Shown piece by piece: positions 1-64,000 of a stretch of 64,000 nucleotides of DNA; within the stretch, counting starts at the first letter, position 1, and every line of letters starts with the position of its first letter. The stretch is from Lachnospiraceae bacterium (GTDB taxonomy: Bacteria; Bacillota; Clostridia; Lachnospirales; Lachnospiraceae): positions 1 to 64,000 of the forward strand of contig JAILOK010000104.1 of assembly GCA_024690825.1 (NCBI GenBank), read 5' to 3'. The translations under genes were made by a program, and so were the position numbers. Below the pieces are notes generated by a model. The model was not told where the DNA came from. It worked only from the letters and a program-made list of their open reading frames with translations, and made no database searches.

Positions 1-168
1 TGCGAGCAGTTCGGAGTGGCTTCCGACAGGCTTCTCTTTGGAAAGAATGAACAGTATTCCGAGTTTGACATCAGAAACCGTATCATGAAGAAGATTGACG
101 GGTTGAACATGAAACAGGTGGAATTTCTGGAGGAGCAGATAAATCTCATGAAGAAAGTACTGCAGTAA
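1..168 (+). CDS. C-terminal end of an XRE-family (HTH) regulator, truncated by window start
   Basis: Frame 1 reads CEQFGVASDRLLFGKNEQYSEFDIRNRIMKKIDGLNMKQVEFLEEQINLMKKVLQ*; 'FGVxxDxLLfG' is the typical end of an XRE HTH domain followed by a coiled tail. Confidence 0.6.
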   Translation, partial: CEQFGVASDRLLFGKNEQYSEFDIRNRIMKKIDGLNMKQVEFLEEQINLMKKVLQ

Positions 169-207
169 TGAAGCAGGGGGTTCGATCTTGTTTTTTAGAA
201 TGGATAG

Positions 208-750
208 TTATCCAAAAATTTTTCCTGCCTCAAAAGACAATATCATGAGTTCCATCGCCTGTGCACTACAATCGCGGTACTTCAGATGGTACAATAAAAC
301 TCCCAAGAAATTATCAAAAACGGTCCTATTGTTACCAACGATCGGTTTATCTATATTATCTCCCATAAGATATGAGGATAATCTCATGACCAGAAACTTT
401 TCATTGATGAAGGTGTATTTGTCATCATCTGTATCGCAGACGACTGATAGGGGATGCCTCTTTAATATCCAAAAGGTTTCATAAGCTTTAATTTTTGCTG
501 AATTCACATGCTCTATCTTTTGATAATTCTTCAATCTTTGTATATCAGAAAAATAATCCATCACAGCATGTGTAAGGGAGGGCACGTCGATCTTGACATC
601 ATCATCAAAGCCGTAAGTAGTCAAAAACAGCTTCATTTCCTCAAAGATCTGATCTATTCGGGATTGAACAACTTCAGATCCAAAATCCTTAAGTATATCC
701 TTATAGTCTTCGTAGGTACTTTTTATGTACCTAAGACTAGTATTATCCAT
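208..750 (-). CDS. Hypothetical protein (180 aa), third gene of the RelA/SpoT mini-operon
   Basis: Complete ORF overlapping the 68-aa ORF by 8 bp; no family recognised with certainty. Confidence 0.55.
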   Translation of the reverse strand: MDNTSLRYIKSTYEDYKDILKDFGSEVVQSRIDQIFEEMKLFLTTYGFDDDVKIDVPSLTHAVMDYFSDIQRLKNYQKIEHVNSAKIKAYETFWILKRHPLSVVCDTDDDKYTFINEKFLVMRLSSYLMGDNIDKPIVGNNRTVFDNFLGVLLYHLKYRDCSAQAMELMILSFEAGKIFG

Positions 751-949
751 GATAAATCTGCTCCCCCAATTTCATGGCAAGACATCCGTTTTTTGTAATT
801 AGAAAATCACGAAATATGCTTAATTCTTTTTGCTCCTCTGCTCCCGTGTGGACTCCTGCGGAATTTGAAAGCTTATGATTTCCGATAGCACCATTAGCAA
901 TCATGTTTAGCACTCTTTTTGACATCTCTGTCATACAAACATCCTCCAT
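743..949 (-). CDS. Small hypothetical protein (68 aa)
   Basis: ORF in the 12-bp-spaced operon behind the RelA/SpoT gene; no recognisable domain. Confidence 0.4.
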   Translation of the reverse strand: MEDVCMTEMSKRVLNMIANGAIGNHKLSNSAGVHTGAEEQKELSIFRDFLITKNGCLAMKLGEQIYHG

Positions 950-961
950 AATTATGCACTA

Positions 962-1888
962 TCACTCTATTATAAAATCTGAAACCGCATCAGAATATGT
1001 AACGGATCCATGTTCGGCCTTTGTTTCTTTATTAACCTGTCTCATTTCTATTTCTTGATCGCCTGAGTTGCTCTCATCTTTATGATCTATGTTTTCTTTC
1101 TGAACATTCAGATTTCTCAGCGAAATAAAAAAACTCGACATTTCATCAGCTAACCCTGATAGTCTATTCAATAGCAATGTATACTCCTTATACAAAGGAT
1201 TGTCCGTATTTGTAGGATACAGAATCGAATGATCTACCTCTCCCCACCCTTCTTCAAACAGCGTACGAACCTGTATCTCGACATAAATGCCCTTATATTT
1301 TACGATGTAGTGTACGGAACGATATACTCTGTCACTGATTACTTTGTCCGGCGGAAGTATATGTTCATAAATATCTGTACGATCCCCTTTTCTGACATGT
1401 ACTTTGGGAGCTTCTGAAATATATGTATGGTTCTCATCCTCATCAAAATCTCTTAAACAATCGCGTACATAGTTTTTTTCATTATGCTCTATTGTATTGA
1501 CTATGTAATCATGGATGATTTCCCAATCTGTCTTGTATACCAATAATATCCTTATGCCTATTGCATCTGTAATGAATTTCAAATAATTCGTTGTATTGCA
1601 ATTGTCATACTTAAGTGCATTTTTATTCTTTCTGCGAACGATCTTATCAATTAAGTGTTCACCGTCCTTAACCCTGGACCTGATCGAATGAATCCTAAGG
1701 CCCTGGTTTCTTATAGTCGGATAACTGAAATAGTCAGACATAAATGAATCCAGAATTTTTTCAAGATTAGGTTTTCTATCCTCGTAATTCCTGTAGATTA
1801 TTGACAGGTCTTCCCACGTTACACCTGCCGTCTCAAATTGTTCATCCGTAAGGCGGAATTTTTCTTTGAATTCTTCAAATGAAATCAA
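962..1888 (-). CDS. RelA/SpoT (ppGpp synthetase-like) domain protein
   Basis: Motifs TDAIGIRIL and YRSVHYIVKYKGIYVEIQVRTLFEEGWGEVDH match the RelA/SpoT synthetase fold, including the conserved Asp and the E of 'EIQ(V/I)RT'. Confidence 0.85.
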   Translation of the reverse strand: MISFEEFKEKFRLTDEQFETAGVTWEDLSIIYRNYEDRKPNLEKILDSFMSDYFSYPTIRNQGLRIHSIRSRVKDGEHLIDKIVRRKNKNALKYDNCNTTNYLKFITDAIGIRILLVYKTDWEIIHDYIVNTIEHNEKNYVRDCLRDFDEDENHTYISEAPKVHVRKGDRTDIYEHILPPDKVISDRVYRSVHYIVKYKGIYVEIQVRTLFEEGWGEVDHSILYPTNTDNPLYKEYTLLLNRLSGLADEMSSFFISLRNLNVQKENIDHKDESNSGDQEIEMRQVNKETKAEHGSVTYSDAVSDFIIE

Positions 1889-1933
1889 TTATAACAAACT
1901 CTCCACAAATCGAATGCAAAAAACTTAACGCTT

Positions 1934-1962
1934 ATAATACACTAAACTACCATGAAATGCAA
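1934..1962 (-). promoter_or_regulatory. Candidate sigma-A promoter for the RelA/SpoT mini-operon
   Basis: Minus strand TTGCAT (1962-1957), 17-bp spacer, TATTAT (1939-1934), about 45 bp upstream of the start codon. Confidence 0.4.
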
Positions 1963-2159
1963 TCAAATTGAGCATGACCGCTGACCTTTCCCCTGAAAGA
2001 ATATCCTTCAGGATATTTAAGTTGAAAATGTTGGAAAGCATAGATTTCAAAAGAGAGGACGTCCTATTTTTATCACTTGAAATGGAGTCCTGATAGGCGT
2101 ATTACAGGAAGGCACGGCATGTGTGGCCGTTATCAGCAAAAAATGTGAGGTGTCTTAGA

Positions 2160-3045
2160 ATGAGTGAATCAACAAAACAGGCCGGAGGATGGCGTACAAA
2201 CAAATGGATCAGGCAGCCATACCGGTGTTATTATTGCACTGCAGTATCGGTACGGTATACTGCTGGTCGGTGTTTTCCCAGGAGATCGCGGATCATATAG
2301 GCTTCGGGAAAGCAAGCGTTGAGTGGGCATTCAGCTTTGCTATATTCTTCCTTGGAATGTCTGCGGCTTTTATGGGAAATGTGGTTGAAAAGGATATACG
2401 CAAATCCTCTCTGATAGCCACCATCTGCTTCACGGCAGGGATGCTGCTCACAGGAGTATTCATCGTTTACGGCGGAAAGCATCCGGGAAGCCCGCTGGCA
2501 TTGGTGGGGATATATATCAGCTACGGCTTCATCATGGGAGTGGGACTCGGAACGGGATACCTCTCTCCGGTGAAGACTCTGATGCTGTGGTTTCAGGACA
2601 AAAAGGGACTGGCCACTGATCTCACAGGAAAAGCCCATAGTCAAATGTATCGGACTTGCGGCCTCGGCCGGGATCATCTCATCTATATCCGCCATATTCA
2701 ATGCAGGCGGCAGGCTCGGATTTTCGGCCTGGGCAGATCTTCTGAAGGACAGGAACACCATCTACAAGCTGATCTTCATCCTTTCGATAGCCTTTACCGT
2801 CATAGTGATGCTGACAAAGGGTATAGTGAACGGCGAGGGGGATGTCCTGCTGATAGCATTGGTTCTGGGACTGATTTTTGTTGTGAACGCAGGCTACGGC
2901 GGAGGCTTTTCAAATGTGCCTACCCTGCTGTCGGATCATTACGGCATGGGATCCATCAGCGCCATCCACGGCATCACGCTTTCGGCGTGGGCCTTTGCGG
3001 GACTGACCGGAAACCAGATGGCGACCTATATCTTCAACCATACCG
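2160..3045 (+). pseudogene. Decayed OFA (oxalate/formate antiporter-like) MFS transporter
   Basis: MSESTKQAGGWRTNKWI (frame of 2160) continues as QAAIPVLLLHCSIGTVYCWSVFSQEIADHIGFGKASVEWAFSFAIFFLGMSAAF (frame of 2189), then as KPIVKCIGLAASAGIISSISAIFNAGGRLGFSAWADLLKDRNTIYKLIFILS...GGGFSNVPTLLSDHYGMGSISAIHG (frame of 2805). This implies two frame changes and an apparent internal deletion after GLAT. Confidence 0.8.
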
Positions 3046-3281
3046 GACAGTATATCTCCGATGTGGAGAGGGGGAAGTACTCTCTGAGCCTCAAAAAATA
3101 TATGACGATCTGCGATCATTTCGGAGTGTCGGCAGATGAACTGCTCTACGGGGCCTCCAAGGACTACTCCGAATATGACATCAGGAACCGGATCATCCGG
3201 CAGATGGATGGACTGTCAGCCCGTCAGATAGAACTTCTGGAGGAGCAGATAGGCCTGATGAAGAAGATGTTTGCCGGGTAG
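3046..3281 (+). pseudogene. XRE regulator C-terminal fragment fused in frame to the MFS remnant
   Basis: QYISDVERGKYSLSLKKYMTICDHFGVSADELLYGASKDYSEYDIRNRIIRQMDGLSARQIELLEEQIGLMKKMFAG* is the second half of an XRE HTH plus tail; it parallels the 1-168 tail. Confidence 0.75.
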
Positions 3282-3284
3282 AAT

Positions 3285-4127
3285 TTACTGATCATCCTGT
3301 TTGTGGACCAACGACTCAAGTTCCGCGATGCGGCGCTCCATGTCAGAAATAGTCTGATCTTTGTCAGCAACTGCCTGTTTCAGTCTGGCCATCTCATACT
3401 CGTCTGTTGCCTTAGTCTCGAGATATTTTCTGTGAGCTTCAAAATATGTTTTTTCCTGCGAATTGATATTGACTGCATACATGACCCTTGCAACCTCCTT
3501 TGCTGTCAGAAACTGCTCTCCGATAGCGTGAAATTCTTCCCAGGTTTTTGCCATGAACATCCTTGCCCAGAGCACCAGGCAGTTCTTTTTGTCTGACTCT
3601 GTGGCAAGATCCGTGTGATTCAAGTTTAGCACATACAGTGACAAAAGTGTAGAGTAGGGATAGTGGTATTGCGTGTTGAGAAACTGGAAATGTGAGAAGA
3701 ATTCTTTCTTCTGATCCGGGAAGAATTCCTGATCTGTGATACAGACCTGGACAGTCTCTTTGAGGCGGTCATAATTATCACCTTCCTCAAGGGTATCATA
3801 ACTTCTGCAAAGATACAGCAGGGAGCGTTTCTTCCAGTAACTTTGAGGGTACATTTGCAGTTCGATATTCAGAATAGATTGATCCCGGAGAAGTATCCTG
3901 GTGTCAAGGATAATCTCCTTCAAGTTGAACTCGCTGTAATCAATGGGGTTCAGTAGAAAAACATCTTCGATATCTTCATAGGAAAGACCCTTGAGCGAAC
4001 ATACAAGGTGCTTCAGGGCTTCCTTTGACCTTTGCATGACACAGTGGAACATCATGTCATTTGTCAGTGTGACATCGATCTCTCCCGATGCATCGTCAGG
4101 GAAAAGCTGATAGTACTGATTATTCAT
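3285..4127 (-). CDS. PD-(D/E)XK nuclease family transposase / Rpn-like protein (PF12784 type)
   Basis: LTNDMMFHCVMQ...ALKHLVCSLKGL...ILDTRILLRDQSILNIELQMYPQSYWKKRSLLYLCRSYD; C-terminal coiled tail. Confidence 0.8.
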   Translation of the reverse strand: MNNQYYQLFPDDASGEIDVTLTNDMMFHCVMQRSKEALKHLVCSLKGLSYEDIEDVFLLNPIDYSEFNLKEIILDTRILLRDQSILNIELQMYPQSYWKKRSLLYLCRSYDTLEEGDNYDRLKETVQVCITDQEFFPDQKKEFFSHFQFLNTQYHYPYSTLLSLYVLNLNHTDLATESDKKNCLVLWARMFMAKTWEEFHAIGEQFLTAKEVARVMYAVNINSQEKTYFEAHRKYLETKATDEYEMARLKQAVADKDQTISDMERRIAELESLVHKQDDQ

Positions 4128-4371
4128 ATAGACCTCCTTATACTGCAGACAGAGCCGGCTGATAGAGAAAGTCTTCTATGGAGAACGAAATAGTGGGATC
4201 CGCGCAAAGAAAAAATATCCATCAACACCAGATATCTGCATCTAAAAATGGGATTTCCGTCCGGAAGAACTCCGGATCAGTGTTAATTTGAAACAAACCG
4301 ACTATAGCATATCGGAATCTGGATTACAATAGAAAAGTATAGGTCGACGGCGAAAACATAGCAAGTGCGTG

Positions 4372-4455
4372 CGCTCTATTGATGGCATGAATCCCGATCA
4401 GATAGAATTCCTTGAGGACCAGATCAGTCTCATGAAGAGGATGTTCGGAAAGTAG
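4372..4455 (+). pseudogene. Third XRE C-terminal tail remnant
   Basis: Frame reads RSIDGMNPDQIEFLEDQISLMKRMFGK*; same tail as at 1-168 and 3046-3281, with no upstream HTH. Confidence 0.7.
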
Positions 4456-4482
4456 TGCGGAACAGGGCGATACAGGGATATT

Positions 4483-6213
4483 TCACGGCTGTTTTCCGGT
4501 CAGCATTTCAAAGGTCACGCCGTATTTTTCTGCGATATCACCGGCATAGGACCTGCCCTCCGGTGCCCCCACTTCAACCCTGAAGGACCTTTTCGATCCA
4601 TTTGTTCCGGCCACGAGAGATGCCGCTTTGCCGTACGGCGCCCCTTCATTCAGGTTTTCAACCTCAAAAGCCAGCTTGTGCATGTGCGTATTGTAGATAG
4701 TGCGCACATTTTTTTGCAGGATCGCCCTGACGGCATCCGATGCGATATAATACCCTTCTTCAAATGACGTCGTGGAAAAGGTCTCATTCAGCAAAAGCAG
4801 ACTGTCTTTGGTGCAGGCACAGTAGATATCCCTGAAACGCCGGCACTCCTCTCCCAGTCTTCCCAGATCCATGGTCTTGTCCTCGTCAGCGGGATAATGT
4901 GTATAGATGCAGTCAACAGGGCTGAACCGGAAGCTTTCTCCCGGAACGCTGATGCCGCCCTGGGCCAGCACATAGCAAAGTCCCACAGCCTGTGTGATTG
5001 TCGTCTTGCCTCCGCGGTTGGCACCGGTCAGAAGATAGAGCGTATGATCCGTGTCAAAATCCAGATCATTGGGGACCATATCAGATGCCATTACCTCATG
5101 TGAAAAAGCCAGTTTCAGATTGTAAATGCCCCGTGCGCGCATTTTCACTCCGTTTTCCGGTGCCGAAGCCTTTGGCCGGCAGAAAACGTATCCCTCACTT
5201 TGAAGCTTTCTGACAAATTCAGCCATGGTCACATAATAATAGAATTCCGGGATAAGCTCCACAATGCTTCTGATGGAAAAGGACATATACCGGCCCAGGA
5301 TCTGTTCCAGTTTTTTTGTCAGATGAGACAGAAGCTGGCTGACCTCTTTGTCCAGATAATGGGTCAGATAAGCGCCGGTGTCGTTGTTTGGGACATTGGC
5401 TATCGTAGCCGCCATAGGCGCTCCAAAGATCGGTGTCCTCATCGCTGCCATGAAGCCGCCCAGCTTTTCTGCCTGTGGCAGGAATTCTCCGACGGTCCTG
5501 GTGACCTGTCGGTAATGCATCTCTCCCTTCCATTCATTTCCCTCACGAATGGGATCGGAACCGGCTACGGCATCCGCAAAATTCCCGAGGATCCCGGAGT
5601 TTTTGAATTCTTTGTTATTAACGGAAATGATCCCTACGCTTTTGACCTCGAAGCTGGGGTTCAGATTGACGCCCACGGTAACACTTTTCAGATCCTGCGT
5701 ATCCGCATTCAGGCTCTCGATATCTTTTTTCAGCTCGGTAAAATGAGAATCGCGGTGGACTGTTTCGACAAAGTTTTTGAGAGCCAGCATGCCCTCCGAC
5801 CGGATATCCGATCCTTCCAGGCATTCCTGTACAGCCTCCACACATTTGATGTAATCATTCAGTTCACTGAGTCTGTGGAGAAATTCCCAGAGTCCCGCCC
5901 GGGCATCGTGGTCCCTGCGAAAGCTGCCGTAATCATTCAGAAACTGAACCTGTTCCAGCAGCTCCCGGAGCCTTGTGCACATATCGGGCAGACGAAAAAT
6001 ATCCTCAAAGACCTGCGCCCTGTATTCCGCCACCTTTTCCGAGGCAGTCATGGTCTTCAGGATCGAAAGGAGCATCAGTCTTTCATTCGGCTTTTGGGAA
6101 AGCTGTCCGCACAGACTGTCAAGACCCAGATCGTGGCAGGCCGTATCCGTCAGAACCCGGTAATCGGATCCGTCATTTGCAGGATATAGTAAGCTGACAG
6201 GTCTGTTTTTCAT
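4483..6213 (-). CDS. MutS-like ATPase (MutS domain V family)
   Basis: Walker A TGANRGGKTT, ...DLGRLGEECRRFRDIY...DSLLLLNETFSTTSFEEGYYIA...IYNTHMHKLAFE, as in MutS-related ATPases. Confidence 0.85.
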   Translation of the reverse strand: MKNRPVSLLYPANDGSDYRVLTDTACHDLGLDSLCGQLSQKPNERLMLLSILKTMTASEKVAEYRAQVFEDIFRLPDMCTRLRELLEQVQFLNDYGSFRRDHDARAGLWEFLHRLSELNDYIKCVEAVQECLEGSDIRSEGMLALKNFVETVHRDSHFTELKKDIESLNADTQDLKSVTVGVNLNPSFEVKSVGIISVNNKEFKNSGILGNFADAVAGSDPIREGNEWKGEMHYRQVTRTVGEFLPQAEKLGGFMAAMRTPIFGAPMAATIANVPNNDTGAYLTHYLDKEVSQLLSHLTKKLEQILGRYMSFSIRSIVELIPEFYYYVTMAEFVRKLQSEGYVFCRPKASAPENGVKMRARGIYNLKLAFSHEVMASDMVPNDLDFDTDHTLYLLTGANRGGKTTITQAVGLCYVLAQGGISVPGESFRFSPVDCIYTHYPADEDKTMDLGRLGEECRRFRDIYCACTKDSLLLLNETFSTTSFEEGYYIASDAVRAILQKNVRTIYNTHMHKLAFEVENLNEGAPYGKAASLVAGTNGSKRSFRVEVGAPEGRSYAGDIAEKYGVTFEMLTGKQP

Positions 6214-6314
6214 GGCAAACTGCTCCTTTCTCTTCTTTAATTATACACCCTGACAGCCGCCCCAGGGGAAGGGTTTTCCGTTACAGCGGGTAAGGTCTGT
6301 TATCACACCATATC

Positions 6315-6343
6315 TTGTGTATATCCGTTTATAATGGTATAAT
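6315..6343 (+). promoter_or_regulatory. Candidate main promoter of the glycan cluster
   Basis: TTGTGT (6315-6320), 17-bp spacer, TG-G-TATAAT extended -10 (6338-6343), ATG at 6372. Confidence 0.6.
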
Positions 6344-6371
6344 ATCTTGTTGATTTATACAGAGGATCATT

Positions 6372-8300
6372 ATGAAACGGATCATTAACAACCGTCAGCT
6401 TTTCGTAAGACGGCTCGGACTTATTACATATGATATCCTTGCAGTGCTGGCATCAAGCGCATTGGGTCTTTTGATGCGCTTTGATATGAGCTATTATGAG
6501 CTTACCCATACTGTCGGAAGCCGCGAATGGATCGAGCATATCTGGAGATATCTGCCCATAGGGATAGTGACCACTATCCTTATTTTCTATTTATTCCATC
6601 TTTATACGAGCCTCTGGAGTTATGCCGGTATCTCGGAGATGTCGTCGCTTGTGCTTGCGTGTGTTGTCAGCTCGCTTCTGCAGGCTGTCGGAATGCTGCT
6701 TTTGGGTTACAGGGTGCCGAGAAGCTATTATTTCATGTACGCCATGTGGCTTATCATCTGGGTAGCCATATCGCGGTTTGCATACAGACTGTTCAGAACC
6801 TTTGTACAGAAGCGTACCGAAAAGGCAAAAAGCGTAAATGTGATGGTAATAGGAGCCGGAGAGGCCGGAAATTCCATCATCAGGGAAATGAACACTTCAA
6901 GATACATCCAGAAGAGCGTGATGTGCGCCATAGATGACGACAATTCAAAGGTCGGGAATTATATCCACGGTGTGAAGGTCGTGGGAGGAAGGGACAGCAT
7001 CATCGAGGCGGCTGCCGAGTACGACATCGACGAGATAATAATAGCCATGCCCTCTGCCCCGAGGAAGCAGCTGAAGGAAATACTCGATATATGCAAAAAA
7101 ACAACCTGCGATTTAAAGACTCTTCCGGGAATGTACCAGCTTGTTAACGGCGAGGTGAACATATCCCAGCTCAGAAAAGTGGATGTCACTGACCTTCTCG
7201 GAAGGGATGCCATCGAGGTGGATCTGGAATCCATCATGGGCTATGTAAAGAACAAAGTCATACTGGTCACCGGTGGCGGCGGATCCATAGGATCGGAGCT
7301 CTGCAGGCAGCTTGCGGGACATATGCCAAAGCAGCTTATCATTGTGGATATCTACGAAAACAGCGCCTATGACATCCAGCAGGAACTTTCAAGAAACCAT
7401 CCGGAACTCGACTTGAAGGTGCTTATCGCCTCGGTCAGAAATACAGCCAGGATGGATGATATCTTTAAGACCTACAAGCCGGATATAGTCTATCACGCGG
7501 CTGCCCACAAGCATGTCCCGCTGATGGAGGACAGCCCCAATGAGGCGATCAAAAACAATGTCATGGGAACCTGGAAGGTCTGTGAAGCGGCTCTTAGGAA
7601 TCATGCGGAGAAATTTGTCTTAATATCCACCGACAAGGCCGTTAACCCTACGAATATAATGGGCGCGACAAAGAGGATATGCGAGATGATAGTCCAGTCC
7701 TACGACAAAAAGGGCGACACGGATTTTGTAGCAGTCCGTTTCGGAAATGTCCTCGGTTCGAACGGATCGGTCATACCTCTTTTCAAGAAGCAGATCGAAG
7801 CCGGCGGACCCGTTACGGTCACGCATCCCCGTATAATAAGGTATTTCATGACTATTCCGGAGGCAGTATCGCTCGTGCTTCAGGCAGGGGCCTATGCGAA
7901 GGGCGGAGAGATATTCGTACTCGATATGGGAGAGCCCGTAAGGATACTGGATCTTGCCGAAAACCTCATCCGTCTGTCGGGATATGTTCCCGGCGAGGAT
8001 ATAAATATAGAATTTACGGGACTGCGGCCCGGAGAGAAGCTTTATGAGGAAATGCTCATGAAGGAAGAGGGAATGCAGGAGACCGCCAATAAACTGATCC
8101 ACATAGGACAGCCCATCGAATTTGATGAAAAAAAGTTCTACGAGAAGCTGGAGGAACTTAAGCTTGAATCCAAGGAAGAGAAGGCTGATGTCAGACAATG
8201 GGTGAAGGAACTGGTACCCACATATAACTATAAACCAAACAGTGACACCGAGAAGTTCGACGGTAATGATAAGGAATATGTCATTTCCGGAAGGACATAA
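6372..8300 (+). CDS. Membrane-anchored UDP-N-acetylglucosamine 4,6-dehydratase (PglF/EpsC/CapD-like)
   Basis: N-terminal TM segments, CoA-binding-like GAGEAGNSIIREM, then VTGGGGSIGSELCRQL ... STDKAVNPTNIMGATKR. Confidence 0.93.
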   Translation: MKRIINNRQLFVRRLGLITYDILAVLASSALGLLMRFDMSYYELTHTVGSREWIEHIWRYLPIGIVTTILIFYLFHLYTSLWSYAGISEMSSLVLACVVSSLLQAVGMLLLGYRVPRSYYFMYAMWLIIWVAISRFAYRLFRTFVQKRTEKAKSVNVMVIGAGEAGNSIIREMNTSRYIQKSVMCAIDDDNSKVGNYIHGVKVVGGRDSIIEAAAEYDIDEIIIAMPSAPRKQLKEILDICKKTTCDLKTLPGMYQLVNGEVNISQLRKVDVTDLLGRDAIEVDLESIMGYVKNKVILVTGGGGSIGSELCRQLAGHMPKQLIIVDIYENSAYDIQQELSRNHPELDLKVLIASVRNTARMDDIFKTYKPDIVYHAAAHKHVPLMEDSPNEAIKNNVMGTWKVCEAALRNHAEKFVLISTDKAVNPTNIMGATKRICEMIVQSYDKKGDTDFVAVRFGNVLGSNGSVIPLFKKQIEAGGPVTVTHPRIIRYFMTIPEAVSLVLQAGAYAKGGEIFVLDMGEPVRILDLAENLIRLSGYVPGEDINIEFTGLRPGEKLYEEMLMKEEGMQETANKLIHIGQPIEFDEKKFYEKLEELKLESKEEKADVRQWVKELVPTYNYKPNSDTEKFDGNDKEYVISGRT

Positions 8301-8314
8301 GAGAGGTAATAAAT

Positions 8315-9445
8315 ATGAAAGAGAGAATATTTCTGTCGTCACCCACAATGCATGACGGCGAGATGAAATTCATACAGGAAGCATTTGATACCAACTGGGT
8401 GGCACCCCTTGGAAAAAATGTGGACGGGTTTGAAGAGGACATGCAGGCTTTTTTAGGTGAGAATATGCATGCGGCCGCGCTTTCGGCGGGAACAGCGGCG
8501 ATACATCTTGCTCTTATTATAGAAGGTGTGGGCAGGGACGATATCGTATTCGGCTCCGATCTTACTTTTGCGGCGACAGTAAATCCCATAACATATCTGG
8601 GCGCAAAGCCTGTTTTCATAGACAGTGAGCGGGAAACCTGGAACATGGATCCGAAAGCCCTGAGGAAAGCATTTGATATATATCCTGATGCGAAGGCCGT
8701 GATAAGCGCCAACCTCTACGGGACTCCGGCAAAGCTTGATGAACTTAAAGCAATATGTGATGAAAAAGGTGTTCCTTTCATAGAAGACGCGGCAGAATCG
8801 CTGGGATCAAAATACAAGGGCAGACAGACGGGCTGTATAGGAGACATCGGGATACTGTCTTTTAACGGAAACAAGATCATTACCACTTCAGGCGGAGGAA
8901 TGCTTGTATCAAAGGATGAGGAAAAGGTGAAAAAGGCCAGATTCCTTTCTACCCAGGCGCGTGAAAAAGCGCGTCATTACGAGCACAAAGAGATAGGCTT
9001 TAATTACAGGATGTCTAATATAGTTGCAGGTATAGGCAGGGGTCAGATGCAGTATCTGGATGAACACATAAGACTCAAACGGAACATCAGAAAACGCTAC
9101 GAGGAGGCTCTTGTGGACATACCGGAGATCAGCTTCAATCCGTACTTAAGTGATTCGGAGCCGAACTGCTGGCTGACATGCATCACCATAGACAGAAGCT
9201 GCCCGGTGAAACCTCTTGATGTCATGGAAGCGCTTGAAAAGGAAAATATTGAGACACGCCCCATCTGGAAGCCCATGCACATGCAGCCTGTATACGCATC
9301 TGCCGGTTTCGTAAAGGCGGAGGAGAAAGCATCGGTCGGCGAGGAAGTGTTTGAAACAGGACTGTGCCTCCCGAGTGATATAAAGAACACCGATGAAGAT
9401 ATGGACAGGATCATAGGCCTGATAAGGAGAGTATTCGGCAGATGA
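8315..9445 (+). CDS. DegT/DnrJ/EryC1-type PLP aminotransferase (PglE/EpsN-like)
   Basis: [37 protein letters not shown]...; PLP Lys region [17 protein letters not shown]. Confidence 0.92.
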
Positions 9446-10065
9446 TGTATCAGAAGGTTATAAAAAGGCTTTTTGACATAGTGCTTTCATCGGCCGCGAT
9501 AGTCGTAACATCTCCGGTCCTTGCCGTCTTGAGCGTTATGGTCGCAAAAAAACTCGGAAGGCCGGTGATATTTAAGCAGGAAAGACCGGGCTATAAGGGA
9601 AAGGTTTTTAAGCTGTACAAATTCCGTACCATGACGGATGAAAGGGATGAAAAAGGGGAACTTCTGCCTGATGAAAAAAGGCTTACCTCCTTTGGCAAAA
9701 AGCTGCGCTCAACCTCGCTTGACGAATTACCGGAGTTTTTCAATATCCTTAAAGGGGACATGTCTTTTGTGGGACCCAGGCCGCTTCTTGTTCAGTATCT
9801 GCCATTATATAACAAAGAACAGGCCAGACGCCACGATGTGCTGCCGGGACTTACCGGCTGGGCTCAGGTGAACGGCAGAAATGCCATAAGCTGGGAGGAA
9901 AAATTCAAGCTTGATGTGGAATATGTGGACGGGATCTCATTCCTGTTTGATATCAGAATATTGCTGATGACAGTAAAAAGCGTGCTTAAGAGGGAAGGAA
10001 TCTCCCAGGCGGGAGAAGCTACGATGGAATTTTTTAAAGGTACGAAGGGGGAAGAAAATGAGTGA
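9442..10065 (+). CDS. Undecaprenyl-phosphate sugar phosphotransferase (PglC/EpsL-like)
   Basis: [23 protein letters not shown]...[12 protein letters not shown]...[27 protein letters not shown]. Confidence 0.93.
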
Positions 10066-11065
10066 AACGAAAGAAATAAACATCCTGGTATTATCAGCGG
10101 GAAGGCGTGTGGAGTTGGTACGATGTTTTGACGCGGCAAGAAACCGCCTGGGGATAAGAGGCGGAATATATGCGATGGATGCATCAAAGCTTGCGCCCGC
10201 TCTGTATTTTGCCGACGATAAGATCATAGCTCCTCTTATCAGCGAAAATGATGATTATATCAAATGCATCATCGATACCTGTAATAAATACGAGATCGAT
10301 CTCATAGTTCCCACAATTGACACGGAGCTGATCCTGCTTTCGGGAAGAAAAGAAGAAATAGAGAATGCAACGCGCGCAAAGGTCCTTATTTCCTCAAAAG
10401 AAGTGATAAAGATCTGCCGCGATAAAAAGAATACCCAGAAATTCCTTGAGGAAAACGGTTTTTCCGTTCCGAGGATGATCACGGATGCGGATATAGACAG
10501 GGGAAATGTGACATGGCCTGTTTTCATCAAGCCGCTTGACGGGAGTTCTTCGGTAAATGCTTTTAAGGCAGATGACAGGGAAGAACTTGACACATTCAAA
10601 CGGATCATCGGCGAAGGAAAATATATCATTCAGGATTTCATGGAAGGCACCGAATATACAGTGGATGCCTTTGTAGATTTCGACGGAAATCCCGTTACAG
10701 TGGTGCCAAGGATCAGGCTTGCCGTAAGAAGCGGGGAGATCCTTAAGGGCAGGATCGCCAAAAACGATGAGATCGTGGAGGATATCCTGCGCCTGCTCAA
10801 GGTATTAAAGCCGATAGGACACATCACCCTGCAGTGCATGAAGACTGAGAATGGAATCAAATATATAGAGATAAATCCGAGATTCGGAGGCGGGGCGCCG
10901 ATGTCGATAAAGGCCGGAGCCGATTCCTGCGAAAATCTCTACAGGCTGCTTCAGGGAGAAAAATTATCATACAACGAAGATTACAGGAAGGATCTGACCT
11001 TCCTCAGGTTTGACGCATGCATCATGCTGAATGAGGAGCTGGAACTTGAAGGCAGTGATATTTGA
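10058..11065 (+). CDS. ATP-grasp enzyme (CarB-like)
   Basis: [15 protein letters not shown]...[14 protein letters not shown]...[21 protein letters not shown]...[15 protein letters not shown]. Confidence 0.88.
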
Positions 11066-11729
11066 TATAGACGATACGATGATATCGGAATACGACTATG
11101 TAATGGGCGGATACCGGGCGGTAGCGAAAAGACTTTCCCGGGATGAAGATATTGCAATGTCGGAGGATGAGATCTTTGAAAAGCTTAAGGATCTTTCCAA
11201 AACAAGCTATAAAGAAGTGTACAACAGATTTCTTGATTTCAAGGGCATCCAAAGGGATGAGGAAAGAGTGCTGGAGCTGGTAGATATCTACAGACACCAT
11301 AAACCCAGCTTAAAGCTTTACGATGATGTAAGAGAGACCCTCGATGCGCTGAAGGCAAGGGGGATAAAGCTTGGGATCATATCCGACGGGGATGTTGCCC
11401 GTCAGAAGAACAAGCTTAAGATCACGGACATCGAAAATGATTTTGACTGCGTGATAATAACGGACGAACTGGGAAACGGGGATATCTCCTACAGAAAACC
11501 CGATGAAAGAAGCTATGTCAAAATGGCGGAAACTCTTGGCGTTGATTTTGATGAGATGCTTTATGTAGGGGATAATCCGAACAAGGATTTTTTCATCAGG
11601 ACAAAGCTTCCGATAAAGACGGCAAGGATCATACGTGAGCACGGGATATATGCAAATGCGCCATACCGGGAGGATATTACCGAGGATTTCCGTATTGAGA
11701 AGTTGACGGATGTACTAAATATAATATGA
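11046..11729 (+). CDS. HAD-superfamily hydrolase
   Basis: [17 protein letters not shown]...LGIISDGD...MLYVGDNPNKDF; likely TTG start at 11046 overlapping the ATP-grasp gene (ORF track starts at 11031). Confidence 0.85.
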   Translation: MKAVIFDIDDTMISEYDYVMGGYRAVAKRLSRDEDIAMSEDEIFEKLKDLSKTSYKEVYNRFLDFKGIQRDEERVLELVDIYRHHKPSLKLYDDVRETLDALKARGIKLGIISDGDVARQKNKLKITDIENDFDCVIITDELGNGDISYRKPDERSYVKMAETLGVDFDEMLYVGDNPNKDFFIRTKLPIKTARIIREHGIYANAPYREDITEDFRIEKLTDVLNII

Positions 11730-12913
11730 GAATTTTGTTTTTGTTTCAGACATTCAGTTTCAAACGGTCGACCATATATCTCGATCTCATCGAGGAGATG
11801 CGGGACCGGGGACATGCGGTGACCGTAATTGCCGGGACGACGGACAGGGATCTGCCCGGCGGTCTGCATGAGGAAGACGGAGTAGAGGTCATATACTTAA
11901 AGCTTGCCGACCAGTTCGGAGCAGGCAGGGTAAAAAAGGGACTCATACAGCTCTATATGGCTCCCCTGATGAATCAGCTGATCAGAAAAAATCTGTGGAA
12001 GAGAAAGTTTGACATCATTGCCTATCCTACACCGCCGGTAACTTTGGCTCCTGTCGTAAAAAAATGCAGGGAGCACTACAGATGCATCACATATCTGATG
12101 TTAAAGGACATCTTTCCTCAAAATGCCGTGGATATAGGCTTCATGTCTAAGAACGGACCGGCCTTCGGATATTTTAAGAAGCTGGAGAGGATGCTCTATG
12201 AAAACTCCTCAAAGATCGGATGCATGTCCGAAGGGAATACAGAGTATCTTAAGAAAAAGGAACCGTGGATAAAACCTGAGATCATAGAACTGTTTCCGAA
12301 TACGGTGAGAGTAAAGGAAATTCCTGCTGATGCAACACCGGAAGATAAAGGCGCCGGACTGAAATTTATGTTCGGAGGCAATATGGGGAAACCCCAGGGC
12401 ATAGATTTCCTTCTTGAGGGCATAAAGAGGGCCGGCGAAACGGAAGAACTGAAGGATATACGATTTGATTTCGTCGGAGACGGGAGCGAAAGCGGAAGGA
12501 TAGAAGAATTCATACAGAAGAACAGCCTGAAGAATGTCACATATACGAAGGGCATGGAACGGGAGCAGTATGAGGAACTTTTGAAAAACTGCGATATCGG
12601 GATCATATCTCTTTCCGAAAAATTCACCATACCTAACTACCCGTCAAGGATTCTTTCATACATGCAGCTGGCAAAGCCCGTGCTTGCCGTGACAGATGTC
12701 AATACAGATATGAAGGATCTGATCCTTCAAAAAGCGGACTGCGGATGGTGGGCTCCTTCCGGAAACATGGATGAGTTCATAAAGATCCTGAAAAAAATAG
12801 TATCAGAAAAGGATACCATGAAGCCAAAGGGCATGAACGGAAGACATTACCTTGAAGAATATTTTGATGTGAAACGAAGTGCTGAGATATTCGAAAAAAA
12901 CTGGTGGGGATGA
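11726..12913 (+). CDS. Glycosyltransferase family 4 (WbuB-like, putative FucNAc transferase)
   Basis: GT-B protein with MFGGNMGKPQGIDFLLEG...FVGDGSESGRIEEF, immediately upstream of capEFG-like genes. Confidence 0.8.
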   Translation: MRILFLFQTFSFKRSTIYLDLIEEMRDRGHAVTVIAGTTDRDLPGGLHEEDGVEVIYLKLADQFGAGRVKKGLIQLYMAPLMNQLIRKNLWKRKFDIIAYPTPPVTLAPVVKKCREHYRCITYLMLKDIFPQNAVDIGFMSKNGPAFGYFKKLERMLYENSSKIGCMSEGNTEYLKKKEPWIKPEIIELFPNTVRVKEIPADATPEDKGAGLKFMFGGNMGKPQGIDFLLEGIKRAGETEELKDIRFDFVGDGSESGRIEEFIQKNSLKNVTYTKGMEREQYEELLKNCDIGIISLSEKFTIPNYPSRILSYMQLAKPVLAVTDVNTDMKDLILQKADCGWWAPSGNMDEFIKILKKIVSEKDTMKPKGMNGRHYLEEYFDVKRSAEIFEKNWWG

Positions 12914-12969
12914 TATCTGTAGCCCGAGGTGAGTAAGAGCCGAGGGTTTATGAGAAGGGAGAAAACATA

Positions 12970-14007
12970 ATGGACGAGAAAATCTTTGACGGAACAACAC
13001 TGCTGATCACCGGCGGCACCGGTTCGTTCGGAAATGCGGTATTAAAAAGATTTCTAAAGACAGGGATAAAAGAGATCCGTATCTTTTCAAGAGATGAAAA
13101 AAAGCAGGACGACATGCGTCATTTCTATAATGATGACAAGATCAAGTATTACATCGGAGATGTCAGATCCTATCAGTCCATTGAGGAAGCTTTGTATGGG
13201 GTGGATTATGTATTTGCGGCAGCGGCCTTAAAGCAGGTGCCCAGCTGCGAATTCTTTCCCATGGAAGCGGTAAAGACCAACATCATCGGAACCGACAATG
13301 TTCTGACCGCAGCAATAAGACAGGGAGTAAAAAAGGTTATCTGCCTTTCAACCGACAAAGCGGCTTACCCCATAAATGCCATGGGAACCTCAAAGGCAAT
13401 GATGGAAAAGGTCTTTGTGGCAAAGAGCCGTACCATAGATGAGGACAAGACCCTGATCTGCGGTACGAGATACGGAAATGTGATGTGTTCGAGAGGATCG
13501 GTCATCCCGCTGTTCATTGACCAGATCAGAGATAAAAAACCCATTACGGTGACCGAGCCGACCATGACAAGGTTCATCATGTCTTTGGAGGAAGCGGTGG
13601 AGCTTGTATTATATGCCTTTGAAAATGCCCATACGGGAGATATCTTTGTCCAGAAGGCTCCGGCCTGTACCATAGAGACCCTGGCGCAGGCTGTGAGGGA
13701 ACTCTTCAAGGCGGATAACGAGATCAGGGTAATAGGGATCAGGCACGGAGAAAAGATGGCGGAGACCCTGCTTACCGCAGAGGAATGCGCAAGAGCCTAT
13801 GATCTGGGAGATTTTTTCAGGGTGCCTGCCGATAACAGGGATTTAAATTATGATTCATACTTTACAAAAGGAATGGAAAAAAGAGCAGATATCGAGACCT
13901 TCAATTCGGATAATACAACGATCCTGAATGTGGAACAGGTAAAGGAGAAACTGTTAAAACTTGATTATATCCATGAAAGACTAAGAGAAATGGAGCTGGA
14001 AGCTTGA
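12970..14007 (+). CDS. capE: UDP-GlcNAc 4,6-dehydratase/5-epimerase (CapE/FnlA/WbjB)
   Basis: TLLITGGTGSFGNAVLKRFL...IRIFSRDEKKQDDMRH...STDKAAYPINAMGTSKAMME. Confidence 0.9.
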   Translation: MDEKIFDGTTLLITGGTGSFGNAVLKRFLKTGIKEIRIFSRDEKKQDDMRHFYNDDKIKYYIGDVRSYQSIEEALYGVDYVFAAAALKQVPSCEFFPMEAVKTNIIGTDNVLTAAIRQGVKKVICLSTDKAAYPINAMGTSKAMMEKVFVAKSRTIDEDKTLICGTRYGNVMCSRGSVIPLFIDQIRDKKPITVTEPTMTRFIMSLEEAVELVLYAFENAHTGDIFVQKAPACTIETLAQAVRELFKADNEIRVIGIRHGEKMAETLLTAEECARAYDLGDFFRVPADNRDLNYDSYFTKGMEKRADIETFNSDNTTILNVEQVKEKLLKLDYIHERLREMELEA

Positions 14008-15134
14008 AGATACTGATAACCGGAGCAAACGGATTCATCGGATCAAACTTAAGAGCGGCCCTGAAATACAGGCAGACTGCCGAGGTGCTGGTTTTTACCC
14101 ATGACATGGATGAAAAAGTCCTTGCAGATGCCTGCAGGGATTGTGACGGTGTCGTGCATCTTGCCGGAGTGAACAGGCCAGAGACGGAAGAGGAATATAC
14201 CGAAGGGAATGCCGGCCTTACGGAAAAACTGCTTAAGGCATTGGAGGACGGGAATAATCCCGTTCCCGTGATATACAGCTCATCTATAAGGGCAGCGGGA
14301 AACGATGCCTACGGCATCTCAAAGAAAAAAGCGGAAGATCTGATAAACGCATACGGAAAAAGAAACAATACAAGAGTGTTCGTATACCGTCTTCCGAATG
14401 TTTTCGGCAAATGGAGCAGGCCGGAATACAATTCCGCCATTGCCACCTTCTGTCACCACATTTCAAGATGCGAACCCATAAGGGTTGATGACAGGACACA
14501 TCCGATGAAGCTTCTTTATATAGATGATATAGTGGAGGAATTCATAGAGGATATACGGGAGTTTGAGAGAGAGAAGAAATATAAGGAAAATAAGGATGGT
14601 GTCGAACCGTTAAGAAGTGTCGTATATGAAACAACCCTTGGTTTTGTGGCAGATACGATACAGTCCTTCGGAAGTTTAAGGAAAAGCCTTGATGTACCGG
14701 ATCTTTCGGATGAACTGACATCAAAGCTCTACAGTACCTACTTAAGCTTCCTGCCTCCGGAGGAGCTTGCCTATGACCTGAAGATGAATGTGGATGAAAG
14801 AGGCTCCTTTACAGAATTCTTGAGAACAAAAGGATGCGGACAGGTGTCTGTAAACATCAGCCGTCCCGGGATAACAAAGGGACAGCACTGGCATGATTCC
14901 AAGAATGAAAAATTCCTCGTGGTCCGCGGAAAGGGACTCATCCGGTTCAGAAAGATCAATGAAAAAGAGATCTTTGATTATCATGTAACGGGTGAAAAAC
15001 TTCAGGTGGTGGAGATCCCTACGGGATACACGCACTGCATAATAAACGAGGGTGACGATGAAATGGTCACGGTGATGTGGGCAAATGAGCCGTTCAACCC
15101 GGACAGGCCGGATACATACTACGAACAAGTTTAG
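14004..15134 (+). CDS. capF: SDR epimerase/reductase with C-terminal cupin (CapF/FnlB/WbjC)
   Basis: MKILITGANGFIGSNLRAAL...; C-term FTEFLRTKGCGQVSVNISRPGITKGQHWHDSKNEKFLVV is typical of CapF. Confidence 0.92.
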   Translation: MKILITGANGFIGSNLRAALKYRQTAEVLVFTHDMDEKVLADACRDCDGVVHLAGVNRPETEEEYTEGNAGLTEKLLKALEDGNNPVPVIYSSSIRAAGNDAYGISKKKAEDLINAYGKRNNTRVFVYRLPNVFGKWSRPEYNSAIATFCHHISRCEPIRVDDRTHPMKLLYIDDIVEEFIEDIREFEREKKYKENKDGVEPLRSVVYETTLGFVADTIQSFGSLRKSLDVPDLSDELTSKLYSTYLSFLPPEELAYDLKMNVDERGSFTEFLRTKGCGQVSVNISRPGITKGQHWHDSKNEKFLVVRGKGLIRFRKINEKEIFDYHVTGEKLQVVEIPTGYTHCIINEGDDEMVTVMWANEPFNPDRPDTYYEQV

Positions 15135-15183
15135 AGGCAGTTAATGACATTGAACAAAGTATATTTTCAGGAAAAGAGGGTTT

Positions 15184-16311
15184 ATGAGCAAGTTGAAATT
15201 AGTAACAATACTGGGCACGCGCCCCGAGATAATACGCCTTTCGGAAGTGATCAAATGCGCCGACAGATATTTTGACCATATGCTCGTGCATACCGGACAG
15301 AATTATGACCGGACCCTGAATCAGATCTTCTTTGAGGAACTAAAACTTCGGGAACCCGATGTTTATCTCAACTGTGTCGGAGATGATCTGGGACAGACCA
15401 TGGGCAATATCATAGCAAAGACATACGAACTCCTTGCCAAAGAAAAACCTGATGCGCTGCTGATCCTGGGTGATACCAACTCTGCTCTTTGCGCTATATC
15501 GGCCAAAAGACTCAAGATCCCGATCTTTCATATGGAAGCCGGGAACAGGTGCTGGGACTGGAATGTTTCCGAGATGATAAACCGCAAGATAGTCGATCAT
15601 ATCAGCGACATCAACCTTCCCTATACAGAGCATTCAAGACGGTATCTCCTTTCTGAGGGAATTGACGGAAAGACGATCTTTGTGACCGGATCTCCGATGA
15701 AGGAAGTGATAAAGAAACACATGGATGAGATCGAAAGATCCGATGTCTTAAATAAACTCGGACTTGAAAAGGAACGGTTCATTCTGGTTTCCGCCCACAG
15801 GGAGGAGAATATTGACATAGAAGAGAACTTCATGGAACTTATGAATTCGATAAATGAGATGGCAAAAATATATGATATGCCGGTCATTTATTCCACACAT
15901 CCAAGGACGAGAAAGTTCATAGAAAAACGGGGATTCGTCTTTGATGAAAGGGTGCAAAATCTTGAACCCTTCGGTTATTTTGAATATAATAAACTGCAAA
16001 AAAACGCGTATTTAGTGCTTTCCGACTCAGGTACGCTGTCCGAGGAATCGGCCATGCTCGATTTCCCTGCCGTTCTTATCCGTACTTCCACGGAGCGTCC
16101 GGAGGTCCTTGACAAAGGAACGGTTGTAATAGGCGGTATCAAAAGCGAGGATGTGCTCCGGGCCGCCGCGCTTTCAAGAACCATGTATGAAAACGGGGAA
16201 AAGACAGTAGAGGCTTTGGATTATGCCGATGAAAATGTTTCGGTTAAGGTAATAAAGCTTATCGAAAGTTACGCAAAGATAGTTAATGAAACAGTGTGGT
16301 TAAAGCGTTGA
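15184..16311 (+). CDS. capG: UDP-N-acetyl 2-epimerase (CapG/FnlC/WbjD)
   Basis: LGTRPEIIRLSEVIK...HTGQNYD...HMEAGNRCWDWNVSEMINRKIVDHISDINLPYTEHSRRYL. Confidence 0.92.
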   Translation: MSKLKLVTILGTRPEIIRLSEVIKCADRYFDHMLVHTGQNYDRTLNQIFFEELKLREPDVYLNCVGDDLGQTMGNIIAKTYELLAKEKPDALLILGDTNSALCAISAKRLKIPIFHMEAGNRCWDWNVSEMINRKIVDHISDINLPYTEHSRRYLLSEGIDGKTIFVTGSPMKEVIKKHMDEIERSDVLNKLGLEKERFILVSAHREENIDIEENFMELMNSINEMAKIYDMPVIYSTHPRTRKFIEKRGFVFDERVQNLEPFGYFEYNKLQKNAYLVLSDSGTLSEESAMLDFPAVLIRTSTERPEVLDKGTVVIGGIKSEDVLRAAALSRTMYENGEKTVEALDYADENVSVKVIKLIESYAKIVNETVWLKR

Positions 16312-17330
16312 AGATAGTAATTCTTGACATAGCTGCCAGCAAGACCGGTGCCTTATCCATATTGAAGGATTTCTACGGATTTGTGAGAGATCACGGCAGC
16401 GGCGGAAATGAATGGATATTCGTAACCGGAGTCAGGGATATCCTTGAAGACATTCCCGAAAAAAAGATCCGGGTGATCTGCCGCGAGGATGTTAAGGCTT
16501 CGTCAAAGAACAGGCTGATGTTTGACCTTTTCAGCGGAAAAGGATTTGTGGAAAGCCTTGGTCCGGACGTGGTTTTTTCGCTTCAGAATACGCTTCCGCG
16601 CGGGCTTAAATGCAAAAAAAAGATCCTCTACATTCATCAGCCCCTGGGATATCAGAATGTAAGAAGGTTTTCCTTGTTAAAAAAAGAAGAGCGGCATCTG
16701 GCGATGTACCAGTATATGTATGCTCCACTGGTCAACTCTTCCGTCAGACATGCGGATCTGACCATAGTGCAGACAGCCTGGATGAGGGACGCGGTTGCGG
16801 ACAAAACAGGGATAAAGAGGGAGAGGATAAAGGAAATTCCGCCCGAGATCCCGGATATAAGCAGGTTTTCGACAGGGGCCGGTTTTGACCGGAAAAGCTT
16901 TTTTTACCCCGCCGGCGATATTCTTTATAAAAACCATGCAGTCATAGAAGAGGCAGTAAGAAAGCTTAAGGACGAGGGGATAAAGGACCTGAAGGTCACC
17001 TTCACAAAGGACCAGCCCATAAGCCGTGAAGAGGTCTGCAGAAAGTATTTTGAAAGCACCCTGGTGTTTCCGTCTTACATAGAGACTTTCGGATTGCCGC
17101 TTGCCGAGAGCAGGCAGACGGGAAATCCCATACTTGCAGCCGACACGCCGTTTGCAAGGCAGGTGCTTGAAGGTTATGAAAAAGCGTTTTTCTTTGATCC
17201 TTTCGATCCGGACCGGTTAAAAAAACTGATAAAGGATGTATATGAGGGAAGGATCACTCCCGGAAAACCCGAAAGAGCGCCGGAAGAGACAAGCACCTAT
17301 GGTGAGATAGTAAAACTTATAGAAGAATGA
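16296..17330 (+). CDS. Glycosyltransferase (GT4-like)
   Basis: GT-B C-terminal ESTLVFPSYIETFGLPLAESRQTGNPILAADTPFARQVL; alternative TTG start at 16308. Confidence 0.82.
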   Translation: MVKALKIVILDIAASKTGALSILKDFYGFVRDHGSGGNEWIFVTGVRDILEDIPEKKIRVICREDVKASSKNRLMFDLFSGKGFVESLGPDVVFSLQNTLPRGLKCKKKILYIHQPLGYQNVRRFSLLKKEERHLAMYQYMYAPLVNSSVRHADLTIVQTAWMRDAVADKTGIKRERIKEIPPEIPDISRFSTGAGFDRKSFFYPAGDILYKNHAVIEEAVRKLKDEGIKDLKVTFTKDQPISREEVCRKYFESTLVFPSYIETFGLPLAESRQTGNPILAADTPFARQVLEGYEKAFFFDPFDPDRLKKLIKDVYEGRITPGKPERAPEETSTYGEIVKLIEE

Positions 17331-18409
17331 AACCTATAGCATTATATCTGCCGCAATTTCATACATTTCCCGAAAACGACGAGTGGTGGGGTGAAGGCTA
17401 CACGGAGTGGACTGCCGTGAGAAGGGCAAAACCCCTCATCAGGGGTCAGATCCAGCCAAGGGTTCCCCTCGGACTGGATTATTATGATCTTTCGGATGAA
17501 AAAGCCATCGCCTTAAAACGACAGGCAAAGCATGCGAAAAAATTCGGGATCTACGGTTTCTGTTTCTATCATTATTATTTTACCGGCACGATCCTCATGA
17601 AACGCCCCATGGAGATCTTTCTGCGGCATCCCGAGATAGATATGAAGTACTGCATCTGCTGGGCAAATGAAAGCTGGACGAGGACATGGTACGGACTGGA
17701 TGAGGAAGTGCTGATGCAGCAGCGGTACGGCCACGACAGAGAGTGGAGCAGGCATTTCAATTATCTGCTGCATTTTTTCAAGGATGACAGATATATAAAG
17801 ATAGACAATAAACCTGTCCTTAATATTTACAGAGCCCAGGATATCAAAAGACTTGGGGATATGCTGGAGCTTTTCAACAATAAGGCCAGAAAAGAAGGCT
17901 TTGACGGGATATATACGGTATGCGCCAGGACTGCCGCAGGGACCGACAGCAGGGACAATCTCATAAACGGATATTACTATTTCGAACCCGGATATTCGCT
18001 GAAGCAGGACATGGGAATCGTCAATTCCGCATTTTATAAGGCGGGAACGGGAATAAGGCATCTTGCAAACAGAGCATTGAAAAAGGAATATCTGGAAAGA
18101 AGGATACCGATAGAAAGCATTTATGACAGGATCGCAAAAAGGGAGTATAAGGAAAACGAATATCCCGGCATCTTTGCCAGATGGGACAATACTCCCAGAC
18201 GCGGCTACAAAGGACTGGTATACACAGGCGCCTCAAGTGAAGCCTTTGAGGAGATCCTTTTGTGTTTAAAGGAAAAGCTTGCCGGCAGGGATAACGATTT
18301 TGTGTATATCAATTCATGGAACGAATGGGGCGAGGGCGCGATGCTTGAGCCGGATGAGAAGGAAGGCTTTGAATATCTGCAGGCAGTAAAGAATGCCGTG
18401 GAAAACTGA
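17327..18409 (+). CDS. WbsX-type / GH99-like domain protein
   Basis: MKPIALYLPQFHTFPENDEWWGEGYTEWTAVRRAKPL...CICWANESWTRTW...YINSWNEWGEGAMLEPD. Confidence 0.9.
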   Translation: MKPIALYLPQFHTFPENDEWWGEGYTEWTAVRRAKPLIRGQIQPRVPLGLDYYDLSDEKAIALKRQAKHAKKFGIYGFCFYHYYFTGTILMKRPMEIFLRHPEIDMKYCICWANESWTRTWYGLDEEVLMQQRYGHDREWSRHFNYLLHFFKDDRYIKIDNKPVLNIYRAQDIKRLGDMLELFNNKARKEGFDGIYTVCARTAAGTDSRDNLINGYYYFEPGYSLKQDMGIVNSAFYKAGTGIRHLANRALKKEYLERRIPIESIYDRIAKREYKENEYPGIFARWDNTPRRGYKGLVYTGASSEAFEEILLCLKEKLAGRDNDFVYINSWNEWGEGAMLEPDEKEGFEYLQAVKNAVEN

Positions 18410-18446
18410 CAGACTGCAAAGAACTTTAAGATAAGGGAGAGAGAAC

Positions 18447-19394
18447 ATGCATTTTCTGGTTACGGGAGGAGCCGGATTCATCGGCTCAAACATGACAGAC
18501 AGGCTGCTCGGCCTCGGGCATAAGGTCACGGTGTATGACGGATTTATAACAGGTCATGAACAGTATCTTGAGGAGGCAGAAAAGAATCCTGAATTCAGGC
18601 TTGTCAGGGCGCGGCTTGAGGATGAGGATACCCTGAACGAGGCAATGAAGGGAGTGGATTTTGTTTTTCATTTTGCCGCAAATGCCGATGTGAGAAGGGG
18701 ACTTGAGCATCCATTAAAGGATCTGGAGCAGAATACAGTGAATACCGCAAGGGTCCTGGAAGCCATGAGAAAAAATGATGTAAAGAGGATAGGTTTTTCT
18801 TCCACCGGATCTGTTTACGGTGAAGCTGAAGTTATCCCCACACCCGAGGATGCTCCTTTTCCTGTTCAGACATCCCTCTATGCGGCGTCAAAACTGGCCG
18901 GTGAAGGGATGATAGAGTCCTACTGCGAAGGTTACGGATTTCAGGGTTATATCTTCCGTTTTGTGTCGATCCTCGGCGAAAGATATCCTCACGGCCATGT
19001 CTACGATTTCTATCAGAAACTGAAGAAAAATCCGGAGGAACTCTATGTTCTGGGAGACGGACATCAGAAAAAATCGTATCTGTATATTCAGGACTGCATA
19101 GATGCCATCCTGACTGTTATTGAAAAGTGTAATGAAAAGATCAATATCTTTAATCTCGGAACCGATGAATACTGCGAAGTAAACGATTCCATCAGATGGA
19201 TAACAAAAAGACTCGGGCTTGATCCGAAGCTTTCCTACTCCGGCGGGGAAAGGGGATGGATAGGGGACAACCCGTTTATTTTCCTCGATACGAAAAAGGT
19301 GAGAAGTCTCGGGTGGAAGCCAAAGTACAGCATAGAGCAGGCGGTGATAAAGACAGTCGAATATATCATGGAAAATGAGTGGATACTGGAATAA
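18447..19394 (+). CDS. NAD-dependent epimerase/dehydratase (extended SDR)
   Basis: MHFLVTGGAGFIGSNMTDRLL...FSSTGSVYGEAEVIPTPE...YAASKLAGE. Confidence 0.9.
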   Translation: MHFLVTGGAGFIGSNMTDRLLGLGHKVTVYDGFITGHEQYLEEAEKNPEFRLVRARLEDEDTLNEAMKGVDFVFHFAANADVRRGLEHPLKDLEQNTVNTARVLEAMRKNDVKRIGFSSTGSVYGEAEVIPTPEDAPFPVQTSLYAASKLAGEGMIESYCEGYGFQGYIFRFVSILGERYPHGHVYDFYQKLKKNPEELYVLGDGHQKKSYLYIQDCIDAILTVIEKCNEKINIFNLGTDEYCEVNDSIRWITKRLGLDPKLSYSGGERGWIGDNPFIFLDTKKVRSLGWKPKYSIEQAVIKTVEYIMENEWILE

Positions 19395-19415
19395 AAAGAT
19401 CATAAGGAGAGATAC

Positions 19416-19976
19416 ATGAACACAAGGGAATACATAGAAGATTATTTAAAACAGACAGAGGAGATCGCACGTTCTCTTTCCAAAGAGGAGATCGAAAAGG
19501 CCGTAAACATCTTGAGAAAGGTAAGAGAAGATGAAGGAAGGCTTTTTATTCTCGGAGTGGGAGGCTCTGCAGCCAATGCTTCACATGCCGTAAACGATTT
19601 CAGAAAGATAGGCGGGATAGAAACCTATGCTCCTACCGACAATGTTTCGGAACTTACCGCAAGGACCAACGATGAAGGATGGGAGACAACCTTTACCGAA
19701 TGGCTTAAGATCTCACATATAAATGAAAAAGACGCGGTGCTTGTACTGTCAGTCGGCGGCGGAAACGAGAATGCAAGCAAAAATATCGTGGCAGCCTTAA
19801 AACTTGCAAAAGAGAAAAAGGCGGCGGTGATGTCGATAGTATCCAGGAACGGCGGCTATTCAAAAGAGGTTTCCGATGCCTGTATTCTGATCCCTGTTGT
19901 GGATGAAAGCCGTATCACTCCCCATGCTGAAGGTTTTCAGGGGATATTATGGCACCTTTTGGTGAATGCCTTATGA
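19416..19976 (+). CDS. gmhA: SIS-domain phosphoheptose isomerase (GmhA-like)
   Basis: GVGGSAANASHAVNDFRKIGG...VLSVGGGNENASKNIVAALKLAKE, next to an HddA-like kinase. Confidence 0.82.
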   Translation: MNTREYIEDYLKQTEEIARSLSKEEIEKAVNILRKVREDEGRLFILGVGGSAANASHAVNDFRKIGGIETYAPTDNVSELTARTNDEGWETTFTEWLKISHINEKDAVLVLSVGGGNENASKNIVAALKLAKEKKAAVMSIVSRNGGYSKEVSDACILIPVVDESRITPHAEGFQGILWHLLVNAL

Positions 19977-20950
19977 TCATTTCAAGAAGTCCTTTGCGAA
20001 TATCACTCGGAGGCGGTGGAACGGATCTTCCGTCTTATTATGAAAAGAAAGGCGGATTTCTTATATCCGCAGCTATCGATAAATATGTCTATATCATCCT
20101 TCACAGAACCTTTGACGGAAGGATAAAGCTTAAGTATTCGGATTATGAAAATATAGACAGGATAGATGATATAAGACACACGATCTTTCGGGCCGCGATG
20201 AAAAAGCTTTGCATACCGGATGACTGTTCTTTAGAGATCTGCTCCATGGCAGATATCCCTGCAGGCACGGGTCTGGGTTCTTCAAGCACCTTTACCACGG
20301 CGCTCTTAAAGGCTCTCCATCAGTATAAGGGGGATTTTGTGGGAACCAGGGCTCTGGCAGAGGAGGCCTGCGACATTGAGATGAACATGTTAAAAGAACC
20401 GATAGGCAAGCAGGATCAGTATATATCGGCCTTCGGCGGGATCACCTGCATGGAGTTTGAAAAGGACGGTTATGTGAATGTGTACCCGCTCGATCTTAAG
20501 ACAGAGACCTTTTATGATCTGGAGGATAATCTGATCCTGTATTTTACCGGCTTTGCCAGATCCGCTTCATCGATATTAAAGGAACAGGATGACGGAAGCA
20601 GGAAAAATGACAGCGACATGATGGCAAATCTCGATTTTGTTAAGGATTTAGGTTACAGGTCAAAGGCTGCGTTTGAAAAGGGAGATCTCCGAGAATTTGC
20701 GGATATCATGAACACCCATTGGGAGTACAAGAAGAAACGGTCAGGTTCGATGAGCAACGCAAAGATCGATGAATGGTATGAGCATGCTCTGAAAAACGGT
20801 GCCCTTGGCGGAAAACTGATCGGAGCCGGCGGCGGCGGATTTCTCATGTTTTACACTGAAAACAAGACAAGATTAAGACAGGCCATGGCCGGTACCGGCA
20901 TGGAGGAAGTAAGGTTCCGCTTTGAGATGACAGGGGCATCCATATTGTAA
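19973..20950 (+). CDS. hddA: GHMP-family sugar kinase (HddA-like heptose-7-phosphate kinase)
   Basis: MIISRSPLRISLGGGGTDLPSYYEKKGGFLISAAIDKYVYI...IPAGTGLGSSSTFTTALLKAL...GGKLIGAGGGGFLMFY; ATGA overlap gives start 19973. Confidence 0.88.
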   Translation: MIISRSPLRISLGGGGTDLPSYYEKKGGFLISAAIDKYVYIILHRTFDGRIKLKYSDYENIDRIDDIRHTIFRAAMKKLCIPDDCSLEICSMADIPAGTGLGSSSTFTTALLKALHQYKGDFVGTRALAEEACDIEMNMLKEPIGKQDQYISAFGGITCMEFEKDGYVNVYPLDLKTETFYDLEDNLILYFTGFARSASSILKEQDDGSRKNDSDMMANLDFVKDLGYRSKAAFEKGDLREFADIMNTHWEYKKKRSGSMSNAKIDEWYEHALKNGALGGKLIGAGGGGFLMFYTENKTRLRQAMAGTGMEEVRFRFEMTGASIL

Positions 20951-20989
20951 GCGACGGACTTTAGATCGCGGAAGAGAGGATTCAGGATA

Positions 20990-21706
20990 ATGGATTACAG
21001 AGAGCTGAAGATAGATATCTATGCCGACGGCGCGGATATCGAAAAGATGAAGGAAGCACTTAACAGCGGTTTTGTTAAGGGCTTTACCACAAATCCCACT
21101 TTAATGAAAAAAGCCGGAGTAAAGGATTACAAAACCTTTGCGAAACAGGCTGTCGAAGCTATAAGGACCCTTCCCCTTTCTTTTGAGGTTTTTTCGGATG
21201 ATCATGATACCATGGAAAAGGAAGCCAGGGTCCTGTCTTCTTTCGGTGAAAATGTATATGTCAAGATACCCGTTACAAATACAAAGGGCGAACACAGCAC
21301 CGAACTGATAAGGAAACTGTCACATGACGGACTAAAGCTGAATGTAACGGCGGTCTTTACAAAGGAACAGGCCGAAGAGGTTCTGGGAGCACTTGATCCG
21401 AAGGTTCCTTCGATAGTTTCAATATTTGCGGGACGCATCACAAATGCCGGAGTCGATGCGGAACCGGTCATGAGGGAAGTTTCAAAGCTCTGCAGGGATC
21501 ATGGAAATTCGAAATTATTATGGGCATCAAGCAGGGAACTCTTTAATGTGATCCAGGCGGAAAGATCCGGCGCGGATATCATAACACTGACGGATGATCT
21601 GATCAGGGCGCTGCCCACTCTGGGAAAGGATCTGTACGAGTATTCGCTTGATACGGTAAAAATGTTTTATAATGACGGACAGGCTCTGGGGTACAGGATA
21701 TTATGA
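20990..21706 (+). CDS. Transaldolase / fructose-6-phosphate aldolase family
   Basis: GFVKGFTTNPTLMKKAG...VYVKIPVTNTKG (Schiff-base Lys)...LNVTAVFTKEQAEEV...FAGRITNAGVD. Confidence 0.88.
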   Translation: MDYRELKIDIYADGADIEKMKEALNSGFVKGFTTNPTLMKKAGVKDYKTFAKQAVEAIRTLPLSFEVFSDDHDTMEKEARVLSSFGENVYVKIPVTNTKGEHSTELIRKLSHDGLKLNVTAVFTKEQAEEVLGALDPKVPSIVSIFAGRITNAGVDAEPVMREVSKLCRDHGNSKLLWASSRELFNVIQAERSGADIITLTDDLIRALPTLGKDLYEYSLDTVKMFYNDGQALGYRIL

Positions 21707-23052
21707 CGCGTGATACACAGGATGTACAGGTCGTTGTCATGATGGGGGGAGTAGGGAGCAGGCTGGGATCTTTAGTAAAAGATACGCCGAAGCCTCTTCT
21801 CCCGGTTTGCGGCAGACCTTTTTTTGAATATGAACTTGATCTCTTAAAGGCGGCGGGTTTTCGTTCGTTTTTATTTCTGACAGGTTATCTTTCATCGGAG
21901 ATAGAGGAATGCTTTGGAGACGGGAAGTCTTACGGGGTTGAGATCCGTTACAGAAAAGACGGAACGGATGAAAACGGAGAGCCTGAACTTTTGGGAACAG
22001 GCGGAGCAATAAGAAATGCCCTTGATATGCTGGAAGAGGATTTTCTGCTGGTCTATGCCGATTCTTTCATGGATATAGATTACAGGGAAGCAGTCTGCAG
22101 ATATTTCAGCGAAAAGGAAAAAGGGGCACTAAGCCTTATGACTCTTCTCCACAACGGGGGAAGGTTTGACAAGAGCAATGTGATTTGGCGTGACGGTAAG
22201 ATCGTTCTCTATGACAAGAATGACCCGTCTCCCGATATGGATTACATTGACTACGGAGTGAACATGTTCTCGCGTTCCGTTTTTGACAGTTACAGTGAGG
22301 GCGCAGTTTTTGACCTTTCGGAAGTGCAGCACTCTCTTTCGGAAAACGGCAGACTTGCGGGACTTGTTGTAGACAAAAGGTTTTACGAGATCGGAAGACC
22401 CGAATCTTATAAAGAGTTTGAAATCTATGCCGGAGAACGTTTTGAAACAGCACGGAAAGCAGCCTTTATAGACCGCGACGGGGTATTAAACGAGATAGTT
22501 TATAATGAAGACATCGAACAGCTGGATTCTCCCTTAAAACAGGATGAATTAAAGATCATTGACGGTGTGAGAGAGGCAGTGGATGATCTCAAGGCTGCCG
22601 GATACTATATTTTTGTGGTGACAAACCAGCCTGCAGCGGCAAAGGGAAAAGCATGTCTTTGTGATCTTTATGATGTTAACAGCAGACTGAAGGAACTTAT
22701 TCCGGGAATTGATGACATATTTGTGTGTTTCCATCATCCGAAGGGGAGCAGCCGCAGTACGGAAAAAAGTCTTATAAGGAAGTGTCATTGCAGGAAACCC
22801 GGTACCGGACTAATCAGTCAGGCACAGTCAAAATATCTGATAGATATGTCTGCTTCATTTATGGCGGGAGACAGCTTTACCGATATCGAGTGCGCAAATG
22901 CCGCCGGACTGAAGTCTGTATTCGTAGGAGATTATAAATGTGATGTATGCGCAAGGCTTAAGTTTGAAAAACCTGACATCATAGCTCCAGATCTCCTTAC
23001 TGCAGCGCAGATGATACTGAAAGAAGATTCTATTGAAAAACGGGAAAACTGA
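21703..23052 (+). CDS. Fused sugar-1-phosphate nucleotidyltransferase (HddC-like) + HAD-IIIA phosphatase (GmhB-like)
   Basis: N-term VVMMGGVGSRLGSLVKDTPKPLLPVCGRPFFEY...LLGTGGAIRNAL; C-term KAAFIDRDGVLNE...TNQPAAAKG...HHPKGS...CHCRKPGTGL...FMAGDSFTDIECA. Confidence 0.9.
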   Translation: MTRDTQDVQVVVMMGGVGSRLGSLVKDTPKPLLPVCGRPFFEYELDLLKAAGFRSFLFLTGYLSSEIEECFGDGKSYGVEIRYRKDGTDENGEPELLGTGGAIRNALDMLEEDFLLVYADSFMDIDYREAVCRYFSEKEKGALSLMTLLHNGGRFDKSNVIWRDGKIVLYDKNDPSPDMDYIDYGVNMFSRSVFDSYSEGAVFDLSEVQHSLSENGRLAGLVVDKRFYEIGRPESYKEFEIYAGERFETARKAAFIDRDGVLNEIVYNEDIEQLDSPLKQDELKIIDGVREAVDDLKAAGYYIFVVTNQPAAAKGKACLCDLYDVNSRLKELIPGIDDIFVCFHHPKGSSRSTEKSLIRKCHCRKPGTGLISQAQSKYLIDMSASFMAGDSFTDIECANAAGLKSVFVGDYKCDVCARLKFEKPDIIAPDLLTAAQMILKEDSIEKREN

Positions 23053-24065
23053 TGGAGAATAATCCGAAGATATCAATAATATCGATAATCTATGATGTGG
23101 CAAGATTTCTCCCGAAGGCCGTAGACAGCATGGTAAACCAGACTTATAAAAATCTGGAGATCATTTTAGTCGTGGGGAAAAAAGAGGGGAAGGATACGGG
23201 AGATGAGAAGATCTGCAGGGAGTACGCCAAAAAGGATGACAGGATCAAGCTTCTGATCACGCCCGCAAGGGGAACCGGAGATGCCAGAAACAGGGGACTT
23301 GACGCGGCAACGGGAGATTACATAGGCTTTGTGGACGGAGATGACTGGGCAGAAAATGATATGTTTGAAAAACTGCTTGATAACCTTGTTTCACATGAGG
23401 CGGGCATATCCGTCTGTGGAAAATACAGTGAATATGACGACAGGTCCGAGCCTGATGAGCAGTTTCCGGTTAGGGATATGGATACAGCCGAATCCTTTGA
23501 GATGCTGCTGCGCGGAAACGGTTTTTTCTTTCACTGCTGGGATAAGCTTTTCAGGGCAGATATATTTGAAAACTTAAGATTTCCGGATGACAGATATCTC
23601 GAAGACAGATATGTTATAGATAAAGCCATAAAAAGAGCAGGAAAGATAGTCTATGACACGACCCCGCTCTATCATTACAGAGTCCGCGGCGACAGTCTTT
23701 CAAGGGTTAAGGATATGGCGGAGTACAATACGGATGCGGATACTCAGTTTGCGGAATTTGCGGTTAAGGAAGCACCGCAGCTTAAGAACCTGGCCGACTC
23801 CTTTCTTTTGTATGATCATCTGACCTGCATCCAGAATTATCTCCTTTATTATAAAGGGCGTCCCGAAAACACCGAAAGAATGCAGACAAGGTTTAAGGAA
23901 CATATAGAATACGTAAGGGACGCGGGAAAGGACATTTCCGGAAATCCCGAGATAGGAAAGAGTCTTAAGATCAAAAGACTTCTGGCGCTTCATGCTCCGG
24001 GGCTGCTTAAATATATCACAAAAAAACATGTGGAAAAATTAGCCTATGATAAAAAATTTCAGTAA
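23052..24065 (+). CDS. Glycosyltransferase family 2
   Basis: KISIISIIYDVARFLPKAVDSMVNQTYKNLEI...DARNRGLDAATGDYIGFVDGDDW. Confidence 0.92.
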   Translation: MENNPKISIISIIYDVARFLPKAVDSMVNQTYKNLEIILVVGKKEGKDTGDEKICREYAKKDDRIKLLITPARGTGDARNRGLDAATGDYIGFVDGDDWAENDMFEKLLDNLVSHEAGISVCGKYSEYDDRSEPDEQFPVRDMDTAESFEMLLRGNGFFFHCWDKLFRADIFENLRFPDDRYLEDRYVIDKAIKRAGKIVYDTTPLYHYRVRGDSLSRVKDMAEYNTDADTQFAEFAVKEAPQLKNLADSFLLYDHLTCIQNYLLYYKGRPENTERMQTRFKEHIEYVRDAGKDISGNPEIGKSLKIKRLLALHAPGLLKYITKKHVEKLAYDKKFQ

Positions 24066-25683
24066 GGAAAATTATCCGAATCTGTACGGAAAGAGGATCC
24101 TCTTTGTCTGCCGGGAGACATATTCGAAGCCGTTGTGGTTTCTGGCAAGAGATCTGAAGGAAACCAGTGAAGTTGCGGCTTTTTATATCATGTCTTCGGA
24201 ATGCACCTACAACAAATGCTATTATAACGAACATACCATTTTTGAATGGAGAGAAAATCTGCCGGATGTAAAGCTCTATGATGTTTCGGGGATATGCGAT
24301 GAGTTTGTAAACGGTATGCGCAGCAAAAAAGATCCCTCCGATCAGGATTACCTTGATATGCTGGAGAGGGAATATACCCATTTTAAGCCGCTGGGACTGC
24401 AGCTTATGGCAAGCCAGGAAAATACAAGGCATTATCATTATCGAAAATACTGGCCTGTGACAAGCGATGCCGAAAACAAATACTGGCTTGAGTTAAATTA
24501 CAAAAATATATTCAGGATCCTCGATGATTTTAAGCCGGATGTCATTCTTGACACCGATAATGCCGAACTGCAGCGTACGATCCTGACAGAAGCGGCATAC
24601 AAAAGAGGGATCCCTTACGCAACGATAGAATACGGAAAATACGGATATTATAAATATCCCAGTTTTCAGAACGCTTTTTCCATAGATCCCTACTTTAGGG
24701 AACTGTATGAGGAAAACTTAAAAAAAAGTCCGGAGGAGCTTTCAGAGGAATATGGATACATAAATGATTTCCGCGAGAAATCATCGATAATGAATAAGGA
24801 ATTTGACGGTTCCGTCACAAGCCAGTACGAAAGGATCCCGCTTATCAATTCCATGAAGATAATGCTCGGTAAATGGAATTATTTCTGGGATCAGGATCAT
24901 ACGGCCGGCAATGCCAAAAGAAAAAAACTTTCAGGCATGCTCTATGCGCCGACGGCTCCATATCTTAAGTATTATCTTGATGTGGAAAGGATAAGGAGAA
25001 AACTGCTTGTTCCGAATAAATATTTTGAAAATCCGGTAGAAGGGGAAAAATATGTATATATGCCTCTTCATCTGATCCCCGAATCTTCGGTATTTGTCAA
25101 GGCATCGTTTTATGTGGATGAGCTGAATCTGATCGAGCAGGTATCAAAGTCGCTGCCCGCCGGGGTAAAACTCTATGTCAAGGAGCATCAGGCAATGCTT
25201 GGAGAGAGGGATGTAAGCTTTTACAAAAGGGCTGCGGAGCTTCCCAATGTACGCGTAGTACAGATAAATTATTACAGGGATCCCAAACCCTGGATAACAA
25301 AAGCGCTGGGCGTTGTGACAATAACCGGAACGGCTGCATATGAGGCTGCTCTTTTGGGCAAAAAGGCCATAGTTTTCGGGGATGTGCCTTTTTCCCTGAT
25401 TAAGGGTATAATAAGGATCAGATCTTTTGAAGATCTCCCGGAGGCGGTCAGATCGTTTGGAACCGTCGACAATATCCACTCGGCGGCATCCTATCTTTCG
25501 GCGGTGAAGACGGCGGGAGAAGAAGTGAAGATCTTTTATCTAATGGATGAGGCGGAAGAGATATTTGCCGGAAGACATAAGGAAAGCCCGGAGTTTGCCG
25601 GGGAGCTTGAAAAGCTCTTACGGTTTTATGAGAAAGGATTGGAAAATTATAAATCATGGAAAGCACGATCACAGAACGGTTAA
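24046..25683 (+). CDS. Capsule polysaccharide biosynthesis-like protein (KpsS/PF05159-like)
   Basis: YMPLHLIPESSVFVKASFYVDELNLIEQVSKSLP...LYVKEHQAMLGERDVSFYKR...VTITGTAAYEAALLGKKAIVFGD; overlaps the neighbouring genes at both ends. Confidence 0.75.
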   Translation: MIKNFSKENYPNLYGKRILFVCRETYSKPLWFLARDLKETSEVAAFYIMSSECTYNKCYYNEHTIFEWRENLPDVKLYDVSGICDEFVNGMRSKKDPSDQDYLDMLEREYTHFKPLGLQLMASQENTRHYHYRKYWPVTSDAENKYWLELNYKNIFRILDDFKPDVILDTDNAELQRTILTEAAYKRGIPYATIEYGKYGYYKYPSFQNAFSIDPYFRELYEENLKKSPEELSEEYGYINDFREKSSIMNKEFDGSVTSQYERIPLINSMKIMLGKWNYFWDQDHTAGNAKRKKLSGMLYAPTAPYLKYYLDVERIRRKLLVPNKYFENPVEGEKYVYMPLHLIPESSVFVKASFYVDELNLIEQVSKSLPAGVKLYVKEHQAMLGERDVSFYKRAAELPNVRVVQINYYRDPKPWITKALGVVTITGTAAYEAALLGKKAIVFGDVPFSLIKGIIRIRSFEDLPEAVRSFGTVDNIHSAASYLSAVKTAGEEVKIFYLMDEAEEIFAGRHKESPEFAGELEKLLRFYEKGLENYKSWKARSQNG

Positions 25684-26768
25684 AGGACGGCAGGTTCACT
25701 CTGATAGCGGAGATCGGGGTAAATTATTATGATATTGCCGCAAAAAACGGGACTTCCCCAATGGAAGCGGCTAAGCTCATGGTGAAAGAAGCCAAAGAGG
25801 CCGGGATCCATGCCGTGAAATTTCAGACCTACAGGGCAGAAACTCTTGCAGCCAAGGAATCACCGTCTTACTGGGATCTGACAGAGGAACCTACAACCTC
25901 CCAGTATGAGCTGTTTAAGAAATTCGATTCCTTCAGAGAGCCGGAATACAGAGAATTGAAGGAATACTGCGATGAGATTGGCATAGAGTTTCTTTCGACA
26001 GCATTTGACAGGGAGAGTGCCGATTATCTTGACGACCTTATGAATGTATATAAGATATCATCCTCGGATGTTTCGAATATACCTTTTATAGAATATCAGG
26101 CAAAAAAGGAAAAACCGATCCTTCTGTCCGTGGGAGCATCAAATCTTGACGAGATAGAAAGAGCAGTTGATACCATCAGGAGCGTAAACGACAGGGAGAT
26201 AGTACTCCTGCACTGTGTTCTTGAGTATCCGACACCCCTTGAACATGCAAACCTTTTGAAAATAAGGACGCTTACCGAGCAGTTTCCGGACTGTTACATA
26301 GGTTATTCGGACCATACAAAACCGACGGAAGATGCAGATATAATAAAGACAGCGTATAATCTCGGAGCGCTGCTTGTAGAAAAGCATTTCACACTGGATA
26401 AGACACTGAAGGGAAATGATCATTATCATGCAATGGATCCCGATGATGCGCGTGCAATAATAAAAGCAGTCGAAAGAATGGATATGATAAGGGGACGGTC
26501 GGAACTTGTAAGTCTGGAGACAGAAGAGGCTGCAAGAAAAAATGCCAGACGCTCTCTTGTCAGCGCAAAAGACATAAAAAAGGGAGAACTTATCGTTCCG
26601 GAAATGCTGACTTTCAAAAGACCTGCTTCGGGAATTTCCCCGGCAGACATTGAAACCGTACTCGGGCATGAAGCAGCCTGTGATATTCCGGAAGATACCG
26701 TGCTGCAGCCGGGGATGATAGAAGCCATGGAGCTTCCCGAAGCAGATGAGGGGGAAAATGGAGAATAA
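25656..26768 (+). CDS. neuB: N-acetylneuraminate synthase family with C-terminal SAF domain (NeuB/PseI/SpsE-like)
   Basis: FTLIAEIGVNYYD...AVKFQTYRAETLAAKESPSYW...SSDVSNIPFIEYQAKKEKPILLSVGAS...IGYSDHT...VEKHFTLDKTLKGNDHYHAMDPDD; SAF RRSLVSAKDIKKGELI. Confidence 0.92.
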   Translation: MESTITERLKDGRFTLIAEIGVNYYDIAAKNGTSPMEAAKLMVKEAKEAGIHAVKFQTYRAETLAAKESPSYWDLTEEPTTSQYELFKKFDSFREPEYRELKEYCDEIGIEFLSTAFDRESADYLDDLMNVYKISSSDVSNIPFIEYQAKKEKPILLSVGASNLDEIERAVDTIRSVNDREIVLLHCVLEYPTPLEHANLLKIRTLTEQFPDCYIGYSDHTKPTEDADIIKTAYNLGALLVEKHFTLDKTLKGNDHYHAMDPDDARAIIKAVERMDMIRGRSELVSLETEEAARKNARRSLVSAKDIKKGELIVPEMLTFKRPASGISPADIETVLGHEAACDIPEDTVLQPGMIEAMELPEADEGENGE

Positions 26769-28170
26769 TTCCGGCAAGGCTGTAAGATCCGGGCTTTGGT
26801 ATGTTGTATCAAATGTGATGTTAAGGGCAGTAGGCCTTCTTACCGCCCCCATATATACAAGGCTGCTTACAACCTCGGAAACAGGTTTTGCAAATAATTT
26901 CAATAACTATGTATCACTGTTTACGGTAGTGACCTGTCTTTGTCTTATATACAGCGTAGGAAGGGCAAAGATAGATTTTCCGGACGATTTTGATGCCTAC
27001 ATGTCGTCCATACAGGCTCTTTCAAGTTTTTTCGGCCTGGCGGTCCTGATCATGGTGATGGTTCTGTCACCTCCGTCAGGTATCCTGGGATATGATAAAC
27101 TGATCATCTTTATCATGTTTTTTTATCTTGTGATCTTTCCATCCATCGATTACAGACAATACAAATACAGATTTGAATACAAATATAAAGAGAACATAGC
27201 CATCTCTGTCATCATCACGGTGGCAACGGTGATTCTTACGATCACTCTTATTTTTCTGATGCCGTATAACAAAGGATTTGCAAAGATCCTGGGAACCGTC
27301 ATACCCTCGGGACTGGTTGCCATATGGTGCTATTTAAGTCTGGTAAAAGAAGGCAGAAAATTCATTAACCTGAAATACTGGTCATATGCGCTTCGCATCG
27401 GACTGCCGATGATCCCTCACGGACTTGCGCTTATCATGCTTGCAAGGATCGATACATCAATGATATCCACGATGTGCAGTTATTCCGATGTGGGATTGTA
27501 TACCTCCGGATATACCATAGGAACTCTTCTGATGTTCGTTTCCAACGCGGTCGGCCAGGCATGGCAGCCATGGTTTAATGAAAGACTTGCGGCCGGTGAA
27601 AAGGAACTGATACGGACAAAAAACAGGTATCTCATGACAGCGGGATGCTTTCTGACTCTGATCTTTATCGCGGTCTCACCTGAAGCGGTAAAGATACTGT
27701 TGGCGAAACCTTATCACGAGTGTATGTGGGTGATCCCGCCCGTGGCTTTGGGGACGCTGTGCCAGTACTTCTACACAAATTATGTAAATCAGGAACTGTT
27801 TCACAAGAAAACCGTGATGATCGCTGTCAATTCGATCATTGCGGCTCTCATTAATACGGGCCTGAACTATATATTCATACAAAAATACGGCTATATTGCG
27901 GCAGCATATACGACGCTTGCAGGATATTTCATCCTGATGGTGCTCCACTTTATCTCTGTGAAATTCATCTTAAAGGAGGATCTGTATTTTCACGGTCAGT
28001 ATTTTGTGATGGTTTTCATCACATGTGCCTGCGGACTTGCGATAATGTATGTATATAAGAACTGGATTGTGCGCTATCTTCTGGTGATCGCCCTGGCCGG
28101 AGTTTTTGCCTTTATCTATAGATATGATATAATCAGAATTTGTAAACATTATATAAAAAATAAGAATTGA
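26746..28170 (+). CDS. Wzx-type polysaccharide flippase (MOP superfamily), copy 1
   Basis: Polytopic; GLWYVVSNVMLRAVGLLTAPIYTRLLTTSETGFANNFNNYVSLF... Confidence 0.88.
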   Translation: MRGKMENNSGKAVRSGLWYVVSNVMLRAVGLLTAPIYTRLLTTSETGFANNFNNYVSLFTVVTCLCLIYSVGRAKIDFPDDFDAYMSSIQALSSFFGLAVLIMVMVLSPPSGILGYDKLIIFIMFFYLVIFPSIDYRQYKYRFEYKYKENIAISVIITVATVILTITLIFLMPYNKGFAKILGTVIPSGLVAIWCYLSLVKEGRKFINLKYWSYALRIGLPMIPHGLALIMLARIDTSMISTMCSYSDVGLYTSGYTIGTLLMFVSNAVGQAWQPWFNERLAAGEKELIRTKNRYLMTAGCFLTLIFIAVSPEAVKILLAKPYHECMWVIPPVALGTLCQYFYTNYVNQELFHKKTVMIAVNSIIAALINTGLNYIFIQKYGYIAAAYTTLAGYFILMVLHFISVKFILKEDLYFHGQYFVMVFITCACGLAIMYVYKNWIVRYLLVIALAGVFAFIYRYDIIRICKHYIKNKN

Positions 28171-28198
28171 TGTATTAGGAAAAAAGAATTTGAGGACA

Positions 28199-28413
28199 GG
28201 ACACAGATGATTGTTTTGCGACGCCCTTTTTCACGGCGTACATGATACTTGAAAGTGCTAAAAATACAGGGGAAAAGGTACATGGATGTGCCTTTTAGGC
28301 CACGCTGAGCAAGGATGCGAATCGTGGCCGACCCGTGACTTTCCACAGTCTGTGAGCACTTTCTTAGTATCATAGCCATGAAAAAACAGGCAAGCAAAAC
28401 AACATCTGTGTCC
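28199..28413. repeat. ~215-bp nested imperfect palindrome (MITE/ERIC-like element or structured RNA)
   Basis: Outer arms GGACACAGATGATTGTTTTG (28199-28218) / CAAAACAACATCTGTGTCC (28395-28413). Inner arms ATGATACTTGAAAGTGCT (28242-28259) / AGCACTTTCTTAGTATCAT (28355-28373). Core hairpins AAAAGGTACA-TGGA-TGTGCCTTTT (28273-28296) and GGCCACG...CGTGGCC (28298-28329). Confidence 0.8.
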
Positions 28414-28443
28414 GTGATAATATAAATTTTGCGGAGCAATACT

Positions 28444-30084
28444 ATGTTAAATATATTGGTTGTGATTCCCGCAAGGGGAGGATCAAAGAGAATACCGAGA
28501 AAAAATGTCAGGATCATGAACGGGAAACCGCTCATACTGTACTCTATTGAAAATGCCGAGAGCCTTAAAAACGCGTTTGGCGCCGATATAGTAGTATCCA
28601 CCGATGATGAGGAGCTCATGGGGATCGTAAGAAACCACGGAGTGGAAGTCATCGAAAGAGAGGGGAAACTGGCCGGGGACAAAGTTACTTTGGATCCCGT
28701 TATATACGATGCCCTGATAAAGAAGGAAAAAAGCGCGGGAAAAAGCTATGACATCGTGATCACGATGCAGGCAACATCACCGACACTGAAAAAAGAAACA
28801 TTAAAGGATGCCCTGGAGGAATTCCAAAAGGAAGGGTATGACACAATGATAAGCTGTGTCAACAAACCCCATCTGTCATGGACGAAAAGTGACGGAAAGA
28901 TCATCAAGAACTATGAAAAACGACTGAACTCACAGGAACTCCCCTGTAATTTTCTTGAAACGGGAGCGTTTCTCATCACAAAGAGAGAGTGCGTGACGGA
29001 AAAGTCCAGGATAGGCGAAAACATAACGGTATACGAGACTTCGGCTCAGGAAGCGGTTGATATCGATACAGAGGAAGACTGGATCGCAGCGGAGAGCATA
29101 TTGAAGAGAAAGAAGATCCTGCTTTTCTGTGTGGGCCAGCAGCGTCTCGGCATGGGGCATATCTACAGATGTCTGACCATAGCCTACAAACTGATCGGAC
29201 ATGAGATACTCTTTGTAACCGATTCCGAAAGTACAATGGGTATAGAGAAACTGAAGGAATCCCATTTTGCCATGAAGGTTGTGTCCGACAGGAAGGAATA
29301 CGAAAAGGTGCTGGAGGAATACGCGCCCGATGTCGTGATCAATGATGTGCTGGACACCGACGAAGAACTGGTAAAGCTTGAAAGAGAGCACACATCAAGG
29401 ATAGTGAACTTTGAGGACATGGGTCCCGGAGCATGGCTTGCCGATGCCGTGATCAACGCGCTTTATGAAAACAGAAAGAACAAGCCCCAGAATGTATATG
29501 AGGGATCGGATTATTTCTTTATAAGAGACGAATTTCTCGAAGAAAAACCCAAAGATTTTTCAGATGAGTGCAGAAACATAATGATAATGTTCGGCGGAGC
29601 GGATCCGTCGGATCTGACGGGAAAGCTTTATAATATCTGCAAAACGCTTCATTCGGAAATGAAGGATGTGGAATTTCATTTTCTCACAGGTTTTGCCTAT
29701 GAAAACAAGGATAATATACAGACTGACCCGGAGAACAATATATTCGTGCATCATGATGCGAAAAGGGTCAGTGCCTACATGAAACAGGCAGATCTCTGCA
29801 TCACATCCCAGGGCAGGACGGTCTTTGAACTTGCGTCAATGGGTGTTCCGGCCGTGGTGCTGGCTCAGAATGAACGTGAAGCCGAGCATGTATTTGCAGG
29901 TATGGGAAACGGTTTTATAAACCTCGGCATCGGTTCAAAAACAGATGACATCACGATAATCAAAACGATCATGTACCTGGCAGATATGCCGCGGGTACGT
30001 AAGGAAATGAGAAACCTGCAGCTTTCAAGGAAATTTGAAAAGGGTCAGGAAAGAGTGATCAAGATCATACTCAATGAGGAATAA
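28444..30084 (+). CDS. Fused CMP-acylneuraminate cytidylyltransferase (NeuA/SpsF-like) + PseG/SpsG-like hydrolase
   Basis: N-term MLNILVVIPARGGSKRIPRKNVRIMNGKPLILYSIENA; C-term FCVGQQRLGMGHIYRCLTIAYKL...IMIMFGGADPSDLT...LCITSQGRTVFELASMGVPAVVLAQNERE. RBS GGAG upstream of ATG 28444 (ORF track starts 28429). Confidence 0.9.
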   Translation: MLNILVVIPARGGSKRIPRKNVRIMNGKPLILYSIENAESLKNAFGADIVVSTDDEELMGIVRNHGVEVIEREGKLAGDKVTLDPVIYDALIKKEKSAGKSYDIVITMQATSPTLKKETLKDALEEFQKEGYDTMISCVNKPHLSWTKSDGKIIKNYEKRLNSQELPCNFLETGAFLITKRECVTEKSRIGENITVYETSAQEAVDIDTEEDWIAAESILKRKKILLFCVGQQRLGMGHIYRCLTIAYKLIGHEILFVTDSESTMGIEKLKESHFAMKVVSDRKEYEKVLEEYAPDVVINDVLDTDEELVKLEREHTSRIVNFEDMGPGAWLADAVINALYENRKNKPQNVYEGSDYFFIRDEFLEEKPKDFSDECRNIMIMFGGADPSDLTGKLYNICKTLHSEMKDVEFHFLTGFAYENKDNIQTDPENNIFVHHDAKRVSAYMKQADLCITSQGRTVFELASMGVPAVVLAQNEREAEHVFAGMGNGFINLGIGSKTDDITIIKTIMYLADMPRVRKEMRNLQLSRKFEKGQERVIKIILNEE

Positions 30085-31294
30085 AAAAGTTCTTTTCATT
30101 AATTCCATAGTCGGTACCGGAAGCACCGGAAGGCTTGTTTCCGGGCTTTGCGGTATGCTTTCAAAAAAAAGCATTGACAGCATCGTCTGCTATGGGAGAG
30201 GAAAAGCAGATGACGGTATCCAAACCTTCAGGATAGGAAGGGATATGGATGTATACATTCACGGAGCGTTGAGCAGGATCACTGACAGACACGGTCTGTA
30301 TTCGGATGCTGCAACAAAAACCCTGCTTAAGGTCATTGATTCATTTGAACCGGATCTCATCCATCTGCATAATCTTCACGGATATTACCTGAATTACAGG
30401 ACGCTTATGGAAGACCTGAAAAAGCGGAGCGTTCCGGTCATATGGACTCTTCATGACTGCTGGACCTTCACTGGCCACTGCACGCACTTTGAATATGCAG
30501 GATGCAGCAAATGGAAGGAAGAGGGGTGTCATGACTGTACCGAACTTAAAGAATATCCGAAATCTGTTTTTAAGGATGCTTCAAAGGAAAACTTTCTTCT
30601 GAAAAAAGAACTTTTTACAGGATTTAAGGATCTTCAGATAGTGACTCCGTCAAAATGGCTTGAAGAAAGGGTAAAGGAATCCTTTCTGTCCGGATATGAG
30701 ACGACGGTCATACCGACAGGCATAGATCTGGGCATATTTAAGCCTGCAGACAGTGATATAAAAAAAAGAAAAGGCCTGGAAAACAAAAAAGTCATTCTTG
30801 GTGTTGCAAATCCCTGGCGTGACCGGAAGGGCCTGGATGAATTTATTAAGCTGGCGGGGATCCTTCCCGAAGAATACCGCATAGTGATGATAGGGCTTAA
30901 GAAAAGCCAGCTTTCTCTCATACCGGATAATGTCACCGCCGTAGAGAAGACAGAAAGCATACAGGAAATGGCTGAATGGTATAATTCCGCAGAAGTGTTT
31001 TTAAACCTTACGCGGGAGGATACCTTTCCGACAACCAATATCGAGGCGCTGGCCTGCGGATGTCCGGTCATAACCTATGCCGCGGGAGGAAGTCCGGAAT
31101 CCCTGGATGAAAGCTGTGGCAGAGTTGTTCAGACCGATGATCTGAAAAAAGTTGAGGAGCTTATAAAGGACAGCTCATGGAGAGATCAGGATATCCGTGA
31201 AAACTGCAGAAAACGGGCACTTAACTATGACAGGGATAAAAGATACCTTCAGTATTATGAAGAGTGTTACAAAAAATATCTGACGGAAAAATAA
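30074..31294 (+). CDS. Glycosyltransferase family 4
   Basis: INSIVGTGSTGRLVSGL...IHLHNLHGYYLNYRTL...WTLHDCWTFTGHC...EVFLNLTREDTFPTTNIEALACGCPVITYAAGGSPE. Confidence 0.9.
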   Translation: MRNKKVLFINSIVGTGSTGRLVSGLCGMLSKKSIDSIVCYGRGKADDGIQTFRIGRDMDVYIHGALSRITDRHGLYSDAATKTLLKVIDSFEPDLIHLHNLHGYYLNYRTLMEDLKKRSVPVIWTLHDCWTFTGHCTHFEYAGCSKWKEEGCHDCTELKEYPKSVFKDASKENFLLKKELFTGFKDLQIVTPSKWLEERVKESFLSGYETTVIPTGIDLGIFKPADSDIKKRKGLENKKVILGVANPWRDRKGLDEFIKLAGILPEEYRIVMIGLKKSQLSLIPDNVTAVEKTESIQEMAEWYNSAEVFLNLTREDTFPTTNIEALACGCPVITYAAGGSPESLDESCGRVVQTDDLKKVEELIKDSSWRDQDIRENCRKRALNYDRDKRYLQYYEECYKKYLTEK

Positions 31295-32631
31295 TGAAAA
31301 ACATCAGAAGATTCAAAAACAGCATAATAACTGTCATAGCCCTCATCATGTACTCCGGCTGTATGGCGGGGTTGTTTTTACTGCTGGGTATTGATAATTT
31401 TGCCGTTGTTTCTCTTTCAAGAACCTCCGTTGTAATGGCCTTTACCTTTATCATTGTGGGATTTTTGCTGGTACGGACCTATGGAAGGTTTGATGTGGGT
31501 ATCAGAAAAAGCCGCCCCATAGTGATATCGCTTTCGCTTGCGCTGATCCTTGATGATATCGTGACATATTTTGTCATGGTCATAATGAATACAAATGATG
31601 AGAATGGACGGATGGTGCGTTTTTCATCCATCGGATATCTGATCCTTGCTGTCATAGGACAGATCCTGATCATATCTTTGTTTGTGCATCTTGGGAACAG
31701 TTTCTTTTTTGCCGTGACCGAGCCCGAAAAAACACTGATAGTAGCGGCATGCAGGGAGGATCTTGAAAAAGTAAAGAGAGCGGTAGGACTCTTTGACAGG
31801 AGATATGACATAACCCGTATGGCGCTGGCGGGAAGTGAAGATATAGAGGGACTGATACCGGAATTTAAGAGTGTCTTTATCTACGACATTCCGGAAAGAG
31901 AAAGAGCGGCTCTGGTAAAAAAATGCTATGTCGAAAGAGTAAGTCTCTACTGCTTTCCCTGTATAGAAGATGTGCTGATGCATAATTCCCCCCAGCTGAT
32001 GTTTTCCGATCTGCCTTTTTATCTGTCTGATTTTAACAGGATGACTTTTGAGCAGAGGGTCATAAAGAGGCTGGCGGATATTTTTGTTTCCGCCTTCATG
32101 CTTCTGATCACAAGTCCGATCCTGCTTATCAGCGCCATAGCGATAAAAAGCGAGGATCATGGCAGTGTTTTCTTCAGGCAGGAAAGAGCAACCATCAGGG
32201 GCAGGGTTTTTAAGATCTACAAATTCAGGACCATGAAGGAGAATATCGAAAACTTTTCGGCAGTAAGAGATGATGACCGAATAACAAAGACAGGAAGATT
32301 TTTGCGCAAGTACCGGATAGACGAGCTGCCGCAGTTCATCAATATAATAAAAGGCGAGATGTCGCTTGTCGGACCCCGTCCGGAGATGTTAAAAAATGTG
32401 GAAGAATATACGAAGGACCTGCCGGAATTTTCCTACAGGTTAAAGATGAAGGCTGGACTTACAGGATTTGCGCAGATAATGGGAAAATACAATACTTCAT
32501 CAAAGGACAAGCTGATACTGGATCTTATGTATATTGAGGAATTCAGCATAGCAACGGATATAAAGATACTGCTGCAGACTCTGACCGTGCTCTTTTCGGC
32601 AGAGGAATCAACGGAAGGATTCGATGAGTGA
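31294..32631 (+). CDS. Polyprenyl-phosphate sugar phosphotransferase, second priming transferase (full-length, N-terminal TM region)
   Basis: VIKRLADIFVSAFMLLITSPILLISAIAIK...FKIYKFRTMKEN...YRIDELPQFINIIKGEMSLVGPRPE; ATGA overlap gives start 31294. Confidence 0.92.
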   Translation: MKNIRRFKNSIITVIALIMYSGCMAGLFLLLGIDNFAVVSLSRTSVVMAFTFIIVGFLLVRTYGRFDVGIRKSRPIVISLSLALILDDIVTYFVMVIMNTNDENGRMVRFSSIGYLILAVIGQILIISLFVHLGNSFFFAVTEPEKTLIVAACREDLEKVKRAVGLFDRRYDITRMALAGSEDIEGLIPEFKSVFIYDIPERERAALVKKCYVERVSLYCFPCIEDVLMHNSPQLMFSDLPFYLSDFNRMTFEQRVIKRLADIFVSAFMLLITSPILLISAIAIKSEDHGSVFFRQERATIRGRVFKIYKFRTMKENIENFSAVRDDDRITKTGRFLRKYRIDELPQFINIIKGEMSLVGPRPEMLKNVEEYTKDLPEFSYRLKMKAGLTGFAQIMGKYNTSSKDKLILDLMYIEEFSIATDIKILLQTLTVLFSAEESTEGFDE

Positions 32632-33373
32632 TATTAAAGTAAGCGTGGTAACGGTCTGCAAAAACAGTGAAAAGACAATAGAAAGAACCATCAGATCGAT
32701 ACTGGGACAGACATACGAAAATATTGAATATATCATAAAAGACGGACAGTCGGAGGACGACACCTTAAAGATATGTTACGGGTTTGAGGAGGAGTTTAAA
32801 AAGCGCGGCATCGCATTAAAGATAATTTCCGGTCCGGACGGCGGTATCTATGATGCAATGAACAAAGGCATTGACGAAGCCACGGGCGATATCGTTGGAA
32901 TACTTAACAGCGATGACACCTATGAAAATAGAACCGTGCAGATAATGGCGGAGGCTTACGAAAAAGAAAACTTCGATCTTGCTTTCGGCGATATAAGGAT
33001 GGTGCTCCCTTCGGGAAAGACATTTATAAAGAAGGCGAGACTGCGCGCTTATACCACAAGCCGGGACTGGAACCATCCGACACAGTTTGTAAAAAGGAGT
33101 ATCTATGATACTTACCGGTACAGGTGTGAAAACATCAGTGATGATATGGATCTTTATTTCAAAATAAAGAAGGACGGAAAAAAGATCATTGTCATAAACG
33201 AAGTTCTCGCGCAGTTCATGATGGGAGGAGTCAGCAGCAGTATACCCATCGGAGAAGTAGGGACAAGGATCAGGAGAAGATACAGGATATACAGGCAGAA
33301 CGGTTACAGTGCGTTTTACATTTTTGAGTGTATAGGATTTGAGATTGTTAAGTATATAGGTTCAAAATTATAA
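32624..33373 (+). CDS. Glycosyltransferase family 2 (WcaA/WcaE-like)
   Basis: KVSVVTVCKNSEKTIERTIRSILGQTYENIEYIIKDGQSEDDTL...GGIYDAMNKGIDEATGDIVGILNSDD. Confidence 0.92.
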   Translation: MSDIKVSVVTVCKNSEKTIERTIRSILGQTYENIEYIIKDGQSEDDTLKICYGFEEEFKKRGIALKIISGPDGGIYDAMNKGIDEATGDIVGILNSDDTYENRTVQIMAEAYEKENFDLAFGDIRMVLPSGKTFIKKARLRAYTTSRDWNHPTQFVKRSIYDTYRYRCENISDDMDLYFKIKKDGKKIIVINEVLAQFMMGGVSSSIPIGEVGTRIRRRYRIYRQNGYSAFYIFECIGFEIVKYIGSKL

Positions 33374-34545
33374 TGAAGCTAACTTTTTATTCCAATTATT
33401 TTAATCATCACCAAAAGGCTTTATGCGACTGTCTTTATGAAAAACTCGGGGAAGATTTTACCTTTGTCGAGACGGAACCGATGGAGGAATTCCGTTCACA
33501 GATGGGATGGGGGAAGGAAAAGATCCCGGAGTATGTTTTGAAAAGCCATCTGGGTGATGATGAAAAAAACAGGGCTTATGAGCTGGCAAATATCAGTGAT
33601 GTTGTGATCATAGGCACGGCCCCGGAGGAATTCATAGAAAAAAGGATGGAGGAGGACAGACTTACCTTCAGATATTCGGAGAGGCCTTTAAAAGAGGGAA
33701 GGTGGAAGGTGCTCGTCCCCTATCTTGCAAAAAAGTTTTATATAAATCATTACAGCAAGAGAAAAAAGAACATTTATATACTCGCGGCAGGAGCTTTCGT
33801 TTCATCCGACTATGCATTTCTTCATTCTTATAAGAATAAATGCTATAAATTCGGTTATTTTCCGGCCGGTGAACAGCTGTCATTCAGGGAAATAGAAAAT
33901 ATCAGAAAGAAAAACGATTGCTTAAAGGTCCTTTGGGCAGGGAGATTTCTGAAGCTGAAACAGCCCGAACTTCTGGTGTATGCAGCCAAAAGATGCAGGG
34001 ATGTGGGACTGAGCATGAAACTTGAATTTGTCGGCGACGGAAAAGAGGAGAAAAAGATAAAGAAGCTCGTAAAGCAGATGAAGCTTGATAAGATCACTAC
34101 CTTCCTTGGGTTTTTAAGCCCGGAGGAAACCAGGGAAAGGATGGAAAGAGCTGATATTTTTGTATGCACCAGCAACAAGCTTGAGGGATGGGGATCCGTG
34201 ATATATGAGGCATTGTCCGCGGGCTGTGCCGTTATCGCGCCGTCCATGGCCGGAGCCTCTCCTTTTCTCATCACTCAGGGAAAGACCGGATATATCTTTC
34301 AGAGCGGGAGTATAGAAAGTCTTGCCGATAAACTCAGGATACTGCTTTCAAGCCCGGGAGCGGCACATGAGCTGGGAAGAAACGCTTATGAAAACATGTC
34401 CCGGTACTGGAATCCGAAGGAGGCATCGGAAAGGCTGCTTACAGTATGTGAAAAAAGGCTTGAGGGAAAGGATTATTATTTTGACAAAGGTCCTCTGAGC
34501 CGTGCGGAAAAGATAAAAGAAAGCTGGTTTAAGGAAAAACTTTGA
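33373..34545 (+). CDS. Glycosyltransferase family 4
   Basis: LKVLWAGRFLKLKQPELLVYAAKR...VGDGKEEKKIKKL...VCTSNKLEGWGSVIYEALSAGCAVIAP. Confidence 0.9.
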   Translation: MKLTFYSNYFNHHQKALCDCLYEKLGEDFTFVETEPMEEFRSQMGWGKEKIPEYVLKSHLGDDEKNRAYELANISDVVIIGTAPEEFIEKRMEEDRLTFRYSERPLKEGRWKVLVPYLAKKFYINHYSKRKKNIYILAAGAFVSSDYAFLHSYKNKCYKFGYFPAGEQLSFREIENIRKKNDCLKVLWAGRFLKLKQPELLVYAAKRCRDVGLSMKLEFVGDGKEEKKIKKLVKQMKLDKITTFLGFLSPEETRERMERADIFVCTSNKLEGWGSVIYEALSAGCAVIAPSMAGASPFLITQGKTGYIFQSGSIESLADKLRILLSSPGAAHELGRNAYENMSRYWNPKEASERLLTVCEKRLEGKDYYFDKGPLSRAEKIKESWFKEKL

Positions 34546-35660
34546 AAAAGATAGTATATCTTATGGAATATCCTATAGACCTTGCAGGCGGGGCGCAGAT
34601 GTCGACCTTAAGCATCTGCGAGGGTCTGTCGGATCATACGGAATACGGATATGAGCCGGTTGTGATCTGTCCGGATCTCCTTGAGCATAAACCTGGAGAC
34701 TATCCTTTCAGGATATTGACATATCCGATGACGGAAAGCCGTATCAGAAACCTGTTTATAAGGATAAGAGCATTTAAAAAGTATATCAGACAGGAAATGC
34801 CGGACCTCATTCATATCCAGATGTCCGAATCCCTGATCACTTACGGTTTTATTCAAAGGCATTTCCGTAAAGTAAGGTTTATTTATACAGACAGGGGTCT
34901 TCTTTTCGGATACAGGAAAAGGTCGAGACTGTTCATGTTTCCAGTACTGAAAAAAAGTCATATGCTCGTGACGACAACACATTTCAATGAAAAACTGTGG
35001 CGGAAGGAAACAGATATAAGGCCTCTTACGGTGATCCCGAACACAATAAGCTCCAGATACTTCGGAGAATACGACGGATCAAAAAGAAGGGATGTGGGAG
35101 AAGACCACAGATTTACCGTGGGTCTTGCGGGCAGGATCTGCGTGGAAAAAGACTGGGATTTTGCAGTCGATTTCATAAAAAAACTGCATGATGCGGTTCC
35201 TGATATAAGAATAAATATCGTCCTTTCAACCTTTGAAAGAGGAGATGAAGAAAGGACACGGGAGATCCTTTCAGAGATATCAAAGACCGTCGGAGAAGAT
35301 AATCTTTCGTCCCACTTAAATCTTTCCCAGAAAGAGATGGCTGACTTTTATTATGATGTTGATGTATTTCTGATGACGAGCAGATTTGAGTCTTTCGGGA
35401 AGGCAGCTGTTGAGGCGATGAGCAGAAAATGCGCGGTGGTCTCCACATCCGTGGGAGGTCTGCCGGAGGTCATCGGAGATGAGAGATTTCTTTATACAAA
35501 GGATAATGCCGAAAAAGGGATCGATTGCATAAGGGAACTTGCCAAAGATCCCGGAAAACTTAAAAACGCCGGAGAATACTTTTATCAGAGATACAAAACT
35601 CTTTACAGCGAGGATATCTATATAGAAAAGCACAGGAGGCTTTATCATGAGATTATTTGA
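34542..35660 (+). CDS. Glycosyltransferase family 4
   Basis: MEYPIDLAGGAQMSTLSICEGL...FTVGLAGRICVEKDWDFAVDFIKKL...VFLMTSRFESFGKAAVEAMSRKCAVVSTSVGGLPEVI. Confidence 0.9.
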   Translation: MKKIVYLMEYPIDLAGGAQMSTLSICEGLSDHTEYGYEPVVICPDLLEHKPGDYPFRILTYPMTESRIRNLFIRIRAFKKYIRQEMPDLIHIQMSESLITYGFIQRHFRKVRFIYTDRGLLFGYRKRSRLFMFPVLKKSHMLVTTTHFNEKLWRKETDIRPLTVIPNTISSRYFGEYDGSKRRDVGEDHRFTVGLAGRICVEKDWDFAVDFIKKLHDAVPDIRINIVLSTFERGDEERTREILSEISKTVGEDNLSSHLNLSQKEMADFYYDVDVFLMTSRFESFGKAAVEAMSRKCAVVSTSVGGLPEVIGDERFLYTKDNAEKGIDCIRELAKDPGKLKNAGEYFYQRYKTLYSEDIYIEKHRRLYHEII

Positions 35661-36969
35661 TGGGCTTAAGGAAAAAAAGGAAAAACTGGCCCTGGTGGGC
35701 TTGGGTTATGTCGGCATGCCGATAGCGGTAGCCTTTGCCCGACATTTTGATGTGATCGGATTCGACATGAATTCGGAAAAGATAAATAAATACAGATCAG
35801 GGATCGATCCCACGAATGAAGTGGGTGATGAGGAGATCAGAAATACGACGGTGGATTTTACCGATGATGAAAGGCGTCTTTCGGAAGCGCGTTTTATCAT
35901 AGTAGCGGTGCCGACTCCGGTAAACCAGGATAAGACACCGGACTTAAAGCCTGTTGAAGGCGCAAGCCATACCGTTGGAAGGAACCTGAAGCAGGGGTCG
36001 ATCGTTGTTTATGAATCCACGGTTTATCCGGGAGTTACGGAGGATGTATGCATTCCGATACTTGAGGCGGAATCCGGACTGAAATGCGGTGTCGATTTTA
36101 AGGTCGGGTATTCTCCCGAGCGCATCAATCCCGGAGATAAGGTTCACCGTCTGGAAAACATCAAAAAGATAGTGTCCGGAATGGATGATGAGTCTCTTGA
36201 GATAATCGCCTCGGTTTATGAAACGGTTATAAAGGCAGGCGTGCACAGGGCAGGCTCCATCAGGGTCGCGGAGGCCGCAAAGGTCGTTGAAAATTCCCAG
36301 AGGGATATCAATATCGCCTTTATCAATGAACTTGCCATGGCCTTTGACCGTATGGGGATAGATACAACCGAGGTGATCGAAGCGATGAATACCAAATGGA
36401 ATGCGCTTGGTTTCAGACCCGGACTTGTCGGAGGCCACTGCATAGGTGTCGATCCGTATTACTTTGTTTATGAAGCGGAAAAGCGCGGGTATCATTCACA
36501 GATAATCTCTTCCGGAAGACGCATCAATGATGATATGCCTTCCTTTATCGCTGAAAAGGTCATAAAGCAGCTTGTCCTGTCAGGAAAGAGAGTCCGGACA
36601 TCAAAGGTTGTTTTTCTCGGTGCCACCTTTAAGGAGAATTGTCCGGATGTCAGGAATTCCAAGATAATGGAGGTTGTTTCGGCTCTGTCTGAATATGAGA
36701 TCAAACCAAGGATCACGGATCCGAAAGCCGACCCTGAAGATGTGAAGGAAACCTACGGATATGAGCTGACGGATATAGATGAAATAAATGATGCCGACTG
36801 TCTCATACTGGGTGTTGCCCATGATGAATACAGAAAAATGGGTCTTTCCGGCTGTGACAGGCTTTTTGACAGATCTCTTAAAAACAGTGAAAAGGTCATC
36901 ATAGACATTAAGAGCGTTCTGGATAAAAAAGAGGTAGAAAGAAATGGATACTCCTACTGGAGGCTCTGA
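35647..36969 (+). CDS. Nucleotide-sugar 6-dehydrogenase (WbpA/TviB/WecC-like, UDP-HexNAc type)
   Basis: KLALVGLGYVGMPIAVAFARHFDVIGFDMN...VGYSPERINPGDKVHRLENIKKIVSG...GGHCIGVDPYYFVYEAEKRGYHS. Confidence 0.92.
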   Translation: MRLFDGLKEKKEKLALVGLGYVGMPIAVAFARHFDVIGFDMNSEKINKYRSGIDPTNEVGDEEIRNTTVDFTDDERRLSEARFIIVAVPTPVNQDKTPDLKPVEGASHTVGRNLKQGSIVVYESTVYPGVTEDVCIPILEAESGLKCGVDFKVGYSPERINPGDKVHRLENIKKIVSGMDDESLEIIASVYETVIKAGVHRAGSIRVAEAAKVVENSQRDINIAFINELAMAFDRMGIDTTEVIEAMNTKWNALGFRPGLVGGHCIGVDPYYFVYEAEKRGYHSQIISSGRRINDDMPSFIAEKVIKQLVLSGKRVRTSKVVFLGATFKENCPDVRNSKIMEVVSALSEYEIKPRITDPKADPEDVKETYGYELTDIDEINDADCLILGVAHDEYRKMGLSGCDRLFDRSLKNSEKVIIDIKSVLDKKEVERNGYSYWRL

Positions 36970-38410
36970 CAATAAAAAAGGAACCCGGGCTTTCAACGGG
37001 TTTCTTTCATATTTTTACGGTAATTTCGTGGTTCTCATCCTGGGATTCATCCAGACTCCGATCGTTACCAGACTCATGTCAACCGATGAATTCGGAAGAA
37101 CAGGAATGTACGAGACAGCCGTCACGATCATCTATATTTTTGCCGTCATGGGTCTCGACCAGGCATATATCAGATATTATTACTCGGACGGAGCGGACAG
37201 AAAAAGCCTTCTTTTTAAATGTCTGATGCCTTCCGTCCTCATCGTTTCGGCGATCGCTGTCATATACTGCTTTAATGCGGGGATGATAAACGGATTTCTT
37301 TTTGGCAAAAGCGGCGCCGATATCACCGCTCTTGTCGTGATCTATGCTCTCATTTCGGTCTTTGAGAGATTCTTTTTTCTTGACATCAGGATGCAGCAGA
37401 ACGGGAAGCTGTATTCAAACATAAATATAGCCCAGAAGGTTCTCGCACTGCTTACCATAGTTGTTTCCTGGTATTTTCTCGGCAATGACTTCAGAGTCGG
37501 ACTTTATGCGCTGGCGGTGCCCTGGGGGATAACGACGGTGTTTATCATCATAAGATATTTCCGTATCGCAGGCTCATCCAAAGGGAATTTGGGAGATGCT
37601 CCTTCTTACGGTGAACTGTTAAAATACGGCACACCGTTCATTATGGTACTGCTCATGGAATGGCTGCTGTCATCCTGTGACAGGCTGGCACTGCGTACAT
37701 TTTCGGATTTTGACGAGCTTGGGATCTATACCAGCGCCATGAAGATCATCGTGCTTCTTCTGACATTCAAGAATACCTTCATAGCCTACTGGTCGCCGGT
37801 TGCCATGGAACGGTTTGAAAAGAATGACATGGAGGATAATAAAAGATTCTTCAGGTCCGCATACGATCTTACACAGTTTCTGTGTGTATTTGCTGCCACC
37901 GGACTGATACTGTTTCGGAGAGTCATCGTACTGCTTCTGGGACCCGATTACAGAGGGGCGGAAAGAATGATACCTTTTCTCACGCTTATGCCTGTCTTTG
38001 CGATGCTTTTTGAGATCAGGGTTCAGAGTATAAAGTATTCCAAAAAAAATCTCTATCTGAATCTGGCTTCGCTTTTTGCCATAATCATAAATATTGCCGG
38101 GAATACGGTCCTGGTTCCCGTGTTGGGCGGAGTCGGAGCTTCGGTGACTACAGGGATATCGTATCTTGTTTATTTTGCAGCCGGATCGTTTTTGGGCGAA
38201 AGATGTATTAAAATAGGATATGGTTTTAAGAAGACTGCTGTTTATACTGTCATGCTGTTTTTGTACTGCGTTGCCGCAACGGCAGATACAGGCATATGGG
38301 CCGAAGTGGGAGCGGGGATCCTGATTCTGGTATCGGCTGCATTTATCGACAGAAAGGTTTTGGAGATCTGTATCGGTTATGTCAAAGGTTTCGTCAAACA
38401 CAATAATTAA
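36944..38410 (+). CDS. Wzx-type flippase (MOP superfamily), copy 2
   Basis: Polytopic; FLSYFYGNFVVLILGFIQTPIVTRLMSTDEFGRTGMYETAVTIIYIFAVMGLDQAYIRYYY. Confidence 0.88.
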   Translation: MDTPTGGSDNKKGTRAFNGFLSYFYGNFVVLILGFIQTPIVTRLMSTDEFGRTGMYETAVTIIYIFAVMGLDQAYIRYYYSDGADRKSLLFKCLMPSVLIVSAIAVIYCFNAGMINGFLFGKSGADITALVVIYALISVFERFFFLDIRMQQNGKLYSNINIAQKVLALLTIVVSWYFLGNDFRVGLYALAVPWGITTVFIIIRYFRIAGSSKGNLGDAPSYGELLKYGTPFIMVLLMEWLLSSCDRLALRTFSDFDELGIYTSAMKIIVLLLTFKNTFIAYWSPVAMERFEKNDMEDNKRFFRSAYDLTQFLCVFAATGLILFRRVIVLLLGPDYRGAERMIPFLTLMPVFAMLFEIRVQSIKYSKKNLYLNLASLFAIIINIAGNTVLVPVLGGVGASVTTGISYLVYFAAGSFLGERCIKIGYGFKKTAVYTVMLFLYCVAATADTGIWAEVGAGILILVSAAFIDRKVLEICIGYVKGFVKHNN

Positions 38411-39089
38411 GATCATATTTACCGTCGTAACTGCCGGCGCGCTGCTTTTGAATGCCAAAAGCCTTATGGGAGAATTTCAGGACAGAGTAGCGCTTTACAG
38501 GCCCGGGTTTTCAAACCAGACTACATACATGCCCCAATTTCTTGAAGACGGCAGATATCCGGATGCGCTGCTTCGGGCTCTGATAAGGGATAAGGAGGTT
38601 TCCGTATGGGCTGATTTCAGTCCTTACATTAACTATCCGTCGCACGGACATGATCATTCGGATGACCCTGCCATCGATACATTTTTTTCAAATGAGTACT
38701 ACAGTGACAATAACTACGGACTGTTTTTCAAAAAATACTCGAAGACGGGGGTTGTGGATGAGACACTTCCATCTCCGAAAAAAGTCAGTCAGGCTAAAAT
38801 CGGTAAGATCAGGGACAGGCAGTTTGTATTCTGCGGAAATACCCCGGATATGGAAAGGTATATCTTTCTTCTTAACGAGGATCCGGAGTATGTGAATTCC
38901 TATTTTCATTATTCCTATTTTTATTATTCCTGTGTGGAGGAAGAGGCGTTGAGGGATTATTTCAGGCTCTATATCGCGGATGAGGATATTGAAAATGCGC
39001 AAAGCCTTGTCGCGATCTGGGATGACCATGAAAATCTCTATGTCATGAGCAGGGATTTTTATGAACGGAATATGTCGGATTATTTTTAG
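38379..39089 (+). CDS. Single-TM, probably extracytoplasmic hypothetical protein
   Basis: N-terminal hydrophobic IIKIIFTVVTAGALLLN followed by a ~200-aa hydrophilic domain; overlaps the wzx stop. Confidence 0.7.
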   Translation: MSKVSSNTIIKIIFTVVTAGALLLNAKSLMGEFQDRVALYRPGFSNQTTYMPQFLEDGRYPDALLRALIRDKEVSVWADFSPYINYPSHGHDHSDDPAIDTFFSNEYYSDNNYGLFFKKYSKTGVVDETLPSPKKVSQAKIGKIRDRQFVFCGNTPDMERYIFLLNEDPEYVNSYFHYSYFYYSCVEEEALRDYFRLYIADEDIENAQSLVAIWDDHENLYVMSRDFYERNMSDYF

Positions 39090-39103
39090 ATAAGGCCGGG
39101 ATC

Positions 39104-40618
39104 ATGGATATTAACAGACTTTTATCGACAGTTTCATCCGGTTATTATGTATCGCAGGTGCTTACCATAGTTTTTCTGTGTGCCCTGGGTTATGTATTAA
39201 TATGGGCATTCTGCGCAAAAACTGACAGAATAAGGACTGTACTGCTGTCTTTTCCTGCAGGGCTGTCATTTTACTGTGTCGTGATCTATACGATGCTGGT
39301 CATAAATATAAGGATTTCGGTGCCAGGACTTATCCTTACGGCATTATCTGTCTTTATATCGGCGGCAGCGGGATTAAGCCTTTACAGGAAGAAAAGATCA
39401 GGGGTGTATCTGCCGGATCCGAAGGCTTTTAATAAAAAGGATCTCCTGATACTTACAGCGGGAAGCACAGTTCTGGCCTGCATCGCGGCAAGCGGTCTTT
39501 TGTCGGTGGGCCTTGATAATGACTCGTATTATTATTTTTCCACTTATCCTCAGATGATCATACATAACGGGTGCTTAAAGTATGAATTTGACGTGCTGCT
39601 TACCGATGTCGGACCGGTTGCAGCCGTGATAAACACTCTTCCCTTTGTTTTCGGGTTTTCAAATACATACGGTATACAGCATTTTCTGAATTTTACATTT
39701 CTGATCATTTTTTCATACATTTTGTTTTTCGAGCTTAAAGAGAAGGAACTTTCAGTGCGTATAAGAGGCGTGATCTCCGGCACGGCAGCGGTCTTTCTTG
39801 CAACATGTCCCGCCTACCTTACCACTGCCAAGTGGATCATGGCAGGAGATTATTTTATGGTTTTCTTCTTCCTTCTGGCATATTTCGGATACAGGGATAC
39901 AAAGGATAAGGAAATCGACATGGCTCCGGTCCTTGCGCTCTTTGCCTTCATGGTGACGATGGTACGCCAGGAGGGGCCGGTGATGATCGCTTTTCTCAGT
40001 GTCTGTTTCTGTATTCTTGAGGTTAAAGGACGTCGGATCGCTCTTTTGTATATTTTACCTGCCTTTCTGGCTGCCGGATTATATTATCTGAGAATATTTG
40101 TATTCATAAATGTGAGACCTCTGTATGCTTTTCTGACGAGGCAGAAGGCAGTTCTCATACTTGCCATGCTCCTTGCTGCAGGCATGGGAGTCCTTACGGT
40201 AAAAACCAAAGTGTTTGAAGGCATTCAGAAAAAACTTAAATTATTCATAATACTGGGAGTGATCCTTTTAAACCTTGCAATGCTTGCAGTAAACAGTGAA
40301 AGATACCTGACAAACCTTTATATGTTCTTTATGAATGTAAGGCTGAGAAACGGATGGGGTTATTTTGGATTTGTGTTCTTTATATTTATCGTTCTGAGTG
40401 TTTTATATGCCGTCATTCAAAAAGATAAGGAAATATCATTTTTTGATGTCCTTATGATCGGATATATCCTTATCTCGGTATGTGCCGCATGGGGAAGAGG
40501 AGATCATCTGCGGCTCGGAACCGGAGATTCCGGGAACAGGGTGATGCTTACATCGGTGCCGGTCATCGTGTTTGCCATGACGATGCGAGCGGGAAAGATC
40601 ATCGGCGTACAAAAATAG
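39104..40618 (+). CDS. Polytopic membrane protein (GT-C-like or polymerase candidate)
   Basis: At least ten hydrophobic segments; GLDNDSYYYFSTYPQMIIHNGCLKYEFD acidic loop. Confidence 0.7.
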   Translation: MDINRLLSTVSSGYYVSQVLTIVFLCALGYVLIWAFCAKTDRIRTVLLSFPAGLSFYCVVIYTMLVINIRISVPGLILTALSVFISAAAGLSLYRKKRSGVYLPDPKAFNKKDLLILTAGSTVLACIAASGLLSVGLDNDSYYYFSTYPQMIIHNGCLKYEFDVLLTDVGPVAAVINTLPFVFGFSNTYGIQHFLNFTFLIIFSYILFFELKEKELSVRIRGVISGTAAVFLATCPAYLTTAKWIMAGDYFMVFFFLLAYFGYRDTKDKEIDMAPVLALFAFMVTMVRQEGPVMIAFLSVCFCILEVKGRRIALLYILPAFLAAGLYYLRIFVFINVRPLYAFLTRQKAVLILAMLLAAGMGVLTVKTKVFEGIQKKLKLFIILGVILLNLAMLAVNSERYLTNLYMFFMNVRLRNGWGYFGFVFFIFIVLSVLYAVIQKDKEISFFDVLMIGYILISVCAAWGRGDHLRLGTGDSGNRVMLTSVPVIVFAMTMRAGKIIGVQK

Positions 40619-42257
40619 TACAGCAAGAGGTTTCTGTTTTTTCGTAAGAACTGTTCAGCAGATTTGCAAAGGATCCGTTAAATTCATTCTCGTTCGGAGC
40701 AGGATCTGCTTCTATATCCCCGCATGAATCATAGGAACCCACATCAGCGTTCAGGACAAAAACAAGGTCGGGAGTCCGCTCGGGATATAACACAAGAAAT
40801 TCTGCCAGTCTTTCACTTCCGACCGGGTTTCTCCAGGTCGAAGGCGCCGCCACTCTTTTTTCCGAAGCAAGATATCCCCAGGGCAGAAGCTTTGAAAAGA
40901 GTACATATCCGTCATTTTCCGAATATCTGTTTATATCTTCAAGAACTGACATATAGGTGTCATGGTGTTCGTCTGTTGTCAGAAGACCGAGGGCCGGGCC
41001 TTCGGTGATCCTTGTGTCCAGCCTGGTTAACGGCGCATCACGGTAAACATTGATAAATCTTAAGGCGGCGGTCTGCATCAGAAAGAAGGACAGCGTAAAG
41101 ATCAGTGCCGGACGCACCAGATCGTCGTGTTCTCCGTAAAAATCAAAGATAAAGAGTATCCCGGCAGCGCAGGCTATGCCGTGTCCGATCGAAAGAACAT
41201 ACAGTTCCCCGTTTGAGGAATAGCTGTAGGTCATTGAGACTATGAGTCCTCCGAGAAACAGGGAAACGAAAGTCTTAATATCCTTTTTTTCGCACATGAA
41301 AAAGAGAGGGGCCGCAAACAGGGCAAGAGCAGTGTTCATATAGCCTGTATGACCGAAGGACAGAAAGCAGAAATACAAAAACAGCACAAAATCTGCCGCA
41401 AATATCCAGGGGATAAGCTTCTTAAATCTTGCAGCGACCAGTCCGAGCGCGGAAAGGACAAATGATAAATACCACAGAGGACCGTATACATCGGTAACGG
41501 AATTAAAGAATTTTTTGAAGGGAGCAACAAGGCTTGTCTGATGTTCATCATCAGAAAGGACATATGGAAGAAATCTGAAAAGATTCTCCACGCTGTTTCC
41601 CGAAACATACAGATACAGCACAAACAGCCCAAGAGCCGCGGCCATCCCGAGTGCGGAGAAAATAAGCAGAGACCTCAGATCCTTTTTCTTAAAAGAGAAT
41701 ACAAGCAAAGTAAGCCACAACAGGATAACTCCTATGCAAAGCGAAGGCAGGGCAAGAACGGAAAGGGCCAGGAAAAAGCCGCCCGCAGTCTGACAGATCT
41801 TTCCCTGTTCCATAAAAAGTATCATCGCGAACACAAAGAATTCAAAGGACATCGTATAGTATGAAAGGGCCGCTATACTAAGATGAGCGTAAAAAAGCAT
41901 GAAAAGCGCCATGGCAAGACCGGCAGCCGTACCGGATCTTTTTTTTATTATCTGAAAGGTGATGAATGATAACAAAAGAGTGATGACAACATAAAGGATC
42001 CTGAAATACAGGATGATCCCCGAAGTTCCACCCGATATGGTGACAAAAGCCGCATAGAAGGGGAGGAGGATGAGAGAGGAAAGCTGTGTCGGGAACCAGT
42101 CATGAACAAATATCAGATCGCCCTCAAACAGCCTCTTTGCAGTGGAGATGTAAAAGGGCTCATCAGAGGAACAGAATCCGAAAAAAGCGCGTATGATAAG
42201 GCAGACCGCGCAAAGGGAAAGTATGATATAGGGTATGCAGGTTCTCTTCTTTTCCAT
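40599..42257 (-). CDS. Polytopic membrane protein, GT-C/GT39-like
   Basis: First loop FGFCSSDEPFYISTAKRLFEGDLIFVHDWFPTQL is typical of GT-C enzymes; multiple TM segments. Confidence 0.75.
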   Translation of the reverse strand: MEKKRTCIPYIILSLCAVCLIIRAFFGFCSSDEPFYISTAKRLFEGDLIFVHDWFPTQLSSLILLPFYAAFVTISGGTSGIILYFRILYVVITLLLSFITFQIIKKRSGTAAGLAMALFMLFYAHLSIAALSYYTMSFEFFVFAMILFMEQGKICQTAGGFFLALSVLALPSLCIGVILLWLTLLVFSFKKKDLRSLLIFSALGMAAALGLFVLYLYVSGNSVENLFRFLPYVLSDDEHQTSLVAPFKKFFNSVTDVYGPLWYLSFVLSALGLVAARFKKLIPWIFAADFVLFLYFCFLSFGHTGYMNTALALFAAPLFFMCEKKDIKTFVSLFLGGLIVSMTYSYSSNGELYVLSIGHGIACAAGILFIFDFYGEHDDLVRPALIFTLSFFLMQTAALRFINVYRDAPLTRLDTRITEGPALGLLTTDEHHDTYMSVLEDINRYSENDGYVLFSKLLPWGYLASEKRVAAPSTWRNPVGSERLAEFLVLYPERTPDLVFVLNADVGSYDSCGDIEADPAPNENEFNGSFANLLNSSYEKTETSCCTIFVRR

Positions 42258-42372
42258 ACGAACAGATTATCAAATGAAATGTGGCAAATCAAGCCAAATG
42301 ATGGTACACTGATATGTATGGAAAATATGAAAAAATCCGGACTGCTATGTGAAGATGAGAGGAAATGATGCC

Positions 42373-43683
42373 ATGAAGGTTGCGGTGGCGGGAACAGGAT
42401 ATGTCGGACTGGTGACGGGTGTATGTCTGGCGGAAAACGGACATGATGTTACCTGTGTTGATGTGGATGAAAACAAGATAAAGATGATGCAGGAGGGTAA
42501 ATCTCCGATATATGAGCCCGGGCTGCAGGAGCTTATGACGAAAAATATCGGCAGGCTTACCTTTACCACGGACCATGCCAAAGCATACCGGGATGCTGAG
42601 ATCATTTTCATAGGTGTCGGCACTCCCGAAAAAAAGGACGGATCAGCAAACTTAAGCTATGTGTTTGCTGCGGCTGAAGAGATAGCGCAGAACGCCGAAA
42701 AAGAGTGTGTTGTGGTCATCAAATCTACGGTCCCCATCGGCACGAATGACAGGGTTGAAAATGCGATAAATGAAAAAAGTGCGGGACGGGTAAAGATCCA
42801 TGTGGCCTCAAATCCGGAATTTCTTTCACAGGGTACGGCGGTCAGGGATACTCTTCATGCTTCAAGGATCGTAATAGGTGTTGAGGATGATTTTTCGAGG
42901 GAAAAACTCCTGTCTCTTTATAAGGGGCTTGATGCGCCGGTGGTTGTGACTAACAGGCGTTCGGCGGAAATGATAAAATATGCCTCAAATGATTTCCTGG
43001 CGCTGAAGATATCCTATATCAATGAGATAGCAAATCTGTGCGAAGCGATCGGGGCCGATATAAAGGATGTTGCAAAGGGAATGAGTTATGACGCGCGTAT
43101 AGGCGACAAATTCCTGAATGCCGGCATCGGCTACGGCGGTTCATGTTTTCCGAAAGATACGAAAGCCTTAAGCTGGCTTGCGACATTTAACGATCATGAG
43201 ATAAAGACCGTAAAGGCTGCAATAGAGGTAAATGAAAACCAGAAGCTCCTGCCGGTAAAAAAGGCCGCGAGATATTTTAATGATATGCGGGGTATTACAG
43301 CGGCCGTGCTGGGTCTGACCTTTAAGCCCGGCACCGATGACTTGAGGGAGGCGCCCTCGCTTGTGACGGTACCGATACTTATCGATGACGGCGTGAAGAT
43401 AAGAGCCTGGGATCCGGTGGGTGTTTCAAATTTCAGGAAACAGGTGCCTGAAGGCGTGGAATACTTTGATACAGTTGAGGAGACGCTTAAGGGCGCGGAT
43501 GTATGTTTCATTTTTACGGAGTGGCCGGAGGTTTTAAATCTTGACCCGTCGTTGTTTGTTTCTTTGATGAAAAACCCTGTCGTGATAGATGGCAGGAACT
43601 GTTTTGATGCAGAAAAGATCGCTTCCGTTAAAGGCATGGTATATGACAGCATCGGACGGGCGGTCATTGATACGAGATCATGA
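42373..43683 (+). CDS. ugd: UDP-glucose 6-dehydrogenase
   Basis: MKVAVAGTGYVGLVTGVCLAENGHDVTCVDVDENKI...NPEFLSQGTAVRDTLHASRIVIG...GIGYGGSCFPKDTKAL. Confidence 0.93.
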   Translation: MKVAVAGTGYVGLVTGVCLAENGHDVTCVDVDENKIKMMQEGKSPIYEPGLQELMTKNIGRLTFTTDHAKAYRDAEIIFIGVGTPEKKDGSANLSYVFAAAEEIAQNAEKECVVVIKSTVPIGTNDRVENAINEKSAGRVKIHVASNPEFLSQGTAVRDTLHASRIVIGVEDDFSREKLLSLYKGLDAPVVVTNRRSAEMIKYASNDFLALKISYINEIANLCEAIGADIKDVAKGMSYDARIGDKFLNAGIGYGGSCFPKDTKALSWLATFNDHEIKTVKAAIEVNENQKLLPVKKAARYFNDMRGITAAVLGLTFKPGTDDLREAPSLVTVPILIDDGVKIRAWDPVGVSNFRKQVPEGVEYFDTVEETLKGADVCFIFTEWPEVLNLDPSLFVSLMKNPVVIDGRNCFDAEKIASVKGMVYDSIGRAVIDTRS

Positions 43684-46373
43684 ATAATCGACGATTTCAA
43701 GTTATATCTGTTTTTGCCGCGGGGCTGATCACAGCCGTGATCTTCCTGTCTGTCCTGGCTGTAAAGGGCATATGGCCGTTTGGGGCAAGTACCATAGATT
43801 ATTATGATATGGGACAGACAAATGCGCCGCTTTACTACCATCTCTGGGATTTTCTCCATTTCAAAGGTCCGCTTTTTTATACCCCTTTTCTTGACGGAGG
43901 ACAGAATCTTTCCATGGCATCCGCCATACAGTGGAATATTTCTGTATACAATCTCTTTTATTATTTGATACCGAGGAGCCTGTGCTTCCGGTCTCTTTCT
44001 CTTTTTACGGGACTAAGACTTGTTTTTATGTCCGTGAACATGTGTATTTTTCTGGTGAGTCAGCCGGGACGGTTCAGAGCGGATCGTTTTTCGGAAACAG
44101 ACGGGTCTGAAAGAAACATCAGGGATGTCAAAACGAGCGCAGCGGTCTGTATTGCCATGAGTGTCTGTTATGGTTTATGCGGTTACACCCTTACACACTA
44201 TACCATTACAACATATCTTGATACTGCCGCGCTTTTCCCGCTTCTGATGCTCACACTGTTCCGCGTTCTGCAAAACAGCGATGATATTTGTATCGGGAAA
44301 AAGATAAAAATAAAAAGAACAGCGGTCTATTCGCTGTGTCTCGGATATATGACCGCACTAAGTTATTATCTGGGTTTCATGGATCTGATTTTCATACTTC
44401 TCGTTTCAGGGACCTGCATCTTTCTGATCGTCCCGAAGGAGGAAAGGGGGACGGTGTCGGCAAAACTTGTAACGGGAACCGTCCTTGGACTTTTGATATC
44501 TGCTTTTATCCTTCTTCCCGCGGCTCTTCAGATGACGACATCATCAAGATTTAATTCAAATATGGAAGGGTCGGTTTTCGGAACGCTGAAGGACATCCTG
44601 TGGGCTATCGGAGCGGATATGTATTATATCAAGGGCTTTGCAGTCTTTGGCTGTTTCTTTGCCGCTGCTTTCATTATCACGGGACTTTTCCGGTTCAGGA
44701 AGGAAAAAAGGATAAATCTTTTTCTGTGCCTTTTCTGTTTTTATCCGTGCGCTCTCATCATCTTTGAATCCATAAACCTGCTGTGGCATATGGGCACTTA
44801 TTATCATTATCCGATAAGATGCGGATATCTCATTCCGTTTGTCCTGCTTGCGGCGGGTGCGTACTTTGCCGAAAAGCAGGCGGACAGGATACAGGCCGGC
44901 AGTCAGTATTTCCCGGTTACCGGTTATATTATCTTTGCCGCACTGGCTGTTATTCTTGCCGTTGCGGTCTTGAGAATATATACCGGACACGGGGTATGGG
45001 AGATACATGATCTGTTTAAGGTGTATCTGATCTTTGCCGCTGTCATGTTTTGCATATATTTTGTCTTTATAATCTTTAAAAGACCGGACGGGGCGTTATT
45101 CTTTCTTGCCGCAGAACTGTTTGTCGGTGCATTTATCGGATACGGAATGCCGAATTTTACGGATGTCTTTTCATCCGATCCGGAACAGTCCGGAGCATAT
45201 GTAGAGACAGCGCTTGACCTTAAGGATGATTTGGGGATAGAGGAAAGCACCCTCGATCGTATTAAAAATCCGGATACCATGCTCAATACGAATTACGGGA
45301 TGGTGATCCGCCGCGCAACAGTCGGGGGATGGGCAAATACGGCAAGAAGAGATCATCTTGATGCCACAATGGCGTTTGGATACAACGCGCATTTCATGCG
45401 GATCCTTGACAGCGGAGGAACCGTCTTTTCGGATGCCCTGCTGCATGTGACACAGACCCTTACCTGCAGGGACGAACTGTATACAAAAAAAGCGTACGAA
45501 AAAATAAAGCAGTCGGGGGATTATTCGCTGTTTGACAATAAATACATACTGCCGTCCGTGATGTTCACAAAAGAAGATTTTGCGGGAGCATTTAAGCCCG
45601 GAACGGATGCCGCAAAAATAACAAATGCGTACTATGCGGCCCTGTATGAAGGCTGCACCGGATCAGGACCGCGAAACGAAGAGATAGCGGAATATCACGA
45701 TGAAATGAAGCTGCATGTTGACGGTATTAAAGCTCTGTATCTGCATGGAGGAAGCGGAGAAGAGATACGGGTGAACGGAAGAAGCATCCCGGTTCCGACC
45801 ATAGGTCATCCGGACAATAAGGAATATCCGGCTCCCTTCAATTCCAATCTGCTTTATCTTGGAATATATGAGAATGAGGATGTAAAGATCGAGGGTGTTA
45901 AGGAAGAGGCAAAGATATTGTCGGTCGATCTTTTAATGCTCGAGGAACTCTGCAGTATCTGCTCCGGCAAGATACCCGTGGAGTTTTCAAACGGATCATA
46001 CAGCTTTACCGTGACGGCAGACAGCGCAAAGCAGGCTCTTGTGCCGCTGACCTTCGACAGGGGCTTTAAGGCATATGTGAACGGAAAAAAGACCCGGGTA
46101 AGAAATGTCGACGAAATGTTTATGGGAATACCGCTTGAAGAAGGAACGAACGAAGTAAGACTGGAATTTAAGCCCTTTGGCTTTACTGCCGGAATTATCG
46201 TCAGTACCGCAGGACTGATCCTTGCACTGTTCGTACTTCCGTTTTTTGATGAAAAACGGTTCGGAAACGCGTGCCGGATCCTTACGGGAGCGGTATTTGC
46301 GGCTGCACTGACGGTTTTCTATATTATCCCGATAGGTGCATTTATCGTGCACCAGATATTAAAGAGGATATGA
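43680..46373 (+). CDS. YfhO-family membrane protein (GT-C-like)
   Basis: 897 aa, many TM; DYYDMGQTNAPLYYHLWDFLHFKGPLFYTPFLDGGQNLSMASAIQWNISVYNLFYYLIPR; C-term QALVPLTFDRGFKAYVNGKKTRVRNVDEMFMGIPLEEGTNEVRLEF. Confidence 0.9.
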   Translation: MNNRRFQVISVFAAGLITAVIFLSVLAVKGIWPFGASTIDYYDMGQTNAPLYYHLWDFLHFKGPLFYTPFLDGGQNLSMASAIQWNISVYNLFYYLIPRSLCFRSLSLFTGLRLVFMSVNMCIFLVSQPGRFRADRFSETDGSERNIRDVKTSAAVCIAMSVCYGLCGYTLTHYTITTYLDTAALFPLLMLTLFRVLQNSDDICIGKKIKIKRTAVYSLCLGYMTALSYYLGFMDLIFILLVSGTCIFLIVPKEERGTVSAKLVTGTVLGLLISAFILLPAALQMTTSSRFNSNMEGSVFGTLKDILWAIGADMYYIKGFAVFGCFFAAAFIITGLFRFRKEKRINLFLCLFCFYPCALIIFESINLLWHMGTYYHYPIRCGYLIPFVLLAAGAYFAEKQADRIQAGSQYFPVTGYIIFAALAVILAVAVLRIYTGHGVWEIHDLFKVYLIFAAVMFCIYFVFIIFKRPDGALFFLAAELFVGAFIGYGMPNFTDVFSSDPEQSGAYVETALDLKDDLGIEESTLDRIKNPDTMLNTNYGMVIRRATVGGWANTARRDHLDATMAFGYNAHFMRILDSGGTVFSDALLHVTQTLTCRDELYTKKAYEKIKQSGDYSLFDNKYILPSVMFTKEDFAGAFKPGTDAAKITNAYYAALYEGCTGSGPRNEEIAEYHDEMKLHVDGIKALYLHGGSGEEIRVNGRSIPVPTIGHPDNKEYPAPFNSNLLYLGIYENEDVKIEGVKEEAKILSVDLLMLEELCSICSGKIPVEFSNGSYSFTVTADSAKQALVPLTFDRGFKAYVNGKKTRVRNVDEMFMGIPLEEGTNEVRLEFKPFGFTAGIIVSTAGLILALFVLPFFDEKRFGNACRILTGAVFAAALTVFYIIPIGAFIVHQILKRI

Positions 46374-46390
46374 GCTCTTTTAGTCTGACT

Positions 46391-46419
46391 TTGAAATAAA
46401 CCACAAAATATGGTATAAT
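46391..46419 (+). promoter_or_regulatory. Candidate internal promoter of the CDP-sugar module
   Basis: TTGAAA (46391-46396), 17-bp spacer, TG-G-TATAAT (46414-46419), then TTTGGAG and ATG 46441. Confidence 0.65.
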
Positions 46420-46440
46420 TTCTTTTTGGAGTGTGGATTT

Positions 46441-47502
46441 ATGGGATTGGAATTTTATAAAGGAAAAAGAGTACTTATAACAGGCCATACAGGCTTTAAG
46501 GGAACCTGGCTTTCAAAGATACTTTTGGATGCCGGAGCAAAGGTGAGCGGACTGTCGCTTGACAGTGATACGGTGCCGTCACTTTATGAACTGACCGGGA
46601 TAGGAAAACATATCGAAGAGAGCATATTCGATATCAGGGATTACGGAGCGACTTTAAGCATCGTTAGAACCCGAAAGCCCGATATAGTCTTTCATATGGC
46701 CGCACAGCCTATCGTCAGGATCTCCTATGAGGAACCGGTAAGGACTTTTCAGACAAATGTCATGGGAACGGTAAACATTCTCGATGCGGTAAGAAGAACT
46801 GACAGTGTTCGCTCCTTTGTGAATGTGACCACTGACAAGGTTTACCTGAATGAGGATAAGGGAACTCCCTTTACTGAGGATATGCCGCTTGACGGGTATG
46901 ACCCTTATTCAAACAGCAAATCCTGCTCGGAGCTGGTCACCCATTCCTACAGAAATTCATTTTTTAACGGAAGGACATGTTCGATATCTACCGTAAGAGC
47001 CGGAAATGTGATCGGAGGGGGAGATTTTTCAAAGGACAGGATAATCCCCGACTGCGTCAGGGCGGCCCTTAACGGTGAAGAGATAATCGTCAGAAATCCG
47101 GGATCCATCAGGCCCTTCCAGCATGTACTGGAGCCTCTGTTTGCATATCTTCTGATAGCGGAAAAGCAGTTCGGACACAAGGAACTGGAAGGGGCATACA
47201 ACGTAGGGCCGAAGCTTTCCGACTGTATAACCACCGGAGAGATCACCGAAATGTTTGTGAAAAACTGGGGGCATGATCTCAAGTGGATAGACAGATCTGA
47301 CAAGGGACCCCATGAGGCGAACTTCCTCAGACTTGACTGCACAAAGGTTCAGGAAACTTTCGGATGGAAACCTGTATGGAACATCAAAAGAGCGGTTACG
47401 GAAACCGTTAACTGGACAAAGGTTTACGCAAACGGCGGAGATGTGGTTGCGGAAATGGAGCGGGAAATAAACGAATTTATAAAGGATCGGGAAAATGTTT
47501 GA
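46441..47502 (+). CDS. rfbG: CDP-glucose 4,6-dehydratase
   Basis: FYKGKRVLITGHTGFKGTWLSKILLDAGAKVSGLSL...VFHMAAQPIVRISYEEPVRTFQTNVMGTVNILDAVR. Confidence 0.93.
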   Translation: MGLEFYKGKRVLITGHTGFKGTWLSKILLDAGAKVSGLSLDSDTVPSLYELTGIGKHIEESIFDIRDYGATLSIVRTRKPDIVFHMAAQPIVRISYEEPVRTFQTNVMGTVNILDAVRRTDSVRSFVNVTTDKVYLNEDKGTPFTEDMPLDGYDPYSNSKSCSELVTHSYRNSFFNGRTCSISTVRAGNVIGGGDFSKDRIIPDCVRAALNGEEIIVRNPGSIRPFQHVLEPLFAYLLIAEKQFGHKELEGAYNVGPKLSDCITTGEITEMFVKNWGHDLKWIDRSDKGPHEANFLRLDCTKVQETFGWKPVWNIKRAVTETVNWTKVYANGGDVVAEMEREINEFIKDRENV

Positions 47503-48835
47503 ACAGATGAATGAAAATGAGGCCAGGGAAAAGATCCTTGATCTGGTGGCCGAATACGCAAGGAAATACAAATGCACGAAGGAGCCGTTCAAAGAAGGGG
47601 ACAGGATACCGTACGCGGCAAGGGTCTACGATGAGAAGGAAATGGTAAATCTTGTGGACAGCGCGCTGGAGTTCTGGCTCACGGCCGGCAGATATACCGA
47701 TGAATTTGAAAAAAGATTTGCGGATTATCTCGGGATCAGATATGTTTCAGTGGTCAATTCCGGATCGTCGGCAAATCTTTGCGCATTTATGGCTCTGACA
47801 TCTCCGCTTCTGGGAGAGCGGAGAGTTAAAAGAGGCGATGAGGTGATAACCGTCGCGGCCGGTTTTCCCACAACCGTGGCTCCCATACTTCAGTACGGCG
47901 CAGTGCCCGTATTTTTGGATGTGACGATACCCGGATACAATATCGATACGGATCTTCTTGAAGAGGCTGTAAGCAGCAGGACCAAAGCCGTAATGATAGC
48001 GCATACGCTGGGCAATCCCTTCGATCTAAAAAAGGTAAAGGATTTCTGTGACCGTCACGGACTGTGGCTTGTTGAGGATAACTGCGATGCTTTGGGATCG
48101 GAATATACAATGGACGGAAAAACATACCTTACCGGTACTGTGGGAGATATCGGCACCAGCAGCTTTTATCCTCCTCATCATATGACCATGGGCGAGGGAG
48201 GAGCTGTTTATACTAATGATCCGACACTCCACAGGATCATAAGATCCATGAGAGACTGGGGAAGGGACTGCATGTGCCCTCCGGGAACGGATAATTTCTG
48301 CGGACACAGATATGACGGACAATACGGTACCCTGCCGAAGGGATATGATCACAAATATGTATATTCGCATTTAGGTTACAACCTTAAGGCAACCGATATG
48401 CAGACAGCCGTCGGGGTTGCGCAGCTGGAAAAATTCCCGTCCTTCGTAAAAAGAAGAAGGGAGAATTTTAACAGGATCTATGAAGGTTTGAAGGATGTCT
48501 CGGACAGGCTCATCCTGCCGGAGGCCACGGAAAATTCAAATCCGTCATGGTTTGGCTTCCTGATGACCGTTAGAGACGGTATTTCAAGGGAAAAGGTTGT
48601 GCGTTACACAGAGGATAAAGGAGTTCAGACGAGAATGCTCTTTTCCGGCAACCTTATCTGCCACCCCTGTTTTGACGAGTACCGTGAGGATAAAAGCGCG
48701 TACAGGGTAATATCGGATCTTAAAAACACAGATACCATCATGAACAGTTCCTTCTGGATCGGCACCTATCCCGGAATGGATGAAGACAGGATAGATTATA
48801 TGGTAAAGACCATAAAAGAGGCTCTTACAGTATGA
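47495..48835 (+). CDS. rfbH: RfbH/DdhC-like CDP-6-deoxyhexulose 3-dehydrase (PLP, DegT fold)
   Basis: IPYAARVYDEKEMVNLVDSALEFWLTAGRYTDEFEKRFADYLGIRYVSVVNSGSSANLCAF...SFYPPHHMTMGEGGAV: His (PPHHMTMGEGG) replaces the PLP Lys, as in E1/RfbH enzymes. Confidence 0.93.
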   Translation: MFEQMNENEAREKILDLVAEYARKYKCTKEPFKEGDRIPYAARVYDEKEMVNLVDSALEFWLTAGRYTDEFEKRFADYLGIRYVSVVNSGSSANLCAFMALTSPLLGERRVKRGDEVITVAAGFPTTVAPILQYGAVPVFLDVTIPGYNIDTDLLEEAVSSRTKAVMIAHTLGNPFDLKKVKDFCDRHGLWLVEDNCDALGSEYTMDGKTYLTGTVGDIGTSSFYPPHHMTMGEGGAVYTNDPTLHRIIRSMRDWGRDCMCPPGTDNFCGHRYDGQYGTLPKGYDHKYVYSHLGYNLKATDMQTAVGVAQLEKFPSFVKRRRENFNRIYEGLKDVSDRLILPEATENSNPSWFGFLMTVRDGISREKVVRYTEDKGVQTRMLFSGNLICHPCFDEYREDKSAYRVISDLKNTDTIMNSSFWIGTYPGMDEDRIDYMVKTIKEALTV

Positions 48836-50442
48836 AGGATGTCAAACTCCTTGATTGCACACTGCGTGACGGCGGATTTGTAAACGACTGGAATTTCGGT
48901 CACGGCAATATCATAAATCTCCTTGAAAGATCGGTGTCTGCCGGCATCGATTATATTGAGGTGGGATTTATCGATTCCAAGGTGGAGTTTAATAAAGACA
49001 GATCCATCACTCCCGATACGGATGGCATGAACAGGATATTTGAGGGTGTCGAAAAGGAATCCTCAAAGCTTATCGGCATGATCGATTACGGCACCGTTCC
49101 CTTGGAGAATGTCTGCGATGCAAAGGAGTGTATTCTTGACGGGATCAGGGTGATGATCAAAAAAAAGACAAGAAAAGAGGCTGTGGAGTTTTGCCGCAGG
49201 TTAAAGGCAAAAGGTTATCTTGTGTTCGCACAGCCGGTATCTATCACGGGTTACAGCGATGAGGAAATGAGGGAGCTTACAAAGGATGTAAATGACTCCG
49301 GTCTTTTCGCTATGTCTATTGTCGATACCTACGGACTTTTAGACCGGTCATCGCTTCTTCATTATTTCAATATCATGAACGAAGGCCTGGAGAAACAGGT
49401 ACATATCGGATACCACGCGCATAATAATTTCCAGCTGGCATATTCAAATTCCATTTCGCTGATAGAGGAAACAGGAGAAGAAAGGCCTCTTCTTATAGAC
49501 GGGTCGGCCTTTGGCATGGGCAAGAGCGCGGGAAACTGTCCGTTAGAGCTTCTTACGATGTATGCAAATACCCATCTTGGTAAAAATTATGATACAAATC
49601 AGATACTGGAGATGATAGATACCTGCATCAGGAACATATATGCGGTAAGTCCCTGGGGTTATCAGATGCAGTATTATCTGTGCGCTTCAAACGACTGTCA
49701 TCCCAAATACAGCCAGTATCTGATGAAGAAGAAAACCCTTTCCGTAAGGTCCATAAACGAAATACTCGGAATGATAGAGCCGAAGGAAAGGCTGGCGTAC
49801 AATGAAGAATATATCGAGGGACTGTATCTTGAATATCAGAAAAATGACATAAATGACAGTGCGGCAAGAGACAGGTTATCCGGGGAACTGTCAGACAAAA
49901 AAGTTCTCATAGTCGGTCCCGGAAAATCTCTGATAAAGAAGAGAAAGGAAATAGATACATACATCAAAACCAAGACCCCGGTCATAATGACGATCAACAG
50001 CGATTTCGAAGGAATCAGGTCAGAGTATCTCTTTCTTTCAAACTCAAAGAGATATATGCAGCTTTCATCTTCGCTTGAAAACTTACGAAAAAACGGGATG
50101 AAAGTGATCGCCACATCGAATGTGACGAGTGCAAAAGGCGATTTTGATGATGTGATAGATTACAGTTCACTGATCGACGAGGAGTGCTCCATCCCCGACA
50201 ATTCCCTGCCGATGCTTTTGAGGCTGCTTTCCGAGCTTGGCGTAAAAAAGATTGCGCTGGCAGGCTTTGACGGATATTCGAGCGAAGCCAGAGTCAATTA
50301 TTACAACGAGGATATGGAGTATGATTTTGCGCACAATTATGCTCTGGAACTTAACGAATACACTGCGAAGGTGATAAAGGATCTGAAGGATAAAGGGACA
50401 GAGATCACCTTTGTAACGGAGTCAGAGTATGAGCAGAATTAA
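48832..50442 (+). CDS. HMGL/DRE-TIM-type aldolase fused to a C-terminal Rossmann-like domain
   Basis: VKLLDCTLRDGGFVNDWNFG (DRE-TIM start), GYHAHNNFQLAYSNS, IDGSAFGMGKSAGNCPLELL; from about aa 350, KKVLIVGPGKSLIKKRKEIDTYI..., a separate domain. Confidence 0.88.
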   Translation: MKDVKLLDCTLRDGGFVNDWNFGHGNIINLLERSVSAGIDYIEVGFIDSKVEFNKDRSITPDTDGMNRIFEGVEKESSKLIGMIDYGTVPLENVCDAKECILDGIRVMIKKKTRKEAVEFCRRLKAKGYLVFAQPVSITGYSDEEMRELTKDVNDSGLFAMSIVDTYGLLDRSSLLHYFNIMNEGLEKQVHIGYHAHNNFQLAYSNSISLIEETGEERPLLIDGSAFGMGKSAGNCPLELLTMYANTHLGKNYDTNQILEMIDTCIRNIYAVSPWGYQMQYYLCASNDCHPKYSQYLMKKKTLSVRSINEILGMIEPKERLAYNEEYIEGLYLEYQKNDINDSAARDRLSGELSDKKVLIVGPGKSLIKKRKEIDTYIKTKTPVIMTINSDFEGIRSEYLFLSNSKRYMQLSSSLENLRKNGMKVIATSNVTSAKGDFDDVIDYSSLIDEECSIPDNSLPMLLRLLSELGVKKIALAGFDGYSSEARVNYYNEDMEYDFAHNYALELNEYTAKVIKDLKDKGTEITFVTESEYEQN

Positions 50443-51076
50443 GCTTATCATCTTTGATCTGGACGGAACTCTTTTTAACACAAAGCCCGGGATCGTAGAG
50501 GCAATAAAAAGGACCTCGCTCGATGAAGGCTTTCCGCGCGTCTCCGACAAAGTTTATGAAACCTTCATAGGTCCTCCGATCGAGCAGAGCTTTTCAAGAG
50601 TATTCGGATCAAAAAAAGAGGAAGCCGTAAGACAGGGCGTACTCTTCAGACAGTACTACGGAGAAGACGAATATCTGTTTCAGACAGAAGAATATGACGG
50701 AATGAGACAGACATTGGAGGCGCTTAAAAGACGCGGCATGAAGCTTGCTCTTGCAACCTATAAAAAGGAATGGATGGCGCTGAAGATCTGCAGGCATTTC
50801 GGATACGATGCCTTCCTTGATTCCATTCACGGATCCGATCCCGACGGGAAGCTTACAAAGGGAGAGATAATCAATATCTGCATGGAAGAGTGCGGATGTA
50901 CCTGTGATGAAACCCTGATGGTAGGGGATACGGACTTTGACGCAAAGGGAGCAAGGGATGCCGGCACGGGCTTTGTGGGTGTGACTTACGGTTTCGGTTT
51001 TACACAAAAGTGTGATATTACGGCGTACGAGGGAGCTGTGGCAATAGACTCGCCAAAGGAGCTGTTGGAAATATGA
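50429..51076 (+). CDS. HAD hydrolase (phosphoglycolate phosphatase-like)
   Basis: IIFDLDGTLFNTKPGIVEAI...LALATYKKEW...MVGDTDFDAKGARDAGTGFVGVTYGFG. Confidence 0.9.
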   Translation: MSRIKLIIFDLDGTLFNTKPGIVEAIKRTSLDEGFPRVSDKVYETFIGPPIEQSFSRVFGSKKEEAVRQGVLFRQYYGEDEYLFQTEEYDGMRQTLEALKRRGMKLALATYKKEWMALKICRHFGYDAFLDSIHGSDPDGKLTKGEIINICMEECGCTCDETLMVGDTDFDAKGARDAGTGFVGVTYGFGFTQKCDITAYEGAVAIDSPKELLEI

Positions 51077-52881
51077 GGATAAAGGTTTCGGATTATATAG
51101 CCGGTTTTCTTGTGTCAAAAGGAATAGAGGATGTCTTTACGGTAACCGGCGGGGGCGCCATGCATCTCAACGATTCCATAGGGCATCACCCGAAGCTTCA
51201 CAGTATATACAATCATCATGAACAGGCTTCGGCCATAGCAGCGGAAGCCTACGCAAGGTATTCGGGGAAGATAGCGGCTGTGTGTGTAACCTCCGGTCCA
51301 GGCGGGACAAATGCCATTACAGGTGTGCTGGGCGGATATCTTGATTCTGTACCGATGTTTGTTATTTCAGGACAGGTAAAAAGAGCGACAACCGTCGGAT
51401 CGACCGATCTGCCTTTAAGACAGCTCGGAGACCAGGAATATGACATAGTAAAAAGTGTTTCGAATATGACCAAATATGCCGTGATGGTGACGGATCCCGA
51501 AGAGATCGAATATCATCTTGAAAAGGCGTATTTCCTTGCGACAAACGGAAGGAAGGGACCGGTATGGCTTGACATACCGCTTGATGTTCAGGGCGCGTAT
51601 GTGGAGACAGATGATCTGTACGGCTATGACGGAAGGGATGATGATGAGATCGAAAATCCCGTATATAACAGATCCTATACCGAAATTATCCTTAAAAAGA
51701 TAAATGAAGCAAAACGGCCATTGATACTTGCCGGAGAAGGAATCTATTTTGGAAATGCACACAAAGAATTCCTTAAATGTATCGAGGCTCTGAAGATACC
51801 GGTAGTGACGGCATGGAATGCAAATGACCTCATACCCGATGACCATCCCCTATTTGCGGGACGTCCGGGCAGCGTCGGAACAAGAGGAGGAAATTTTGCG
51901 GTTCAGTGCGCCGATCTTCTGCTGGTGCTCGGCTGCCGCATGAATATCAGGATCATCAGCTACAATGAGCATAATTTCGCAAAAAATGCCTATAAGATCA
52001 TGGTCGACATAGACGAAAACGAATTGAGAAAACCCACCGTAAATGTGGATATGCCGATACATGCCGATGTAAAGGATGTGCTCTGTGATCTTTTGTCACA
52101 TGCCGGCGAAAAGAAAGCTGATCACGAAAAATGGACTGCGTGGTGCAGGGATATAAATAACAGATATCCGGCCTGCAGGCAGGATTATCTTGAAAAAGAC
52201 ATGCCGCTGAATCCCTATGCTTTTATTAAGAGGCTCTCTTTTTATCTGTCAGAGGGAGATGCCGTTATCTGTGGAAACGGGGCGGCCTGTGTCCAGACCT
52301 TCCAGGCTTTTGAGATGAAACAGGACCAGAGAGTGTTTACCAATTCCGGATGCGCAGCCATGGGTTACGGCTTTCCGGCAGCTGTCGGTGTTTCAGTCTT
52401 CCGGAAAGACAGCAGGACTGTCTGCATAGACGGAGACGGAAGCTTCATGATGAATCTTCAGGAACTCCAGACTGCGGTTTACAACAGACTGGATCTTAAG
52501 ATCTTTATTTTGAACAATAATGGATATCATTCCATCAGGCAGACTCAGACAAATCTGTTTAAGCCGCCGCTTGTCGGAGTGTGCGCCGAAAACGGGATCA
52601 GTTTTCCTGATTTTGAAAAACTGGCAGGAGGATTCGGGATCCCTTATTACAGAATAGATTCGCTCAAAAGGACGGAACTCGGGTTTTTTGATGAGATATT
52701 CGAGGCAGAAGGTCCGGTCATCGTTGAAGTGATCGTAGATGAAAAACAGAATTTTGAGCCAAAGCTTTCGAGCAGGATGAATGAAGAAGGAAAGATGGAA
52801 TCACCCGATATCGACGATATGTTTCCGTTTCTTTCAAGGGAGGAATACGAGGCAGTACATACAGAGGCAATGAATCTTTAG
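51073..52881 (+). CDS. Thiamine pyrophosphate-dependent enzyme (acetolactate-synthase fold; YerE-like candidate)
   Basis: VSDYIAGFLVSKGIEDVFTVTGGGAMHLNDSIG...HHEQASAIAAEAYARYSGKIAAVCVTSGPGGTNAITGVLGGY...IDGDGSFMMNLQELQTAVYNRLDLKIFILNNNGY (TPP GDG...NN). Confidence 0.92.
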   Translation: MRIKVSDYIAGFLVSKGIEDVFTVTGGGAMHLNDSIGHHPKLHSIYNHHEQASAIAAEAYARYSGKIAAVCVTSGPGGTNAITGVLGGYLDSVPMFVISGQVKRATTVGSTDLPLRQLGDQEYDIVKSVSNMTKYAVMVTDPEEIEYHLEKAYFLATNGRKGPVWLDIPLDVQGAYVETDDLYGYDGRDDDEIENPVYNRSYTEIILKKINEAKRPLILAGEGIYFGNAHKEFLKCIEALKIPVVTAWNANDLIPDDHPLFAGRPGSVGTRGGNFAVQCADLLLVLGCRMNIRIISYNEHNFAKNAYKIMVDIDENELRKPTVNVDMPIHADVKDVLCDLLSHAGEKKADHEKWTAWCRDINNRYPACRQDYLEKDMPLNPYAFIKRLSFYLSEGDAVICGNGAACVQTFQAFEMKQDQRVFTNSGCAAMGYGFPAAVGVSVFRKDSRTVCIDGDGSFMMNLQELQTAVYNRLDLKIFILNNNGYHSIRQTQTNLFKPPLVGVCAENGISFPDFEKLAGGFGIPYYRIDSLKRTELGFFDEIFEAEGPVIVEVIVDEKQNFEPKLSSRMNEEGKMESPDIDDMFPFLSREEYEAVHTEAMNL

Positions 52882-52885
52882 ACAG

Positions 52886-53905
52886 ATGGAAAAGATAGAT
52901 ATACTTTATCAGTTCAATGAAAAATATGCTCCGTATGCAGGGACCTCGATCACATCGGTTTTCAGGAATAACAAGCATATTGATGAGATAAGGATCTTTG
53001 TATTGGGAGAGGAACTGTCGGAGGATTCAAAGGAAAAACTCTGCAGCCTGGCTTCAGAGTATGAAAGACAGATCATTTTTGTTGATACGGACAGTCTGAT
53101 CGGCATGATGAAGGAAATGGGAATGCCCTCATACAGAGGATCCTATGCGGCAAACTTAAGGCTTTTTGCCGGACTTATTCCGCAGATAGATTCAAAAAGG
53201 CTTTTGTATCTTGATGCCGATACCATAGTGGACGGACAGCTTGATGAACTTACCCGCCTTGACATGAGGGGTCTTCCCGTTGCCATGATACTGGATTCCC
53301 TTGTAAGAAAGCATAAGGAAAGGCTTGGATTTACGGAAGATGAGCCCTATTTTAATTCCGGAGTGATGCTTTTTGATATGGAGGAATGGCGGAAAAGGAA
53401 CTGTTCCGAAAGAATAGCGGATCATGTAAAGAATAAACGGGCCTGGTATCCGTCTCCGGATCAGGATCTGATAAATGTTGTACTTAGGGGAGAAATATTA
53501 AAGCTTTCCCCAAAATATAATATGCAGCCGGTCCTGCTTGCTTTTAACACGGCAGATTACATGAAGACTTTTGGTCCTTCAGGTTACTATACATTCGGGG
53601 AACTGTGTGAGGCATTAAAAGGGCCTGTGATATATCATTTTTTCAGGTTCGTGGGAGAGTTTCCCTGGCATGAGGGAAATGTGCATCCCGACAATGATCT
53701 GTTTGACAGATACCTGCTGCAGTCGCCGTGGAAGGAATACAAAAAAAAGAAGGCAGAGACGGGACCTGTGTTGAAGATCGAAAAGATTTTATACAGGATC
53801 CTGCCGAAAAGGGTTTTTATCATATTGTTCCGTATAGCCTATGAAAGCTTCATAAAAAAGGCAAATGCGGACTCACTGAAAGAGAAAGTGAACAAGGTGA
53901 TGTAA
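52886..53905 (+). CDS. Glycosyltransferase family 8
   Basis: DILYQFNEKYAPYAGTSITSVFRNN...LLYLDADTIVDGQLDELTRLD...YFNSGVMLFDMEEWR. Confidence 0.92.
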   Translation: MEKIDILYQFNEKYAPYAGTSITSVFRNNKHIDEIRIFVLGEELSEDSKEKLCSLASEYERQIIFVDTDSLIGMMKEMGMPSYRGSYAANLRLFAGLIPQIDSKRLLYLDADTIVDGQLDELTRLDMRGLPVAMILDSLVRKHKERLGFTEDEPYFNSGVMLFDMEEWRKRNCSERIADHVKNKRAWYPSPDQDLINVVLRGEILKLSPKYNMQPVLLAFNTADYMKTFGPSGYYTFGELCEALKGPVIYHFFRFVGEFPWHEGNVHPDNDLFDRYLLQSPWKEYKKKKAETGPVLKIEKILYRILPKRVFIILFRIAYESFIKKANADSLKEKVNKVM

Positions 53906-54879
53906 TGAAAAAGATAAGTATTCTGATCCCCTGCTATAACGAAGTTGAAAATGTCGGACCGATATCCGAAGCGATCGTTAAGATAATGGAGAGCGAGCTT
54001 TCAGGGTATGATTATGAACTGGTCTTTATCGATAACTGTTCGGAGGACGGTACCAGGGAAAAACTTGAAGAGATATGCGCAGTAAATAAAAAGATCAAGG
54101 CGATCCTGAATGTAACTAACTTCGGTCAGTTCAATTCTCCGTTTTACGGAATGTGCCAGACAACCGGAGACTGTACGATATCCATGTGCTGTGATTTTCA
54201 GGATCCGCCGGAACTTATACCAAAATTTGTGGCTGAATGGGAGAAAGGCTATAAAATAGTCAGCGCCATCAAGACGGGGAGCAAAGAGAACGGCATCGTT
54301 TATTTTCTGAGAAGCTGCTATTACAAGATGATAAGAAACATGTCCTCCGTGAAGATGATAGAGCACTTTACGGGGACCGGGCTTTATGACAGGTCTTTTA
54401 TCAATCTGATAAGCCAGCTCGACGACCCGATACCTTTTCTTCGCGGTATAGTTGCCGAGTACAATTTCAAGAGAAAAGATATTCCCTATACCCAGAATAA
54501 GAGAAGGGCAGGAAAAACCCACAACAATTTTTATCTGCTCTATGACGCGGCGATGCTTTCGATCACTTCCTATACCAAGGTGGGCCTGCGTCTTGCGACC
54601 TGGGCCGGATTTGCGATAGGCGCCGTAAGCTTCATAGTTGCTCTTGTTTTCCTGATACTGAAGCTTACTCACTGGGACAGCTTTCAGGCCGGCTATGCGC
54701 CCATGATCATAGGCGTGTTCCTGCTTGGAGCAATACAGCTATTCTTCATAGGATTTCTGGGTGAATACATACTGAATATAAATACCCGTATCATGCACAG
54801 GCCTCTTGTCGTTGAGGAGAGGAGGATCAATTTTGAAGAAGGAAAAGATACGGCCGAGGGAGAAGCAAAGAAGACATGA
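53905..54879 (+). CDS. GT2 polyprenyl-phosphate glycosyltransferase (GtrB/DPM1-like, two C-terminal TM)
   Basis: KKISILIPCYNEVENVGPISEAI...DNCSEDGT...CCDFQDPPELIPKFVAEWEKGYKIV...C-terminal TM pair. Confidence 0.9.
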   Translation: MKKISILIPCYNEVENVGPISEAIVKIMESELSGYDYELVFIDNCSEDGTREKLEEICAVNKKIKAILNVTNFGQFNSPFYGMCQTTGDCTISMCCDFQDPPELIPKFVAEWEKGYKIVSAIKTGSKENGIVYFLRSCYYKMIRNMSSVKMIEHFTGTGLYDRSFINLISQLDDPIPFLRGIVAEYNFKRKDIPYTQNKRRAGKTHNNFYLLYDAAMLSITSYTKVGLRLATWAGFAIGAVSFIVALVFLILKLTHWDSFQAGYAPMIIGVFLLGAIQLFFIGFLGEYILNINTRIMHRPLVVEERRINFEEGKDTAEGEAKKT

Positions 54880-56561
54880 TCGTAACACTGCTTAACTGGA
54901 TATGGGCTTTTGTTTCGTTTTTTCTTACAGGGATGCTCATAAGAAAGGCGGCCGGCAGGATCACGGGGTGGTATATGAACAGAGCAGATGAGACCGTGGT
55001 CTGCGGGATCGTCTTTTGTACTGTTTACGCTCAGATCGTAAGCCTGTTCTATAAGGTTGGCGTTCTGTGCACCTGTATGCTCTTTTTAGTCGATCTTGTG
55101 TGCATCATGGTCTGCCGGAAGGATCTGACAGATCTGTTTAAGAGCGTTAGGAATACAGGCGTATGCAGGTGGAAAGCATTTATGTGCCTGCTGTTTGGTT
55201 TTTTCTTTCTGATGGCCGCTACGCTTAAGGTTGAGCATGTCGATTCATATCTCTACCACGCTCAGGCGATAGAGTGGAACGAATTATACGGAGCCGTGAA
55301 GGGGCTGGGAAATCTGCACGCAAGACTCGCTTACAACAGCTCGTTCTTCTGTCTGCAGGCACTGTTCAGTTTGAGGGGACTGACAGGAAGATCCCTGCAT
55401 GTACTGAACGGACTGTTCTGTTTTCTTGCGGTGGCATATTCGTTCACTTCACTGAAGATCTTTGATACAAAAAAAATTTCTGCATCCGATACCGTCAGAG
55501 TTATCACCTTCCTCTATGTTATATATACTGCGTCCTATATTTCATCCCCTAATTCCGACATACTGACGCTTCTTTTTCTCATCTATATCCTGATCAAATG
55601 GACGGAAATTGCCGAAGGGCGGAAGGACCGCGTATTGGAGGAAACGGCATTTTTAGGAGTTTTAAGTGTATATCTCGTATCTCTCAAGCTTTCGGCTATG
55701 CCGTTCGTGCTACTTTGTCTGTATCCGTTCTACAGGTTTATAAAGACCGGGAACCTGAAGGGTCTGGCGGTCATGCTTTTGTCCGGTACGATCGTGATAA
55801 TTCCGTTTTTTATAAGGAATGTTATAATCTCCGGGTATCTTTTATATCCTTTCCCCGCTCTTGATCTGTTTGATCCTGACTGGAAGATACCGGCTTCAAA
55901 GGCAGCCTACGAAAGCCGGGAGATAATGGCATGGGGAAGAGGACTGTTTTTGAGCGAAGAGTACGGACTGGGATTTGGTGTATGGATACACAGATGGTGG
56001 CAGTATCTGGAAAGCGAGTTTAAGTTTTTCATATTGATCGATCTGGCGGCGCTCATATTTGATACTGTTGTATTGATAAAGGCTGTCATCTCGAAGAAGG
56101 CGGACATTAAGATTTTTCTTATGATCGTGACAGTCACTGCATGGACATACTGGTTCTTTACCGCTCCCATAGTAAGATACGGAATGCCGCTTATGATAAT
56201 GGTTCCGGCTGTCAGCATGTTATTTGCCGACAGGAAGGTGGGAATATGCTTTGCCACGGTGACAGGATTTTTTACGGCAGTGATGCTTATCGGACTGGTC
56301 ACTAAATTTGACACATACAACTGCAAAATAGTATTTCCCGAGGATTATCCCTTGAATGAAGGGAAGGAGAATAAGATCACCTCTACTACGGGAGAAGAGT
56401 TTATCATATATACTCCGGTTGATAATGCCGAGCTTCCCGAATATCCCATCTATCATCAGTTCCCGGCGGTGCCTCTGTGGGAAAATGTGAAAGAGACGGA
56501 AATGAGGGGAAAGGATTTTTCGGAAGGGTTCAGATACAGGAAACAGGAGAATAAGAATTGA
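54876..56561 (+). CDS. Polytopic membrane protein (LIC_10190-like)
   Basis: HVDSYLYHAQAIEWNELYGAVKGLGNLHARLAYNSSFFCLQALFSL resembles the conserved loop of LIC_10190-type membrane proteins. Confidence 0.7.
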   Translation: MIVTLLNWIWAFVSFFLTGMLIRKAAGRITGWYMNRADETVVCGIVFCTVYAQIVSLFYKVGVLCTCMLFLVDLVCIMVCRKDLTDLFKSVRNTGVCRWKAFMCLLFGFFFLMAATLKVEHVDSYLYHAQAIEWNELYGAVKGLGNLHARLAYNSSFFCLQALFSLRGLTGRSLHVLNGLFCFLAVAYSFTSLKIFDTKKISASDTVRVITFLYVIYTASYISSPNSDILTLLFLIYILIKWTEIAEGRKDRVLEETAFLGVLSVYLVSLKLSAMPFVLLCLYPFYRFIKTGNLKGLAVMLLSGTIVIIPFFIRNVIISGYLLYPFPALDLFDPDWKIPASKAAYESREIMAWGRGLFLSEEYGLGFGVWIHRWWQYLESEFKFFILIDLAALIFDTVVLIKAVISKKADIKIFLMIVTVTAWTYWFFTAPIVRYGMPLMIMVPAVSMLFADRKVGICFATVTGFFTAVMLIGLVTKFDTYNCKIVFPEDYPLNEGKENKITSTTGEEFIIYTPVDNAELPEYPIYHQFPAVPLWENVKETEMRGKDFSEGFRYRKQENKN

Positions 56562-57349
56562 ATAAATTTAAGATAACGATAGTGACGGTGGTGAAAAACG
56601 ACGCCGCGGGCATAAAGAAAACCATCGACTCGGTCGTATCACAGGATTATGACAATATTGAATACATAATAAAAGACGGCATGTCAACGGACGGTACGCT
56701 CGATATAATAAAGGATGCCGTATCGGCATATCCTTTCATTAAATATGTTTCCTCAAAGGATTCGGGGATCTATGATGCAATGAATCAGGCGGTGAGTCTT
56801 GTTAGCGGTGATTATGTGAATTTTCTGAATTCGGGAGATTATTATACCAGCAGCTTTGTGATATCAAGGGCAGCTCTTGCTGCGGCCGATTCCCGCGCCG
56901 CGGCATTATACGGAGATATAGTATATATAAACGCAGACGGAACTCAGGAACTGAGAAAATACGGCAGGATCTGTGCAAACAGGCTGTATTATCTTACAGG
57001 TGACTGTATCAATCATCAGGCTCTCTTTGCCGCATCAAAGCTCCTTAAGAGAGAGAAGTTTGATACATCGTATACGATCTGCGCGGACAGAGAGTGGATG
57101 CTTCGCATAGGACTGCATGACAGAAAAATGAAGATGAGGGCTTTAAATTTTCCGGTGGCCTATTATCCTTTAAACGGAGCTTCCGTTGTAAATAAGGCAG
57201 CTTACAGGGCAGAGGCTGCCATGTGCATAAAAAAACATTTTCCCGCAGGTTACCCTGTGTTTGCTTTTTTTGAGTTTTTAAGGGACAACAAAAAGCTGGC
57301 AGAACTGCTTCACCGGGTTTACAGGGCCTTGTTTATATCGAAGGAATAA
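56558..57349 (+). CDS. Glycosyltransferase family 2 (WcaA/WcaE-like)
   Basis: KITIVTVVKNDAAGIKKTIDSVVSQDYDNIEYIIKDGMSTDGTLDII...GIYDAMNQAVSLVSGDYVNFLNSGD. Confidence 0.92.
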   Translation: MNKFKITIVTVVKNDAAGIKKTIDSVVSQDYDNIEYIIKDGMSTDGTLDIIKDAVSAYPFIKYVSSKDSGIYDAMNQAVSLVSGDYVNFLNSGDYYTSSFVISRAALAAADSRAAALYGDIVYINADGTQELRKYGRICANRLYYLTGDCINHQALFAASKLLKREKFDTSYTICADREWMLRIGLHDRKMKMRALNFPVAYYPLNGASVVNKAAYRAEAAMCIKKHFPAGYPVFAFFEFLRDNKKLAELLHRVYRALFISKE

Positions 57350-57365
57350 GAGCAGGGATCAGGAT

Positions 57366-58598
57366 ATGAGATCATCAACGATAATTCATTATCTTTGCAG
57401 AACCGCTATAGTGCTTATTCTTGCGGGTATAATAAGTACATTATTTGTTACCGTTTCATTTTGCATTCCCGAACACAGAGTCAGTGAAAACAGGGAGCGA
57501 AGCGAAAAGATATTAAAAGAACTGGAGCCCGGTTATAAAAACTGGGAACTGCTGTTTACCCACGGATGGAACGGGTATATAGACACGGAAACGGATTATC
57601 TCATTATTGAGCATACCCGTTCGGACCCGGATCGTCCGCCACTGAAAAACGCGATGAGCCATTATCCGAGGTACTGGGAGGGGGGAAGCGCATATTTAAG
57701 GATCATGTTCCTTGTTTTTTCCTATGCGCAGGTCAGATACTTATTAATGGCTGTTATAACGCTTTTGATATGCGCGGTAAGCCTTAAGACGGCGGAACGG
57801 GTCGGAAAAGGTATTTCTTTTGCCTTTGTGATATCGCTTATTGCCGGCAACTATATCCTCATACCCTTTACCATGCAGGTTTCAAACTGCTTTGTGATAG
57901 CACTTTCTGCTATGCTCTGGGTTTTGTGCCGGTACAGGGGAAGACAGACTGATTTTCTGAAGCTGTATACAGGATTTATGATAACAGGAGCCGTTCTTGC
58001 CTTTTTTGATCTGCTTACGGTTCCCGTGCTGACTATAGGAATGCCGCTTTGCGTGCTGATACTCCTTAATCTGCTGGAGTATAAGATCACGGACATTAAA
58101 ACAAACATGAAATATATAGCGGGACTTTCGGCTTCCTGGCTCATAGGATACGGTGGTCTGTGGGTACAGAAATGGCTCATCGGATCCGTGGTCCTCGGTA
58201 AAAATGTATTTTCCGATGCTCTGAACCAGGTTGTATACAGAACAGGGAACACGCATGTGGAGTTTAACCGGTTCTACACGATAGCCTTAAACCTTAAGGC
58301 CATACTGCCTACTCAGGGAGAAAACCTGTTTCGGATCATGTTTTTTATCACAGTATCTGTTGTGGCAGCGGTGATCATACTTTTGATGCGCAGACCGGAT
58401 TTCAGTGATCTTAGGATGTTTCTGCCGCTTTTGCTGACAGGATTATATCCGATTATATGGTATCTTGCTGTCGCGGATCATTCGGAAGTGCACGCCTCCA
58501 TTCTGTCATGGAGACTGCTGATGATCCCGGTGTTTATCCTGTGTTCGGTATATGCTTATTATTTTAACAAGGGGAAAGGGGTCACAAGGGCGAAGTAG
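57366..58598 (+). CDS. Polytopic membrane protein of unknown family
   Basis: 410 aa with about ten hydrophobic segments; large first loop (HGWNGYIDTETDYLIIEHTRSD). Confidence 0.65.
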   Translation: MRSSTIIHYLCRTAIVLILAGIISTLFVTVSFCIPEHRVSENRERSEKILKELEPGYKNWELLFTHGWNGYIDTETDYLIIEHTRSDPDRPPLKNAMSHYPRYWEGGSAYLRIMFLVFSYAQVRYLLMAVITLLICAVSLKTAERVGKGISFAFVISLIAGNYILIPFTMQVSNCFVIALSAMLWVLCRYRGRQTDFLKLYTGFMITGAVLAFFDLLTVPVLTIGMPLCVLILLNLLEYKITDIKTNMKYIAGLSASWLIGYGGLWVQKWLIGSVVLGKNVFSDALNQVVYRTGNTHVEFNRFYTIALNLKAILPTQGENLFRIMFFITVSVVAAVIILLMRRPDFSDLRMFLPLLLTGLYPIIWYLAVADHSEVHASILSWRLLMIPVFILCSVYAYYFNKGKGVTRAK

Positions 58599-58609
58599 AA
58601 ATCTTCCGG

Positions 58610-58638
58610 TTGTTTTATATACAATAATGCGGTATCAT
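58610..58638 (+). promoter_or_regulatory. Candidate promoter of the ATPase gene
   Basis: TTGTTT (58610-58615), 17-bp spacer, TATCAT (58633-58638), immediately upstream of the TCTAAC array. Confidence 0.5.
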
Positions 58639-58640
58639 TA

Positions 58641-58709
58641 GTCTAACGAAATCTAACAAAGTCTAACAGAATCTAACAAAGACTAACAGAAAATGAAAAG
58701 TCTAACAGA
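58641..58709 (+). repeat. 10-bp direct-repeat array (consensus RTCTAACARA), six clear copies
   Basis: GTCTAACGAA-ATCTAACAAA-GTCTAACAGA-ATCTAACAAA-GACTAACAGA-(aaatgaaaa)-GTCTAACAGA. Confidence 0.9.
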
Positions 58710-58745
58710 ATCATTTTTAAGCCTTTTACATGAGGAGAAAGCATA

Positions 58746-59786
58746 ATGGCCGGAAACAACCCGTTTTGTTTAAGTTTTGGAAAAGAGCCTGACAGATATG
58801 TAGAGCGTACGGAGAACTATCTGCAGATAAGCGAGATGATAGACAGTATTTCTCCCTCAAATAACTGCTATCTGATAATGGGTGTCAGAGGCAGCGGAAA
58901 GACGGTGCTTTTATCAACCATTGCAAATAAATACAGGGAGAACAGCAAGTGGGCAGTAATATCCCTGAATCCCGGAAGGGATATGCTGGAAATGCTTGCA
59001 AGCGGTCTGTATGAGGAGGAAAATCTAAGAAATTATTTTACAAAAGCCTCGCTGAATCTTTCCGCATTTGGAATCGGAATAAATATAAAAAGGAATCCGC
59101 CTATTTCCGATATAGAGATAGCTGTGAAAAAAATGATCAAGATAGTGAACGATAACGGGAAAAGGATTCTTATAACCATTGATGACATTACAAAAAGTAA
59201 TGAAATAATCAGTTTTGTCGGTGCATTCCAGAATTTTCTGTCGGAGGGAATGGAGGTTTTTCTGATAATGACAGGTCTGTACGAGAATGTTTACAGTCTT
59301 CAGACAGACAAACGATGCTCTTTTCTTTTGCGTGCCGAAAAGATAGTAATGAAGCCTTTAAGTCTGATGGGAATGAAAAACCAATACCGGCAGACCTTTC
59401 AGTGCTCGGAAAAAGAAGCCTTAAGAATGGCAGCATTTACAAAGGGTTATTCTTATGCATTTCAGGTTTTAGGATATATAATGTGGGATAAGGAATGCTC
59501 CTTAGAGGAAGCAGTCCCCTTTTTTGATGAGAGAATGGCTGAGTATTGCTATGAAAAGATATGGGATGATCTTTCTGCGGGAGAGAGAGACATTATATCT
59601 TTGCTTGCTGAAAACGGAGAGATGAGGACAAAAGACATTATGGCGAAAACGGGAGCAAGTCCGAAATCTTTTTCCGTGCAGAGAGACCGTTTGATCAAAA
59701 AGGGAATAATAGACGGTCACGAACGGGGATTTGTGGATCTGATGCTGCCCAGATTTGAAGAATATGTTAAATTGATAAATTTTTGA
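58746..59786 (+). CDS. P-loop ATPase (archaeal-type/PF01637-like) with C-terminal winged-helix-like domain
   Basis: Walker A MGVRGSGKTVLLS; Walker B-like RILITIDDIT; C-term LSAGERDIISLLAENGEMRTKDIMAKTGASPKSFSVQRDRLIKKGIIDG resembles a wHTH. Confidence 0.85.
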   Translation: MAGNNPFCLSFGKEPDRYVERTENYLQISEMIDSISPSNNCYLIMGVRGSGKTVLLSTIANKYRENSKWAVISLNPGRDMLEMLASGLYEEENLRNYFTKASLNLSAFGIGINIKRNPPISDIEIAVKKMIKIVNDNGKRILITIDDITKSNEIISFVGAFQNFLSEGMEVFLIMTGLYENVYSLQTDKRCSFLLRAEKIVMKPLSLMGMKNQYRQTFQCSEKEALRMAAFTKGYSYAFQVLGYIMWDKECSLEEAVPFFDERMAEYCYEKIWDDLSAGERDIISLLAENGEMRTKDIMAKTGASPKSFSVQRDRLIKKGIIDGHERGFVDLMLPRFEEYVKLINF

Positions 59787-59843
59787 TTTCTACAGTTTTC
59801 CTGAAAACAGCGGGACAAAACGGTATCGTATCACAAGGGAAAG

Positions 59844-60701
59844 ATGATGAGCGAAAAACCTCTTGTAAGCATAATAATAACGACCTGCAAAAGAGAAATG
59901 GACATACTTGAGCGGGCTGTAAAGAGTGCTGTCGGGCAGACATATGAAAATAAAGAAATAATCGTAATAAATGATCATCCATTATTTGCTGAAAATATAA
60001 GAGAACTCCTGAAAAAGTATCCCGATCTGATCTTTGTTAACAATGAAGGACCTCACGGGGTAAGTTATGTGAGGAATATCGGGATCGAACATTCAAAAGG
60101 AGAATACATAGCCTTCCTGGATGATGATGATGAATGGCTTTCCTGCAAGGTGGAAAAGCAGATGTCGGTAACAGACGGAAATACCGGACTGGCATACTGT
60201 GAGATCAGCGCAGTAAGAGACGGAAAAGAACTTAAAACGGATGAAGATAAGGAATATCCTGAGGGCATGGTTTTTGAGCAGCTTTTGGGGGATAATTTTA
60301 TAGGAGGATGTTCCGCCGTGCTTTTTTCAAAAAGCGCCGCGCTGGAGGCAGGAGGTTTTGACACGGCATTATCCTTTGGAGAGGACTATGACCTGTGGCT
60401 TGCCATAGCAAAAAAATACAGAGTCAGCGCCATAAAGGAAAAACTGGTGATCTATCGTATAGGACATGAATCGCTGACCGGAGATTTTAATAAACGGGTG
60501 AAGGGATGGGAACATATCCTTGAAAAGTATGCAGATGACTACAATAAATATCCTGCAGCATACAGGGAATTCACTTCGGTTATCGTACGGGAAGCAGCAA
60601 AGAGGATGACGATGGGATATGCTTTTGATATGTTCAGAAAATACGGAAATTTTGGAGCTTTCTTAAAGGGATCGGCGATGAAGATCTTGAAGATATACTA
60701 A
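59844..60701 (+). CDS. Glycosyltransferase family 2
   Basis: PLVSIIITTCKREMDILERAVKSAVGQTYENKEIIVINDH...VRNIGIEHSKGEYIAFLDDDDEW. Confidence 0.92.
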   Translation: MMSEKPLVSIIITTCKREMDILERAVKSAVGQTYENKEIIVINDHPLFAENIRELLKKYPDLIFVNNEGPHGVSYVRNIGIEHSKGEYIAFLDDDDEWLSCKVEKQMSVTDGNTGLAYCEISAVRDGKELKTDEDKEYPEGMVFEQLLGDNFIGGCSAVLFSKSAALEAGGFDTALSFGEDYDLWLAIAKKYRVSAIKEKLVIYRIGHESLTGDFNKRVKGWEHILEKYADDYNKYPAAYREFTSVIVREAAKRMTMGYAFDMFRKYGNFGAFLKGSAMKILKIY

Positions 60702-60734
60702 AGGGAAACAGTAAACATACGGGATAGAGAAATC

Positions 60735-61676
60735 ATGACGGATATAAATATTTCAATAATAATACCGCATTATAATATACCGGATATGCTGGAAAGACTT
60801 TTGCTGTCATCACCGTTTGACAAAGATGATGTGGAAGTCATAGTTGTGGATGACAAAAGTGAAAGAGATATTGATAAGCTGCTTGAGGTAAAAAAAAGAT
60901 TTGAAAATTCCGGGGTGAGATTTTTCAGAAATAACAGTGAAAAAAAGGGAGCAGGAATCTGTAGAAATATCGGGCTTAAGCATGCTTCGGGACAATGGAT
61001 CATATTTGCTGACGCCGATGACTGTTTTATGCCGGGAATGTATGAAACGGTAAAAAGATACATTGACAGCAGATCCGATATTGTATTTTTTGAATCGAAA
61101 AGCATGGATGAAAACGGAAACCGTACGGATGGAAGGGCGGAAGGATATAACAGAAAGGTTGAAAACTATACAGCGGATCCGAACAGAAGGAATGAACTTT
61201 TGCTCAGATACGACATGCCTGTGCCGTGGGGAAAAATGTACAGAAGAAAAGTGATAGAGGAAAACGGAATATGGTTTCCGGATATGATGGTATCGGAGGA
61301 TGCTGTATTTAATTGCAAATTCGGATGTGCAGCGGATAAAATCAGCGTGGCAGATGAAAAGATATATATCGTTACAGAAAGAGAAAACAGTCTTTCCACT
61401 AAACGAAGCACATACAAATTCAGGCTGCAGGTGAACGCATTTGCTCAGATGTGCCGGTTCATAAAAAAGAATGTATCGTCAGAGGACTGGAGGGAGCTTG
61501 GCTTTAACGGAAATCTGAAAATGATAGAAGCATTCAGAAATTTTGGAATCCTTTGGGCACTTTATGTGTTTTTTGTTTTTACGGTAAACGGTATATGTCC
61601 CGTAAGTTTTAAGGGAATGAGTCTTAAGACAGCACCGGAAACATTAAGAAAGATATCGGAGGGCAGAAGCATATAG
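60735..61676 (+). CDS. Glycosyltransferase family 2
   Basis: INISIIIPHYNIPDMLERLLLSSPFDKDDVEVIVVDDKS...GICRNIGLKHASGQWIIFADADDCF. Confidence 0.92.
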   Translation: MTDINISIIIPHYNIPDMLERLLLSSPFDKDDVEVIVVDDKSERDIDKLLEVKKRFENSGVRFFRNNSEKKGAGICRNIGLKHASGQWIIFADADDCFMPGMYETVKRYIDSRSDIVFFESKSMDENGNRTDGRAEGYNRKVENYTADPNRRNELLLRYDMPVPWGKMYRRKVIEENGIWFPDMMVSEDAVFNCKFGCAADKISVADEKIYIVTERENSLSTKRSTYKFRLQVNAFAQMCRFIKKNVSSEDWRELGFNGNLKMIEAFRNFGILWALYVFFVFTVNGICPVSFKGMSLKTAPETLRKISEGRSI

Positions 61677-62656
61677 TGGAGATTGAAAACGAAAAGTATA
61701 GATTTATACCTGCCGAAGGAAAGGATTTCGATGTAGATATCTATATGCCCGCCTATCAGCACGAAAAATTTGTGGCACAGGCCATAGAGAGCGTCCTGAT
61801 GCAGGAGACAAAATACCGCTACAGGATGGTCATATGTGAAGACTGCTCAAACGACGGTACAAGGGATATAGTTATGAAATACAGAGAGAAATATCCCGAG
61901 AAAATAGCGGTACTTCTTTGGAAAAAAAATTCCAGACAGTTAGGCCTGACAAATGGGCGTATAGGCAGAAGATTCTGTGATTCAAAATATTATGCCGCTT
62001 TGGAATGTGACGATTTCTGGATAGACAGAAAAAAACTTGAAAAGCAGATCACGCTGCTTGAATATCACCCTGAGTATATAGCATGCGTCCATAATGTGAT
62101 AAAGGTGGATGAAAATGGGGAGATCCTGCACAGGGATTATTCCCAGTATCCCATAAGAGAGGAACATGTTCTGACAAAAAAGGATGCCATAGCTTTTAAG
62201 CATGAGTACCAGACAGCTACATTGGTAACAAGAAATATATTCAGAGACTGGGAACAGGAAGTTTTTGAAAGATACAGCGCCGTGAGGGCTAATGGAGACA
62301 GAAAGAATTTTACGATAATCTGTATGAATGGTGATATATTTTATATGAGGGAAGCGATGTCCGCATACAGACGCACATATGGCACGGACAGTTATAATTC
62401 TATGATAGCAGGCCACAATCAGAGTTATAAAATATATTCCGACTGTTACAACATCAGCAAATATGTAAAGGAAGAGCTGAACACAGACATGCCCGTCGAG
62501 GAAATATGTTTTACATGCTGGGTCGGAGCGATGCAGATCTTAACACAAAAACCCGACAGCGAAAACATGAAAGTTTTTTTGCGGTTGACAAAAGCTCTGT
62601 TTAAGAGGCACGGAAGATTTCTGTCTTTGAAACTGATAAAGGGAATGGGGAGATAA
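61676..62656 (+). CDS. Glycosyltransferase family 2 (GTG start)
   Basis: DVDIYMPAYQHEKFVAQAIESVLMQETKYRYRMVICEDCSNDGTRDIVMKYREKYP. Confidence 0.9.
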   Translation: MEIENEKYRFIPAEGKDFDVDIYMPAYQHEKFVAQAIESVLMQETKYRYRMVICEDCSNDGTRDIVMKYREKYPEKIAVLLWKKNSRQLGLTNGRIGRRFCDSKYYAALECDDFWIDRKKLEKQITLLEYHPEYIACVHNVIKVDENGEILHRDYSQYPIREEHVLTKKDAIAFKHEYQTATLVTRNIFRDWEQEVFERYSAVRANGDRKNFTIICMNGDIFYMREAMSAYRRTYGTDSYNSMIAGHNQSYKIYSDCYNISKYVKEELNTDMPVEEICFTCWVGAMQILTQKPDSENMKVFLRLTKALFKRHGRFLSLKLIKGMGR

Positions 62657-63159
62657 TGAAAATTATCATACTAATGCTGATCTTAATTCTGATCATATGT
62701 CTGCTGATAATGAGAAAGATATGGGGCCTGTATCGGGAGGCCAGCAACATATCGGCAAAAAACAGCCGTGAAATGTCCCATATCATAGAGATATATGATA
62801 TGTGGCTCAGACTGAACAGTGACGGGTACACTTTTTCACGGTATTTAAAGGAATCCGGGATGACGAATGTCGCGCTTTGTGCCCTGACTGATGCCGGAGT
62901 GCGGCTATATAGGGAACTTAAGAGCACCGGTATAAACATAGTATGTTTTATAGATCCCGGAGATATGGTGCTTCCGGATGTAAGATGTGTTTCCTCGGAA
63001 GAAATATGTGAAGAAGGGATAGACATGGTGATAGTAACAGATCCTTTTAAGTTTGAGATATTCAGGGAGAAACTGACTGCAAAGGGATACAAAAATATAG
63101 ATTCCATTGACGGGATACTGTATGCAATGTTAAAGGCACAGGCAGAAAAAGAGGGATGA
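62656..63159 (+). CDS. N-terminal TM anchor + Rossmann-like nucleotide-binding domain, unknown function
   Basis: IIILMLILILIICLLIM TM; NVALCALTDAGVRLYRELKSTGINIVCFIDPGD... Rossmann-like alternation. Confidence 0.6.
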   Translation: MKIIILMLILILIICLLIMRKIWGLYREASNISAKNSREMSHIIEIYDMWLRLNSDGYTFSRYLKESGMTNVALCALTDAGVRLYRELKSTGINIVCFIDPGDMVLPDVRCVSSEEICEEGIDMVIVTDPFKFEIFREKLTAKGYKNIDSIDGILYAMLKAQAEKEG

Positions 63160-63166
63160 ACGAAAG

Positions 63167-64000
63167 ATGAAGATGCTAAAAAGCATGAACAGAATATTTG
63201 ATAAAAGGCAGAAGATCAGATATTGCGGACTGGTAGTAATGATGCTTGTCGGAGCGATGTTTGAAACGATAGGTCTTTCGGCTATAATGCCCATTATTTC
63301 AGCGGTTTCAAACCCTGAGGGTGTCAGAGAAGGATATATGGGGAAGATATATGATATCCTTCATCCTCAGGATGTGAATCAGTTCATAATCTACATGGGA
63401 GTTCTTCTCGTCATATTCTATCTGATAAAGTCTGCATATCTGACCCTGATGTATTATATCCAGTACAGGTTCATATATACCGAGCAGCGAAATCTGGGGA
63501 CCAGACTTTACAGAATATATATGAACATGCCCTATGAGTATTACGTAAATATCAATTACGCGCTGATAACCAGAAAGGTCAGTTCCAATGTGACACAGGT
63601 TTTCGGAAATGTGACAAATCTCACCCAGCTTCTGACAACAGGGGTGACAGCTTTCTTCATAGTGATGTTATTGCTGATAGTTGACTGGAGGATCACCATG
63701 GTGGTGATACTCCTGATGCTTGCGATCCTTCTGGTATCTAAAAAACTTGTCACACCAAGAACGAAAAAAGCCGGTGAGTACAGCAGAAGAGCTTCTACGA
63801 AGATGACCAAGTGGCTGAAGCAGTCTGTAGACGGAATAAAGGAAATAAAGGTAGGAAGACACGAAAAATACTTTATAGATGTCTACAAGGAAGCCATTAC
63901 GCAGAGTACCGACAATCAAAGATCGGCTCAGTTGTGGTATAAGGTCCCTCCTGTGCTGATAGAGGCGATCGCTATCACCGGCATAATGTGCTACTTTTTT
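63167..64000 (+). CDS. ABC transporter (permease/ATP-binding, PglK/MsbA-like), N-terminal part, truncated by window end
   Basis: Open frame from ATG 63167: MKMLKSMNRIFDKRQKIRYCGLVVMMLVGAMFETIGLSAIMPIISAVSNPEG...YRIYMNMPYEYYVNINYALITRKVSSNV...; type-1 ABC exporter TM domain. Absent from the ORF track because it has no stop. Confidence 0.85.
   Translation, partial: MKMLKSMNRIFDKRQKIRYCGLVVMMLVGAMFETIGLSAIMPIISAVSNPEGVREGYMGKIYDILHPQDVNQFIIYMGVLLVIFYLIKSAYLTLMYYIQYRFIYTEQRNLGTRLYRIYMNMPYEYYVNINYALITRKVSSNVTQVFGNVTNLTQLLTTGVTAFFIVMLLLIVDWRITMVVILLMLAILLVSKKLVTPRTKKAGEYSRRASTKMTKWLKQSVDGIKEIKVGRHEKYFIDVYKEAITQSTDNQRSAQLWYKVPPVLIEAIAITGIMCYFF

Follow-up and report, generated by a model that had tools for sequence, protein, structure and literature searches.

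We have analysed a 64 000-nucleotide stretch of a Lachnospiraceae genome (contig JAILOK010000104.1; hereafter the window) and find in it an operon whose product is most probably a CDP-activated 3,6-dideoxyhexose bearing a long carbon chain at C4; the branch donor would be built by an aldolase and grafted by a ThDP enzyme. This reading rests on the identity and conservation of the genes, on phylogeny and on the statistics of gene neighbourhoods. The idea has precedent in ErwE/erwiniose and caryophyllose. The earlier note on this DNA missed that the chemistry of longer 2-oxo acids which it inferred has been described before, for ErwE and MMAR_2332 (PMC12247030).

Organization of the operon

The five genes that had been proposed from the letters alone (RfbG, RfbH, a DRE-TIM aldolase fusion, a HAD protein and the ThDP enzyme) are real, being co-directional open reading frames that overlap by 8, 4, 14 and 4 nt, in that order (Table 1). 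The promoter-like sequence assigned to them was also found, but the overall number of such hits does not exceed that in shuffled sequence. The most likely start of RfbG is the ATG behind GGAG, rather than the upstream TTG. The unit does not end at 52881, as had been supposed; a GT8 and a GT2 glycosyltransferase gene continue it almost without gaps.

Table 1. Features of the proposed branched-sugar locus in the window
Feature	Position	Strand	Support
YfhO-type polytopic membrane protein, upstream of promoter-like site	43680..46373	+	PF09586 182.8 bits
Promoter-like site TTGAAA-N17-TATAAT, TG extension before -10	46391..46419	+	11/12 consensus positions; function unproven
rfbG-like CDP-glucose 4,6-dehydratase	46441..47502	+	TIGR02622 420.8 bits, cut-off 278; ORF extendable to TTG 46426
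rfbH-like CDP-4-keto-6-deoxyglucose 3-dehydrase	47495..48835	+	NF011936 714 bits, cut-off 423; PMP/FeS, non-aminating
DRE-TIM (HMGL/HOA-aldolase-like) aldolase + MptE-like C-terminal domain	48832..50442	+	PF00682 HMGL-like 71.7 bits
HAD phosphatase, phosphoglycolate-phosphatase-like	50429..51076	+	PF13419 121 bits; under every equivalog cut-off
YerE-like ThDP enzyme, relative of JanthE	51073..52881	+	all three TPP domains
GT8 glycosyltransferase	52886..53905	+	PF01501
PgfS/ArnC/GtrB-like GT2	53905..54879	+	NF047588 176 bits, below cut-off

The GT8 is kept in the same operon of the nearest relatives (L072, L073, L076 and L102) at 64–65% identity, and the same GT2 occurs in 40 of 58 ThDP-carrying relatives, in most of them with 65–82% identity. 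We infer that the GT2 is probably the undecaprenyl-phosphate transferase of the branched sugar. The YfhO-type protein is a candidate, by inference only, for adding the lipid-linked sugar outside; relative L072 has a similar membrane protein of 938 aa within the operon.

An SDR in the YerF position is present at 45 of the 58 aldolase+ThDP loci, directly after the ThDP enzyme in most relatives, and is missing at the window locus. The best match to it in the window is only 22% identical, in keeping with the earlier failure to recognize a YerF-type reductase; a 35% homologue lies elsewhere in the same genome (C60).

CDP-sugar precursor genes

RfbH had been read as a His-type, non-aminating 3-dehydrase, and both its profile score and the His that occupies the PLP-lysine site (PPHHMTMGEGG) bear this out. 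Its cysteines are spaced C259-X1-C261-X7-C269, and the closest upstream cysteine, C197, gives an X61 spacing, compared with X57 in the C-X57-C-X1-C-X7-C iron-sulphur motif. No RfbF gene lies within the window, and two copies were found elsewhere in the genome. No electron donor for RfbH was found in the window; a search of the same genome for a DdhD-like reductase gave no match, but it was run without a positive control and is uninformative.

The ThDP enzyme

Among PDB entries the ThDP enzyme matches JanthE of Janthinobacterium sp. HH01 (8rph) best, at 374 bits, against 258 bits for IlvB, and the JanthE match includes a C-terminal tail that is absent from IlvB. JanthE is thus its closest solved relative. 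The enzyme has a catalytic-type Glu50 and GDG at 454, where JanthE has a CDG motif. In the tree, it groups with JanthE and enzymes from CDP-sugar loci on one side, and AHAS enzymes form their own clade (100/100 support). Clustering with genuine acetolactate synthases, named beforehand as an outcome that would refute the pathway, was therefore not observed.

Annotation tools would nevertheless label this protein AHAS-like (TIGR00118, 362 bits), and if it were an acetolactate synthase or another housekeeping decarboxylase, the operon product would be an ordinary 3,6-dideoxyhexose. We regard this as barely tenable: the score falls well short of the TIGR00118 cut-off for biosynthetic AHAS (538 bits), every other AHAS cut-off is also missed, and other genes, at C138 and C22, are the AHAS-like ones of this genome. 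The enzyme is, moreover, strongly tied to RfbH at the genome level, RfbH being present in 9 of 10 other genomes of the Bacillota sample with the ThDP enzyme versus 13 of 387 without it (Fisher, P = 8e-12). The genome also contains a 41% paralogue of the ThDP enzyme (L006) with neither Rfb genes nor a 2-oxo-acid maker nearby. As judged from sequence, the ThDP enzyme of the window is a YerE-like ligase and no acetolactate synthase. That it decarboxylates a 2-oxo acid and transfers the resulting acyl anion to the keto group at C4 of CDP-4-keto-3,6-dideoxyglucose is inferred, without activity data.

The aldolase fusion and the HAD phosphatase

The fusion protein consists of an aldolase domain (aa 1 to ~335) and an MptE/thiamin-pyrophosphokinase-like domain (aa ~338–536). 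Arg12, Asp13, His195 and His197 are conserved in at least 95% of 80 aldolase sequences and align with the Arg-Asp and His-x-His metal/enolate site of DmpG. The His base of HOA aldolases is absent, Phe16 aligning with DmpG His21, and most relatives have Tyr there. Membership of the 4-hydroxy-2-oxovalerate aldolases (MhpE/DmpG) was rejected on this ground and on the TIGR03217 score (70.9 versus a cut-off of 286); the protein scores under all aldolase equivalog cut-offs. A guess by eye that the C-terminal domain is a GT42-type sialyltransferase was likewise abandoned, since Foldseek returned MptE/HPPK and SteA folds instead. We infer that the aldolase makes the 2-oxo acid used as donor and that the HAD protein dephosphorylates the aldol product; what the MptE-like domain contributes is unexplained.

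In ulosonic acid synthesis by KdnA/KdnB or KdsA/KdsC, a three-carbon unit is condensed with a sugar phosphate and the product is then dephosphorylated by a HAD enzyme. The aldolase–HAD pair resembles them in this two-step logic, but condensation here falls to a DRE-TIM aldolase, which we infer to use pyruvate and not PEP, and the acid so formed would, by inference, lose CO2 on transfer to another sugar.

Neighbourhoods of the aldolase

Neighbourhoods of 80 named aldolase loci were mapped by tblastn. The YerE-like ThDP enzyme lies within 10 kb, usually adjacent, at 58 of the 80, and RfbF, RfbG and/or RfbH accompany the two at 44 of these 58; the remaining 14 show no Rfb genes on the fragment read. 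A consistent absence of CDP-sugar genes, which would have refuted the pathway, is thus not what the loci show. HAD neighbours the aldolase at 36 of the 58 ThDP loci and is missing at 22. The aldolase also works with a second partner, a swap that the earlier note missed: at 11 of the 80 loci the aldolase–HAD pair stands beside CMP-ulosonate-type transferases (KdsB- or PseF-like) without a ThDP enzyme, HAD adjoining the aldolase at 9 of these 11. The ThDP enzyme and a CMP-transferase occur together at none of the 80.

These CMP loci, together with an AroB-like cyclase at 11 of the 42 ThDP loci described below, leave some room for the pair to supply the acceptor, or a further precursor such as a free ulosonic acid or a cyclitol, for separate attachment, the ThDP enzyme taking a 2-oxo acid from central metabolism. 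At none of the 58 ThDP loci, however, was a CMP-transferase found with the pair, so that local activation of a free ulosonic acid would be lacking. Replacement of the aldolase by MhpE/MhpF, moreover, fits the preference of ErwE for 4-hydroxy-2-oxo acids as donors (PMC12247030), and we consider a separate precursor quite improbable.

Interchangeable putative donor makers beside the ThDP enzyme

A second survey, seeded with the ThDP enzyme and blind to the aldolase, covered ~990 genomes of three phyla and yielded 42 loci. A 2-oxo-acid maker is present at 35 of them, within 3 kb in 32 of the 35, and at none of 15 control RfbH loci (P = 8e-9). With the maker set limited to enzymes known from the window and from the loci surveyed first, held-out Bacteroidota and Spirochaetota still had makers at 18 of 31 ThDP loci versus 0 of 15 controls (P = 8e-5). 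Five types of maker were found: DRE-TIM aldolase, HpcH/HpaI aldolase, NeuB, DAHP synthase and an MhpE/MhpF-type pair. They were identified by matches to HpcH_HpaI and NeuB, by DAHP synthase scores over cut-offs, and by MhpE/MhpF types over equivalog cut-offs. The maker type switches within the ThDP tree, yet the maker keeps adjoining the ThDP gene; L161 and L162 have nearly the same operon, with an HpcH aldolase instead of the DRE-TIM one and a ThDP enzyme 60–61% identical to that of the window. That unrelated 2-oxo-acid makers stand in for the aldolase in similar operons lends independent support to the idea of donor building.

The same results weigh against a simple yersiniose-type operon, in which the ThDP enzyme would add a two-carbon branch from pyruvate and the aldolase–HAD pair would serve a different sugar. 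YerE does use pyruvate or 2-oxobutyrate (PMC12247030), three more distant ThDP relatives (L224, L268 and L274) lie in RfbH loci without a maker, as pyruvate users would, and the CMP loci indicate that the pair can work without a ThDP enzyme. Recurrent maker–ThDP pairing across five enzyme types and the mutual exclusion of the two partners at aldolase loci make such an operon unlikely, although it is the least improbable of the alternatives considered here.

Proposed pathway

In the donor-grafting pathway that we favour, RfbG and RfbH would convert CDP-glucose, supplied by the RfbF genes elsewhere in the genome, to CDP-4-keto-3,6-dideoxyglucose. The DRE-TIM aldolase would join pyruvate to an aldehyde, probably phosphorylated, and HAD would remove the phosphate to leave a 2-oxo-3-deoxy sugar acid. 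The YerE-like enzyme would then decarboxylate this acid and place the acyl anion on the C4 ketone. In the predicted product, C4 is a tertiary alcohol bearing an acyl branch that is deoxy at C2' and hydroxylated at C3', the pattern to be expected in a sugar related to caryophyllose or erwiniose. The GT2 of GtrB/PgfS type would probably move the sugar to a lipid carrier for decoration of a surface polysaccharide. Every catalytic step is inferred, and so are the aldehyde acceptor, the length of the branch and what becomes of the new ketone. Counting against the pathway are the missing His base and low profile scores of the aldolase, its unexplained MptE-like domain, the loci without HAD or Rfb genes, the L006 paralogue, and the lack in the window of RfbF, an RfbH electron donor and a YerF-type SDR. 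The claim that the aldolase, with or without HAD, builds a 2-oxo acid for the TPP enzyme is accordingly supported as a genomic inference, by maker swaps, the tree and Rfb linkage; no activity, branch length or product has been shown.

Comparison with known systems

In ErwE/erwiniose of Pectobacterium atrosepticum, as in our proposal, a hydroxylated 2-oxo acid is coupled to CDP-4-keto-3,6-dideoxyglucose by a ThDP enzyme of the YerE type (PMC12247030); the window differs in its donor maker, a DRE-TIM aldolase fusion plus HAD, and in its nearest relatives, which are Lachnospiraceae and not proteobacteria. Caryophyllose (MMAR_2332, Mycobacterium marinum) resembles the predicted product, being a 3,6-dideoxyhexose with a polyhydroxyalkyl branch at C4, a 1,3,4,5-tetrahydroxyhexyl group, that is deoxy at C2' and hydroxylated at C3' (PMC5706390). 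This branch pattern is that of a decarboxylated pyruvate aldol, and we count it in favour of the pathway. Yersiniose A of Yersinia pseudotuberculosis shares the RfbG/RfbH-type precursor and ThDP-dependent C4 branching, but YerE uses pyruvate and needs no aldolase, and the window operon lacks a YerF-type reductase.

More broadly, the loci may represent a modular route to higher-carbon surface sugars, in which one ThDP grafting enzyme is served by at least five interchangeable makers of ulosonic-type acids, and DRE-TIM plus HAD act as a KdsA/NeuB-like module whose product is either CMP-activated or grafted onto a CDP-4-keto sugar; the window subgroup, without the SDR, may keep the branch ketone. 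We rate the chances of this wider scheme as about even. In the literature searched, we found no account of modular donor cassettes, of the switch to a CMP-transferase as partner or of a spread to Bacillota, spirochaetes and archaea.

Most of what is known of C4-branched higher sugars comes from a few glycans, and most predicted YerE-like enzymes are, according to a review, without a known sugar. The grafting enzyme recurs in many microbes of the gut and the environment, next to keto-acid makers that are unrelated and can replace one another; these neighbourhoods put sugars of this kind on Lachnospiraceae, Treponema, Fibrobacter, Bacteroidales and relatives of methanogens, supply new catalysts for chiral tertiary alcohols, and give each YerE-like enzyme a predicted, directly testable donor. 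JanthE accepts ketones and 4-hydroxy-2-oxovalerate (PMC12188165), and its physiological substrate is given as unknown. Its two nearest neighbours in our tree adjoin MhpE/MhpF-type genes, not a DRE-TIM aldolase, which predicts 4-hydroxy-2-oxopentanoate.

The operon and its ThDP enzyme

The five overlapping open reading frames proposed in the earlier note are confirmed (overlaps of 8, 4, 14 and 4 nt), as is the promoter-like sequence placed before them, and GT8 and GT2 glycosyltransferase genes continue the operon past the ThDP enzyme, a YerE-like TPP enzyme.

Genes of the operon and one further gene of the window
Product	Position	Remark
RfbG	46441(46426)-47502	score above curated cut-off
RfbH	47495-48835	score above curated cut-off
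DRE-TIM aldolase	48832-50442	
HAD (phosphoglycolate-phosphatase-like)	50429-51076	
ThDP enzyme	51073-52881	far under acetolactate synthase curated cut-offs
551-aa protein	28429-30084	CTP_transf_3 domain; weak glycosyltransferase-28 match at C-terminus

The top solved-structure match of the ThDP enzyme is 8rph (374 bits, versus 258 for E. coli IlvB), with which it has in common a C-terminal tail missing from IlvB; 8rph is JanthE, a YerE-like enzyme joining 2-oxo acids to ketones (PMC12188165). The phylogeny that was to separate it from genuine acetolactate synthases (AHAS) does so: in a maximum-likelihood tree of 68 rows, the four AHAS rows form a clade supported 100/100, and a 100/100 branch separates them from the window enzyme, which groups with JanthE and with enzymes encoded in CDP-sugar loci. 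AHAS-like genes are present separately in the same genome.

That genome also encodes a second YerE-like ThDP enzyme (L006:8074-9855; contig C88:93073-94842), 41% identical to the first, with an adjoining nucleotidyltransferase-like gene and no Rfb, aldolase or HAD genes nearby. On its 3164-bp contig C136 (locus L060), transketolase N-subunit-like and glycosyltransferase-like ORFs stand beside RfbF, possibly another ThDP-modified CDP-sugar locus.

Makers of the 2-oxo-acid donor

A ThDP-seeded survey of ~990 genomes from three phyla, blind to the aldolase, yielded 42 loci. At least one Rfb gene occurs in 35 of these, and 35 of the 42 contain a maker, that is, an enzyme family inferred to produce the 2-oxo-acid donor: HpcH/HpaI aldolase (11), DRE-TIM aldolase (9), NeuB (8), MhpE/MhpF type (4), DAHP synthase (2), or HpcH plus NeuB (1), representatives being confirmed with family models. 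In 32 of the 35, no more than 3 kb separates the maker from the ThDP gene. None of these families was found in 15 control loci chosen by RfbH from the same sample, in other genomes or contigs than the ThDP hits (0 of 15 against 35 of 42, P 8e-9); two of these controls have a distantly related ThDP enzyme (34-36% identity). As the reference makers came from ThDP loci, the count was repeated using only makers known from the window and from the initial survey of its own phylum, applied to the other two phyla: 18 of 31 loci had a maker, versus 0 of 15 controls (P 8e-5). Five spirochaete loci are near-copies and therefore not independent.

Natural substitution of the maker is seen in L161 and L162, which retain RfbF-RfbG-RfbH, a reductase-type gene (SDR), ThDP enzyme (60-61% identical to that of the window), HAD and GT2, and have an HpcH/HpaI aldolase, lacking the MptE-type C-terminal domain, and no DRE-TIM aldolase; their ThDP rows are nested within aldolase-bearing clades. 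An HOA aldolase/acylating acetaldehyde dehydrogenase pair occurs in L221, L222, L223 and L236, with scores over the equivalog cut-offs in the three loci that were checked (L221, L222, L236). Such a pair yields 4-hydroxy-2-oxopentanoate. This is a donor that ErwE favours (PMC12247030). The rows nearest to JanthE are L223 and L236.

In L163, L210-L212, L217, L225 and L228-L232, as well as in L081, an AroB-related 'sugar phosphate phospholyase' (TIGR04425) and an SDR lie near the ThDP enzyme; the phospholyase, whose chemistry is unexplained, often occupies the HAD position of other loci.

Proposed pathway

In the pathway inferred, at each catalytic step, from the genomic evidence, RfbF, RfbG and RfbH would form CDP-4-keto-3,6-dideoxyglucose, the aldolase and HAD a 2-oxo-3-deoxy acid, which the ThDP enzyme would decarboxylate onto C4 of the CDP-4-keto sugar. 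The predicted deoxy-C2'/hydroxy-C3' pattern is that of the caryophyllose branch, 1,3,4,5-tetrahydroxyhexyl (PMC5706390). A local SDR is absent from the window, L072, L073, L076 and L102, so whether the ketone is retained is undecided. The grafting of long branches has precedents in ErwE and the caryophyllose enzyme, and >200 YerE-like enzymes have been predicted by others (PMC12247030); the operon therefore belongs, as a variant, to a known kind of system. In the open-access papers searched, which do not include the most relevant subscription papers, we found no description of these donor-maker cassettes, of the exchange of aldolase-HAD partners for CMP-transferases described below, or of a ThDP-grafting module in Bacillota and archaea.

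The aldolase and its partners

A scan of GTDB genomes gave at least 572 aldolase relatives, the best 80 being retained as loci. ThDP enzymes occur in 58 of these 80 and CMP-transferases (KdsB or PseF/NeuA type) in 11, never together (Fisher 7e-8). The association with CDP-sugar genes anticipated for the aldolase-HAD-TPP genes is borne out, RfbF, RfbG or RfbH being present in 44 of the 58 aldolase-ThDP loci, with HAD of the window type in 36, SDR in 45 (mostly directly 3' of the ThDP gene) and GT2 in 40. Hosts include Lachnospiraceae, Oscillospiraceae, Treponema, Fibrobacter, Bacteroidales, Selenomonas and Methanomassiliicoccaceae. Several switches of partner appear in the aldolase tree, e.g. 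L083 (KdsB) adjoining L087 (ThDP).

The CMP-transferase (KdsB- or PseF-like) adjoins the aldolase, mostly with HAD and always without ThDP enzyme, in L083, L120, L126, L127, L132, L135, L139, L140 and L145-L147, including the Gram-positives Robinsoniella, whose KdsB-like protein scores over a Kdo-cytidylyltransferase subfamily cut-off, and Paenibacillus. These loci may represent a KdsA/NeuB-free route to CMP-ulosonic acids. The 551-aa window protein is possibly a CMP-transferase/glycosyltransferase-like fusion. In two Methanomassiliicoccaceae archaea (L123, L148) aldolase-HAD and CDP-sugar genes, with a ThDP enzyme in one of the two, point to transfer of the module to archaea.

By sequence and predicted structure, the N-terminal barrel of the aldolase resembles the putative aldolase 3dxi and HOA aldolases. 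Arg12, Asp13, His195 and His197, which align to the DmpG active site, show conservation of 95% or more across 80 sequences; in the alignment Phe16 replaces the His base of DmpG. The C-terminal 199 residues are modeled with pLDDT 93 and match MptE-type HPPK and SteA folds in Foldseek (probability 1.00, E ~1e-3 to 2e-4, TM ~0.5). This MptE/thiamin-pyrophosphokinase-like domain (aa 338-536), of unknown function, is present as an aldolase fusion in every full-length relative and has invariant Gly, Asn, Asp and Thr positions. Another fusion, of 1066 aa (L050:6466-9666), combines the DRE-TIM aldolase with a pair of repeated glycosyltransferase-like segments; its neighbours are RfbG and RfbH, along with a distant ThDP enzyme.
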